Program-made: the position numbers and the translations under genes | Assembly (NCBI GenBank): GCA_001695595.3 | Contig: MBPM02000012.1 | Span: forward strand, 806,001 to 870,000 | Length of the DNA stretch: 64,000 nt | Source of the DNA: Plasmopara viticola | Lineage: Eukaryota; Oomycota; Peronosporomycetes; Peronosporales; Peronosporaceae | Reading direction: 5' to 3' | The notes under the pieces: generated by a model | Database searches by the model: none | The model's input: only the letters and a program-made list of their open reading frames with translations | What the model was told of the DNA's origin: nothing | Shown here: one piece after another, positions 1 to 64,000 of the stretch | How the letters are laid out: each line of letters starts with the position of its first letter | Position numbering within the stretch: position 1 is the first letter of the stretch

Positions 1-529
1 TGGGAGACGTATAGATCACACGCTGCTTGTCTCGTAGACTCTTGGCAATTGCATACTCCGCCACGGCAGTCTTACCCGCTGAGGTATGAGCTGATACAAG
101 AACGGACTCTCCAGCTTCAATGTAATCAATAGCGTGCTGCTGGAACGGATCGAGAGTGAAGGGGTACGTCTTGGCGGGGTTCTTGGCGGCTGCTCCGGCT
201 GTAGGCGTCTCTTTGTAGTCGGGCGGGTACACTGAGAAAGAAATGAGATTCTTTTGTTGCGTGCCAGTGGACACTACAGTGGCAGAGTTTTTATTCTCGC
301 CGTCCACAGGAGTGGCGTCAATACGTTTGCCCTCCACGACTTTAAACGTCGTGGAGATTGGCCGACCTTCACTTTGCTGCTTCTTGGTAGGTGGAGACAA
401 AGCCTTGGCATCGGATAGAGAGACATTGGGAGCTTCCTTTCGTTTTAAGGATGTAGCCGCTTGTTCCTCGGTCGATAGAGTCACGGACGGGTCGTCGAAC
501 GCGCCGAACAAGTCCAGCTCCTCGTCCAT
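1..529 (-). CDS. MTR4: MTR4/SKI2-type exosome RNA helicase, N-terminal part (3' end beyond window)
   Basis: This is the 5' part of a DExH-box RNA helicase gene read leftward; the ATG is at 529 and the frame stays open to base 1 (176 codons). The N-terminus is acidic ([13 protein letters not shown]) and low in complexity. Near residue 127 it enters the conserved helicase entry ([20 protein letters not shown]) followed by motif [18 protein letters not shown], and the edge falls within IYTSP. The wording SAHTSAGKT is typical of MTR4 and SKI2, the nuclear and cytosolic RNA-exosome helicases that feed structured RNA to the exosome. The short N-terminus and the context before the Q-like motif favour MTR4, but SKI2 cannot be excluded without the arch domain, which lies outside the window. 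No intron is visible in this part. Confidence 0.85.
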
Positions 530-3500
530 CGTAGCTTGTTAGAACTAAATGGCTGGATGTGACGAGGAAAAGGTAGATGTGGACCACCTAATCAGATCAT
601 TTCCAACTCAAGATGCATTTTTTTATAATCGATATTGAAAAAAGTACTTTGCAATGACGGTATAAGAATAAAGTTTGCAGCACTTCGAACTTTGGCGTCT
701 TGTGTTGAAGAAAAAGCGTAGCATCGCCATTTACTTTGCCATTTAGTGCGTAACTTGATCACAAGTCTTGTGATGTTCGAATATTGATTTAAAGGAAGTG
801 CTACGTGTTGAAAAAATTGGCAGAAAAGTGGTATACGGTCTACTGAATGCGTATAAATACTTGATTACAATTGCAGGATACTTCTCCTTAAGGTTATATT
901 ATAGGAAGCTAACTTCGCATCTGAAGATGTCAGAGACATATTAAATTTGGTACAACGACTTATACTGAATCTCAAAGTTAAGGAGTCAGCGATTTGCGAC
1001 TTGTTATATAAAGCGAAGGTCAGCAACCACTCCCCTTCTAAGCATTTGACTCCTACAGTCGCTTTTACCAATATATTTTGTGAGGGTGAAGCAAAATAAT
1101 CATTTACATCAGGGCAATCAAGGCGGGCTAAACGGGGCTACTTGGCCACCGAAAATTCAGCATTTGGATTTACAAGATTCCGAGCGACAAGTGCGCGTCT
1201 AGAGACGTCATTTAGGTTTGAGAGTGCTCTTTTGAGGCTTCTTTATAAGAAGCTGACGAAGTCGACGGAGTCGATGATAAAGAGGATGGCCACTCAGACC
1301 AGGACCGCCTAAGCTGAATATGAAGACATCAAATATCCTTTAAAGGGTGGAGAATCCGAAACGGTTGCAAGGTTCGTTTTGTTGCAGACGGAGCAACCGA
1401 TAATGGCTCTGGTCACCTAAAAGCCTGGTAGAAGAGCATCCGATCTGGCCCTCATTTGCACCAACCTCAGACAGTGCGGTAATCGAAAGCGATCCCGTCA
1501 GATGTTGAAAAACCTTCCGTTACCTAATTGTGCGTACCGTGTACGGTCCATCGGGTTTAGAAAAGATTGGTCAGCGTTATATACGGGTCAAGTATTCTGC
1601 TGACAATACCTTCTATAGAAAAAGGGGGCATGCGTCGTTCTTATGGACGGACTGCGCACGGGCGCGGCCCGGTAGGAGGCTTTCTGTGTATACGTGACCT
1701 TTTGAGGAGGCCGTTAAAGTAGATTATATGTCAAGCACAAATGTGATAAGGAAAAGCTCATCGAGCAATGATCTTTGGCCTTATGGCTGATATGAAGGAG
1801 ATGTCCGACCCTCTAAAAGAAAAAAGGAAGGGGTGAAGAAAGTAGACGTTCGACCTTCTAAGGGCGTTCTTCGATGCATAATTTGTAATATCCGTCATTT
1901 TGCAATTAAGGTGCTCCTTGCGCCAAGCGCATCACAGTTTCAAATAAAATTACGGCCAAATATCTGCCTAGTTTGCCCTGGGAAAACGGCAACTTTTCGA
2001 AGGCGCACTGCACCTGGGTATTCATGAGAGGTCTCTTTACTTTATTGGTAAAACGCTATTCGGCCTTGGCCCGTGATGCGAGGCATGACCTGGGTATAAC
2101 AAGTCTGAAACACCATGATTGGAGGTCAAAGGCCTCGATTGCGATCCGTTCTGCTCCTAGCAGAGCATTAATGAGTCGTGAATTTAAACTTGCAGTGGAA
2201 TTGGCGCGAACACTGAACCGTCGGTCAGTGCGTTGGACACTGGATTGTCGAGAATGAACTTTTATAAATTTAGTAACAAGAGTAGTAGCTCACAAGTCAC
2301 CGATCGATGCCCAAATAAAGCAGCATAAGCCGTTTATTGGTGATGGCATCGTGGCATCGAGTTACAGAACTATGGACAAGGCCACTACACAATGCATGGA
2401 TCCACACGTAAGAACTAAACGATGCTCGTAGAAGCATCACTTGCTACGTGCGGGTAGTGGCATAACTGGTGTTAAGCCAATACAGTACGGTTGAGGTCCT
2501 AATACCGAGCGCGGGGTGGCACGTAACCGCTCGTAACACTATCATTCGCAGCATGTCGGTAATGTGTTAAGCCAAAGCAGTGCATGTAAGGATACTTAAG
2601 ATGGCACGTACACTTCTGAGCTTAACCGTGGGGAATAGACAGCCTCGGTGTGAGTGCCGTAATTGACTCTTACGTAGAGCATCAAGAATTCCCTGCCGAT
2701 GGATGTGGGGCACGTCATTTACTGAGAAAAAATAGTGCTCCCTATATACCACGCAAGGTGTGGTTGGCTTTAGAGCAAGGCATCGAGAGCACGACTTTCA
2801 CCGCGCTTACTGAGTAATCCTTGCCGTGATTAGCGCTCACTGCATATATGTCTAGTTGTAGGTCAAGGTATCAAGGGCAAGACCCTGATGATGCACGTGG
2901 AGTAGCACGTAGATCAAAGAGCAGAGCACGTCGTGGACTGCATTCGCTGTATGCCCAATTTGTTATAGCCGGACAGCGGTCGAGCCATCCGAAGCGCTAA
3001 TCTTTGAATAAGAAAGGGAAAGATATGCTGGACAACAAAGCAGACGTCGTTGCGGCAATGCACGATCGCGTCGACCTTGAGTCGACAAGTGGCGTCTTTT
3101 CGAGACCTTCGGTCTCGTCAATGCATAGCTAATGCTACATGGCTCTCATTGAGCAGCGCAGAGTTTTACTTTTAGACAAAGAGTGCATGGGGCGGACATG
3201 GCAACGAATGACAAATAGCTCGGTCATATGCCCTATAAAAATAAGATACCGGCACGGTTGAAGGCAAGATGATCGGATGCATGCGCACTAAGAATTTTAC
3301 ATCAAATATCTCGGCGCAAACAAATCGTATTAGGGTACTTTGATGGAAATTGTGGACTTTGTGCTGGCCCCGCCAAAGTCAAGGTCATTGTGGACGAGTC
3401 GGTGTTTTCGATGCAGAAAGACTCATAAAAGCGGCTTAGTCTGGCCAAATACTTACGTAAGTAAGGCAAAAATTACCAAAGAACCGTGAGGCCACTGTCC

Positions 3501-6500
3501 AATCTTATGAAGGTAAAGATAGGATAAATTTTGGAAGCTTAATATCAAGAGGAGTTGGGCAAAGTTTAGAAACGCCTGTAACAGTCGTTTATTTTGATCG
3601 ATCTACTTTGATTACCAAGAGACACTGCTGATTTGCTCTAAGCCTTCAAGAATTATATCAAACTGGGAATTAATTGTCATTTTCGACATAACTACGAGTG
3701 GTTTCCATCATGTTACAGCGCTGCGGTGACCAATAAATCGCCGCATGCGTAGACTACTCAAGAAGGGTGGTAAGCCGATGGCCTCGCAGAACACCCATCA
3801 TTTAGTCTACATCAGAATTTGCCATTGGGCTCACAAAACTGCAAGCAGATACCAAGAAGCGAGATCGTTGACCGCGTTCAAGTCTTGGCAGCCCAATTTT
3901 GCTGCTTTGGCCGTGTTATGGAGCAACTTGCAATGAGATATGCTCACGTCAAGCTTTCGCAGGCTTTTGGTGCTAGGTCTTGAGTCATTTGTGATACATA
4001 CACATCATGCGTCAATATGCACCATAAGATAGACAGCTCACTCCTCACAGGTGGCACTTCTTTAGCCAAGTATATCCTTGCGATGATGCATAAGCTAGGA
4101 AATCATAAGCTAGGAAATTAATATGCCTTCGCGCATGCGCTATCGCTTCCCCATACTATCAGCCAGCTCATGTCGAAATTGTGACATCATCGGTATGGGA
4201 TCTAAGCAGTGAAATGTATGCGCGAGATGACATGTGCGTAGCCCAACGAGAGGATCTGAGAAACGCTGAGCATAAGAATATAGAAAATAAATGTCGGCAT
4301 TCTTAAGCGCACGGCTACATCAGCCATCGATTAAAGCCGAGCTGTTGTCGCATAGCAATTACCAACGTTACTACGAATTGTGATTTGATAAGAATTCAAA
4401 ATGCTGTATAAATTATGAGAGTCGCGGTACGCGGCGGCCATCTTGGATAGAAAAAGGCGCGTAGTTCTTTGATCGGCTACTTAACGTGTATATGAGTATG
4501 CGAAGTGTGCCACCCCACACCCAAAAGGTGTAGATGGCATCCCAATGAACGAAGACCTTCTTGAGTTGGTACTGGCTGGCTTAACCAACTTGATTGTCAC
4601 AAAACTACGACAAGCGGATAAGTAACGCATAATACTACAACGCACGCATGACCGGCACTCCATATCGATATTCGCATCAAAAGTTAGCCTACAATCTAAT
4701 CGTAGACGAACTTGAGCAATATTGACTTTAAATACTTTACACTGCAGGCAAATAAATATGTGTACCGTTGACTTGGCTAATCTCCTACACGATTACAAAA
4801 CCTGTGTAAACTAATACTCGGATAATATATTGCCGTTTTTAACCAGATTTCGTTCATGCTTTGGGCCTTCAAGCTGTGAGAGCGTAGATTGTTAGCCTAA
4901 AATTTAGAGCCCCGCCTGCTTCGCACATGCAAACCGCAAGACCAAACATAAATCTGCATACCGGTCGCAGTGAACATAGAGCTATGTCGGCAATATTATT
5001 CTAGATCTTACATATAAAGTTATAGAGTAAATGTCATACTCCTAATGTACAAGTTGCGCACAGAATCGAGACATGCCAAAAGTCGTAAGATGGCTTCAAC
5101 CCGGATTTCTCCCAAATATGTGGCATAAAAGCATTGTCTTGCGGGAGCTGACCGCATGATCGACGTGATCACGCTCTGGTATTGCTGGCTTCTGGGTGTA
5201 TCATTATACCAGTGACTTCACCAGGCACAGGTTCTGTCCACATCAATCATTTGATCAGACTCAAAGATTTTGTCCTACGGTTCCATACTAGTGACGGACT
5301 TAGGTACAGAAATGACATTCTGCGGAAAGTGTTAATTTAACGACAGACCCAGAAACAATTGTTTCTTACGTCTGGGCCGTACTGAAATTTTATTGACGAC
5401 GATCTTAGGTGATATTCTTCAAACGACATAGGCAAACTATTACCACCTCGACAACTGATGGTGCACTTGAGAATGCCCTTTCTATCGCTATAGCTGCTAT
5501 GCATCGGTCCATCATCGCGCCCTCAAATAATAATTAATTACAACAAGCGCAACAAAGTTACTTCAAGTACAAACGTGTTGCATGCAAAAAAATCTTATCG
5601 CTGACATTTCCTCTTAGTCAAAAGTGACCCGCCAAGCTTTAGCAGCAACATTTTTCAGCACAAACGTGACCGATGCAGAGAAATAAAAACAAAAAAGCAT
5701 TGTGCCGATTAAGACCATAAAGCTGTTATTTTTACGTGTTTTACAATTGGATGGTCTGTAGGAGGTGTCACGCTTTTGATCTGACGACAGCTGGTGATGT
5801 GGACTTTAAAAAAGTTTGGTGACGCAATCAGGTATTAGCTAAACGTAAAAGACGGAGGCATGTATGTGGCTACAAGAATATTAGGACGTGAAGGGAACAT
5901 GCAAACAATCTTCTTTAGCGGTGCATTGCAAAGGATCATGTTCCATGCTCCAATTTTACAAGCGGAATGCAAGATATCATTGTGGTGTAAGTCGATTTGT
6001 TCGGCGAATATGCAGTGGCTAAGGCTAGGTGATTAATCGAAACAACTTTTACAACTCCGACGATGTATCGCAATCGAACATAGCCGATACCTCGTTTACA
6101 TTGCCAAATTTCATCGTACTTTGGTGGAAAAATAGTGTGATAGAATGTGTACAAGCAACAAGCCTAAGAAATAACCAGATAAATGGTGCGAACTCGGACC
6201 CGATCATTAGAGACATACGTTAAAGTTACAAATAAGCGCGAATGAGACGATTTTGACGTTTGCTTTCAAAACGGCACGCGATCCTATCCGGGGTATGGAT
6301 CGTTTAAAGGTACTTGGATAAAAAGCTTACACTAGTCGTAACCTTAAATACTTGTGGATGCTTTGGTGAAGAGTTTTGCAAAAGCTCACCGTATTGGAAT
6401 ATCGACGAAAATATTTGCTTCGTGTGCAAACACACAAGTCTTTCCGAGCAAAGTGTTACCACGCAGCTCTACACAATATTTAAGTTTAGAATAAACAACT

Positions 6501-8605
6501 CCTTAAACTCTTCAAAGCGGCTTTTAAGAGATGGCGTGTCGCCACTACCGCCTTTGTCAGGATTAAAGGCAGGAAAGAGACTAAAGTGTTTGCGACACTA
6601 GTTCCTTGAGTTTTATATCCATGCCATCGGGGCACATTAAAGTCGATAGTGGATGACAAAAAAGTATAAGGAGCCAAATTGGCTGTCTTCATGCTGATAT
6701 GCTATTCAAAAGCTTAGCATGTTCGATCAAGTCTCTCTAGGTTGTTCAGCTAGTTATGTCCAAGATCGTAGCCAGCCCATTCGTGCGATCACTTAACCAC
6801 GCTGCACATTTGTAAATTCCTTATATCTTTCTATCTAGCGACCAGACCCCAACGCCATTCATCACTACTTACAAAGCTTTTCATCAAAGTTGCTTTCCAA
6901 TACATCGATCTTTTCCTCTTTATTACTTTGACACCATTTTAGAGCCTATCGGAATTGAACACGGGAAGAATATCGTCTTCAAGATCACATGCATTTCAGT
7001 GCCTGAATTTGTAGCTGATAGCTCATTTGAGGAGCTGCAGCTTTTTGTAATGGCACTTCAAAATTTCTGGTTTCGGGTATGCTCAAATACGTTGATCACG
7101 TATCACTGGAAATTTCCTGTACAATGGCAATAAGTACACGTCGTTTATGCATAAAAAAACAACGGCCCAGTCGTCAATTGTGGTAAGAGATAATGTGGAG
7201 GATTGGATTGGAAAAGAGAAGCATGGCCGTTTCCCTCGTTTTTTTACTGGTCTTTGTCTCGGTAAGCAAAGGTTCGATTACAAACCTAGTAGCAGATTGA
7301 TCAGTTGCCGTAAATCGGCTATATTTCTGGTCAAAAGATGCTTAATTGGTAAAAGCAACTTATTTGCCATCATTGTGTTCATACTCCTAATTTTGCGTGC
7401 GCATTGCTATATCGAGCAAGAAGGTGCATGATGTCAGCAACTATGTACCAGCCAAAACCATCGATGGTAATTGTATTACGTCATATCTGAGTGAATGAAA
7501 ATGCAACGACGAAATATGTTCTGTTTAATGATCAAAAGATGTGTTTAAGGTCTTGGCAAGGGTATATTACCATACGAGTCCTTCACCGCATCAAAAGTAT
7601 GTGCTATTTTCCATCATAAGCCACCTTTAATATAGATTTTGCATCACCGGCGATGACTACGAACGAGCGAACATACTATGAGATGAAATCAGTCGAAAAT
7701 CTTTTGATCTACTGCAACAGCATAAAGAACTTATATATATTTTAAAGCTACCAAGGCTCAAGGAGAACTCTTTTAGCATCTTGAGCGATATTTGGATGCG
7801 GATGGAGTGTCATTTCCTGGTCATACGATGAGGGTCAATTACCAAATCTGCTCTAATAGTCTTTAATATCCCAGTATGCCGCCGTCTAACGCAATAGACT
7901 CTCCAGCCAAGCGCATGACTGGATTCAAGAGAAAGGATGCTAAAGCCAAGCGGACATTTTTAGGTTGACACTCGAACACATGATTACATTGCTGCAAAAG
8001 CAAAGCTATTGGTGTAGTTCATAGTGTTGCCACCCGCCCGAAGATACTAAAGATCGCATTAACAACAAGCTTAGGCATGTAGATGATAACATATCGGCTA
8101 GCTGTGCCAAACGCAACATCGCTGGTAAAAATGTTTCGCCCACGGGGTTTATATGTATGAATTGCTAAATAACTTGACGGGTAAAAATTATTGCTAAGGA
8201 GGAACACGATTAATGCCAACATTGCTGGAAGCCGATCCATTATCTTTATGGCGACTCTTATCTTAATGAGACGAAGACTAGCGCTGACAAGTTCTGAAAA
8301 TAAGTATCGAATAAGATGCAAATGTGTAGGGGTGTAGGGGCGTGAACAAGCACTTCAGTGAGATATGTAATATGCGCAAATCGATAGTGCTCATGAGAGT
8401 GTCATTGATCATCACATTTACTATACAATGATTGGCTTAAACAAAGCCGAGCAAAGTTAGCGCGTAAGCAGAAAGGTATATAATCTAGTGAAAAGATTAT
8501 CATGCACACACCTTTGCTTGAGTGATATATTTTTCACGGTCCAAAAGCTTCTAAGACTAATAGCATTATCAAGGACAGCTCTTTCAGTGCTATGATTCTT
8601 TGATA
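530..8605. other. Gene-poor AT-rich stretch
   Basis: No gene can be supported in these 8 kb. Open frames are under 100 codons, overlap on both strands and show no recognisable domain. Stretches near 1.1-2.3 kb and 6.8-7.4 kb are open for about 90-100 codons but resemble nothing identified. Small repeats occur, including a 15-bp tandem duplication at 4089-4118 and two copies of gttaagccaa near 2472 and 2569. The region is probably decayed repeat DNA. Confidence 0.5.
4089..4118. repeat. 15-bp perfect tandem duplication
   Basis: The unit cataagctaggaaat occurs twice head to tail (4089-4103 and 4104-4118) with no mismatch. It looks like a recent replication slippage product. Confidence 0.8.
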
Positions 8606-8703
8606 GAGGCTATATCAAGCGCTCAAAAGAGGGTGGTATCGGTAAGCCTAAAGTGAGGCTATACCAAGCGCTCATAACAGGGTGGTATTGGTAAGTCTAA
8701 AGC
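8606..8703. repeat. 49-bp tandem duplication
   Basis: Two 49-bp units (8606-8654 and 8655-8703) begin gaggctata and end ggtaagYctaaag. They differ at only a handful of positions, so the duplication is fairly recent. No coding function is visible. Confidence 0.8.
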
Positions 8704-8754
8704 GCGAGAATGAAGGCTGATGAATGAGTTCTCTTAACTGATGCGGAATGAGCA

Positions 8755-8804
8755 AAGAAGACATAAAGAGCGTTGCACCAAGAAGACATAAAGAGCGTTG
8801 CACG
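8755..8804. repeat. 25-bp tandem duplication
   Basis: The unit aagaagacataaagagcgtt plus gcacc occurs twice in succession (8755-8779 and 8780-8804), nearly perfect. It lies 51 bp after the 49-bp duplication, so two independent slippage-type events are clustered here. Confidence 0.8.
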
Positions 8805-9639
8805 GTAATGCAATGCACTTCGGGGTGTCTGAGGTATACTTAACAATCTAAAGAAATTAAACCAATCATTTCATAAACTCAAACCAAATAGCGCTCAGTC
8901 AATACTACGATAAGCACGAGATAGTATCGGGCAATAGTTACCTAATATGTAGGGGGATACATTGAGCAGTAATCCAAGACTTGATATTCTTGCGGTGACG
9001 TTTTGCGCATTTCATTCCTATATGTCAGCCTGCGGCTTATACCATTTAGCCTATTTGGTTAAACAGCCTAGAAGACATTCTGCATGTGCCACAGTCACCT
9101 GAGCAACGCACACACAATATTATGCATCGCATATCGCCTTCTCGTGATTGGCCAATGCTTTCACTACGCACCCCGCGCACTCTCCGTGGTTCTATAAGCC
9201 TAAGGCTTAATTTGGTACGAATATACACAAATTTGGACTACTTTGTAACAGCTGCAGGGAAGACGATAAGCCAGCACTATCTTTGGTTCGATTTACTCTG
9301 CTAGTAGCTCGTCTTTTACTAACAGCGGGCTGTCAATCTGTGCCTTATGAGCCACAACATCGTGCTTTTAAGATCCACGCTTCTGAAGCAATCACCAAAG
9401 GGTCATATTCACTCGGGTTCGAGCCTTTTTACCCCTGGCGATCGAAAAGGTGGTGCTATCAATACGCTAGTCACAATGACCAGAAGCGTCTACGAGGTCA
9501 AGGATATCTTTATAAGTGAGTATATGAGATAAAAAGGGGATTAGTATCATTTATACGATATACTCCCTTTAACCATAGCGAGGGCATCGCCCAGGAACAA
9601 ATTTCTTGAGGTAGTGACGCTTCCTCAAATTACAAAAAA

Positions 9640-9745
9640 GATGGAAAGCGAAACATATACTAGCATCTATCGGCGTCTTATACGCTTTGTTGCCGTTTGC
9701 GGCCGATGCCAGAAGAATGCACTCCAAGAGCTAGCTAAAACTTAA
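9640..9745 (+). mobile_element. Possible Ty3/gypsy integrase zinc-finger relic
   Basis: In one plus-strand frame this stretch reads like the end of the HHCC zinc finger of gypsy integrase: a run with C-x2-C spacing (VAVCGRCQKNA) preceded by basic and aromatic residues, as in the usual 'yv..C..CQ..K' element. There is no open frame around it and the upstream HxH part is not legible. Treat it as a weak motif-level call on decayed DNA. Confidence 0.25.
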
Positions 9746-9756
9746 TGCCGACGATC

Positions 9757-9909
9757 TCGGCTGTTTTTGCAACAGCCGATAAAGCTTCGCGTTATCCAGG
9801 TCTAATTTGATGGGTTTTCCCTAGCCCGAAAACCCATTCCTTCGCGTTGCTCGCGAAAAAATCCTATCGACACATACTATGGCACTTCATGCCGAAAATA
9901 AAATTCGGC
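9757..9909. other. Cluster of four short hairpins
   Basis: Four perfect inverted repeats follow each other within 153 bp. They are tcggctgtt/aacagccga (9757-9765, 9771-9779), atgggtttt/aaaacccat (9810-9818, 9829-9837), ttcgcg/cgcgaa (9841-9846, 9852-9857) and gccgaa/ttcggc (9891-9896, 9904-9909). Loops are 5-10 nt. No coding frame explains them. They could mark a structured RNA or the structured end of an old transposable element. Confidence 0.55.
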
Positions 9910-12224
9910 TTACGTTACGAGGCGAATTAATAGGAGTGCCCGCGTATGGCTTTGCGCCGACGCTTTCTTATTCTCTTGACCTGGTTGGTATAAATTTTTG
10001 ATATTCCGGCTATCAGCCTCTTTGTTTCGTATATGTATTAAGACTCTTCGACACAAGCTCTCCGACATGGTCACGCATCGTGGAGGGGCTGACGTCGGTG
10101 TGGTTATCGTCTTTCCTTCCCATCAAGCCTTGTTAGAGGGCTAATATCACGGCTATTCGCTCGCATCAAAATAGGAAAGCTGTGTCGGCGTTGGCGGAAC
10201 ACGTCGGTCGGCTCATTCATTCACTTATAGTTTGTTGATTTGTGAACGGCATTGTTAAGTGCATTCCCAACAAGCGAAAGCATGTTGCAAGGCGAGACTT
10301 TTACCTGCATATATACAAATACACTTGTACAACTTGGGCACCAATAGCTGCTCATTACCAAGCGATACCTAGCCTTAAAAAAATAACGTTTTGTAATATC
10401 CTCATACGAAATATCGCCACACGCGGTGGATAATCTTAATAAGTGATACACAGCAATCTATTGTCCATCGAGACCGATGCGCCCAATCGTAAGAACTACA
10501 CTCACCACAACATTAAGCAAATTTACGCACGAGATGACTTGTGCGTACGCGCCACAGATTAACTCCGATACACACGATGACACAGCTATGACATGAGCCA
10601 TTTTATCGTCTGTGCAACAAGATTGCGCATCTGTACAAGCATATTGCCATCCTGGTAATACCTCTATAAGTTAAACTTAACAAAATAAGGGAGCCACTTG
10701 GTCGTCTTTTGCAAGGAATAAAACGGCTTTGTCAAAGTGCGTAAGGATGCACGATCCACATAAACTACAAACGGCACAGAGCAGAGCAGAGCAGAGCAGG
10801 TGAAGCCTTAATTCGACAAAAGCATCTTGGCCCTTTAGCATGAACAGAATAGTGGCTTAAGCTGCTGTTTTTATACCGCGATCGCTCGATGTCGCAGCAG
10901 CGCGCTGCCGATGGTAAAATCAGACGAGGTACAGACGATACTGAGTGGTTGCTTTGAGATCAACAAGCTCATAATCGACGACTGTAGCTGGTTTCTCTTC
11001 GATTTGCCAGTTCGTCGTTTTATTTAAGTCATTTAAGATCGATTAGTGGTATAGCCACTGCTCTGTGTTTTACATTGTTCTTGTATGAGCAATTGGACTG
11101 TCCTAGGCATTCTTTTCAAACTACGGAACTGACCAATCTGCAATAGCCTTCCCCTAGGTAAAAATTTATGCATTTATTGATGTAATTTTAATTAGAATGC
11201 ACCAAGGGCGCTCTGCACGACTAGGAGCGAATAAAGTCGTCTTAAAACGGTTGTGTTTACACTTCGCGGGACTTAAACACTCCGACTCTATGCAGCTAAT
11301 AGTCATAGACGTGCTTGAGCTTCGAGGCATGACAAATCTTCACAACGCATATCGCTCGAGTTGTTGACCGCAATAAATGGTATATTAATTTCCAGTATGA
11401 GAAATAGATGAAAACCGCCGACTAAGTCAATAGATCTGCACACTGGTTGGCCGAATATAGCATATTACTAGTATATGCGACGCGCCATCTGGCTTGCTGA
11501 CACAATATGTCGGCGTGGAATGAAGACCTTAATCATCCCAAACCCTTTCTGTTTGTGCTTTGCGCAGAAAAAGACAATAATATCTTACTGCCCCTTTGTG
11601 TTAAACCACTGCCACGTCACGCAGTATTTGGATTCTGCAATCAAGTCGACTTTATGACGTTAGAAGTCAGCATCAAACCCAATTGTCATGAAATTACATC
11701 CTCGCACTCCTTACCAAAAGAAACAAGAATCTGATGATACCCTAAGGCTAGTCAATTTTGGTGTATCGTTTCTACAAATCACATGACGATTCCTTTGGCT
11801 ATGCCATCGGCTCTCACAACATTTTCAAGCTCTGACATGATCATATCAGACGTAGCAAATGCCGACAAACCAAGCTTTACGACTTTCTCGCCATAACAGT
11901 CTCGGTGTCTCCTTCAAAAAGGATATGTTGTTGTTCTTTAGTGGCATACTACTGTAGCCTATTCTCATACACAATGTACTGGTCAATGAGCGCCACACCT
12001 TTCCGTTTACTTCTTGGTGACCGACGGTCGAAAATACACTGCTTATCAAACTTGTGTCGTAACAACCGTTTTGACGTCCGGCTCTTTTGATTGTTTTTTT
12101 CTTTATAAAAAACAAGATTTGTCCGTCCCACATGCACAAGAAGATATCATAGCCTTCGACCGATACTGGCACGCGGGTGCCAATGACGTCTATGACAAGC
12201 ATTGCTCAGTGAGCTACTCGATCC
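9910..12224. other. Gene-poor stretch with short microsatellite
   Basis: I see no supportable gene. The only clear feature is a small cagag microsatellite at 10777-10799. Overlapping open frames around 11.85-12.2 kb occur on both strands and probably reflect the gypsy debris that follows. Confidence 0.45.
10777..10799. repeat. (cagag)n microsatellite
   Basis: Four perfect and one partial copy of cagag in tandem. It lies in non-coding DNA. Confidence 0.85.
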
Positions 12225-12880
12225 TCCACGTAATCACCATTTCAAAGCCTTTGATGCCTTGTCCTACTGCCAGCAATTCTATAGTATGCTATGGCCTAGT
12301 CGACGTTTAGCTTCTTCCCAATGCTCGCCATTTTTTTCTTTAACAAGCTATCTCGCCTGGCGTGTCCCCGCGGCCCTCCAAACGATCGGTAATGCGATAT
12401 CCAATATCTTGGCGCTTGGTACAGATAAATATCAGAAAAATAGTGGGCACGTCCTAGATAAAGCATCAACAAAGCCGTTTGCTGGCCCACTGCTCATAGC
12501 CATACCTCATCCTCGTCAGCACAGCTCAGATTCAGGAAAATCAGACCATCTGATACATCCCGACTCTATACATCTCCTCACCCGTGCCCCTTCAAGTTTA
12601 AAATCTGCAAAAATGATACTACTTTCATGATAAATAAGAATAATTTGTGTGTTACAAAGAACCTCCTTCGGATTCGATCCTGCATATATTCTGCTTTACA
12701 AGATGGTCACTTCGACATTCTCTAGAGCGCGTTGCTGGCCAACCCATCCAGCAAAATATGTAAGATCTTTTTCAAGTCTACTAAATACTTTTTATTCTGG
12801 TCAGCTGAAAAGAGGACGGATGCTTTTAATGGAGCACTGCGTTAGCTGGCGCTTTAGCTCATCCTAGGTGAGGAAGATTT
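12225..12880 (-). mobile_element. Decayed Ty3/gypsy reverse transcriptase-RNase H relic
   Basis: Read leftward, this segment shows fragments in the order expected of a gypsy pol. First comes a stretch like the post-YxDD helix of the RT (LFSADQNKKYLVDLKKILHI, about 12,790-12,730). About 500 bp later comes an RNase H-like stretch (ELLAVGQGIKGFEMVITW, about 12,280-12,240) that matches the 'kELLAvv.al..w..yL' element. Several stops and frameshifts separate the pieces, and no LTRs were found. The overlapping open frames on both strands here are best explained as by-products. The call rests on weak motif similarity. Confidence 0.35.
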
Positions 12881-14315
12881 ACAAGCCTTCCAATCGAGCT
12901 TCAGGCCGGCCAAAGCCTTTTTTTTGTTTATTTGTGAACTAAAGTCGAGCATCATAGTCTTTTCCATCTTGCTTACCAAAGCAAGAAATTCTTTACCTTC
13001 TTATCGCCAAAAACATTTACGCTCACCGTGAGTGACAACGCTCTAAATGGCGCATCCGCTTTCGACACCTATGGAGTCGTTCTATGGAGAATATCCAGCA
13101 GAGCAATTTCTAAATGTGTATTGATCGTATCGAATACTTGTGTACCTTTTGCGTCCAAGCAAGTCGACAAGGGTATTTAGCCGTCTTTCATTCTCCAAAC
13201 CAACAAATCTTTATGCTCCATTCTCACCAAGAGTCTGTCAAAAAGATGTATGTGTAGCATTTTTGCAAGCCGATACGGGCGGCAAGGCTGCTATAGCTAT
13301 TGATTAAAGGAAATGCTCGTTTAGCTGAAGACAATACATATAGTACTTAAACAATATAATTAGCCTGCCTAACTTCAAGACTAGCATTAGCAGCTGTCAT
13401 TAGACCATGCGCTGCTTTTCTTTCCACTCCTAAGTACCACATCTCCCTATCAATTGGTATTAGAAATATCACGTGACTTATGACTACTACTCTGAGCTTA
13501 TGTAACACACTGTTTTGTGGGATACTTTAGATGATCGAACTAATTAGCTAGCGCGATGAAGGTCACCTTTGTCGCTTATGATCTTTATTAATTTCTCAAG
13601 GATACCGGAGACGGAAGTCTGCGCAGAAATGCACTTTTGCTTGTACCAAAGTTTAACCTACGCGGCTAGCTGTTTCTGTGTCACTTTTGAGCATTCGCTC
13701 GCCTTTGTGTGCGATTTAGCGCATATACTCAATCTTTAGCCAGTGAGCATTACTAGTTCGTCAACCGCGATAATATCGAGCTATACCGCACGAAACAATA
13801 GTGTAAGGTAGTTTTTTTTCACTATATTTCGATGATCAAATCAATAGCACGGCAATCACTGTATCTGGCTTTTCTACACATTTACATCTTACTTTGCTTT
13901 ATTTAAAGTAGATTGAAAATGGTTTGCGCGACTGCTAAAGTATCGTTCTTCACCCATTAGTTTGCCGTGGTAATCTAAGTATACACACGATCGACATATG
14001 AACGGATGGTGCTCTCTCTAGTGACAAGATAAATGCTTGGTGCTGTGTCCTTATTCATAATAGTATTTCATTTGGCAAAGAACAAATTTCTCACAAGCTC
14101 TTCAGGCCGTCCTGTATACTTTCACTTGATTTGTTCGCGAGATTGAAAATAAGTAATTTAAACTGTCAGCTCCCTCAATATATATAGTTGTACAAAAACG
14201 TTGTGCTTTATTTGCTGTAGGCAAAGATTTCATAGCTCGCCGAAAGCAACACTGCACACAACTGCTCTTCCTTGAGCTCTTAAGACAGGAAACACTTTAC
14301 TTAATTTGTTTTAAG
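12881..14315. other. Gene-poor stretch, nothing recognised
   Basis: Stops are dense in all frames and no repeat or domain was recognised. Confidence 0.5.
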
Positions 14316-14399
14316 GGTGAAAGCTCAGCTTTTGGCCAGGTGTTTGCGATAAGAAGGTGCGAACACAACGCGCACATAATTGTCTGCGAACACGGCCGC
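14316..14399 (-). mobile_element. Gag-like dispersed fragment, copy A
   Basis: These 84 bp are similar to 31120-31206; about 70% of bases match by eye, including a shared run around aacacaacgcgc. Both copies, read on the minus strand, give a related peptide of the type A-x-DD/DN-x-RVVFA-S-Y, which resembles the helix of Ty3/gypsy Gag capsids where 'vxfAxxxLxGxA' is conserved. This copy carries an in-frame stop. Repetition is seen directly; the Gag identity is inferred. Confidence 0.4.
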
Positions 14400-15039
14400 T
14401 TAGTATTTTCTTGGCACAGATGAGTTAACTTCATTATACTCTAATCAGTGAACATTCCGATTTATAGGCTAAGGCTCAGCAGCAGATGCTTCCCAGGCTA
14501 CTGTTGCCGAAGCCCTAGAACATAGCTTTTTGTAAAGTTCGAGCGCTCCAACTGCTTGGCACCGGGGGAAGGATTGCTAGTGCAGCCACTTTAGACGATA
14601 GAAACGGACATGACGAACGCTTGGTGACTAGGGCGCATTAATAGGTGGTAATTGGTCGAAGTGGATCAGAAAGCAAAAGAAGGGTTCAGATGTAGCCCAC
14701 AATTGTGAAGTTAGGACCATAACATAAACAGTATTCAATACATCACCTACTGCGCACATCTCCTCACAATAGATTATGAGTCCGATGACTGGCTGAAGTC
14801 TATTTTACGCGGTTTCTGACTCACAATATTCAGTCGTATGGCAAGCTTGAGAAGAAAAAGCACGGACTCAAATATAACGACAATCGGCGAGCGCCTACCT
14901 CTCTCACTACCGGTGTCATTGTGTTCGAGGGAAGTGTACAAGAACGTGCTAGTTCTAAGTACAAGATCCAAAAGGCAACGTGAAAATGGTCGGGTCGGTC
15001 CTGGCCGCAAAGACAAAGCATCGCATTAGAATTTGTGCA
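14400..15039. other. Flank of copia relic, no gene
   Basis: Short overlapping open frames only. The part from about 14,840 onward may be the Gag/protease portion of the copia element whose integrase finger follows, but I cannot confirm a domain. Confidence 0.4.
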
Positions 15040-15205
15040 TGAGAAAATGCTGATGAACATTCACCAACGCTTTGGCCATCTCGCTTACGACACTATTGCG
15101 AGTCTAGACCAAGCATCTGGCTGACAGAAAATCGCCGGATGGTGTGTGTCACGTGCGCACAGTTGGAGCAGACGAAAAATAGCGTATACAGAATAAAAAG
15201 CGAAT
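15040..15205 (+). mobile_element. Ty1/copia gag-pre-integrase zinc-finger relic
   Basis: The plus strand encodes IHQRFGHLAYDTIASLDQAS (15,058-15,117), the first half of the copia GAG-pre-integrase (HHCC) domain with its HxxxGH pattern. After a stop and a frameshift comes VCVTCAQLEQTKNSVYR (15,141-15,190), the C-x2-C half with its basic tail. Order and spacing fit a copia polyprotein. The downstream open frame at 15,257-15,727 follows where the integrase core should lie, but I could not find its DDE residues. This is a broken retroelement with no visible LTRs. Confidence 0.65.
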
Positions 15206-16197
15206 CGCAGTAAAGGAAAAGAAAAGACTGTGCAACCTTCGGCGCGCAAATTTTGATTGTTTTCAAGCGGCATTTGTTGTCGTTGTCGACTAAGTTATCA
15301 TCACAAGCTGAAGCGCAAGAAAAGTCTGGTGCAACATAATGCCGCATGTATCACCGAAGGCAATCCAAAGCCTCGAGTGAGATATTTGACGAGTAGTCAA
15401 CGCATTCAGATTGGGACTTTAAGCTCACTGCATCGTTACTTTGACCTTCCAGTCATTAAATTTGCTGACAGCGGTAACTGCCAAGTCACTTTACTGCTGT
15501 TTCTTACCATTGCCGAGGTGCAGAAATTTAGTGACGATGTGCGTCACCAATCCGAAATCTGCAAGCTTGGCAAGGCGATCTTCATCACTCAAGCTCGGAA
15601 GCGATCCGATACCCCAGTACACTTGCGTATGCAACAAGTTAGTCTACCGCTGCTCTCAGATATGATATGTCTCAATCACACACCATCATTACGAGCGGAT
15701 AATGATCCTCTGACTTTGAGGCATTAGCTTTTATACGCTTTAAATCCACTTGATCGGACCCTTTTGCAACAAGCATGAGTTATGTGCTTTATTTTACTGC
15801 AGCCATGCCAGCGAATGGTGTTTTGTTCGGCAACGCTCAAGTTCAGTGGCCTGAAACCATGATAACTTTGGATCTTGCTGAACGACGAGTTTCCCATTTA
15901 TGTTCTTCTCTTGAAGAGCGAAGTGCTATCTCCTTTAACAAGTCACTTTACTTGACCAGTTTGGAAGGGGTATCATATATGACAGCGTGCTTTATCAATG
16001 ATAAGTACTGTAATTGATAAAGGACAGAGCTGAGACAATATCATTGTTAATTCCTCTAATAAATATTACAGCTAATGCCGAATTTTATACTACTTTTCAA
16101 TATTTGTCTGCACGTACCTTTGGTGGGCGAGGGTCAATCGCTTCTTTAAGTGTATGGAGAACGCTGGCGGTGAAGCCAGGATGAGTGATGCAACAGC
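15206..16197. other. Downstream copia debris, unassigned
   Basis: Open frames at 15,257-15,727 and 15,775-16,017 are in the same direction as the copia finger just upstream. They may be decayed pol sequence, but no domain is recognisable. Confidence 0.35.
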
Positions 16198-16902
16198 TTA
16201 GACGGCGCTGTTCGAGATCTCGTTGATAAAGTGCTCGAGAAAGAAAAGGTCTTCCTCGAACAAATCCACCGGCTTGTTCGATGGCTCTATGTCTATCACA
16301 GGCGCGTCCGACATCATGTATTCCACAGCGGCATCCATCCCGATGCCAATATCGAGCTCGGCATTTATCCACGAGAACATTGCAGCGTCATCCATTACAG
16401 CGCCTCGGTTGCTCACACACTCTATACCACGAGGACTGGCTGAATTGTTTAATGCAATAGGAACGTCCAAAGCCTTAGAGTGAGCGATTGACTTAGTCGC
16501 AGACCTCTCGACCTTCACAACCACTTCTTGCTTGACGTCGGCTACAACTTTATGCATGCGGCGTAAGCTACTGCTGCTCTTTGCGCGCGGAGAGGCAGAG
16601 CGGCCTTGCTTGCGGCGCTGCTCCATGCGGCGTTGGTTTGTATTGGCCTTTTGACGATGGTATTCGCAGAACTTGTGAAGCTCGCCATTGCGTTTCTCGA
16701 CCCGCCAGCTCCAGCACTTTTTGCTGGGGTAGCCACAGAGGAGCGGCGAGCGCTTTTGTTGTGCCGTGCCCATGCCACAGGCAGGTGCCGACATGCTCAA
16801 GTGAGCCACGTGAGTCTGTAGCACGCCGGACACCGGGACGACAGAGTGCCGCGAGAACGAAGACAAGAGTTCCTCACTCGAAAACGTCGTAGAAATGACC
16901 AT
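16198..16902 (-). CDS. Basic nuclear-type protein with C-x6-C-x15-C-x2-H finger
   Basis: A 234-residue protein is predicted from the first in-frame ATG (16,902). The same frame stays open upstream to about 17,037 without another ATG, so an upstream exon is possible, for example from an ATG at 17,138. Residues 56-82 form a cysteine/histidine cluster (C56, C63, C79, H82) containing CGYPSKKCW and HKFCEYHR. It is followed by a strongly basic run (about 88-115, NQRRMEQRRK then serine/arginine-rich) that would suit a nuclear localisation or DNA-binding segment. The C-terminus is acidic and hydrophobic (DLFEEDLFFLEHFINE), as in activation domains. The spacing is reminiscent of the plant WRC CCCH motif but is not identical. 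I infer a small oomycete transcription-factor-like family; the function is unknown. A related finger occurs in the gene at 19,094-19,537. Confidence 0.6.
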   Translation of the reverse strand: MVISTTFSSEELLSSFSRHSVVPVSGVLQTHVAHLSMSAPACGMGTAQQKRSPLLCGYPSKKCWSWRVEKRNGELHKFCEYHRQKANTNQRRMEQRRKQGRSASPRAKSSSSLRRMHKVVADVKQEVVVKVERSATKSIAHSKALDVPIALNNSASPRGIECVSNRGAVMDDAAMFSWINAELDIGIGMDAAVEYMMSDAPVIDIEPSNKPVDLFEEDLFFLEHFINEISNSAV

Positions 16903-19093
16903 TGGAAAACGGGAATTTCCGGGTGGCTGGAGATTTCGAAATGGCTTTGTCGCACCTGGCACTGCAGCACCAATGGCTTGGCCATGATGAGCGCGTGGCG
17001 ATTTTTCACGCGCAGGTGCGTCGGGGACCTGTTGCACCTTCCAGCAACGGTACTATACTCCAGAGCAGCAGCTCGAAGCCTCGCCTCGTCTGCAAGTCGA
17101 AGGTACGCAACCCCTGGCTTGAACGACAGGGGCAGCAATCGGCGTATCGCAAAAAGGCGAGATTCGATTCCCGCAAAGCAATTCCTGTGGCGTACAGGCG
17201 ATTTTCAAGGGATGTGAAGGGGTTTGTATTTGGTAAAGCTCTAATTGCCAGGGCTGACTCGCCGCTAAAGCCGGGCCACTTTCTTTGCACCGTATTGCGT
17301 GAAGAAGACCTGTTACAGTTTATGAATTCTAAGGACTATTAGGGCATGAAATGATAAGAGTTCGTTATATTTTTGGCAACCGCACCAAGATTGTCTCGGA
17401 ACGTTGCATCGCTCATCTACTAGCACTCTAAACAAACGCTTCACTGCATCGTGCGTTTAAAAGAGGTTCTCTCGCTACGCCGGCGTGGTTTAACAATTCT
17501 ATAAAGCTAAATGCGTCGACACAAGTGTACTGATCACGCAGGAATATCAATTATGCCACATAACACAGTCCGTATTGAACAAATAATTGATGTTTAGCGA
17601 AGAAGAATAGATAATAATGAGGCTCGCCGCCTTTTCGACCTGCCTTTCACACAGTAACTAACTCAGGTGAGTCCTGCTGCGTCTCTCTGATTGAAGTCGC
17701 ATGTAGCGCTGCAGACTCGTAGCGGCCCGCAAGCGCTTGACATACACTGATGAAAAGATGCCCCAAGCATCGAATGTGTCATCTGTCCAGAGCTCGGAAA
17801 CAGCTGGTCTTCGAAATCAAATGCATCGCATTCGATGGAGATGGGCACGTGCAAGCTAAGCTTATTCTAATGACGATGGGTGCCAAATTCGCTGCGGCGT
17901 GTTGAGACGAGCAAGCGCAGTTAAGCAGGCAGCGAGACCAGATGGGTATCGGCAGCTATCGATTCAAATGTTAAGTGCTAGCTTTTATGGGGCATGACTA
18001 TGGCCTCTGTAACAAAACAAAAAAAAGCGTTTTCATCTGCTACAGCGATTTTAAAGCACGCAGTCCAAACCGTACGCATCGTGCAATTCAGGATTTTGTA
18101 CAATTAAACGGACAAAAGACTTTGCCAGCTAGATCGTACATACTTCTTGACTCGTCGATATGGCTATATGTCAAACTCATCCGACCGTGGTGGTCCAAGA
18201 CTCGAAGCGGTCACCGCGATTTCTCCAGATGGGGAAATTCCATCACTACATAGAGAATTGCCTAAATTGGTAATGTACATGGCCAGCACAAGTCACGCCT
18301 GTAAACTGGTGCTTAATGACGCGATGACCGGCTCTTCGTCTCACAGACTACTTCTTGCTGCAGCATTATTGGCCTCTTCGTGGCTGCAAGTCTTTCCTCC
18401 TTTTGGATTTGTTCCCAGACGTTCACATACATTCGCTTGGAATCAGTTGAAGCTTGCTACGATTTGCTACTGCAGCTGATAAACGCTGATCAATGAATGA
18501 GTGAAAGAGAGTCTAAAAAATGTGGCAATTTTGGGTAAAGCTCTATAATTTTCGGCAGCCAACATTGTGACGCTTCATAAACATCGGAAACCGCTGTGGG
18601 CTAAGTGAAGGCTGCACTGCACGTAGCTTGCTCGACAGCCTACTGTGTCCGACTCTTGATTTGCGCGTTAGCTACTTGTAAATAATCTCTTACTTGCGGG
18701 CCCTGTAACATCCTCGATTACCAAGAGACTCGTGTCGTACGTTGCGCAACAAACAATTGAGATCCGATTGGCGCTGTAGCAAAACGTCGTGGCGACTGGA
18801 ATGACCTTACCTCCTTTTGCACAATGATTGAGCCATGCGAGAACGGTCGATGCACGAATAGCACTGCCCCAGTCATTTACTACCACCCTAAAATGGTAAC
18901 GAGGCAGGTCTGGACTAGCGTCCATACAGTGCGCTCAGACAAAATTCGTCCGATATATCGCAGTAGAATCCATATCGTCCTTTTTTAAGGATTCGGACTC
19001 CTGCCATTACCACTCTATTATGTTGACACCAGAGAATCACCAAAACAAATAATCTTATAAGTACATACATTAGCCCCTTTGCAAGCTGTTTTC
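16903..19093. other. Upstream region of the finger gene, no firm gene
   Basis: The first 440 bases (16,903-17,342) are GC-richer and open in several frames on both strands. They may contain the promoter or a first exon of the minus-strand finger gene. From 17,343 to 19,093 only short open frames exist (17,663-17,854 and 18,668-18,925, minus strand), without recognisable domains. Confidence 0.4.
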
Positions 19094-19537
19094 CTAAAAG
19101 TAATCGCCTATCATAGGTTCGAGCGCAAAAAACTGTGGACACATATCGAGGACGGCACTGTAGACGGCTTGAGAGTCAACGGCAGGTATAGTCAAATTTG
19201 GCCAAGATGCTTTCGCGCTTCGATACTCAAGGTCCAGCTCTGACATGACCTGCTGCATTTTACATTCGTTGCCCTCACAGGATTCGACCCTTTTCACATG
19301 AGGCCGGGTTTGGGTATCCAAACAACGTTGGCTCGGTTTGCGACAATGATATGGTTGCTGACGCACACTGTGCTTTTGTGCCTTTTTAACATGCGACATT
19401 GGAGGGCGTGGCAACATGGGAGGAAGCAATGGTGCTGGCGCAGCTGGAGGTGGGAGAAGTGGTGGCTGCAGTGACAATTGCGGAGGTCCACGGGTCATGG
19501 GCGGGCCGACGAAGAGATAAAGGTCATTGAAGTCCAT
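19094..19537 (-). CDS. Small proline-rich protein with C-x6-C finger, possible paralogue of the 16.2-kb gene
   Basis: A 147-residue open frame starts at an ATG at 19,537 (MDFNDLYLFV) and ends at 19,094. Residues 12-47 are proline/leucine-rich. Residues 65-92 hold CRKPSQRC, then two more cysteines (C65, C72, C87, C92; C-x6-C-x14-C-x4-C). The first half closely parallels CGYPSKKC in the gene at 16,198-16,902, in the shared pattern C-x2-PS-x2-C. The basic linker (RPHVKR) is also comparable. The C-terminal 50 residues are acidic/hydrophobic (ALEPMIGDYF). It could be a diverged or shrunken paralogue on the same strand 2.2 kb away, or a chance open frame. Composition unlike the AT-rich surroundings argues for a gene. 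Confidence 0.45.
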   Translation of the reverse strand: MDFNDLYLFVGPPMTRGPPQLSLQPPLLPPPAAPAPLLPPMLPRPPMSHVKKAQKHSVRQQPYHCRKPSQRCLDTQTRPHVKRVESCEGNECKMQQVMSELDLEYRSAKASWPNLTIPAVDSQAVYSAVLDMCPQFFALEPMIGDYF

Positions 19538-20779
19538 TGTCACCTTTGAGGAAAATATTTAAATGAAGACAGAGTGCCCGCTGTATCAAGATGTCTCAAT
19601 GGATGCAAGATCACTACCATTTACCTCTGTGAAAATAAGCCCTTGACGATTTGCTCTTCAAGCACAAAGATGCTCGTTTCCGATGCTCTTGAAGAAGATG
19701 CACCTAGGATTTGTCGATACGCATAAACTCCTGTTCATACAATGCCGATGCTAGTCGTGTCATTTTTTTAATCATGCAATAACTTCTCTTATTATCGTAT
19801 ATGTAGATGCTTAAATCCCCAAAAACAGATGCTACGTTTACAATTTTTCGAAGTGGGGATCTCGACCCTTCAAGTAAGGAATCTGTTGCCTGAGTCCAAG
19901 ATACTGATCACAATCTTGCGATGGCGAAAATTGAAAAGTCATTTTGCTTGATACATCTTCTCTGCTGCGCTCGTGCAATAATAAATTTCTCACCGAAAAG
20001 CACAGGCTGCTAAGGATATTTTACTGAGATGTTGTGCAGCCGGAAGTCGTTAACAATGCACAGTGCATGAAATTAGATTCAAATAAGTCCATGGGGTATT
20101 TCCGGTGGTCGACTTCTTTGCGCAACGGGCCTTTTTATAAAGCATTGCTTCACTTAAAACGGACCGACATCGGTATCTTTACCAGTAAGCACGATGAAAT
20201 ATATCAAGTTAGTACAAAGTCCACTGCCATAATTGCGGTACCAGTAATGAATAAGGTAAATATTATTTTGATTGCACTACATTGCACAATTCGATTCCTT
20301 AGAGCCAGGGTGCGAACAGGCATACCCTGGAGACCGCATAACTTTTTGGACGCCTCTTTTGTGCAAGGTGCGGAGTGACAACATAGCATTTGTAGTCAAT
20401 CCTAGGCCTACACAGGTAGATTGTCTACTTGAACGTTTCGAAATGAATTGTGCTACCTCTTCGTAGCTGTTGGAAGCGCAGAATGCGCTGCTCAATAAAA
20501 TTCCGGTTTGTGTAGAACAGAGGATGTGGCTATTAAAAATAGGTATGCGCAGTAAGTGGCAATATGGAGTCTGATTATATCTTGGACCTCAGTTCGCAAT
20601 CGTGCACTACATCTGAGCCAGACCTGCTACTTTGCTTACTGATTTAGTTCGACCAATGACGCGCTGTCAATGCGTCCGTGACCACCGCGTCGTCATGTCC
20701 GTAACTCTTTTCCGTCATCTACCTACATTCAGTGATGCAAAAGCGTACCGTATATATTCATCTTTAATACTTCTCCTCG
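19538..20779. other. Gene-poor stretch, nothing recognised
   Basis: An open frame at 20,034-20,378 (plus) overlaps others on the opposite strand and shows no domain. Nothing else is supportable. Confidence 0.45.
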
Positions 20780-21345
20780 CGATCACATCGCAGGTTTCTC
20801 AGCTCGCGCAAACCCACAAGTATCCGCAGCTCGGGCGAGCTTGTGCTGATCTAGTGCCTTGGTCAGTAGGTCCGCGCGCATTAGCTTGGAATAAACGTAG
20901 CGCGGTTCTAGGATGCCTCAATTCGCAAGGTCTTTGACAACCTTGTGACGCACATTCATGTGTTTTGCCCCCGATTACATGCATCTGCATGAAAAGAGTC
21001 AAGTATACTCCCACATTTTTCTTATTTCAAGGAGCTCCCGAGTCGAGCCGTTTCCGACGCTGCGACAACCTCTCACTACATTGTCGTAAGTATATCTTCC
21101 TCGCGGCCCACTTTACGGGTAACCATCATCACTAAGTCTATTGCCTCTTTTAGTAGCAAACTCGGCAACGCTGTAGGTCACCAGTGTAACCGCCGTTGGC
21201 AATGATGCACATAATGAAACACAGATGCTTGCTCTGTATGAGTTTCCGTGCAATTTTCTTTGCAGGCTTCCAGTTTTCTTCCCGAGGCTAATGAGTGTCT
21301 TGTGCACCGCAAACGTGATGTCAGGCCGTGTGCATCGAGCCACTC
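20780..21345 (-). mobile_element. Ty1/copia reverse transcriptase/RNase H 3' end, decayed
   Basis: Read leftward, the order of fragments is that of a copia pol C-terminus. ARCTRPDITFAVHK (21,342-21,301) is the end of the RT domain. VAEFATKRGNR and KWAARK follow (about 21,180-21,105), matching the RNase H 'YsDAdfA' and 'SWxSkKQ' elements. Then ASETAR and LLEIRKM appear in separate frames, followed by NVRHKVVKDLAN, a stop, and YVYSKLMRADLLTKALD (about 20,960-20,860), which is the hallmark copia C-terminus with ADLLTKAL. At least two frameshifts and two stops break it. This is the clearest retroelement relic in the window. Confidence 0.8.
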
Positions 21346-22440
21346 AAATCAAGCTTTTGGGGTGACTTGATTGCTAACGCCCTAGGGTCCGCAAACTTTG
21401 TGAGCAGGATACTGTCCAGTCTGGCTTCAATGTAACAGCCGATATTGATTGAAGTACGTGTTGGGTTTGCCGTCTCCCCTCTATGCTCCCATAGCAATCT
21501 ATCAATCGTCTCCTCCTAATCTTTGGCATGCGCTCGCATGTTTAGAGCGTTTACCCAAGTCACAAAATTTTTTTGACACTGGGCTACTGAAAGTAATTCC
21601 ATCGTCGTGAAGAACCAGTCGAAGCCCATAGCGGTACTCGCAGTAGCTGGAAAAGTATCGACAAAGACATCATCGCGATCATCTTGTTCTCGTCGTGCTT
21701 GTAGTACAGACATTGGTCACCAACGCAATATTTAAACCCTGCTTCGAAGAGTATTATTTGCTACAATTGAACTTATTGTCGATCTGCCTGCTCAGGCCCG
21801 TATAGACTCTACTTCAACTCGAGTGCAACATCACTTGCGCTGGACACTTTAATTGACCTGAGTTGCTCATCCGTACTTTGCATGCCGCTTGGTACGCGCA
21901 ACAAAATCTCCAATTACTCTTCCTTATTATCCTTTGCTTAAGTACTTGTGATACTACCATGTTTTGCGGACAATGCCCATATGGCCGCTTGTCCCAGGAT
22001 CACCTTCATCGTTGCTATGCCTACCACTGCGGCAGAGATAAGCGACTCGACATCAAAAATTTGGTCATTTCTTTATGTAACGAGTCTAAAAAGTACTCCT
22101 GATTGCACTCACCCATCGCTCAAGTTAGTGGTGTACTCTGTTCAGGTCTGGACGGACCGATGACACCGTAAGACTGAGTGGAAAGTCGGTACCTTGTCAG
22201 CTTTGTGAACTACAAGAGCAAGAATTGTCGTGTCTTTCTCGCACGCACCAGATACCAAGCAGAGGAAAAGTTTGAAATTTTTTTTGGTTCGATTTTGAAA
22301 GCTTATATATTGCCGGATCCATGACCTTCGCACTCTGGACCTCCTTTGTATGTTATCCGGCGTGGCAAAAAAGAATGAGCGAACCGCTGTAGCGGGTTGT
22401 CCCCGCACACTCCCCATATTTCATATGTAGCTAGGATCCA
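21346..22440. other. Probable further copia debris
   Basis: Open frames on the minus strand (21,516-21,713 and 22,142-22,417) lie upstream of the copia RT/RNase H relic in the same orientation and may be remains of it. They contain no motif I can name. Confidence 0.3.
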
Positions 22441-22670
22441 TGGATTTTATTGTATGTGTAGGCAGGATTTGTGACGCGCGTCACCACCTAGACGCGCGTC
22501 GACGGGCCTCTCTTTAATTGGCTGATATTTAGAATGCAGCCCATATTTAGCCAATCACGAGCCATTTTTTAATCGGTGGTCGGGAGGTCTCCGCCTCCCG
22601 CCGATAATTAAACAGATTTGAGTTTGCTTCCTTCGAGCAACGTGCAAGACAGTAACGGGCTTTAGGCCCA
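22441..22670. repeat. Palindrome-rich LTR-like block
   Basis: This GC-richer block contains a 14-bp palindrome gtgacgcgcgtcac (22,471-22,484) and a second copy of its core gacgcgcgtc (22,491-22,500). It also has an attggct/agccaat inverted pair (22,517-22,523, 22,549-22,555), a cgggagg/cctcccg hairpin with 6-nt loop (22,581-22,587, 22,594-22,600) and gggc/gccc (22,657-22,669). No gene overlaps convincingly. It lies between two copia relics, so an old LTR or terminal region is the likely explanation. No matching second copy was found in the window. Confidence 0.4.
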
Positions 22671-23189
22671 TTACAACCGCGAATTCAAGCTTCAAATGGC
22701 AAGGCCGAGCAAATGCACCAAACAGTGCTAAACATGGCGCGCTCCATGATATTTGCGAGCGACTTCCCGCATTCAAGTTGAGGTGACGCTGTCGAGTTCT
22801 TGGTGTGTATTTTGAATTGCAGCCCTTCAAGCTCGAACCTAAAGCATACGTCTCCAATCAAGGTGCTGACGAAGCGAGACCCAGATCTGCGTGACATCGT
22901 TATGTTTGGCTCAACGCGTACTATAATACTGTCATTGTGACGAAACATGTCGAGAACATCCAGACGCTTATTCGAAATACAAGACATACAACGCCATCTC
23001 AGCCTATTTCGAACGATTGAGGTAATGGTACTCACATTGACGCGCGAAAATCTAACAGGCTCCGCGGCGACCGGGTAAAGACAAAAAAGACCAAGAAGAA
23101 TAGCAATTGATGGATGCGGGCCTCTTATGTCCCATGTGGAGCAACTAAGTGATCACCGAAAACCATAGCGCCTAGGATCAATGACGTAG
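22671..23189. other. Unassigned stretch between LTR-like block and copia relic
   Basis: Minus-strand open frames at 22,555-22,857 and 22,685-23,035 overlap each other in different frames, with no recognised domain. Confidence 0.35.
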
Positions 23190-23430
23190 GCTTCGTATTA
23201 CAAGCATTTGAGCCAGATTCGAAGACATACGCTGGGGAAATGCACAACTCGAAGGCTGGCGGCTGGAGCAAAGCCATGCTCGATGAAATCCAGATGCTTG
23301 AGGACAACAGAAAATGGAGCGTTACATAGCGGCCAGCCTCTGCAAACTTGCTACACATCAGGTGGGGATCAAGACAAAGAGAGGTGCAAATGGCTAAGCA
23401 GAGATACTTCTTGCTAAAATCACCTACATT
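23190..23430 (+). mobile_element. Ty1/copia reverse transcriptase N-terminal relic
   Basis: The plus strand reads AFEPDSKTYAGEMHNSKAGG, then WSKAMLDEIQMLEDNRKWSV. This is the conserved start of the copia RVT_2 domain ('W..Am..Ei..L..n.tW.lv'). A stop follows, and the expected next element (wvfk.K..G.. K.R.vakg) is only faintly present in a shifted frame (RQREVQMAKQR). It is opposite in orientation to the copia relic at 20.8-21.3 kb, so at least two insertions or a rearrangement contributed. Confidence 0.65.
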
Positions 23431-26400
23431 AAGTCACGCTTCTTAGCCTTACGTACAAAGCTGCTAATCAGCTAGTTCTGTTTCAATTTGCACTTTCTAA
23501 AGTAACATAGTTCTCTAAAGTAACATAGCATTTTATCATTCGCTCGTTTGAACATTTTATGATTCGGCACAATTCATCGCCAAATTTTATTAGGATTTGC
23601 AATAGTTCCGATGTCCCTCTACCACCACTAATAACTCAGTAGCAAGATGGGTATGTTTGTAAGAAAGTTTTGCAGGCTGTTCGCCTTAAGCGGGCTCTAC
23701 AAATTTGCCCACCAGGTCGGTAGTTTCGGGAGCTGCCTTAAAGTACGGGTTTTCCAGTCGTAATTTAAAATTAAGCTTACACTTCACAAATGGTGTTGGT
23801 TGAAGTTAAAAATATAAAAAGTTAGCCCTTTTAATATCTTATTACGAGGCAGTGGTACATTGAAAGACGACTTCGACAGTTAGAGTATGTAGTTAACGTC
23901 CGAAAATTTGAAGGCCGTCACGTCTGTCCTTACTACGATATCACCTAATTACTCGCATTGTAATTATCTATTAATGAGATCGCTTAGGGTCTTGAGACTC
24001 AACAAAATCGTCTTTATAAACGTTCGACGTGAATACGTGTAAGGTGAGTAAAATCATAAAGAGTCTTTATTGTTCATCTTTGTGTAATCATGACAAATTT
24101 GGCACAAGGGTTGGATGAACCGCAGTCACTTCTTTTCTTGTCGATAAATACTGGTACATTATTCGTCAATCGGGTGGCCGTACTCAAAAACATCACAACA
24201 AATTTGCTCGGCGAATCTATATTGACGACGTCAGTTATACATTTTAGATATGATGGTTACAACTCAAACACAAAGCACGAGCTTGACAACGCATTCAATG
24301 ATTTTACAAGCATAAATCGTTTTGCTTTGCTTTTCCATCCCAACGCTACTGATTTTATGTTAAGCTTTTTTCTCAAGCTCTTGTGAGATGATCGAAAGTG
24401 TAGGTGGCTGCGAGCAGCTGAATGCACTAAGCTGTCTAGATCTGGCCACAAGCGCGTTGCATGTAATACGATCTATTATTAAAGAGATCGACCAATTTTG
24501 TTCACTCTTCTAGTATGAAGCCACTATTTGCTTCTTTACAGCTGTTAAACGGGACAACAAACAAGTACGTTGTGCAGCCATACAATCCAAGTTATGCTCG
24601 TTCGCAAAGTGGGATCTATCAAAGCCACGCAAATCTCGAGGCCAATTCTGTAATGTATGAATAGATCAAGGCGTATGTGTCGACACAGCATTTTGATAGA
24701 GCGCCTTTTCATTCTTAAGAGACTCGATTCCTATGCTCGCTATCGATATCGGCTGATTATCAATAAACATATCCAGAATTTAGCTTTAGTCTTCGATCGC
24801 CTTACGCACAACGTATTCATTGCTATGCCATTGTTATTCATTTAGTCGACACTTTTGTGTTAACGTGAAGAAGGAAAGGTATCGTCAGTCGCCTTAAAAA
24901 GCACGCTGACTTCGACAAGCCTCATGTCACATTAGCCAGCCGTTTGTGTGGTCGAAAAAGCTGTGCAGCTTGGCTGTCTCATTTAAGATCTTCTTAAAGC
25001 TTAAAAAAATGCTGCAACAATGACTTTGGATCCCACCGCGTCGACTTGCTTATTACCCTATGATTTGCCTGCTTAGAAGCCTGTCTAGATATAAGCTAGC
25101 TTACTACTAACACTAATTTGTTAGCATTTTTCTCAGGGGTCTGTTGCGGTTGCCGCATGGACACCAGATTTTTAGGGCTGACAATAGCTTCGGAAATCTA
25201 AGAAGCCTGACATAGAGTGCTATTACGAAATCTAAAAGAACATACATGTCGTTTTTCAATAAGACAAAGGTGCTTGAGCTTGATCATTGAATAATACATT
25301 TACTTCCTACAGTATATAGCTTGTGATGAAAATCGTAAAGCCTAAGAAAGTGGGTTATACTTATCATTAAACTAAATCATGTCATAAACTGTATAAGCGT
25401 GGATGTAAGAGCATGAACTCAAAAAGTGTAAACGCATCAGAAAATTGTCAAAATCAAATTGTAGAGCGTGAGCTTATAAAGCTATGTGATAGTGGGTGAG
25501 CTCAATAGAATGTAAATGAAATGGAATCTTGCCTAAATAAGCTGCTAAGCTTATAATATCACGAAAAGTGTAAGAGCAGGCTGACCCCACTACACATTAA
25601 ATATAGTGTTTAAAACAGAAAAAGAAATAGAAAACATTCAACAACAACGTGTAAGGTACCAGTATAGTTGAATGTTGGTAGCCGCAGCGCCACTCGCGTA
25701 GTGTCTTTGACTGCGAGTAGTGTCTTTGACTGCCGCGTTTTGCCAACTAAATCGTATTCATGTAGCATTGCTTCAATACGAGATGGTAAAGATGCCGAGA
25801 TCCACAGGCAGAAAATTAAGCTGATGCTGTTTACTTTACCAGAAGCTAGCTAGCAAGCGATAGACCTATAACGTAGGATGCTGGTAGCTATCCGACTCAT
25901 TTCTGGAAACAGGTTTCTTACTCTTTATTACATTCCGGTCAGCGGGGCGTTTAGCCTACCCATTTTTCGGACCGGCAAAGCAGTCGTATTTTTTGTATGT
26001 GATTGCTCTTCCACCTTAGTGACCTATTTTCGACTCGATTACTCAGGATCTATGCGTATCGAGTCAGACTCAGCGTGGTCCCGGGTCGGGCAACTTTCTA
26101 CTCGAGCCACGTGGACGGTTGCCATTGCTCAAGCTGTATTTGCAATGCAGCCATTACATTTTGGCCAGTGAAAGATTCAAAACGCGGTGGTCTCGAACAC
26201 TAAAACACTCAATATTTGCTTTGGATAGAGAAATATACTTAAAATGAGGGTACGTCTGATGGAAATTCATATGTCAATCGAAGTATATACAATAAGTTTG
26301 TACCCCTTCTTAAATCCGTTTACAGCCAGTAAATCATCAAATCGGTCCCCGGAACTTCTGAACCGAAGAACGGACAAAGATCATGACATACCTGGATCAT

Positions 26401-29400
26401 TTACAAGACTAAGGAATAGCCGCCGTGTAGGGGGTTAAAAGTCAAGCTAGGTTCCAACCTGTCTCTTTTTTCTCCTGCTTGTGCCATTTCTTGACCTATC
26501 GGGCTTCGCCTTCGCTTATGCGGTGTATTCGAGCGTATATGGTCAGATCCAGACATAATACTTTGCAATATGTGCTGACCCCAATTCAACTTTTAACCTG
26601 CTCTACCCTCTTCTTTACTCAAAATTTGTTTGACACGGTGTTAACAATGGCTTATTTTAATCAAAAGTAAGCAAACATTGGACATCTTGAGCTCACAAAG
26701 ATCATCGTCTTGTCATTCTGAATTCGATAGTCCGTGCTTATTTATTGCCGTCGTCGAATGCTGATATATCTGCATACCGACCACAAGCTCGCCTGTTTCT
26801 GATTATACAATGTACCATACCAGCTCACTTCTAAAATTGAGATCTTCACTGCACAATCTTGACCTTTGCGTCTAAATTTTCTTTGACGAAAATGTGATTT
26901 GGGTAGCAAATCAAAGGTCTGTACGTTGCCGCAGCAATGCCGAGACTTGTTTTTGTTTTCAGCACAATCCAGTGTGTCGTTCGTCCATCAAGTAGTCTGA
27001 CCTGGTGCACATAGAATAATGGCAACGCGATTTTGCATCGCCTGAAAGCATTCATTGTGAGTTCAACAAATGTCCGAGGTATCTCACACATTCATCTCCG
27101 TCAATTAGGCAAGCTTTATCACGAAGCCAAATGGTTCAAATCCTTACTTTTCCAGATTTATGCCCAATTCACAATTTTAGCCGATCCTGATTTACCTTAA
27201 CGAAAATTAGTATCATATGCTCCAGAGAAATTGAGCCTTTTATTTGCTTTTATAGCTGCATTAATGCCTGAAGTACGTGTATATCAAAATTTTGTGTATG
27301 CCGGATATTGATTGTCGTATCTAAAATGCGACAGTTTTGGTGCAGACGGAACCATGTCCGGAAAGTATAATCTCTTACTTTTCGCCAGTGAGACCAATAG
27401 TGACGACTTCAACAAAGGCGTCCGCGCAAATCATTTAAGGTTAGCAAAACCACATTACGGGGTCAGATACTTCGTGACAGTTTAGGGAAAGTTCGGTCCT
27501 ACATTCCTATCCAATTTAGTTACGCAGACCCCGTAGTAAGTGTTGAATGGTCTGAGTTGAATGAGGGTGTAAAATCTTAACAGCATAAGCACGAAAGAGT
27601 TTCCTTCAGTCTCGTTGAAGCTAAATAAATTAATTTCATTGATTTGTAACACTGTTTATCATACAGCCCCCAAAACTAGACCTCTTTCTCGATCGCAAAT
27701 AAATTTTATCAGCATCCCATTCCAAAAACAACGGGAATGAAAGCACCAAAGAGCGGGCATCATCGGTCAAGCTCGTCACTTTTCCATACATCCAAGAGCG
27801 ATATCATTGAGATTGACGTCAGTAAGCTGATTGGGCGTATACTGCGCAATAGACACGGTTCGCAATTTTTCTTTCCAATCCAAGACTACAGTAAGAAATG
27901 ATTGAGGTATTTTTTTTTGTTTTCTGATCACCTTAGCGTGTTTCACAAAAGTGATGTTCCGCGTCGTCTCTGATCTTTCGTGTTTCGACCGATTTTTATT
28001 ACCATCTAAATTTGATTTTACCCCACCGGCACTGTGCACTACCTTCCAGAGGAGCTGTCGCAAGCCCATTATCGTAAAGCAGGCTTTTCGATTTTTTTAA
28101 TAACAGGGTAGTGTGCAAAAAATTTTCGCATTCATAAAAATAAATGCATGGCAGTTGCGCATAATTTACTTCCTTAATCCCAAACAGCCTACTATGAGAG
28201 TAAGAATTTGCAGTCCAGAAAAATGTATTTCACATGCTACATGTGGCTCATTTATAAAAAATGAGTGCGTCAGTCCGTTCGTTCAAATCTGGCTATTGAT
28301 AAGTCTATTGTGAATTTGATCGATAGCAGTATGTACCGAATCTAATTTTCAAACTCACGTCAGCAATACTGGTAAAGGACCGCTCAGCGTAACTAAAGTA
28401 CAAGGCCAAACCATTGAATTTGCTTAGAAAAAGATCTGCAATCAGTTAAGCCTCTATCAATGGCCGAAACGTTATAATATTATAGCAAATGCGGCGCTGA
28501 CATTGGCTATCATTGATAAGTACGAATTTTATTTTCGTCTGCGGCTAGCTGCGCCAGTGCATAAGCTTTCGATGATAAAAATTATGTAGCAGTTCTGGTT
28601 TTTTACAAGGTATAACTAGTGTAGCCTACTCTAATATGACATGTGCAGGGCTTAAACTATAAGCTGCACGTACCCTTCAAATGCCACCAATGACCAAGTA
28701 TGGCTGCAGTGACGTAATGCATCCAATCAACATTGAGTTTGAGTGTGGCTGGCCAAAAGTGATAACCACTTGATGTTTGCCGTGGATATCAACAGTCGGA
28801 AGTGCACAACTGATGACGGATGCGGGGGAAGTTCACTTATAATTCGCTAGTACTGCGTATGTCGAATGTGTCAAAAATACGATTTGGATCACAGAGCGCA
28901 TTTAGCGCAATCAAGATACGAAAGTAGGTAAGGTCTTAAAAGAGATAGTACTGACGCCCTAAGCCATGAAGGAAGGGATAGTAGAAATATCTACAGAACG
29001 TTGCGAATGGGCTTTGGACCTTAAAATGATCAAAGCGATTTTGAGTGCTAATGACATTGACATAAAAACATCGTATTGAGAATGTACATTAGACGCTACC
29101 GAGCGATGCAAGCTTATATCCCCGCAGATGAATTTCATATGATGGCGTTACACATAAAGTAAGTCCACACGTGCCAATTATACACAAATTGATAGATAAC
29201 GCGACACACAAATGTTTGGTACTTGCCTTTGCTTCGTAATGTTACATCCCTTATATAATTAGTCGAATGGTCGAATAATTGGCACTGTGCAGCTTCTTCT
29301 AATCTTATGACCATCACGCAAGCAAGATTCACGCCGCTTGAAAATGGCGCGCGCGATGCTACATGAATATTATCGACGATGAATTTAAGTTGCAAATGAT

Positions 29401-31119
29401 TATCACACTTGACCATATGCTTAAGTAGACACGATGGTGGGCGTAGTAATCTTTATTTCAAAGTGCGTGCTCGGTTGATTTATCATTCACGCTGACAACG
29501 CGTCGGACAGACCTAATATGAGCTCAACAAGTTTTAATGAAGCCGACATTATCCGTGAAAGTTTGTGTCATATTTTGATTACATACGCTTAGAAACGCAA
29601 CATTGGAGAAGGCAAAGGCGGATAAACTGTATTGTTGTTGTAAAGCGAGCTAATACAGCAAGTAGCGCGGCTTGTATTCAGAATTTCTCAAAGCGAGTGC
29701 CGCTCAGTAAGCCTTTAACAAGAATCAGAAAGCACACCCGTCCGTCTGTCTGTCCTCTCAACAATTGTAATTTGACCCGGCTATCAATAAATCTTCAATC
29801 CTACTGTATGTATTGGATATATGATGTACTCAGCGTAGCGCAACTTTGCTTTTTCATTGGCACAGATTTTTTGTTGTATCACATTTAGCACGGTATTTCT
29901 CAAATTAAATTGTCGGCATGCTTTTTTTTTGGTACTCGCTGTTCCAGCTATTAAGAACTCGCTTGTTGGTGCCGCCAACAGCAAACAGTTCTCACATACG
30001 ATCAAATACATATTGTTGACTCTCTACTCGAAGACATATGCGCGCTGAGATGCTACATTTGAGGGTCAATAAGCTTTTGACGGCTGAGATTGCACTTAAT
30101 AATGCGGTCTACGTATTGGCGAGCTTTTTACCTTTTTGTATTGTAGGATTATAACACCTCAAATTTTCGCTAATTTAAGAGGTATAAGACTTCATGTGGT
30201 TGGTGGGAGAGGTACAAAAGCTATTACTATCTCTAAATCTGCTATGACAGCTTATGAATTCGCAAAAAGACCGCTGAATGTAATCAGCAGAGCAATGACA
30301 ACATTGCACTTGCCTGCCTTAATAAAAAAAATTCCGACAAATAGTAGAGGGATAGTTTTCTCGTTTACTTACAACGATAAAGTCTCACACGATATGCTAA
30401 ACCTTATCAAAAACAGAAAGGTATTTTACTTCCGAAGACAGGCATGGGCCTGCCTACACATTAATCTTCTCAAATCAATGCCGACGCACCCGGATGCCTA
30501 TGTAGAAAGTCTCATAATGTATTACGATCCTTTGGTCCGAGTCTTATATGTACCTAGCACCGTTACGACGTTTCTTTCACGCCCTCACTTACTGGTAAGG
30601 TAGTCATACAGCGGCGGATAGTACCATAGCCACCAATAATTGACTATGTGGCTAAAAGGCCCGTTTCGAGTGGCTGGCCGAGTCTCGTGCTCACAACCGA
30701 GGGAAGCGACTGTCCGATGCAGTCTGACTACCTTGCGATGAGCCTTCAATTAAGCTCATCTGCTGTGATACGACAACCAGCTAGCTGTAAATTTATCAGA
30801 AATTTCTTCGTGGGCTACGGGAACCCAGGCATAGATAGGCATCACACTTTTGTGCACTTTGTACAAAGCTATGTTATTCGCAATAGGTGGCACTTCGTTA
30901 CCCGCCTGTAATTTTGCTTTCCTTTTCGCTTTGCAAACTTATGCAAGTTGATAAATGGTTAATGGAAACTTTACACCCACGTGTATAGCTATGCTACCCA
31001 CTATACATTGCGGATCTGTATTTCTTGCTTGCGGGATCTTGATATTTGAATCGATGGCGCATATTTGCGAGGCAGTTTTAAAGACATGGAATGGGGGCCC
31101 TCAGTGAAGTAATATTACA
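23431..31119. other. Gene-poor AT-rich stretch
   Basis: There is no supportable gene in 7.7 kb. An open frame at 24,090-24,386 has an ATG and 98 codons but no domain. A 155-codon frame at 30,136-30,603 begins with TTG, not ATG, and resembles nothing known to me. A 19-bp tandem duplication (gtagtgtctttgactgcga) lies at 25,698-25,733. Confidence 0.45.
25698..25733. repeat. 19-bp tandem duplication
   Basis: The unit gtagtgtctttgactgc recurs with period 19 (starting at 25,698 and 25,717). Short slippage-type duplication. Confidence 0.75.
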
Positions 31120-31206
31120 GGTGAAAGCCCGGCTTGTAGCCAGCCTGGTGTCCCAGATAAGAGAGTGCAAACACAACGCGCTCGTGATCGTCTGCGATTA
31201 TGGTTG
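31120..31206 (-). mobile_element. Gag-like dispersed fragment, copy B
   Basis: This is the second copy of the fragment at 14,316-14,399. On the minus strand it is open and reads ATIIADDHERVVFALSYLGH, similar to the capsid helix of Ty3/gypsy Gag proteins. The flanking sequence does not match copy A, so only this segment is recognisably shared. Confidence 0.4.
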
Positions 31207-31883
31207 CTTTAGCTGCCATCTCAACTCCCTCCTATAGATTCTCGGCGTGGACGCCGCAATCGGCGCTAATACCAGGAACGTTGGACTATGGTCGCCTGGA
31301 CTCTATGGCATAAACTTCTCTCGCGAGCTCAGACCCTTTTGATGCATTCCGGTCCTTAGCAGTAGGAAGGGCTGCAATCCCAGCCGCAGCCTCAGGCCCA
31401 AAAAAGCCAGCAATCGGCAGCAGCACGAGCAGCGCGTCCGCCAGATGCGGGAAGCAAATAATGGTTCCATCATAGTAAGCGTAGGATCGGCTACAAAGCT
31501 CTACCAGGTGCGACGAGGCCACAGGACGAGGCATGAAAGAAGATGTGCGATCTTCCCGTGAGCGACTGTTCACTATTCCCTTCTTATAAAATTGAGGTGT
31601 GCAATTACATGCAGTCGAGAGAAGGGCTAACGTGATAGCGATATCGCAATTAGATCGACAACTACTATGCAAGCCAATGGTTTAGGCTCAGCATCCGGTC
31701 ACATAAGCGTATGTAGCTACAACTTCTAGTGAGCAGATTTTATACCGGGAATTAGTGGAGTCACTTGCGATAGAAGCGCTACATACATATATTCTTCCTA
31801 GCCTCAAGATCTATTGATTTTCCATAGAGTGACAAGTCGCCACAGATTGGCCATTTTAGAAAACCCAATCCTTGAGCGTAGCA
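31207..31883. other. Region upstream of the first fusion gene
   Basis: A 128-codon minus-strand frame (31,286-31,672) has no recognised domain. The last 200 bases are AT-rich and should include the promoter of the gene starting at 31,884. Confidence 0.4.
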
Positions 31884-34800
31884 ATGTTTGCTCCTCTCCA
31901 AGGCCCCCACTATGCCACTAACACGCGGGCCGTCTGCATCGGCAGCGGTCGCTTTATAGTACGTTGCATCAGCTTCGAGCTTTTAATGCATTCTACTCAT
32001 ACTCTGCCCGGTATCGCGTCCAGCGTGCCGTGCTCGTTCCGATCTTTCGATCTCTTGAGAACAGCGTCATAGTGGCGCAGACCCGTGGCACGAGCTTTGC
32101 ATCAGCTTGTGTTGCTGCAAAGGGAAGGTACGAGGTAGATACGATAGGACCGGATGGTCACGTGGATACAAGTGTTTTTGAGCTGGAAGGTACGATTGGA
32201 AAGCCGTATCGATAGACCGGTGATTAGCAAGTTCTCTTGTATCTGGACGCAGCGGTGGGCTCGTTAGGTGTTCCCGAGGGTCGTGCAGCGTTTCTCAAGT
32301 TGCCGGCCAAGCTACCGCAACTCAAGTACATTGGCTTTGGCGTCACTGAAGCGGGGCTGCAGCCCAATTCTCAGGCAATTAATCATCTGACCGAATTCTT
32401 GCAAGCTGCATTTGAATGTATCCCAGGTAACCAACTTAAAAGAAGCGTCACTTTGTCATCAATTAACATTCCAATATGCTGCGGTCTTTGCAGACAACGA
32501 CCTGTCCATCATTAATACAGACAATTTTCCAAACAATGGCGACCATATCAAGAAGCTCGTTCGTGAGCTAGATTGGGTTCAAAGTGATGCTTCTGCTGCC
32601 TTTCGGAGCTACTTGAACAACAAGGTGCACTTTCACAATACAATGGTAGACCGCATAACAAATCACCGGACTGGAGACCCGCTCGTGCCTTTAACCGAGC
32701 CGTGGCCGGCTAAGGCTCTTGTCATTGAAGATTTGCATGGTGTATTGGATACCAACCGTCTCCTTCAGGTTCCTGGGGTCCACATACGTACCAACAAGTA
32801 TGATATCGCAAAGGATTATTTGCTTAAATTTTCGCTTGGCAATGCTATTAACTCGGCCATGGTGTACCTGCTGGCACTCTCTCGTCAGCGTACAGCAAAT
32901 CAATTCCACCAATTCCCCACTATCTGCAAATACCTCGATCAATTGTTCGAAAAGGACATTTTACCAGCATTATTAGCTGCTAATGTGGCTGAAGAACAAG
33001 CCCGCAACTTCTATGCTGAGTGGCTTGTGCGGATGAAGCACCCACACTTTGGCCTCGATACTTTCTGGGTCTCACAGAATGCACTTTTGCGACTTTACGT
33101 GCGTCTTTTGCACTCAGTCAATGTCAACGTTGCTCACGACAATGACTACCGCCCCAGCAATTTTATGGCGTTTGCAACTGCAATTGCGTTGCGCTTCTTA
33201 ACTCCGTCGCAAGTCGCCTCTAAACGGGAATTGTCGACAATCTTTGTGGGTCAAATGGATCCGATTCGAGAGAACACACCTATCTTTTCGCTCACAGAAA
33301 AGACTTGGACATACGATTCTGGACTCACTGCAAACTTATCGACTGGTAAGTATGAATTTGACGATGGCGAGAATGGACGGGTTTCTCGCTTGCTTTGGCG
33401 TGCGAGTCAGCACGTGCTTAAATTTGGTAAAGGTACCAATGGCAATCCACTGCCCTCAACTGAAGTGTCGAGTGGTGTTGGTGTAGCCGTTGCCAGTGTG
33501 CTCAGCGGTGTCCAGGGCTTTGATCTTACCAACGATGTCTACGCTTCGTTCGCTGCTGACGTTGCTGGTCTGTACCAGCGTCTTATCTCTGGCAAGCAGA
33601 CGGCTCTAGAGACACTAGAAGACGTACTTCGGAACCACGACACGAGTGAGTATCTCAAGACAAAGGAGGAAGTTGCAATTTTTGTACGCACGGCGGTTGC
33701 TAGCGTCGAAATCATTGATGTCCACACGCATTTATTTCCTCCCAGCCACGGTAACCTCATGCTGTGGGGTATCAATGAACTCCTCACGTACCATTACCTC
33801 GTGGCAGAGTTTCTGCAAACATCAACGTTGCAAGTCGAAGCGTTTGATTCGTATCCAAAGGAAGAACAAGCCGTTCTGATCTGGCAGCACTTGTTCGTTG
33901 ACCGCTCGCCCGTGTCTGAAGCTTGTCGTGGTGTCTTGACGACTTTGCACTTGTTGGGTTTAGATCATCTCGTTGCAAAGCGTGATATTGTCGCCATACA
34001 AGAATGGTTCAAGCAGCAGGACCCGGAGGAATACGTGGACACGGTCTTTCGTCTCGCGGGGCTCAAGTACGCAGTGATGACCAACATTCCGTTCGAGCCA
34101 CAAGAGGCGCGTCACTGGCTTGGTGACCCCGCCACAAAGACGCCACATGCGCCTCTCTGGTCACGAAAGTACTTTCGCTCAGCGTTGCGCGTGGACCAAA
34201 TCTTGTTGGGTGACTGGGCGTCCATTGGTCCGACGTTGGAAGTGTTTACGTTGCCTCGTACATTGGCGGGAGTGCGCACTTTACTGGAGAAATGGATCGA
34301 GATTATGCAACCAGAGTATTTTATGGCAAGTGTACCCATTTCTTTCCAGTATCCGGATGAAAGGACACCCAAATCTGCCACTGACGCATTACCAGATGGT
34401 GCAGAGTTACTGCTGCAGGTTTTACTGCCTTTGGCTGAAGAAAAGAAGCTGCCGATTGCACTCAAGTTTGACAGTGTGCGTCCGATCAATGCTCGCTACG
34501 GTGTGGCTGGTGACGGTGTCAAGCCTAGCAACGTCGATATTTTGATTAAATTATGCAACAACTTTCCACGAGTCAAGTTCCTAGCCACCTTTCTATCGCG
34601 CGTCAATCAGCACGAGGTGACAGTAACAGCCAACAAGTTTCGCAACTTGCATCTATATGGGTGCTGGTGGTACTGCAACAATCCGTCCATCATTGAAGAG
34701 CTGACGCGCATGCGCATTGAGATTCTAGGCACTGCGTTTACGAGCCAACACTCGGACGCACGGGTGCTGGACCAGCTCATTTACAAGTGGAGTCACTCGC

Positions 34801-34943
34801 GTGAGGTCATTGGAAACGTATTGGTCGACATGTATGAAAAGCTTTTTGCGACGGGATGGAAAGTGTCCAAGAGCGACATTGAGCGTGACGTGCAACGCTT
34901 GTTTGGTCAGAGCTACGAGGAATTTATGACGAAGGACTCGTAA
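31884..34943 (+). CDS. Bifunctional UxaB-like dehydrogenase/UxaC-like uronate isomerase, copy 1
   Basis: Four exons (31,884-31,958; 32,024-32,189; 32,253-32,426; 32,494-34,943) separated by GT-AG introns of 65, 63 and 67 nt give 954 residues. Residues about 1-455 match polyol-specific long-chain dehydrogenases (mannitol dehydrogenase, UxaB, UxuB): CIGSGRFIR nucleotide-binding start, TDNFPNNGD, VHFHNTMVDRIT, and TEPWPAKALVIED. The family motif K-x4-N-x2-H reads K250, N255 and Asn258, so the catalytic His is replaced. Residues 462-954 match uronate isomerase (UxaC) at normal length, with the metal-binding H549-T-H551 in IIDVHTHLFPP and GCWWYCNN near the end. Predicted chemistry: D-galacturonate (or D-glucuronate) to a keto-uronate, then reduction to an aldonate. 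No signal peptide is evident, so it is probably cytosolic. Copy 2 confirms the positions of introns 1 and 3 but lacks intron 2. Confidence 0.85.
33462..34928 (+). repeat. Arm 1 of 1,467-bp inverted repeat (gene-conversion tract)
   Basis: This segment of copy 1, from the codons for EVSSG to EEFM, matches 47,787-49,253 in inverted orientation at equal length with no indel and only scattered substitutions (about 14 amino-acid differences over 489 residues). Similarity falls sharply at both edges: upstream the proteins are clearly diverged, and downstream only four codons before the stop already differ. Confidence 0.9.
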
Positions 34944-35003
34944 TTAGTGTAGCCCATGCACAGAGTCGACCTGACAGAACTCAGCTGTTCGAAATAGCTA
35001 CCT

Positions 35004-35597
35004 TTACGTGTTTTCCTCCATGTCATATTCTGTATTAACGATTGGCAGTTTGGCCCATAATGCAAACGTGTGCAATATTATAGAGGCCGCAACTGTCACG
35101 TTGAGGGACGCGGTACCCCCTCCGTATTGTGGAATGTAGACAAAGTCATCGCAAATGGCGACTTGTGCCGCGTTCATGCCACTCCCCTGATAGCGTATGC
35201 AACAAATGCGACCCAATAAGCTTTCGACGTGCCCAATCAATGCCTGCAATCGTACCTCGTTGCCCATGATAAAGGCCGTATCGCCGCAAAACGGCGAATC
35301 AGCAATGCGCTTTGCGTCGTGCATGATCTCAACACCCACGATACGGATTCCTCGCTCTTGGCAACGCGCTCTGCAGTCCTTGAGCGTCGCCACGCGCGTG
35401 ACATGGCAGCTCAAGGAGCTTAAAAACGGCTTTTGCTCTTGCAAATCAAACGTTTTCTGCCCTACAACAAAGACTTCTTTCACTCCAAAGGCCGAGGCGC
35501 TCACGAGCATATTCTTGACATTTTTCATCTTCTGCACATTGTTGAGAATGAGAAAGTGGCATGGGGGAGCTGCTAAAGCCTCTTCCGTCATCTCCAT
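35004..35597 (-). CDS. SpoU/TrmH-family RNA 2'-O-methyltransferase
   Basis: A single-exon gene of 197 residues from ATG at 35,597; the frame is open further upstream but without another ATG. It consists of the SpoU (SPOUT) domain alone. Motif 2 is FIMGNE (about 109-114) and motif 3 is IPQYGGGTASLNVTVAASI (155-173), which bind S-adenosylmethionine in the trefoil knot and form the dimer. It closely resembles the short SpoU proteins of plants and protists, presumed to methylate tRNA or rRNA ribose. Oddity: motif 1 reads NVKNMLVSASAFG, where the family usually has N-x-G-x3-R-x-A-x-AFG, so the catalytic-type arginine is a valine (Val32). It may have altered activity. It is convergent with fusion copy 1 (stops 60 bp apart) and divergent from the dehydrogenase gene. 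Confidence 0.85.
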   Translation of the reverse strand: MEMTEEALAAPPCHFLILNNVQKMKNVKNMLVSASAFGVKEVFVVGQKTFDLQEQKPFLSSLSCHVTRVATLKDCRARCQERGIRIVGVEIMHDAKRIADSPFCGDTAFIMGNEVRLQALIGHVESLLGRICCIRYQGSGMNAAQVAICDDFVYIPQYGGGTASLNVTVAASIILHTFALWAKLPIVNTEYDMEENT

Positions 35598-35783
35598 TGA
35601 CTGGTCGAATGAGGAGCGCTTACAATAAATAGTCTGTATCGTAGGCTGTCTCCAAAATGGCACACTAAATTAGGGACAGCAGACACCGGATTATAATAAA
35701 GTACCAATTCATGGCAATTTCTAGCTCTGCCCAGTGACTGTGTGGCCACTCGCGTTTTGTCACCGTGCAACGGATTCACGGCC
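35598..35783. promoter_or_regulatory. Divergent promoter region between SpoU and dehydrogenase genes
   Basis: The 186 bp between the two start codons must serve both genes unless transcripts overlap. I see no convincing oomycete initiator or other named element. The role is inferred from gene orientation only. Confidence 0.4.
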
Positions 35784-37733
35784 ATGGTGGACAAGAAATG
35801 CAAGTTTGCAACGAGTCAAGAGCATCAGACTGGACACGAGCGCCGTAGGGTTCTCAAGGATGCTGTCTGTCGAGAAAAGCGAAATGATGCGGGCTTGGTA
35901 CCCAGCAAGCAGATGAGCATTGCTACCCTCATTACCTCACCACCCACGCTCAAAGTTAGCAACGACAGCAATCGAGTGGCGCTAGCAGACATCAAAGATG
36001 ATGTGGAGACGGTGCAGAACAGTCACGAGCCAGTTTCGTCTGAGAACATTCCAGCAGCGTTCTTGGCGACGCAAGCATTTGCAAGTCCACGGGACTTTTT
36101 TGTCACGCCACGGGTACAAGGAAGTGGTACAAGTGATGGACCATCTGTGTCGATGAAAGAGACCTATGTGGTCTGTACGCTGTGCAGAGTGACCATGGGC
36201 AAGCGTGAGTGCACCCTCGAGAGGCACTTGTATCGCCATCATCCCCACGTGTTTCGTGTTGACACTTCCATCAAGACCGAAGAATTGTCATCACGGACAA
36301 ACAAGCACTCGGTCATGGAACAGGACGTGGAAAGTGGAACTGGTACGGATCAATTGATGGTACAATCTTGTCATTCTTTTGGTAGGGGTACAAAGAGTGA
36401 CAAGATGTCGGACAGTGTGGATCCTAATAGTCAGAAGCTTAATGACGCTTTTGAGAGCTGGCTGTGCTCGGATGTGATTCCAGTTAAAGCTTTACAGAGC
36501 GAACTCTTTCACGAATTCGTATCTTTGGTCAATCCACGGTTCAAAATGCCAGAGGTGAACCTCCAGCCGCGTTTGCGTAGCACATTAGACACAAACACGG
36601 ACGCTACTTTGACCAATGTCGTGAAAGTTGATGCGACTCAAGTGCGGTTGATGAAAGGCTTGTGTTTACAAGGCAATGGTGGAGCACCACAGTTAAAGAC
36701 CGACCTCTTAGTCCCAAGTCCAGGACCGCAAGAAGCTCTGATTGAAGTGTTACGAGCAGGGATTTGTGGGACAGATTTACAGATGATTCATAATTACAAG
36801 GCAGGGTTCAAAGGTGCTCTTGGACATGAATTCGTAGGCATTGTTCGACAACTTGGCACGCAGGGCACAATCGACGAGCAATTCTGGATCGGAAAGCGCG
36901 TTGTCGGAGAAATCAACATTCCATGTGACGCTTCTCACTGCACGACTTGTAGTATCGAGTGCAAGGAGAAGCGAGATCGATTGAGTCGAAACGCGATTCG
37001 ACGCCGCAATCATTGCCCAAACCGGTCGTGTCTTGGTATTGTACGGAAAGATGGAGCATTTGCCGAGTACATTACGCTTCCCGTCGCAAATTTGTATGAA
37101 GTCCCGCATGAGATTGTGGATTCCCATGCTGTGTTTGCCGAGCCTTTGGCTGCGGCCTGCCGAATCCTAGAGCAACAAATCATTCACTCCTCGGATCACG
37201 TTGTCATACTGGGAGATGGTAAACTGGGTCTCATGGTTGCCGAGGTTTTACATGCTTTTCACGCTGCAAAGTCCATTACTTTGGTAGGAAAGCACCGCGA
37301 GAAGCTCGCGCTTGCCACATCGTTTGTGACTTCAGTGTACACATTGGCAAACGACGACGAAGCTGAAATGGCCAAAGTCGCTGCTTGTATCAAGAAGGAG
37401 AGGGCACCAATTGATGTTTGCATTGACAGTACTGGCACGTCTCGGGGCGTTGCATTGGCGCTCGAGATCGTTCGTAACGGCGGTGCTGTCGTGATCAAGT
37501 CGACTTGCTCGGCCAAACGGTCGACGTTGGACGTTCGAGCGTTTCAGACCAAACGACTTCGAATCATTGGCTCGCGGTGTGGTCCTATTCCCTGGGCATT
37601 GCAATTACTGAAGGAACGGAAAGTTGACGTGCAAAAGTATCTTCATGGCGTGTACCCGCTCGAACGAGCCGAAGAAGCATTGGCTCATGCGGCTCAACGT
37701 GGCACTCTGAAAATTCAGCTTGTCATTAGATGA
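35784..37733 (+). CDS. Zinc-dependent MDR alcohol dehydrogenase with zinc-finger/hAT-like N-terminal extension
   Basis: An uninterrupted frame of 649 residues from the first ATG. Residues about 290-649 are a complete medium-chain zinc dehydrogenase: GICGTD with catalytic C328, GHE at 348-349, a structural-zinc lobe (CTTCSIEC, then HCPNR.CLGI), DGAFAEYITLP, and a Rossmann glycine motif LGDGKLG. This subfamily oxidises alcohols or polyols; its substrate here is unknown. Residues 1-289 are foreign to the family. They hold a zinc finger (C131, C134, H148, H152/H153; CTLCRVTMGKREC) and a stretch near 225-260 with SELFHEFVSLVNPRFKMP, resembling the 'F..lv..lnPrykvPsr' segment after the BED finger of hAT transposases. 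An ATG at 36,651 would give the dehydrogenase alone (360 residues), so a separate short product is possible. No intron is evident. Confidence 0.8.
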   Translation: MVDKKCKFATSQEHQTGHERRRVLKDAVCREKRNDAGLVPSKQMSIATLITSPPTLKVSNDSNRVALADIKDDVETVQNSHEPVSSENIPAAFLATQAFASPRDFFVTPRVQGSGTSDGPSVSMKETYVVCTLCRVTMGKRECTLERHLYRHHPHVFRVDTSIKTEELSSRTNKHSVMEQDVESGTGTDQLMVQSCHSFGRGTKSDKMSDSVDPNSQKLNDAFESWLCSDVIPVKALQSELFHEFVSLVNPRFKMPEVNLQPRLRSTLDTNTDATLTNVVKVDATQVRLMKGLCLQGNGGAPQLKTDLLVPSPGPQEALIEVLRAGICGTDLQMIHNYKAGFKGALGHEFVGIVRQLGTQGTIDEQFWIGKRVVGEINIPCDASHCTTCSIECKEKRDRLSRNAIRRRNHCPNRSCLGIVRKDGAFAEYITLPVANLYEVPHEIVDSHAVFAEPLAAACRILEQQIIHSSDHVVILGDGKLGLMVAEVLHAFHAAKSITLVGKHREKLALATSFVTSVYTLANDDEAEMAKVAACIKKERAPIDVCIDSTGTSRGVALALEIVRNGGAVVIKSTCSAKRSTLDVRAFQTKRLRIIGSRCGPIPWALQLLKERKVDVQKYLHGVYPLERAEEALAHAAQRGTLKIQLVIR

Positions 37734-38362
37734 CGCTAGAGTTTTCTCGCAGCGGTGAAGGAAGCGGCACAGTGGTACATCAAGGTACCTTACACAATTA
37801 AAAATTGATTTAATAAGATATGGAATACTAAGTGTACCCGATCCTTGAATTGGGTGTACATGTACCAGAGATTTCGACAACATTTTTAGTTAGGAACCTT
37901 GACATGCAACGGTCCTAAATTTGAAATTAAACCAACACCCTGCTTACTTGGCCGTGAAGATCGGCTAAAACTCGTCCTTATTAATCCCTTCTTTGAATTG
38001 CGATTCCTCGCACATGTCGAGTTCCTTAGCACTTAGGATACTAAATATTCGCTCACCGCTACATCTGTCTGTACGCCTGATAACAGTCGTTGTGACTTCT
38101 ACGCCTACAGTCGTCGTGACTTGTACGCCCACGCGAGTAGATAAAACATTTAAAGGTTCACGGAGCCTCCAAGATAGACAGTAGTACATTCCCGCATCTG
38201 TCCATCTCATGGACAATTCGCGCTGCCCGGAAACTTCATGATTTATACAATCCTGAGAAGGTAGCTGCATCTGTGGCCCTCCTTGCTGCTAAGCACTCGA
38301 GATCCAAGAGCAAAGGTTATGCTTTAAAGCTCGGCTATCGTACTTCCGCAGGGAGCAACTGA
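37734..38362. other. Intergenic stretch with 24-bp repeat
   Basis: No gene. Contains the 24-bp tandem duplication at 38,083-38,130. About 130 bp of open plus-strand frame ends in TSAGSN just before the LTR-like segment and may be a retroelement remnant. Confidence 0.4.
38083..38130. repeat. 24-bp tandem duplication
   Basis: Two units of 24 bp beginning acagtcgt (38,083-38,106 and 38,107-38,130), differing at three positions. Confidence 0.8.
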
Positions 38363-38535
38363 TGTAGGGTTAAAGCGGGTGTGGCTTGAGCTCTCCGGCT
38401 AAAAAAGCGTAAGTATTATAGCCTTATCTCCTAGGTAAAGGATAAGATGGCACTCAGGTGGCCCTTATTACACACATCAGGTGCGCGTAGCGCCCACGCT
38501 CTCTAACCTAAACGGTCAGGCCACACCCGTAAAAT
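38363..38535. repeat. Probable solo LTR remnant
   Basis: The segment begins tgtagggttaaagcgggtgt and ends in gccacacccgta. Its terminal gggtgtggc and gccacaccc are inverted complements, as at the ends of oomycete LTRs, and the 5' TG is intact. The 3' end is degraded (no clean CA) and no second copy or target duplication was found, so a solo, decayed LTR is the best reading. Confidence 0.45.
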
Positions 38536-41500
38536 TAATTCATCGAAGTGTTTGACTCATAAAACGCCTTTAATGCCACCAACAATTTCTCCAGCGAACC
38601 TAAAGTCTCGGGCATGAGCTAAACGAACATGTCCATGAGTTTATTTAGTCGATGGCCTTTATCAGTTGGGAGCCATTACCTAAACAAGTCCAGATTTCTG
38701 TGCTTAAAGACAGTCTAAGACTCACATTAAAGCTGGCTGTTCAAATTCTGCTCGCGTAGCTACAGCGATTTTCACTCAACTCGTCGGGGTAAAGGTCGCA
38801 GCGATGGAAGAAGCGATCCATATTGCTCATCAAGAGAAATGCCTTAGATGGCTACTTCTCGTCTCTACAACTGTTCACGTGAACTCGCTGACTAAAGGTC
38901 ATTAGGATTTAAGTGCGGCCGAGCAAAGCAATATCCGCTGGTTAGGCCGCAGTAAAATAAATCCTATGTTTATCAAAAATGGCTGGCTCAAGTCTTCAAA
39001 AAGGTCGCTGGTAGGAGCCACAACTTTAAAATCAGAAAACACAGATCGACAGTAAATAATGAGTGTGTGTTTAATACTCATGATACCTGAGATCCCGCAG
39101 TGAACGCCAGCAACAGGAGACTGCTTATATTGCACGCGAATACAGCGAAGCATTACATTCCATGTCAAGGTTAAACAGCGTCGCAAATTTTGTACGCTTG
39201 CGAACAATTGCGGTCGGTCAAAACTGATAGGCAGATCTATAAAAGAGCGGCAAAAAAGTCAATTTCGATTCGGCTGGCTAATCAAACGATCCTCACTGTT
39301 TTTATGTAGAAAAAGACATGTCTGTGAAATTTAAGGATCTTGTGAGTGCAATCATCTTTTTGCTTTAGGAGTGAGCCTATGTGACTCGGCCCTGGTCATG
39401 CCATGTCTACAATAGCACGATTTTTGGATCAAATGATGGAAAAAGTCATGGACAATAGCCGTCCGATTCTGCGCAATAGGGTTTTTGTTGAGTCATGTTT
39501 CCGCACATATTGTTCGTATGGTTCCATTAAATGCAAACCTAGCTTGGGATGCAAGCTGGTAAAGCTTCATGTTTCTCCTTAGAGGGAAAGAAAAGCACAT
39601 TTTCTCTTCAAGATTAGGGATAACGAGAACAGTCGGACTTGTTACGGACGATCAGCGCTCGCACTTTTATACATGGGAAGTCGTAAACACAATATCCGTG
39701 AGGCAACTTCTTAGCGTGTTTTGTGTCTTGAAGGTAAGTGTGACGTTCTTATTGAAAAGCAGTAAGCTTCAGAAACAAAAAGAAACATAGAATTAGTATC
39801 CCAGCAGAGATGTCACTATTGGTGCTACGTCCCAGCTAAATGGGAGCAATAATTAAGGAGAATCAAAGAACAAACGCATTTAGCGCCTTGATTTTTTTCA
39901 TACGGAGTACTGTGTACCGTCCGAGTACGAGAGAAAAAGTCAAGCCCTCGAAAAAACGTTTTTGACAATATAGCTTGATTTGCATCGATTAAGTAGCTTT
40001 TAAAAATGTTTGTCAGTAGCCTGAGCAGCCAAAACAAAATGTTTTCTATTGAGAATTTGTAAAGTAGCAAAGTCTCAATAAAAAAATACTTTGTTATGTC
40101 TAAAGCATCTATCGCATAAAGTTCTACTATTGGCTATCGCAACATTAATGCTTCAACAAGTGCATTAACTGCTTCGCCGACAGTACCATGATGATGGTTA
40201 ATACGCCGTTTTCAAATAATTTCTTATGCTGCCTTCTATCCTTAAACTGGAGCAGTGGCTGCCATTGCTGTTATTGCAAGCCAAATGTCCCGTGGTGCTG
40301 GTACAGCCGGATGTATCTTGGGTCTTGAAGCCACTTTCTTTACATTATCATGCTTGCGGAATTTTGCATTGTATGTAAAGAGCTTGATTAAAAGGCGGAC
40401 CCCTCGGTCCGTCTCCGCTTCCGAATTTATTAACGCAAAAGTTCCTTTTGTCTCGCTACAATTACTTTTTAAAATGTGCAGCTGGGCAGGTACAAAAGTT
40501 TTATAAGCTCGATCAAAATTTGGCAAAACAAATTAAAGACTTTCAAGAATTGAATTTTTCAGACTCATCCAACCCTATTTCATATTTCTTATACATCAAA
40601 TTTAGGATAGGATGAGGGCTCATTTAAACGACGTGGGATCGAGTACTTATTTTAACTACATTGAGCAGCCCAATAAGATTGACAGAGTGAGTATCCTTAT
40701 CTAGACGCTGAAGTCGATGCAATTCTAGCTTAAAATTGAAGGAATGAGATTCCTCAGTGAGCATGCAATTATATAGCTTAAATCAAAAGTCGTCGCCGTT
40801 TTCGTCAAGAGGTCATTTTTAAGCTTTTAAAGATTCAAGCGTTTCGTTCCTTTAAAGTTGGAGTGTTTTGCATAGCTGGTGAGCCTGAACGCAAACCTTA
40901 TACCTTTTTTGGGGCTGGGGCGAGCACCTGAGCGATGAGACTGTTTTAACATCAATGTCACTAAGCCAAGGCTTTTGCAGCTTTAGCATGCTAACATTTA
41001 GGTGAGCACTCGTCAAAATGCCCACGGCGCTTTGGGCATGTTTATCGTCCGAAGGCGAAGCCGTTTACGGACACATAACAAAGTAGAACGACAGACGTGT
41101 GCTCCTCGCCACAGTAAATTAAAAGGCTCTTCCGAAGCTTTCCTTGCCTGAGCAAATGCCTGTTGTCTTGCGCGGCACAAGCGTAAAGTTGTAACTTTCG
41201 ATGCAGATGCATACTTTTTTTTTTCTATAAGCGCAGCTCTAAGAGTAGAGGCCAATTTCCAGGCCAAAACGGTATTCTTGGAGCTAGCTTAGTTATTGTT
41301 ACCATCCGGCAACTTCATTGTACTATTTATTTCTGCATGACTGCAATTTGTTGCACACGTCGATCATCTCACGACAAAGGATAGTAGAGGTTTCTTATCG
41401 AAGACTGTTAACATCCGGCGCACCTCTTCTGTGTAAGTTACGGAGCAATCTTGTCACAGTACTAGACCGATAGGTACTCAAATGAGCTCTGGCTCATCCA

Positions 41501-44500
41501 CAGGTAAACCTTAAATAGTCTACCCCTAGACCAACTCGAACTCAGCTGCTCAAGCAATGCTTCATCTACTCATGTTTAAGGTTGAGTTAATTATCATTTT
41601 CTACTTTAAATTATGCTACGAATAGACTACATATAAAATTGACAGAGGGGCTCAGCGATGTCAGCAAAGTACAAGGCCAAAGACAAATAGCAAAACCAGT
41701 CTTTTTAATTCGTGGTTTTTAGTCTCACACTAAAGTTTCCTAAAGTCCGCGCCCGGAATCGGTTCGGAGCTCCCGGCTCGGCGAATTTAGGGTTTAACGA
41801 GTAGGAGGCTTGTTTACTTCCAAAAGGGATTCCCCCTATGAGCCGTGATGATTCGGTGCTTTAGAGCATCCCCAGAACGAATAATGTTTTCGATTTTTGC
41901 GGCAAAATCCTTAAATAGGATCTGATGCACACCGAAACCTCGAATATAGTCGCTGTTAGGTCTCATTGACTACCTTTTCAATTGCCATGCAAGAATTGAC
42001 ATCTTAAAAGCTTTTGCGGCGCAGGAGTATGATAAATGTGCCTCCAGGCTTTATGATCTACTGATACGGATAAGATTGACCATTCTCTTCTATGTCGAGC
42101 CCACTACTAAAAAAAGAGAGTATTTTCCAAAGACGGTGACTTGGGCCAGTCGCAAAGCCCATTGCCAATTGCGTGAGCAATTTCGGTCACTGAGGTGCCT
42201 TAAGAGTGTACTGTGGGTTGCCCAGTGGCATTGCAAGCCAAAGGACTTCAAAAGACTGGTAAAATCTACGGAATTTATCTAAATGGGTAATGTATTCGCA
42301 AAGCCGGTGATTTGTATTCAAAGCAATTGTCGTTTGAACTTTCCCTCGGGATCAGTGGGCAAAACTTCAGCCAACTCCTCCTTATCTTTTCTATTGTTTT
42401 ATAGCAGGGAGATGTCTTAGGACGACAAAGTAAAGGCAATTGGTTTCCAGTCGTGGTAGGGCTAGAAATCCTCTAAAATTTTCCTTCCTTCGAGAAGTCA
42501 GTCTTTTTTTGACTTGCGACAAAAGGCACTTTTCAACTTCGTCACCGTAAGTACGCATATCTTCGTGCACACCTCACTGTACATAGCGCTGCGTGGCTTT
42601 GTTGCGCTTCACTTCAGAAGGCTGTACGACGTGCTGGGTGAATACAACATTGTTTCCACACGTTTAGCTAACGCTCTCACATCGTGATTATAGGCTGGTC
42701 AAGGGAAATATAGTCAATTGATTTTACAAATTAGCCTAAAAAACTCGTGAGGAAAATAGCCGAAGACTTTGTGTCATAAAGGTTTACTCGCACACTACAA
42801 AATGGCTGCACGTCTTCTGATAAACATTAAATTCAATCTGGAAGGTGGTGAATTGTCGTTAATAAAGCCAGAAATTAACCCAAATATACAATTACGGACG
42901 TCTCTAGAATAATATTGCACTTGCGTTATTATCAACCGCTAGATGGAAAATTAGCGCACACTCTTTATATTAGAAAAAAAGAGAATGGGCACACATTGTG
43001 TGCTCTACGTAAGCTTTGTTGAGCTTTTAGTAATCAGAGCTAGGTAGGTGTGCGCAGAAGCGGTAGCGTAACTGGTTTGTCAGCACCAAGGTTGTGCTTC
43101 TTAACGTGGGTTGAAAATAATACATGAAGCCGCAACATCGTTTTTCCTTTTATTATAAAAAGGTTGAGGGCACGTACCCTGTGAAAACTTTTGACATACA
43201 GTCGTCGTCGGGATAAAGTTTAAAATGAAGGCTCCATTTTGTCTAGATGCTCTCACCTCAAGAATGGTCGCCCGAAAATTAGTTGGACTGTGATGTTTTA
43301 CTAGAATGAACTGATGCTGTAGACATTATATAGACGTTAAAATTACCGATTCGAAGTTTTCACTGTTAGGTATGAGAGTACGAGATAAATATGCACAGAT
43401 CATCGTAATCTTTTTGATGGCATTGCTGGAACAGTGCTTCTTTGAACCGCAAGGCCTACATCGTTTAAGCAAGAGATCTCACATCAAAGATGTCGCTGTG
43501 TTCAGACAATAATATTTACACCTCTTTTCTAAATTTGTCGCGAAAGCACGGATATGAAAGGTGACTTCTTGTACATTAGCCCTCACCGTTTAGGTGCTCA
43601 TAGCCTTTTAATAGAATTTGAAGCGGCGTGTTTGCCACTGTTGATGTTTAAGGTGCCGGAACTTGAGCTGATTGTGCATCAATCTTAATTTTAGAGTGAG
43701 CACGGAGTGCGTGAAGCATATAATGCACGATTTAGTCATTTTTTAACAAGTGATTTACAATGGAGAACTTTGCGTAAGCGTGTGTGTACTAATTAAGTAC
43801 TACTTTCAAGGCTCAATTTGGCAGCTCGAGTCATAGGCCCCCGAGCAGTAAGGTGAGCACACATCCGCTTTTAATTCTCACATATATTGGCGTATCAGTG
43901 AGTCATAGCTAATCAGTAGGCTTGGGCCATATTCGCATCAAGCAGAAGTTGATCACCGCGTTTGGCGGTTATATGCATGATAAGCAGTCGAGTATGACCA
44001 TATTGTAAGACAGATGTTTCGACAACCAGATCAAGTACAGTACCAAATGAGCTAGCAAAAAGCAATGCATGGTTAGGAACCAATGCATGGTGAAGTTGTG
44101 AGATGAACAAATGTTGATTAGTAGCAAGAAATTATACGCATTCGCACTATAAATAGAAGCCTTGCATCATTTCTTTAAACTGGGTTCAATTTAACTTTGA
44201 ATAGCGATTTACGACTCGTACTAGTTTTCCTACTAGAGTAAAGGTCAGAGACTTAATTTCAAACCGCATCTAGGCAAAAGTTACTACTTGCAGCACGCTC
44301 CTGCTAAATACTGGTGGGGATTCAGGTATAAAACGTAGGGTTCAGGGTGTTGGGGATACAGGTATGAAACGTACAATAAACACTACAGAGACACAGGTAA
44401 AGCTTCTATAAACATTGCTTAGGGTTTGTGGAAGAAAAATGTGGGTTCGTTGTACTTAACAACTTGCAAGATATGTTTATCGCACGACCTTAAGTGTATA

Positions 44501-47500
44501 TGACAGATCGAAATTTTGCGCTACAAACTATTTTGGAAGTTTTAACCTCCAAGTATTCGTTCTGCACACATCAATAATGGAACCAAGAGCTCAACTCTTC
44601 AGACGCTTGAAGCAATAATGGCTTTCAGAGCTGCTATTTTCGAATAAATAGCATGGCAAACTCAGCTAGCGGAGGTATGTAAACGTGCGGTTCGTGCTTA
44701 ATTAGCACAAGGAGACATCAATTCAAGGGATTGAAGACCGAAGTGCCTTCAAAAGAGATAATGAAAGCGATAAATTGTGATCATCATACCCAAATTGTCA
44801 ACGAATAGAACAATATATATCGGCATTAATCTCTTTTGCTTGAGGGCCCAATGCGACACATGGCAAATTTACATTTAGACAAACTTGAAGGAATACAGTG
44901 TAAGAATGTAAACGACTTGGGGGTTATACTTCGATTTATAAGAATATACACAATGAGTCAATAGTATATCGCCGCGTCTTTCTACTCGACATTTTGGGCA
45001 TTCGGGCTGCTTATTTGATCCGTATCGAGCTCAAGGCAAGCGATCCTACGGCTATCGTCACATGATGGGTATGGTGATATCTGGCTATTTGCATATTTAG
45101 AATCAGCAAGAGGATACCTTGGCGGACAACAGAAGCCCATAGCTAGTCACTTTTAGGCACACACAGCGACGTCGGCCTTTCAAAGTAGTTTGAGCTAGAG
45201 ATAAGGGGAGTATGTTAAGTCGTCGGTACATACTGCACGACAGAAGTGACAGAAATACTGTTTTGATTATTGTCTGCATTAAATCCCACATACCTTTTAA
45301 CGTATAGCAATAAAATGATTAATGGTCTACATTTAGCCTGCCAACGCAATGCGCTGACTCGCGCGCAATTTCTAGACGGCCCTGTGCTGTGTGTTACGCT
45401 GCTGGATTACATAACCTTGGTCGATCTCTATTTGCTTGGGGTCCAAGCATATGTACTTGTGCATTTTTTTTTGCCTTAGTTTCCTATATCGATGTACCAG
45501 TGCGGATTAGCATATAAGGCTTAATGCTTTAGCCAGTATCTACAATAACAAGTGGAAAACATTTTTGTTGCCGCACCACACCACTTTGCACGTGGGTGAT
45601 ATGAAATTGGTACCTTTACCCACTGAGAAGCTTCTTTTCACTATCCGAGTGCGTGTTGGTGAATAAAATAGTAACACCAGCAGATGTAGGTCCTTTAAAT
45701 TGCTCTCAGAGAAAAATCTCCGATTAGAGAAGCCTATAAAGCTGTCAAATGCCAAGTGACACCAGTACTTCGTGCAGCTGTGGATATTGCAAATCAATTC
45801 AGATAGCAATCCCTGAAAAGCATGGCCTGCATTTTGCATTAAGCGTCTAAAAGCGCACTACCAAATATATAACTATGGAGACTTGAGTGTGGTGTAAGAT
45901 GTTTAACCTCTAACAAAGTCCAAATTTGGCGCTCAACAGGAGGGTGAAATTTATGAGTCTGAGGCAAAATGATACATTTACAGGCAACACTGTTTTCGAT
46001 CGATCTGAAAAGAAAATTGAGCAAGCTAAAAGAGTTGGATTACAAAATATACAATTTCAAAAATCGACCATGTTACGCTTTACGGACTGAGGGAACTTTA
46101 TGGCTCATGAGGGCCAAAGATAGAGAAGCGTTGTCTAGTTTAATCTACTATCGATTGCTATTCATCGACCCGCTAAGCAATACATGCTTCGGTTTTACTA
46201 TGACTACGCTCAATTTTCTCCGATCGCTCAGAAATCTAATATCAGATAGACAAAGACGGCGGCTGTAATGCTCATGCAATCATGTAAAGGATTGTGTCAT
46301 GCCTAAATAGAAGATCACTGTGAAATGTATAAATACCAGTGGTTCCTGCGAGGCTACAATGCTGCAATAGCCAAATTCGATCGCCGTTTGCCAAGGAAAA
46401 TTAGCAAGATGTTTTGGTGAGCATAACAATATAAAAGATTGTTTTTTGCTATCAAAGGGTCGAACGCAATTCTAATGGTTCCTAACAAAGTCGTCGTAAT
46501 TGTGATGAGCTTATTGAAAATGGATTAGAGACCGTCGTTCGTGACCGCATCACGCTTTGGGGTACTATCAAGGGGTTCAAGCATTTTTTTTATATCGCCC
46601 ATTTTTAAATCAAAAGAGCGCTCAACTTTTTACAACTACAAGCACTAGATAATGTCGGCGGCGATTCGACGGTTCCACTTTATACCATAGAGGGCAAAAA
46701 CTTGAATTTTTCTGCAAATACAAGATTGTGTCTCAAAAATTTAATAAGGACAGCGATGTAGGGGACAAAAAAAGCGATATGATTGCTTCAACACAACTTC
46801 ATGCGACCCTAACTTGCGAAAAATAAATCTTGTGATTAGGAAGAAGCATCTTATACTGCCTGCTATTAGCATCAAGTGCTCGCAAGCCTTACAAAGCAGG
46901 ACGACTATAGCTAGCTGGTATTGCCCATCTTCACCATAAAATTCTGAGAATCCAAGTACGATAAGTGTGAGGGGTAAATCACTCATAAAGCCGTGCACTT
47001 TAAGTGGAAGGGCCCGAAGCTCACTATAAGGGAAGGTGACTTTTTAACGCAGCTAAGGATCTTGTTTAAAGATAAGCGGCACTCGATCCGGTTGTAAAGG
47101 TCAAGTCTTACATGACCAAAGGACTCCTCTTTTCTTGGAGAGTCTCAAAGGCCCGGGGTCTCTTTAATGACTTCACAGTCTGCTTGCTCGAAAAGCAACC
47201 TCAAATGCTCAACTAAATGCAGTTCCTTTGCATGTATGTTTTATCTCGCCAGTGTTCCGCAAACATCCCCTCCCGCTTTGGGCGATATATACGAGCACTC
47301 GCCTGGCTTTCCGCCTGCTAAGGCTGCGAAGAAACCTTACGTTTACGACAACGTTGTCAAACGACCTATCGCCCAGAAGTACGTATTATACTTGTCATCA
47401 TACTCACAGGCCGTGTAAGAGGCCTCACTTGAAAAGATAGAAATGTCCATGTTTTACGGTAGCCAAAACTTTATTGGAATGCGAAGTCGCCAAATTTAAG

Positions 47501-47771
47501 AACCAGAAGAACGAGAGAAGGGTAGTAAATTCAGTGGCTGAAGCATTTAACGCAGTAAGCGAAGGACTGTGTGACTCACCCTTCGTCCAGTACTGCCGTA
47601 AGTTGCCGTAGATTAATGCACTCACTAGACGACGCAAAGTGTTGTGCGTAAACATCAAAACGAATATTCAAGTTTTTTTCTTTTTGCGAATTTTCGATCT
47701 CTGTTGGATGCCAGCAGATGAAGTAAGAGTGATGCCTTCCCACTTCTTCTTTTGTCACGACTTTACCAACC
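38536..47771. other. 9-kb gene-free stretch between the inverted gene copies
   Basis: No gene can be supported. Short frames at 38,902-39,207 (minus), 40,255-40,506 (plus) and 45,540-45,839 (minus) show no domains. A weak copia RT-like segment lies at 43,913-44,060 and an imperfect 22-bp repeat (ggggatWcaggtatRaaacgta, 36-bp period) at 44,316-44,373. Confidence 0.45.
43913..44060 (-). mobile_element. Weak Ty1/copia RT relic
   Basis: The minus strand reads SSFGTVLDLVVETSVLQYGH, then a stretch ending in AQAY. This parallels the copia RT segment 'fs.vl.l.s.rlll.la....l...DV.nAyl'. Only the general pattern matches and the key aspartate region is disturbed. Confidence 0.25.
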
Positions 47772-50700
47772 TTACATAGGCTTCTCCATAAATTCCTCGT
47801 AGCTCTGACCAAACAAGCGTTGCACGTCACGCTCAATGTCGCTCTTGGACACTTTCCATCCCGTCGCAAAGAGCTTTTCATACATGTCGACCAATACGCT
47901 TCCAATGACCTCACGCGAGTGACTCCACTTGTAAATGAGCTGGTCCAGCACCCGTGCGTCCGAGTGTTGGCTCGTAAACGCAGTGCCTAGAATCTCAATG
48001 CGCATGCGCGTCAGCTCTTCAATGATGGACGGATTGTTGCAGTACCACCAGCACCCATAGAGATGCAAGTTGCGAAACTTGTTGGCTGTTACTGTCACCT
48101 CGTGCTGATTGACGCGTGATAGAAAGGTGGCTAGGAACTTGACTCGTGGAAAGTTGTTGCATAATTTAATCAAAATATCGACGTTGCTAGGCTTGACACC
48201 GTCACCAGCCACACCGTAGCGAGCATTGATCGGACGCACACTATCAAACTTGAGTGCAATCGGCAGCTTCGTTTCTTCAGCCAAAGGCAGTAAAACCTGC
48301 AGCAGTAATTCTGCACCATCTGGTAATGCGCCAGTGGCAGATTTGGGTGCACTTTCATCCGTATACTTGAAAGAAATGGGTACACTTGCCATAAAATACT
48401 CTGGTTGCATAATCTCAATCCATTTCTCCAGTAAAGTGCGCACTCCCGCCAATGTACGAGGCAACGTGAACACTTCCAACGTCGGACCAATGGACGTCCA
48501 GTCACCCAACAAGATTTGGTCCACGCGCAACGCTGAGCGAAAGTACTTTCGTGACCAGAGAGGCGCGTGTGGCGTGTTTGTGGCGGGGTCACCAAGCCAG
48601 TGACGCGCCTCTTGTGGCTCGAACGGAATGTTGGTCATCACTGCGTACTTGAGCCCCGCGAGACGAAAGACCGTGTCCACGTATTCCTCGGGGTCCTGCT
48701 GCTTGAACCATTCTTGTATGGCGACAATATCACGCTTTGCAACGAGATGATCTAAACCCAACAAGTGCAGAGTCGTCAAGACACCACGACAAGCTTCAGA
48801 CACGGGCGAGCGGTCAACGAACAAGTGCTGCCAGATCAGAACGGCTTGTTCTTCCTTTGGATACGAATAAAACGCTTCGACTTGCAACGTTGATGTTTGC
48901 AAGAACTCTGCCACAAGGTAATGGTACGTGAGGAGTTCATTGATACCCCACAGCATGAGGTTACCGTGGCTGGGAGGAAATAAATGCGTGTGGACATCAA
49001 TGATCTCGACGCTGGCAACCGCCGTGCGTACAAAAGTTGCAACTTCTTCCTTTGTCTTGAGATACTCACTCGTGTCGTGGTTCCGAAGTACGTCTTTTAG
49101 TGTCTCTAAAGCTGTCTGCTTGCCAGAGATAAGACGCTGGTACAGACTAGCAACGTCAGCAGCGAACGAAGCGTAGACATCGTTGGTAAGATCAAAGCCC
49201 TGGACACCGCTGAGCACACTGGCAACGGCAACACCAACACCACTCGACACTTCAGACGAAGGCTCGGTGCTAGCCGATCCGGCAATGGTATGGCTGCTAT
49301 TTTTACTAGCACTCAAGACTTTTTGACTAATCTTCCAAAGCATCTGAGCAGTGCAGCCTTTCTCCCCGTCCATAAATTCATATTTGCCCGTAGAAATGTT
49401 GGCACTCAATCCATTCGCATAGACCCACGTTTTCTCGGTCGTAGAGTAGATTGGTGTACAATCTTGGAAATTATCCATTGCACCCACAAAAATCGTAGGT
49501 CCACTGGTCTTTTCTTTTCTCGACTCGACTTGCGTTGGGGTCAGATACCGCAGAATCACAGCTGTTGCAAAGGCCATGAACACGCTGGGATGGTCGCATC
49601 CGTCCCGAGTCACGTTGGCCGCCACACTACTGAACAGCCTCACACCATACTTGAACATGGCATTTTGACCGACCCAAAAGGGATCAAGTCCAAAGTGTCG
49701 ATGCTCCACACGGCCCATCCACTCATCGTACGCCTGCTGCGCCTCCTCGTGGTTGACGCCACGAAGCACGAGGGATGGTGCAATGTCTTTGGCAAACAAT
49801 AAATCGAGAAATTGACGAATGATGGGGTACTTTAACACGTCGCACGTCGTCTTTGCTCGCGTTAGAGCCAACAAGTATACCATGGCCGTATGCACTGCGT
49901 TAGCGATGCTCAATTTTAGCAAATGGTCTTGCTTCAACTTGCCTGCGGACGTGCGAATGTGCACGCCTGGTAAAGAATTGAGCACGTGGGCATCCAACAC
50001 ACCTGCAAGATCCTCAATCACCAAGGTCTTGATAGGCCAAGGCTCTGTCAATGGGACAAGTGAATCCCCCGCTCGATGCGACGTTAATCGATCGACCATG
50101 GTGTTGTGAAAGTGCACCTTGGACGCCACATAGTCCCGAAACGGAGCGAGACTATCGTGGGGCTGCCCTTTCCACTTGGTTTCCAGCACCAACTTCTTGA
50201 TAGTATCTCCATTGGTGGGCACGTTGTCCGTATTAATGACTGAAATGGTATTGTCTGCAAATTATCGTAACAAAGTCAAACATAAGTGAATGGCTACTCT
50301 TTCCTCATTCAAGTGAGGCTCAAATCGACGTACTGCGTCGCTCTCGAAAGCAGTTGGAAAGCAGCTCTGTGAGATCCACAATAGCTTGACTTCCCGTCAC
50401 CACGCCACTCTCCGTGACGCCAAAGCCAATAAACTTCAGGTTTGGCAACTTGGCGGGCAATTGCATAAAAGCCACGCGACCTTTACCATCTCCTAAAGAC
50501 CCAACGGCCTCTACCTCGACGACTTCAGTCTGTACGCTACCATCCTTTTGGATCGTATCCACTTCGTACTTTCCTTCCGCTTTGGCGCACATTGAGGCAA
50601 ATTGAAGGCCTCGCGTCTGGGCCAGCACCACACCACTGCCGGCTGCACGGAGTGTTGGCACGAGCACGCAACGCTGCGACTCGTGACAGATGCAGTAAGG

Positions 50701-50819
50701 AACATATTTGACAAGAGATGATTTACAGTATGATGACGCACCAGGAAGCGACCAGTGCCGATGCAGATGGCGTCGGTCTTGTCCGAAAAAGCGGCTTGTC
50801 CTCGCAACGGTGTGAACAT
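47772..50819 (-). CDS. Bifunctional UxaB-like dehydrogenase/UxaC-like uronate isomerase, copy 2
   Basis: Three exons on the minus strand (50,819-50,742; 50,673-50,334; 50,254-47,772) with GT-AG introns of 68 and 79 nt give 966 residues. The dehydrogenase half (about 1-470) shows CIGTGRFLR at the nucleotide-binding start, TDNVPTNGD, VHFHNTMVDRLT and TEPWPIKTLVIED. It has an intact K253-x4-N258-x2-H261, the catalytic triad of the mannitol dehydrogenase family. The isomerase half carries H561-T-H563 in IIDVHTHLFPP. This copy therefore looks competent for both steps: isomerising D-galacturonate or D-glucuronate and reducing the product to the aldonate. Its second exon runs through the site where copy 1 has an intron. 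The two genes are inverted with 12.8 kb between their stop codons (34,944-47,771). Confidence 0.87.
47787..49253 (-). repeat. Arm 2 of 1,467-bp inverted repeat (gene-conversion tract)
   Basis: Inverted counterpart of 33,462-34,928, equal in length. On the dehydrogenase side the homology break falls exactly at the linker between the two enzyme halves; on the other side it falls four codons before the stop. Confidence 0.9.
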
Positions 50820-53800
50820 CTTTAATGGAAAAGTAGGATCTATACAAGTTTACCGAGTAAAAGTGTAGTATTTAACTCTAAAAGTAAGAGACAATAGCAA
50901 AGTAAATGACTTGTTTGTATGGAGGGAGATGGAACAATAAGCCGAAAGCGCAGAGTAACCACATGCTAGCGAAAAACGCAACCTTGGTCGTGACCAGTTT
51001 TGTTGCATATGACACTAAGTGAGATTAGTTCTTTAGTAGTCCGCCTTGGTGTCATGATGTGAATGATTCGAATCAGTTTGATACTTGGGTAAAGAAGAAA
51101 GATAGTGCACCCAATCTATCGGATCAGCGAGGTCCTCGCTGGTTCTACCATTTGCCGATGTGAATTAAAACTTAGCGCGTTTAATGTCCGTAGCCAATAT
51201 AACATTGTAGTTGCACACACGGTCGAAATGCAATTGCCAACTTTAGACGTAGTCATAGTCACTATGCTAACATGCTACTTCTCATTATTTCGTGTCACTG
51301 TTCCTTATCACATTAGGCCGAAGTGCGCCCAACATAGCGGCATCGATTGGTGACCACCCTGACATTTGCTTTGTATGGTTGAATGTCTGCGAGCTTGCGG
51401 ATGTGCATGCGCTCTACTATGGTTGCCACAGAAGAATGAGCCTCCTCATTGTTGTGAGAGTTTGCTGCGATACCGCCAAAGTACTTGAACAATCAGAAAC
51501 ATTACGAATGTAGCTCATATGATAAAGCGCTCGATTAGCATGCGAAAGGTACATGGATCGATATCCTGTTTCTCCAGGCGTGTGTAGTATAGTAGTCAGT
51601 TCCTCACTTTGACATACTGTACGCCAACATGTAAGGAGGAAGATGTTCTTCTTACATGTTGGCGTAAAGTGTGTCGAGGTCTTCTCGTAATGGCTAAATA
51701 GCTTTGAAGACTAATTAGCGCCGGCGACACTCCTTAGATGTTGCAATTGTAGCGGCAATACCATCACAAAGACACTTCAGATGCATCACGTCAATCAAGG
51801 ATTTTAATGATGTAAGCCAGATAGCATCTTTACAAGATTCACATTTTACCAAACTTGCTTAGGTTCGTTGTTGATGCATCTGTGTAGTTTGTGTTGACGA
51901 AGTCGCACAGAATTATATCGACTTGTTAAAGCATCTCCAGCGGTTAAATAGTGACACCTTACGTGTCAAAAGCACTACTACGACCATACTTTACAGTGTT
52001 AGTGCTCTATCTCGTGACATTCTTTCTTAGAAGGTCCAAGGAGCGATCCGAACTTGTAACTACTTCAAACCTTCGTTGTACTGCTGTTTCAAGTGTGACT
52101 ACCGCACCATGAAGAATTACGAGGGGGCATTTCAATGTATCGGAACTCGGACTCTCAACTATTGTCTTGGTTCTGCAGGTTTAGGCTTCGCACAAACCAT
52201 TGGCACTCGCATATTCTTAGGCTAAATCGATAAGCCTCTCAGCATCGTCCAAATTGTATATACTAGTCATACTTATTTCCATTAATGGTAATATTGATAT
52301 CTCGTCTGCAAACTCTAGTTATAAACGTACAGTTTTGCACCTTGAGCAGACACGACTTTTGCAAACTAACGAGCTCGTAGGAAATTTATTATTACCTCGA
52401 TGAAATCCACAAAAATAACAAGCTGCAGATCGCTTGTAGGGTAAATCAAGTAATTTGCGTCGTCAAAAAATTATTGCGCACTGTGTAAGCTTATATGCCA
52501 AGGCGTTGAAGCTGCATGCTTCCACTCGTACAGCTTGCATGAGACAACGCCGTTCATACCTTTACAGGCTACAAATGTTTTACGAGAATAATGATTCTAA
52601 TTCTTAATCCAATAGCGCCGCCACATTTGCTTCTCGGCTAAGAATGGCCGAGAGCCTTGCTAGTGCGTAATATTGTCTTAGACTTGCCGTGAAAGAGACT
52701 TAGTGTCGTTAGATACGTACGAGAAAAATGGATAAGATCTAGAATATCAAAAGGAATATTTTGACCGAACACCTGCGCCAAGTGTAAGTGATTTTGCACA
52801 TTTTTGGGCTCTGGTGAGCAGAGCGCTTTGCTGGATGTCAAATTTAACATTTGAAACTTTAATGCGCATTTGTGTCAGCACAAATACAGCACGCAGCAAC
52901 CGTCGGTCCAGTGAAGGAGGTGACAGGAAGACCTGGCGAAAAGCAGGCAAATAAAGCAATAGGTCAATGGATACGAAATTATTATTGAGCAACACAGTTC
53001 ACAACGATAGAGTACTCTAGTATAATCAATTTGCACTAAATGTCTGATAAGCAATACTTTTCGCATTTCCATCTCGAACAAAATTAATTGTCTGCCTGTT
53101 GAAATTTGCAGGTGCATGCGACAAAAGGTGAAAGGCAGCCACAGGACCGATGTATATCATATGACGGCAACATTGAAATGCTCCATAAATTATGCAGACG
53201 TTTAGATCGTTGATGGGAAAAATATCTTGACTTGTGAATCGAATTTGTTCATGTAGCTCTAGCTGATGCGCCAGACGTAAGTGTAGCTACACAACCGCAA
53301 GAACAGAGCACACGAGTGGTCAGACATTAAAGCACTAAACAAATAGTAAAGCGAGTTGTAATGATATGCGAGAGTTGCAGCCATGACTGATAAGAAGATT
53401 TGCATGGGCTTTATTAGACAGCAGTAGCGATACGTCTTGCGTCAAAATCTTGATCCAATGGGTATTAATGGCCATGCTGCCTTTTGTGAACATCATTCGT
53501 ATTAAATTGGTCCAACATATCACAAATTTTGCCGGTAAAAGACTTTTTTTCTAAGCTGCATCAGATTTGGAACGATTGGAAACAATTTAAGAAAGCTGGG
53601 GAATGTGGTTCAAGTACTTGTAAGCTTTCGTAATTACGACATGTGAAGGGGAATCATACTCAGTGTGTCAGTTCATGTGATGTTTGAACATCAATAAGAG
53701 GTGCTCAGTAGAAAATGACCATAAAAGATAGCAATTATAGGATATGTACAAGCCTTGGTATAATGACTATAACTATTCCTTGGAAGACTAAGTACTGAAT

Positions 53801-54019
53801 TCCGCCGCACAGAGAGTACCACACCCAAAAAAACATTTATCCAAGCAAGTCAAGATAGAGGAAAAGATCAACAACAGAAAGCAGATTTATACTTAAGTTT
53901 TGGTGCCTGTATATGTTCTTATGCTTCAAAAGCTTTGGTTTATATAGCACATCGTATATGCAAAATAAAAACACTTGATAAGACGTACAATTTTTGAGTG
54001 TTATCTATTGTTTGGGATC
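50820..54019. other. Intergenic region upstream of copy 2 and of the HMBS gene
   Basis: No gene is supportable. It must contain the promoters of copy 2 (left end) and of HMBS (right end, an AT-rich stretch with several A/T runs). A strong inverted repeat lies at 51,609-51,677. Other open frames are under 85 codons and overlapping. Confidence 0.45.
51609..51677. repeat. Long hairpin-forming inverted repeat
   Basis: Perfect 16-bp arms tacgccaacatgtaag (51,620-51,635) and cttacatgttggcgta (51,651-51,666) flank a 15-nt loop. With one mismatch and a few G-T pairs the stem extends outward to about 27 bp (51,609-51,677). No coding frame accounts for it. A small RNA precursor, a MITE remnant or paired transposon ends are all possible. 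Confidence 0.7.
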
Positions 54020-55287
54020 ATGACCTCGCCCACGGCCGCCAAGCGCACCATCTATGTGTCGTCGCGCAAGAGCCAACTTGCCATGGCCCAGACCAACACC
54101 GTCATCGCCATGCTCAATGAGCGCTTTCCAGGCCTGCACTTTGTTGTGGGGCAAGAGGACACGATAGGTGACCAAGTGCTCGATCGCCACTTGAGTGACT
54201 TGGGCACCTCCACAGCTTCGGGTCTTTTCACCAAGAGTTTAGAAGAGGCGTTGTTAGCCAAAACTGCTAGTTTTGCCGTCCACTCACTTAAAGATATGCC
54301 GACGACGCTGCCAAACGGACTCTTGCTGGCCGCTATCACCAAGCGGGAGAGTCCTGAAGACGCTGCGATTATCCACCCAAAGCACAAAGCCAAGGGAATG
54401 AAATTGCTCAAGGAATTACCTGACGGCAGCGTGATTGGTACGAGCTCATTACGACGCGAAGCCCTTCTACGAAGTCAATTTCCTACCTTTGAGATCAAGA
54501 CGCTGCGAGGAAATATCCAGACGAGATTGGCTAAGCTGGATGAGCACGACGACTATGACGCCATTATTGTAGCAGCCTGTGGATTCCGTCGTGGAAATCT
54601 TGGACACAGAATTGACGAGATCCTGCCCATGGAATCGTTTGGGTACGGTGTGGGTCAAGGGAGCATTGGTGTTGAATGTCGTGCAGACGATGAGGAGGTG
54701 AGAGATGGAGACATTGAGATGATTGGTAGTGCTACTGAACGGCGTTGTGTATGTGTAGACGATAAAGATGCTCAAGTCCATTTCGGATGAAAAGTCAGAG
54801 CAATTGTGCATGGCGGAGCGAAGTTTGCTGTATCACCTGGAAGGCGGATGTCAGGTCTGCCTATGAAATGACAAAAAAAAGTGGTGCAAAGTGCTTTTTT
54901 TACATACGTGTGCCTTTTAGATTGCTATGGGCGTGAGTGCAACGCTGGAGGAAGAGACACTTACGCTGAACTCTACACTGTTATCACGCGATGGGAAGGA
55001 AAGCGTCTACGGTACGTTTAGTATTTGCTTTTTGGTTTGCTGAGTGGCAAGTTGATTGAGTTTCTGGTTGTGCTGCTGCAGAAACGATTTCAGGTCCACG
55101 TTTACAATGTGAAGAGCTTGGCAAAGAGCTTGCTGAGCGTTTTTGGAGCAATGAACTTGCCCGGAAGTTGCTGGGCAAAACGCACCAAAAGCGTGCACTG
55201 ACATACGGCGATGCTGAAGCCCCCGGTGACGCTGCGGCCGCCGCCGCCTCGACAGTCCCTTCCAAGAAAGCTAAAACCTCCAAGTAG
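54020..55287 (+). CDS. HMBS: Hydroxymethylbilane synthase (porphobilinogen deaminase)
   Basis: Four exons (54,020-54,697; 54,759-54,854; 54,921-55,011; 55,082-55,287) with GT-AG introns of 61, 66 and 70 nt encode 356 residues. The enzyme condenses four porphobilinogens into hydroxymethylbilane, the third step of haem synthesis from 5-aminolevulinate. Landmarks: VSSRKSQLAMAQT near the N-terminus, catalytic Asp92 in AVHSLKDMPT, TLRGNIQTRL, and LEGGCQ with Cys257, which anchors the dipyrromethane cofactor. Without splicing, the frame stops early at 54,790; the introns restore the conserved second half, so they are well supported. No transit peptide is apparent. The C-terminus ends in an alanine/lysine-rich tail not typical of the family. 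It lies 262 bp upstream of UTP21 on the same strand. Confidence 0.93.
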
Positions 55288-55549
55288 TCATAGACGTTTA
55301 CCATAGACGATAGAAATTCATGCTCCAAAATTGATGTCGTATAACTCTTTTTCAGTTTTTGTGATTTAGTCCCGACTAAATTTATTTTGTAGACTCCTTA
55401 ACGTGGTTTCCAGTCATTTCAGAGCTCGTACTGCGGCTCGTTCGACGCCAATCAGCAGGTGCTTCTAGGGCGCAAAGCATACGCTATCGAATACTCCAAG
55501 CTGCACGCTCTATCAGTCAACGACTCTTTTAGAATCTGCTAGGACCGCC

Positions 55550-58500
55550 ATGTCCACGGACCAATTCACACGTGCTCAAAACAGCCGAGTACTGCAGGCC
55601 TTCCGTGCGATTGGCGTCGTAGTCGATGATGTACCGATTGTTTGGTACGGTATGGGCAAAGCCAGCTTTGCCACCGCATCGCTCGGCAAGTCCTTTGTCG
55701 TTTACAATTGCGACAAACTCACGCCCGTGCTCGTGTCGCCTCAGTTGCCCAAGCGCATCGTAGCGCTGGGTGTGCAGTCCAAGAAACACCTCACATTTAC
55801 AGCGTGTGGCCGCCAGATTATTGTGTGGAGGCGCGTGCAGTGCATCAAGACGCTGGTGGGCCACAAGGGAACGATTAAACAGATTTTGACCGTCGGCTCC
55901 GTCCTCTTTACGCTGGATGACGCACGGGACCTAAAGATCTGGGATTTAGATACGATGGAGCTTGTAGACACACTGAGCTTTCCTATCGGCTTTACACCGA
56001 CTGTCATGATGCACCCCGACACGTACTTGAACAAGATTCTCATCGGATCGGAGCAAGGCACGCTGCAATTGTGGAACGTTCGCAAACGAACGTGCGTGTA
56101 CGAGTTTAACGGATGGAAGAGTGCCATCACGTCGCTGGAACAGAGTCCAGCTGTGGATGTAGTGAGTATTGGCTTAGCGGATGGACGGCTTCTAATACAC
56201 CACTTGCACCTGGATGAGCGCGTGCTGGACTTTAGATTGGAACAGCAGAGTAGTATCACGGCCATGTCGTTCCGTACCGATGCCGGTGCTGCGACTACGC
56301 CACTTCTTGTGTCGGGATCGCGGTCTGGCGACATTGCCGTATGGAATCTGCAGACCAAGCGATTGGACTCACTGATTGCTGGTGCTCACGATGGTGCTGT
56401 GGTCTCGCTTCAGTTCTTGGCCAACGAGCCGTTGTTACTGTCTACAGGGTTGGATAATTCGATCAAAATGTGGATTTTTGACCATTTTAACGGCGGAACA
56501 GCGCGTCTTTTAAAGTCTCGCGAGGGCCATCGAGCCCCACCGACGCGGATTCGATACTATGGTAACAATACACTAGCAACCATGGCGGACGGTGCCGACG
56601 GCACGTGTTGCCAGATCTTGTCGGCTGGCCAAGACCGTGCCTTTCGTGTGTTCCACACGGCGCGTGAACAACAGAGCCGGGAGCTGTCGCAAGGCCCTCT
56701 TTTGAAGAAAGCACGCAGTTTAAACGTGCGTCAAGAGGATTTAAAGCTGCCACCGATCGTACAATTTGCAGCAATGGAGACGCGTGCTCGTGACTGGGCG
56801 AATGTATTGACGTGCCATGAAAATGAAATTGCGGCGTACGTATGGCGTTTTGAGCACCGTGCGATTGGCAAAAAAGTTTTGCGTCAATTTGATACAAGTC
56901 ACCGTGTTGCATCTGGGAGCACGGAGGATTTGCGTCGTAGGAAGACACAGGCGACAAGTGTCGCAATAAGTTCGTGTGGTAACTACGCTCTGGTTGGTAG
57001 CGTAGGCGGCTCTATCTTTCGGTACAACATGCAGTCGGGTGAAAAGCGTGGGTCGTATCCTGTGGCAGCGACACCCAAGGAAACGATCATTCGTTCGCTT
57101 GTACTGCCGGGTACGGATTTGTCGTCTTTGCATAATGACGAGGCTGACGAGACGGCTGTGCATGCTCACAACGGACCGGTTAGTGCAGTGGCTGTGGATG
57201 CGCTGAATGAGACGTTAGTGTCGGCTGGTGTTGACGGCAAGATCAAGTTTTGGGGATTTACAAAGCACGAGCTGCGATACGAGGTCGACGTTGGATCTCC
57301 GATCAGTCAGATGGAGCTCCATCGCGACAGTAACTTGCTGTGCGTGGCGTGTGATGATCAAGTTTTACGTCTGTATGACGTGACCACACACAAGCTCGTG
57401 CGTCGCTTTGCCGGCCACTCACACCGTGTGACAGACATGACGTTTAGTACCGATGCTCGGTGGCTCTTGTCGTCATCAGCTGATGCCTCGTTGCGTGTGT
57501 GGGACATCCCGACCGGCAAGTGTGTGGACTGGATGCGGTTTCAAAAGCCCGTCACGGGACTGGCCGTGTCACCGACGGGTGAATTTGTCGCAACTACTCA
57601 TGTCGCTCACGTTGGCATCTTTTTGTGGGCGAACCGAAGCTTCTATACTGAGGTATTTCTCGACTCGGAGCCCACAGAACCCATTCTTATGGATATGCCA
57701 GTGTCTCTAAACGAAGTGGATAATAGCGATCAGCTTGGTTTTGGGATCGAGCGTAAGTCTCAACCATCCGTGTCGAATGAAAAAGAGAATCGACCAGAGA
57801 GTGCTCAGGAAAAAGCCGATGAAGAGCGCTCGGAACCACTTGATGCGTCGTTGATTACGCTATCGACAGCTCCGCGTGCGTTTTGGCAGTCTCTGTTTAA
57901 TCTCGAACTTATCAAGAAGCGAAACAAACCTATCGAACCTCCGAAAGCGCCCGAACAGGCTCCATTCTTTCTTCAAACGGCACGCAAAGATGATGTACAC
58001 CCGACTTTTGTACCTGTCGGGTCTGAAAAAAAGAAGATTGAAAAGGACGAGCAAAGTGTTGATATGGATGGATGGAGTGGTGGTGATGACGCATGGGGTG
58101 ACGATGATGGCGAGGAGCCGGAAGACGACGACGTCGCTGTTTCTAGCTCTCGTATTGTCAAGACGGAAGGAATGGTGACAACTCGCTGTAAATTGGCCAC
58201 GTTGCTGACAAAGGCTGTCGGAGAGAAAGATCATACAGAGTCACGCTTTAAAGACGTCGCGGCGTACATGCAGTCGCTGTCTGCATCCGCAGTGGACGTT
58301 GAGATGAGTACGTTGTGCATGGGTGACTTTGACGAAGACGGCAAGAAAATGTTGGGTTGGTTTTTAGAGTTTCTCCATCACGAAATGAAAAGTCGTCGGG
58401 ATTTTCAGGTGCTGCAGGCGTATTTGAATCGGTTCCTTAAACTGCACGAAGATTTACTGATTGCAAATCCGACATTACTGGCTCAGGTGGATGCATTGGG

Positions 58501-58591
58501 ATTCGAACAACAACAGCAGTGGCAACACTTGCAAAAGTTGCTGCATAATAATTTGTGTCTAGTGCAATATCTTAGTAAGATTCAGGTATAA
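55550..58591 (+). CDS. UTP21: UTP21/WDR36, WD40 subunit of the SSU processome
   Basis: A single exon of 1,013 residues with a good start context (gccATGtcc). Residues about 30-690 contain many WD40 repeats making two propellers, for example HKGTIKQIL..LKIWDL, DNSIKMW, VDGKIKFWGF, and HRVTDMTFSTDARWLLSSSADASLRVWD. After a charged linker, with an unusually acidic segment near 835-865 (DDAWGDDDGEEPEDDD), comes the Utp21 domain. It begins at about residue 770 with FWQSLFNLELIKKRNKP and continues with the helical end (LLHNNLCLVQYLSKIQV). In yeast and humans the protein belongs to the UTP-B complex that binds the U3 snoRNP and 5' ETS in the nucleolus for 18S rRNA maturation. A decayed copy of its 3' end lies 3 kb downstream. 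Confidence 0.92.
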   Translation: MSTDQFTRAQNSRVLQAFRAIGVVVDDVPIVWYGMGKASFATASLGKSFVVYNCDKLTPVLVSPQLPKRIVALGVQSKKHLTFTACGRQIIVWRRVQCIKTLVGHKGTIKQILTVGSVLFTLDDARDLKIWDLDTMELVDTLSFPIGFTPTVMMHPDTYLNKILIGSEQGTLQLWNVRKRTCVYEFNGWKSAITSLEQSPAVDVVSIGLADGRLLIHHLHLDERVLDFRLEQQSSITAMSFRTDAGAATTPLLVSGSRSGDIAVWNLQTKRLDSLIAGAHDGAVVSLQFLANEPLLLSTGLDNSIKMWIFDHFNGGTARLLKSREGHRAPPTRIRYYGNNTLATMADGADGTCCQILSAGQDRAFRVFHTAREQQSRELSQGPLLKKARSLNVRQEDLKLPPIVQFAAMETRARDWANVLTCHENEIAAYVWRFEHRAIGKKVLRQFDTSHRVASGSTEDLRRRKTQATSVAISSCGNYALVGSVGGSIFRYNMQSGEKRGSYPVAATPKETIIRSLVLPGTDLSSLHNDEADETAVHAHNGPVSAVAVDALNETLVSAGVDGKIKFWGFTKHELRYEVDVGSPISQMELHRDSNLLCVACDDQVLRLYDVTTHKLVRRFAGHSHRVTDMTFSTDARWLLSSSADASLRVWDIPTGKCVDWMRFQKPVTGLAVSPTGEFVATTHVAHVGIFLWANRSFYTEVFLDSEPTEPILMDMPVSLNEVDNSDQLGFGIERKSQPSVSNEKENRPESAQEKADEERSEPLDASLITLSTAPRAFWQSLFNLELIKKRNKPIEPPKAPEQAPFFLQTARKDDVHPTFVPVGSEKKKIEKDEQSVDMDGWSGGDDAWGDDDGEEPEDDDVAVSSSRIVKTEGMVTTRCKLATLLTKAVGEKDHTESRFKDVAAYMQSLSASAVDVEMSTLCMGDFDEDGKKMLGWFLEFLHHEMKSRRDFQVLQAYLNRFLKLHEDLLIANPTLLAQVDALGFEQQQQWQHLQKLLHNNLCLVQYLSKIQV

Positions 58592-60043
58592 GCGAATATT
58601 TGTAGGTCGAGACAGAGGCCTTCATATAACACGGCATACAACCACTTTGCTATCTCAGTCGACTAGAAAAATGAGATCATACATCCTGCACTTTATACCA
58701 CAGTAACGATCAAGCTTTGTTTACCAATTGATGATCCTCTCATCGGCCCGGAAATTTGATTTTGACCGTTTTTGCTGGTTCCGCAGTGTCTAACGAGTTT
58801 ATTGTCTAATCGGTAGTAGTATACGGGGGGGGGAATAATACTAGTTGACGCATCGGCCACCTTTTAAAAATGGAGCTGGTAGCTTGGTAGTTTAATGTTG
58901 ATGCCCTACTAGGCTGATGCGAAGTATTGTTTCTACCAAGGCAACCATCTCAAGTCTTATCGTACGAAGAAGTGCGGCCTGGTGATTGTTAAGACAAGCT
59001 TAAGAACATACTTGCGAGTTAAAAGTCTGCTTGAATACAAACTTGATAGACGGACCGATAAGCAAGACTCGATTCTTTACCGCGACACCTTGGAGTTTAA
59101 TTTTACTTATGCTATCAAAAGTAAGGCTGATATACGTGAGGAAGTCATCTCCGAAATTCGCTCGATTGAATAAGCTGACAAGCTTAGCTACTAAATACCT
59201 TGTAAAAACAATCGCTGGACTCAAATCTGCATTATATAGCGAGTAAGCGTTTTAAGTGGTAGCTTTATGAGCGTTGGCAACAATGGTACATTATGAGTTG
59301 ACTGTCCACGTAATTTAATTTTCCGTTCAAGTACATATTGAGTGGAAACAAATTAGACTGTAAAAGACTTGTTTAACTTTCCGACTATATCTCGAATCTA
59401 TCTAGCTTCTCAAGAAGGAGAGACAAAAACACTTTAAACATAACTATGCGCTGTAAGCTATTTGCACTTGGTGCACAAATCGATCAAGCACCAAAGCAAG
59501 TCGTCGCAGCACGTCGATAATGTCCACAAGAGTTTATGCGTTATATGTAATGTAATGTATTACGTTATCGCGTTGCCAAGTTATGCACGTGCTAGGCTCA
59601 GTCTGGCTAGTCCACGGCATAGAGTGGTGTCCGCATACGTCGGGTCTCGTTCGGCGGGCAGTGCAGCCAGCACCGAGGTCGTGAGGATCTTCCATTATTT
59701 TGTTTAGCTCTGACTTGGTAAGAGCCCACGTGACGTCCTGGTGCTGAAAACCGTCGCATCGAGGGTAAGACTCGTTAGAGACCTGCAGATGCCCGAGAGC
59801 ACCTGCCCGAAGCGCGCGAGCATTTAGCCCCGCGCTTGGAAGGAGGGCGTCACCCCGACCTTTTCCAGGACTATGCGTTATATATCAAAACAAATAAGAT
59901 AAAAATATCTTTTAATACACCAATAAAATATTCGTGCAACTTTCTTGCGACGTCATTATTGGTTAAAAGTCATTTGACACGTATTCTTTTCCGCTTAAGT
60001 ACGCCAAAAGTATTTCCTCCTCACTTTAGCCAATAACGAAAAG
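58592..60043. other. Intergenic stretch with GC-rich block
   Basis: No gene is recognised. A run of nine G lies near 58,827. The block 59,570-59,870 is clearly GC-richer than its surroundings and dense in stops, and may be an LTR or retroelement remnant, though no motif confirms this. The last 160 bases are AT-rich and abut the CRN start. Confidence 0.35.
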
Positions 60044-61394
60044 ATGGTAAAGCTCTTCTGTGCGATTGTTGATGTGGCGAGAAGTGCTTATTCCGTGCGC
60101 GTGGACGAGAGCGCCTCAGTGGATAAATTGAAGGACGCAATAAAGGAGAAGAAGCCTGACACGATTGAGGGAGAAGCCGACAAGGTGCAGCTCTTTGTAG
60201 CGAAGACAACGACGGCGCGTGGCTTGAGTCCGACGCAGAGGATGTGAAGAAGCCGAAAGTGGGCGAGAAAAGTATTGCGATCAAAGCTTTAACAAGCGAA
60301 AGCAAGGAGCTACAGGGAGAGTCTGGTTTTTAGAAAGTGCTGGTGGGTATGCCAGAGCCATTTACGGACCAAGTACACGTGCTGGTGGTGGTTCTAGAGC
60401 AAGAGCAAGCACGAATTGAATTGTGGCACGCCACTGGGTTTGTCGAGAATGCGTTTAACACGAGAGGAGTTGGCTCTTATTTGCACTGGATGGCGACATT
60501 TCGCATTGGATACTATGATGCTGTGCTACGCACTCAAAATAAACTTGTCGCGTTTTGGTATGAAGGCAAGGATTTGTGCTTGCATTTATTGTTCGAGACA
60601 AGTGCGAGCGCTTCTATGTTGTCGTTACAACCTAGTGTCGCACTAAATCGTATTTTTCGTTTGCAGAAAAAAATGCTGTGCTTTTCGAAACTGACTTGAG
60701 AACTGGTCCACAAACCTGAGGCTCTCCATTGTATGACAAAGAAGTTGTAGCGCACGTTACACAAATTAATTTTATGTCTGCTGAGTTTTAGCGCGTCTTC
60801 AACACTGTGTGTCAGAAGACTTCATCTCCCCCAAATTCTATCACATCCATTTCGAATGCTGCAAATGTGGAAATTTCGACTGACGAATTTGAATATCAGC
60901 GAATTGAGCACAAAAAACTCTTTTTTCCGTACAGCAAGGCAGAAAGCTGCCAATTGATGTCGAAAAAGCAAAGCCGAGACCACATACGATATGCCGAGGA
61001 CGGTCGCGACTGAATATTCGGCTTGCACTCTCGCGTGACATGCATGGATGGTACGACGGTATAAGCGCTGAGTTTTCTATCGTCAACATGCTTCCTGGTT
61101 TCGTCGACAAGAACTCACCAAAAGGCAACAGACGCAAGGTACACAAAATGTGCCGATCTATATGAATATAATTACTCTGACGTCTTCTTGTGTAGGTGGA
61201 GGTGTTTGTGTAGGTTGTCGATGCACAGTGCACAGATCGTGTTTTTAGTCGTTTAAAAAAAAAGCATAACCAAAACCGACGATCCGCTCGTGATGAAGAC
61301 ATTTGTTCACGTGGAGAATCCTACAACGTTTTGTTTTTGTACGAGATGGAAGCACGAAGACAACGATGAGCTTCTAGAAGCTACTTTGACATGA
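60044..61394 (+). pseudogene. Crinkler (CRN) effector pseudogene
   Basis: The N-terminus is the CRN ubiquitin-like header: it starts MVKLFCAIVDVA and carries the translocation-associated motif as LFVAK at residues 50-54 (canonical LFLAK). A one-base deletion near 60,210 shifts the frame, and the original frame ends at 60,247. In the shifted frame, DWL-type sequence continues to an in-frame stop at 60,332. The HVLV motif follows at 60,376-60,393, with Leu where Pro is usual. Further blocks of a CRN C-terminal domain can be read to about 61,394 (for example ALSRDMHGWYDG near 61,035), with more shifts and stops and a possible 57-nt intron (61,139-61,195). CRNs are secreted proteins that act in the host plant nucleus. 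This copy is broken and cannot give the full product. The intact first 67 codons could still be transcribed. Confidence 0.8.
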
Positions 61395-61434
61395 CTCCAG
61401 CGTTAGTTGGAAGTTCCAGTTATACTAAAGAAAT

Positions 61435-61860
61435 CAGTTATAAACTTGAAAAACGTAATATACCGCTTGAGGCGATGAAGGCGCTACATTTGTCAAAATG
61501 GTAAAGACTCGCTGTTATCAGGCAACTTTTTTTTCGACGAGAGCCGTCAAAAAGAAATTTTTTACAGCTTTAAAAAAGTGGTATAGCGCTATCGACATTA
61601 GTAGTGGACAATTTTTTTTTTATCAATTGGGTCTGTTGTGCATGAGTGAGACAAAAAGTTGCTGGATTAATTCTTAGATTTCGCTCTGTCACTAGATGAA
61701 GATTTGTCGAGACTTTGATGTACTGCAGGCGTGTTTTCTCCTGATAGCCACTGCTCAAATCGATGCGTTGGGACTAACAAGAGCAGTGCAACAATCGGAG
61801 CAGCTGCTGCATAATGATTTGTGTCTGGCATAATTCTCAGTAAGGCGTAAAGCCTTCATC
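61435..61860 (+). pseudogene. Decayed duplicate of the UTP21 3' end
   Basis: The segment is collinear with the last quarter of UTP21. It matches the KLEKRNIPLE-type start (UTP21 LIKKRNKPIE, about 57,910), then the block gactcgctg...gctttaaa (58,179-58,240), agtggac (58,292), ttgtgcatg (58,315), ctgcaggcg (58,412) and ctgcataat.atttgtgtct (58,542-58,561). The acidic linker is missing and several indels and stops are present, so it is an old partial duplication, about 3 kb downstream of its source and directly after the CRN relic. Confidence 0.75.
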
Positions 61861-64000
61861 TTTTTTGCGTCGTTACCAATATAGCCTATAACCTTCATCG
61901 CTTGTTGCTTTCCTCCAAAAATGTGGCATAGTAGAACTCGAAAATACATCGTCACCTTACAGATTTGTCGTGGATGGGAAAGCTCAAATTTATACTTTTT
62001 AAAAAGTGCTCCTTTATAATTATTAAGGAAATGGAATTTCTGAATGGAGAACAGACCTAGAGGCAGAAAGCAGAACTCAAATTCGAGATCAAGTAAAGAA
62101 GCTCGTTAAAATAAGATTGCTTCGTTAAGTCTGCGAAAATAAGTGCAAGAGACAATTTGGCTAAAACGTGGACCGATGAGAATTATAATATATAAGCACA
62201 GTAGCCGACAGCGTCAAAAGCTGATAAGGAGAATGTACTTACTGAGCAGTCTTCGATCAGAGGCAAATACGTCGCTACTGTTGAAGTGAAACGGAACCGG
62301 GACATAACAAAGACTTAGGTGGTACTAGACTGCTTTAAGTGCAAAAAGTGTTTCAATGTGTTGGGTGACTTTGGGGTGGAATATGCTATAAGTGATAATG
62401 CCAAATGCTTTCGTCATCGAATGTGATTTGAAAATCGGACGACTTTAGGAGTCTAATTTTTTTTGAACATAGAGCTTGAGCCAAAGATTTTAAACTTTGA
62501 TCACCAGAAGAGTTGGCGCCGTACAATCTTAGTTAATTATAACACACGCTGGATTACATTTAATAGGGGCGAAAGTTAAAAGATCAGAAATGATAAATTA
62601 TCAACGTAGTCTTTACATTGACTATGCCGAATTGGGAAATGTACTGCCACTCGCTCTTTTAAAGCACATGCTTATCCTTTGTTTGCTCTACATCGATGGC
62701 ACGACAAAACAACGATGACAGTGTGGATCGGCGCACTCAAGACGGTTTTACCCGGGTGGTATGGCGGATGGCAAGCCATCCTGATTGCTTTCGACCAACA
62801 ATTGGCTTAGATGTAGCAAATAGTTGTGAGTTATAGATCTAACATATTTGTCTTCCTTGAATCTCGTCAACTAACCTAAGCCTCGCCTTCTCTGCTCCTA
62901 ACGCCAAAACTAAAAAACCCCTCACCATTATTACTTCCTGCCCCTCTAGCATAAAATTCTTCCATGAAGCGAACTTCAATACTTGGTAATTCAAGACGTA
63001 GATGAAAATGAATAAGCGGGACCTATTGAAAGTAGATCATCTGCTAAATTCGCTGGATCGAATGACGTACATGTGCAAATCGAGAAAGGCGCTAGCGATG
63101 ATATGTTATGCGACGGAGCACCCGCAGCTGCTATTAGATTGTTCAGTCAGTGGAGCGCATGATGCAATTGCTGCGGCTTGAAAGCTGGTCTAACTTATAG
63201 AGCTTAGCTAGCAAGCCCTTCCACAAAAACACGCGAATTTGCCAATTAACACGAAATATCTTGACTTATAAAACGAGTGAAGTGACCTTCCTTAGCTTAC
63301 ATAGTGTACTTCTCTATGCCACGTTTCCTGACAGCAAAAACAAAGAAAGGTGGTGATGTGCTCGCTCACTTATACAACGAAAAGACCAGCTGGACGTGGT
63401 TGGCCTCCAGCCACTTAGGATGACACTTTTCGGAAGATTGGACGAGTCATTTGCGTTTATCCTCATAGCTTGAAATCAAAGTCGGACTTGTTGTCTTGGG
63501 AGCTCGTCACGTACACGAAGATCGGATAGAATGGAAAAGATAAGGTACCGGCGTCGATAGATCCACGCACGGCCAAGATTAAGCATATACGATGTAAGGC
63601 AATGAAGGTCAGTGAAGGTAATCAGCGCCTGATAGTATTGGGGAGAACATATATGTGATCGCCAAGTATCGAATTCGAATTCGTGATTACCCGAAGCGAC
63701 AGTAATCGCAGTGCGCGAGTGTCACGCAAAATAATAACCTTGGCGACTTTCTTTCCCCGTTTTGTAGTGTTATATGCTTCGCCGAGTCAATCTTTGTGTG
63801 GTTAATTACCCTTCAGCTCACGACGTACTGGAAAAATGTACATGAAGAATAACGAAATAACAAACCCAGTCAATGTGCTCCTCGTAGACGATGGCGTACA
63901 TCAAGCCCTACACAGCAGCGCTATATCAATAAGAAAGAACGCAGCAACTCATCGAGATTTTCAAAGTGTGGACTAACGAGCCTTTTACTCTTCGTAAAGA
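61861..64000. other. Unassigned right end, possible broken gene fragments
   Basis: No intact gene. Around 62,320-62,430 a plus-strand stretch reads CFKCKKCFNVLGDFGVEY, a cysteine pattern suggestive of a decayed zinc-binding domain. An ATG-initiated 58-codon frame at about 63,009 (HLLNSLDRMTYMCKSRKALA) and a fragment near 63,380 (NEKTSWTWLASSHLG) also look protein-like. They are short and separated by stops. They may be remains of genes or of retroelements; I cannot name them. Confidence 0.3.

Follow-up and report, generated by a model that had tools for sequence, protein, structure and literature searches.

Two convergent fusion genes in the window

The window, by which we mean the whole 64,000-nt stretch of Plasmopara viticola DNA that was analysed, contains two convergent genes, copy 1 on the forward strand and copy 2 on the reverse strand, each of which joins a reductase half to an isomerase half. 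The genes and their parts are listed below with the evidence from which they were drawn.

31884..34943, forward strand: copy 1 reductase-isomerase fusion gene, exons 31884-31958, 32024-32189, 32253-32426 and 32494-34943, 954 aa (splicing and homologues)
31884..33450, forward strand: part of copy 1 coding for the greater part of a PF01232/PF08125-type reductase half that has diverged from its copy 2 counterpart (saturated synonymous sites, pS 0.77)
33452..34934, forward strand: copy 1 arm of the putative gene-conversion tract, comprising the last ~55 reductase-fold residues and the entire BH0493-type isomerase (1483-nt inverted repeat, 98%; dS 0.06)
47772..50819, reverse strand: copy 2 reductase-isomerase fusion gene, exons 50819-50742, 50673-50334 and 50254-47772, 966 aa (splicing and homologues)
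47781..49263, reverse strand: copy 2 arm of the putative gene-conversion tract (inverted repeat, dS)
49264..50819, reverse strand: part of copy 2 coding for most of the reductase half (profile matches, splicing)

Copy 1 begins with the ATG at 31884 and has four exons; copy 2 begins with the ATG at 50819 and has three. The five introns all have GT-AG borders and measure 63-79 nt. Two intron positions are common to both copies, one after the G-x-GRF motif (phase 0) and one before the NTDN motif (phase 1); a further intron occurs in copy 1, and the isomerase part is intronless. The splice junctions are consistent with annotated full-length orthologs, which align over 97-100% of the query. A preliminary description of this DNA had reported a fusion in one reading frame, present twice at these coordinates, and the gene models and full-length orthologs agree with it. 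Its view that the genes are eukaryotic was also upheld, with the GT-AG introns, a GC content of 0.40-0.52 across the window and orthologs in many oomycetes ruling out bacterial contamination.

A search of the genome (92,937,831 bases, 358 contigs) revealed the two window copies, one short broken relic and no further copies; this was a six-frame search without exon joining, which intron-rich genes could escape. The relic lies on another contig (G000:C3:1148673-1149014, locus L088), covers the isomerase end with 74% identity to residues 821-941 and contains three stops. By its sequence it is a decayed third copy. A query of the genome contigs with a single protein returned nothing.

The neighbouring genes were also noted. 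A zinc-type (MDR) alcohol dehydrogenase gene (35700-37733, forward strand) adjoins copy 1, with a SpoU-family RNA 2'-O-methyltransferase gene (35004-35669, reverse strand) between the two. The dehydrogenase carries a ~320-residue N-terminal extension in the same frame, which has a finger-like C-x2-C...H-x4-H stretch and gave no Pfam match; its top matches are L-threonine dehydrogenase-like and all far under the cut-off, and no function is claimed for it. The intergenic stretch between the copies (37.9-47.5 kb) holds short open frames only. Near copy 2 lies the N-terminal part of porphobilinogen deaminase, an ordinary haem-pathway gene (53969-54790, forward strand).

The isomerase and reductase halves

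In bacteria, UxaC and UxaB/UxuB are separate, successive enzymes of hexuronate catabolism. The C-terminal half of the window proteins matched the uronate isomerase BH0493 (E 2e-104), and its full-length sequence and fold are those of a BH0493-type uronate isomerase. Both copies contain the H-T-H metal motif, and in both the residues H561, H563, Y585, D905 and R907 are equivalent to H26, H28, Y50, D355 and R357 of BH0493, which we take to be its metal and catalytic residues. The Pfam UxaC family PF02614 did not match the proteins, even up to E 1, and had no match in the genome. As judged from these matches, the isomerase half is a divergent BH0493 type and not a PF02614 UxaC.

The N-terminal half is related to PF01232/PF08125, with matches to both the Rossmann and the C-terminal domain, and on this assignment is a polyol-specific long-chain dehydrogenase/reductase. 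Its best NCBIfam match reached E 5e-14 and 52 bits. The tagaturonate reductase (UxaB) profile NF002969 scored copy 2 at 46.5 bits and copy 1 at 51.8 bits, compared with a curated cut-off of 359, and the fructuronate reductase (UxuB) profile NF011611 scored them at 17.7 and 14.8 bits, compared with a curated cut-off of 603. Branch lengths from the N halves to E. coli UxaB and UxuB exceeded 3 in the N-half tree. By these measures the relationship of the reductase half to UxaB/UxuB is remote, too remote for a substrate assignment by sequence. An attempt to call the substrate from single residues led nowhere.

The identification of the two halves given in the preliminary description stood in part. 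Its UxaB-type label named a related family, although the relationship is only distant (52 bits against a cut-off of 359, branches > 3). The profiles it anticipated were found for the N half (PF01232/PF08125) and not for the C half, where BH0493 takes the place of PF02614. Both copies bear out the H-T-H motif that it gave, and the K-x4-N-x2-H motif that it gave for the dehydrogenase half is confined to copy 2.

Copy 1 reads K-x4-N-x2-N where copy 2 is canonical, and a second family-wide lysine is arginine in copy 1. In an active-site alignment that 60 of the 68 listed relatives entered, N261 and R341 were present in all 10 copy-1 rows. Of the 52 remaining rows, 51 have H261 (the exception being a gap) and 51 have K341 (the exception being R in the second G. 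ultimum paralog). E. coli UxaB and UxuB carry the same H and K at the equivalent positions. The lysine that is presumably catalytic and the two asparagines that presumably form the oxyanion hole are kept in the copy-1 reductase half. Twenty positions are fixed differently in the copy-1 and copy-2 clades (10 rows each); judged against 11 outgroup rows, four are unambiguously derived in copy 1 and one in copy 2. A second, diverged reductase half was also observed in P0020 of Globisporangium ultimum, which is 70% identical to its paralog in this half and 100% identical in the isomerase half; it has R341, and its residue 337 is D, as in E. coli UxuB.

Distribution, duplication and probable gene conversion

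A query with the full-length protein listed 68 relatives among 7,992 scored candidates, and 60 of the 68 contained both halves, some of them truncated. The fusion was found in Phytophthora, downy mildews, Globisporangium, Lagenidium, Pythium oligandrum and Pythium insidiosum, in the Saprolegniales Achlya, Thraustotheca and Aphanomyces, and outside the oomycetes in the haptophyte Prymnesium, the diatom Skeletonema and a dinoflagellate read as Scrippsiella. The architecture search proposed in the preliminary description was answered in the positive, in oomycetes and beyond. By their source names, P0046, P0050, P0051 and P0055 are assembled MMETSP transcripts; since these hold both halves, one message can carry both in relatives.

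Among the 20 non-oomycete fusion rows, the metal-binding Asp is replaced by Ser in 12, including the Scrippsiella and Prymnesium rows; Asp is kept in seven and one row is truncated. The rows P0043-P0052, P0054 and P0056, which group with Scrippsiella and Prymnesium and have this Asp to Ser change, contain a candidate pseudo-isomerase domain kept in the fusion. Reductase halves without an isomerase fall among the Scrippsiella/Prymnesium-group rows in the N-half tree, and some of them (P0199, P0205 and P0206) are labelled complete transcripts. Loss of isomerase chemistry, and in some cases of the whole isomerase half, seems to have occurred in this branch. With the metal-binding Asp lost there, the fusion need not be bifunctional everywhere.

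The N-half tree, built by a quick method with SH-aLRT support, split the Peronosporaceae copy 1 (support 100) from copy 2 (99). We propose from this tree that the duplication took place at or before the base of the Peronosporaceae; it may be older or younger than the Globisporangium/Lagenidium split. The origin of the fusion was examined in bacteria, where isomerase relatives are widespread. None of 80 bacterial isomerase loci had an N-half relative fused to the isomerase, and one (L073) had such a relative nearby, on the other strand and 21-23% identical; this search (tblastn, E 1e-6) would miss a remote UxaB, and many flanks were short. A weak N-half match was found in six of the 38 isomerase-bearing bacterial genomes that were reached through 38 of the 80 loci. 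The query with the full-length protein and these locus and genome searches revealed no bacterial donor of the fusion, for which the preliminary description had suggested separate trees of the halves. A single clade of all fused isomerase halves was disfavoured (p 0.006) in a test whose group was chosen after the tree was seen and includes stand-alone rows, which may be truncated gene models, and a long degenerate branch. The isomerase tree used 37 listed proteins and 13 of the 80 bacterial loci, with up to 15 fusion rows left out. The fusion may have arisen once or several times.

At the DNA level, compared for the window copies only, the two genes share a 1,483-nt inverted repeat with 98% identity. 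Synonymous sites are saturated until about codon 473 of copy 2 (pS 0.77 over codons 1-457). A sharp break follows at codon 474, and from codon 477 onward dS is 0.062 and dN 0.017, with 35 codons differing between the copies. In the model, a variable loop of low confidence (residues 456-467 of P0002) immediately precedes the break, so that the tract takes in the final ~55 residues of the reductase fold together with the entire isomerase.

The same one-ended pattern was observed in other species. In the isomerase tree the copies paired by species in all seven species with both isomerase halves in the tree, namely that of the window, Bremia, Plasmopara halstedii, Peronospora belbahrii, Hyaloperonospora brassicae, P. 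nicotianae and G. ultimum. The weakest-supported pairing was that of P. nicotianae (95/77), whose copies come from two strains, and the assignment of the second P. halstedii row is inferred. Pairs were compared only where both isomerase halves were near full length, which left out P. lilii, P. kernoviae, P. boehmeriae, H. arabidopsidis, P. cactorum and Nothophytophthora, whose second copy is truncated or missing among the listed sequences. Paralogs within a species were 90.6-100% identical in the isomerase half (seven pairs) and 52.3-70.0% in the reductase half (six pairs, the Bremia copy 2 being without a start). Orthologs between species were 84.8-92.3% identical in the isomerase half and 72.6-82.0% in the reductase half (six comparisons). 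The lowest paralog value, 90.6% for H. brassicae, where the gene model is shorter, lies within the ortholog range. With the copy-1 and copy-2 groups taken from the reductase tree, a forced clade of the copy-1 isomerase halves was rejected (p 9e-47), as was one of the copy-2 halves (p 4e-7). The G. ultimum pair fell outside the copy-1 and copy-2 clades and may represent a separate duplication. Strong selection alone as the cause of the isomerase identity was ruled out by the matching synonymous sites (dS 0.062) and the clustering by species. Recurrent gene conversion, as read from these comparisons, explains the species-wise pairing of the isomerase halves.

Predicted function and relation to known systems

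We consider it probable that each gene encodes a bifunctional enzyme, and a cytosolic one to judge by reading, as the fusion proteins have no obvious N-terminal extension. The C-terminal BH0493-type domain would convert D-glucuronate or D-galacturonate to D-fructuronate or D-tagaturonate, and the N-terminal dehydrogenase domain would reduce the ketouronate with NAD(P)H to a hexonate. After the duplication the two reductase halves would have diverged, with copy 1 altering two otherwise family-wide active-site residues, and gene conversion would repeatedly have homogenised the isomerase ends of the convergent genes, so that one isomerase sequence is joined to two different reductases. The labour would most likely be divided so that each ketose product of the promiscuous isomerase has its own reductase. 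Catalytic activity, substrates, cofactor, stereochemistry, this division of labour and the fate of the product we infer.

Against this explanation, copy 1 may have lost its reductase activity. H261N and K341R could abolish reduction, leaving copy 1 as an extra isomerase dose or a regulatory partner and copy 2 as the sole full bifunctional enzyme. The near-identity of the isomerase halves between the copies fits such a pseudo-reductase, as does the fact that positions 261 and 341 are otherwise invariant across the remaining N halves examined and E. coli UxaB/UxuB, bar R341 in one G. ultimum paralog. However, the copy-1 reductase half is 73-79% identical between species (three copy-1 pairs including the window), the presumed catalytic Lys and both presumed oxyanion-hole Asn are retained, and fixation of the substitutions in 10/10 rows looks like constraint rather than decay. 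We regard loss of activity as possible, with the balance tilting towards a working, altered reductase.

The pathway context was examined in the same genome. MIOX, which converts myo-inositol to D-glucuronate, has matches there and is an internal glucuronate source. Four matches to the GH28 polygalacturonase family and a GLDH gene were also present. Searches for UxuA (PF03786), UxaA (PF04295) and KDPG aldolase (PF01081) gave no match in the genome, with positive controls, in six frames without exon joining. A complete bacterial (Ashwell-type) hexuronate route is therefore not supported, and no enzyme that would act next on the hexonate product is apparent. Two other candidates for the next step were rejected from their sequences: the PF13378 matches read as ordinary enolases and not as an enolase-family aldonate dehydratase, and the PF00920 match reads as dihydroxyacid dehydratase and not as an IlvD-family aldonate dehydratase.

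The preliminary description had favoured a catabolic enzyme for pectin-derived galacturonate, whose halves came from bacteria and which was retained as an adaptation to a plant-associated life. The four GH28-family matches and the many bacterial isomerase relatives would suit this reading, which is nevertheless unlikely. The fusion also occurs in animal-pathogenic, mycoparasitic, aquatic and photosynthetic relatives (Pythium insidiosum, P. oligandrum, Saprolegniales, diatom, haptophyte, dinoflagellate), MIOX offers an alternative source of glucuronate, and the bacterial searches found an N-half relative near the isomerase in 1/80 loci (other strand, 21-23% identical, at a tblastn threshold that misses remote UxaB) and even a weak one in only 6/38 genomes. 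The pectin rationale is not needed.

Another reading is that the reductase makes L-galactonate from tagaturonate (or L-gulonate from fructuronate) in place of altronate or mannonate, and that the lactone passes to GLDH. The fusion would then be an unrecognised two-step route from D-galacturonate/D-glucuronate to L-galactonate/L-gulonate that supplies ascorbate synthesis in stramenopiles, with the reductase step alone left in haptophytes and dinoflagellates after isomerase decay, and would take the place of a direct galacturonate reductase in those lineages for which the D-galacturonate route is claimed. The text of PMC4396506 reports GLDH in oomycetes and, for photosynthetic lineages whose plastids are secondary, proposes a route that starts from D-galacturonate and includes GLDH. 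The GLDH gene, the failure to find altronate or mannonate dehydratase in the genome (where the PF13378 and PF00920 matches look like enolases and dihydroxyacid dehydratase) and the occurrence of the fusion in oomycetes, a diatom and a haptophyte are consistent with this. However, known relatives of the reductase make D-altronate and D-mannonate, the haptophyte and dinoflagellate fusions have a degenerate isomerase, and a direct galacturonate reductase requires no isomerase, and we hold an ascorbate route to be rather improbable. That misassembly or a collapsed repeat produced the near-identical isomerase halves is scarcely credible: near-identical inverted arms are prone to assembly errors, but all 7 of 7 species pairs show the pattern, with an isomerase sequence peculiar to each species, and the window copies differ at 35 codons past codon 477.

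Taken together, the bifunctional isomerase-reductase reading would make these genes, across seven species pairs, a compact natural example of a duplicated two-domain enzyme, with one domain free to diversify and the other kept constant by gene conversion. On this reading the two proteins, which share one isomerase, should differ in reductase specificity, and oomycetes and some algae would have a uronic-acid step masked by annotations such as 'mannitol 2-dehydrogenase' or 'hypothetical protein'.

The fusion is real and old. Table 2 of Morris et al. (2009; PMC2705460) gives Ps131558 of P. sojae and Tp264628 of T. pseudonana under the label 'Mannitol dehydrogenase', among 21 novel multifunctional proteins whose domain order is also found in diatoms. 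Judging from label and distribution, these are probably the same fusion, and the architecture was probably already listed there without analysis; 'isomerase' and 'uronate', as word starts, are absent from the main text of that paper. Searches of an open-access library yielded no functional description of the fusion and no mention beyond PMC2705460. New here are the reading as a uronate isomerase joined to a reductase, with predicted activity, and, as deduced from sequence comparison, the fixed active-site change in one duplicate, the one-ended conversion in seven species pairs and the isomerase decay in another branch.

BH0493 of Bacillus halodurans (PDB 2q08, 2pnk, 3hka) is a stand-alone protein, whereas its counterpart here is the C-terminal part of a 960-aa protein. 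UxaB/UxuB and ydfI (PDB 4im7) share the fold (4im7) with the N half and the K-x4-N-x2-H core with that of copy 2, and represent the step expected after the isomerase, but they are separate proteins, 4im7 is 16-18% identical in structural alignments, and the eukaryotic N halves form a deep branch separate from E. coli UxaB and UxuB. By PDB titles, the bifunctional mannitol-1-phosphate dehydrogenase/phosphatase MtlD of Acinetobacter baumannii (PDB 7ocn) likewise combines a related dehydrogenase with an enzyme that acts at an adjacent step; there, the partner is a phosphatase and, as the dehydrogenase match starts from chain residue 242, seems to be N-terminal.
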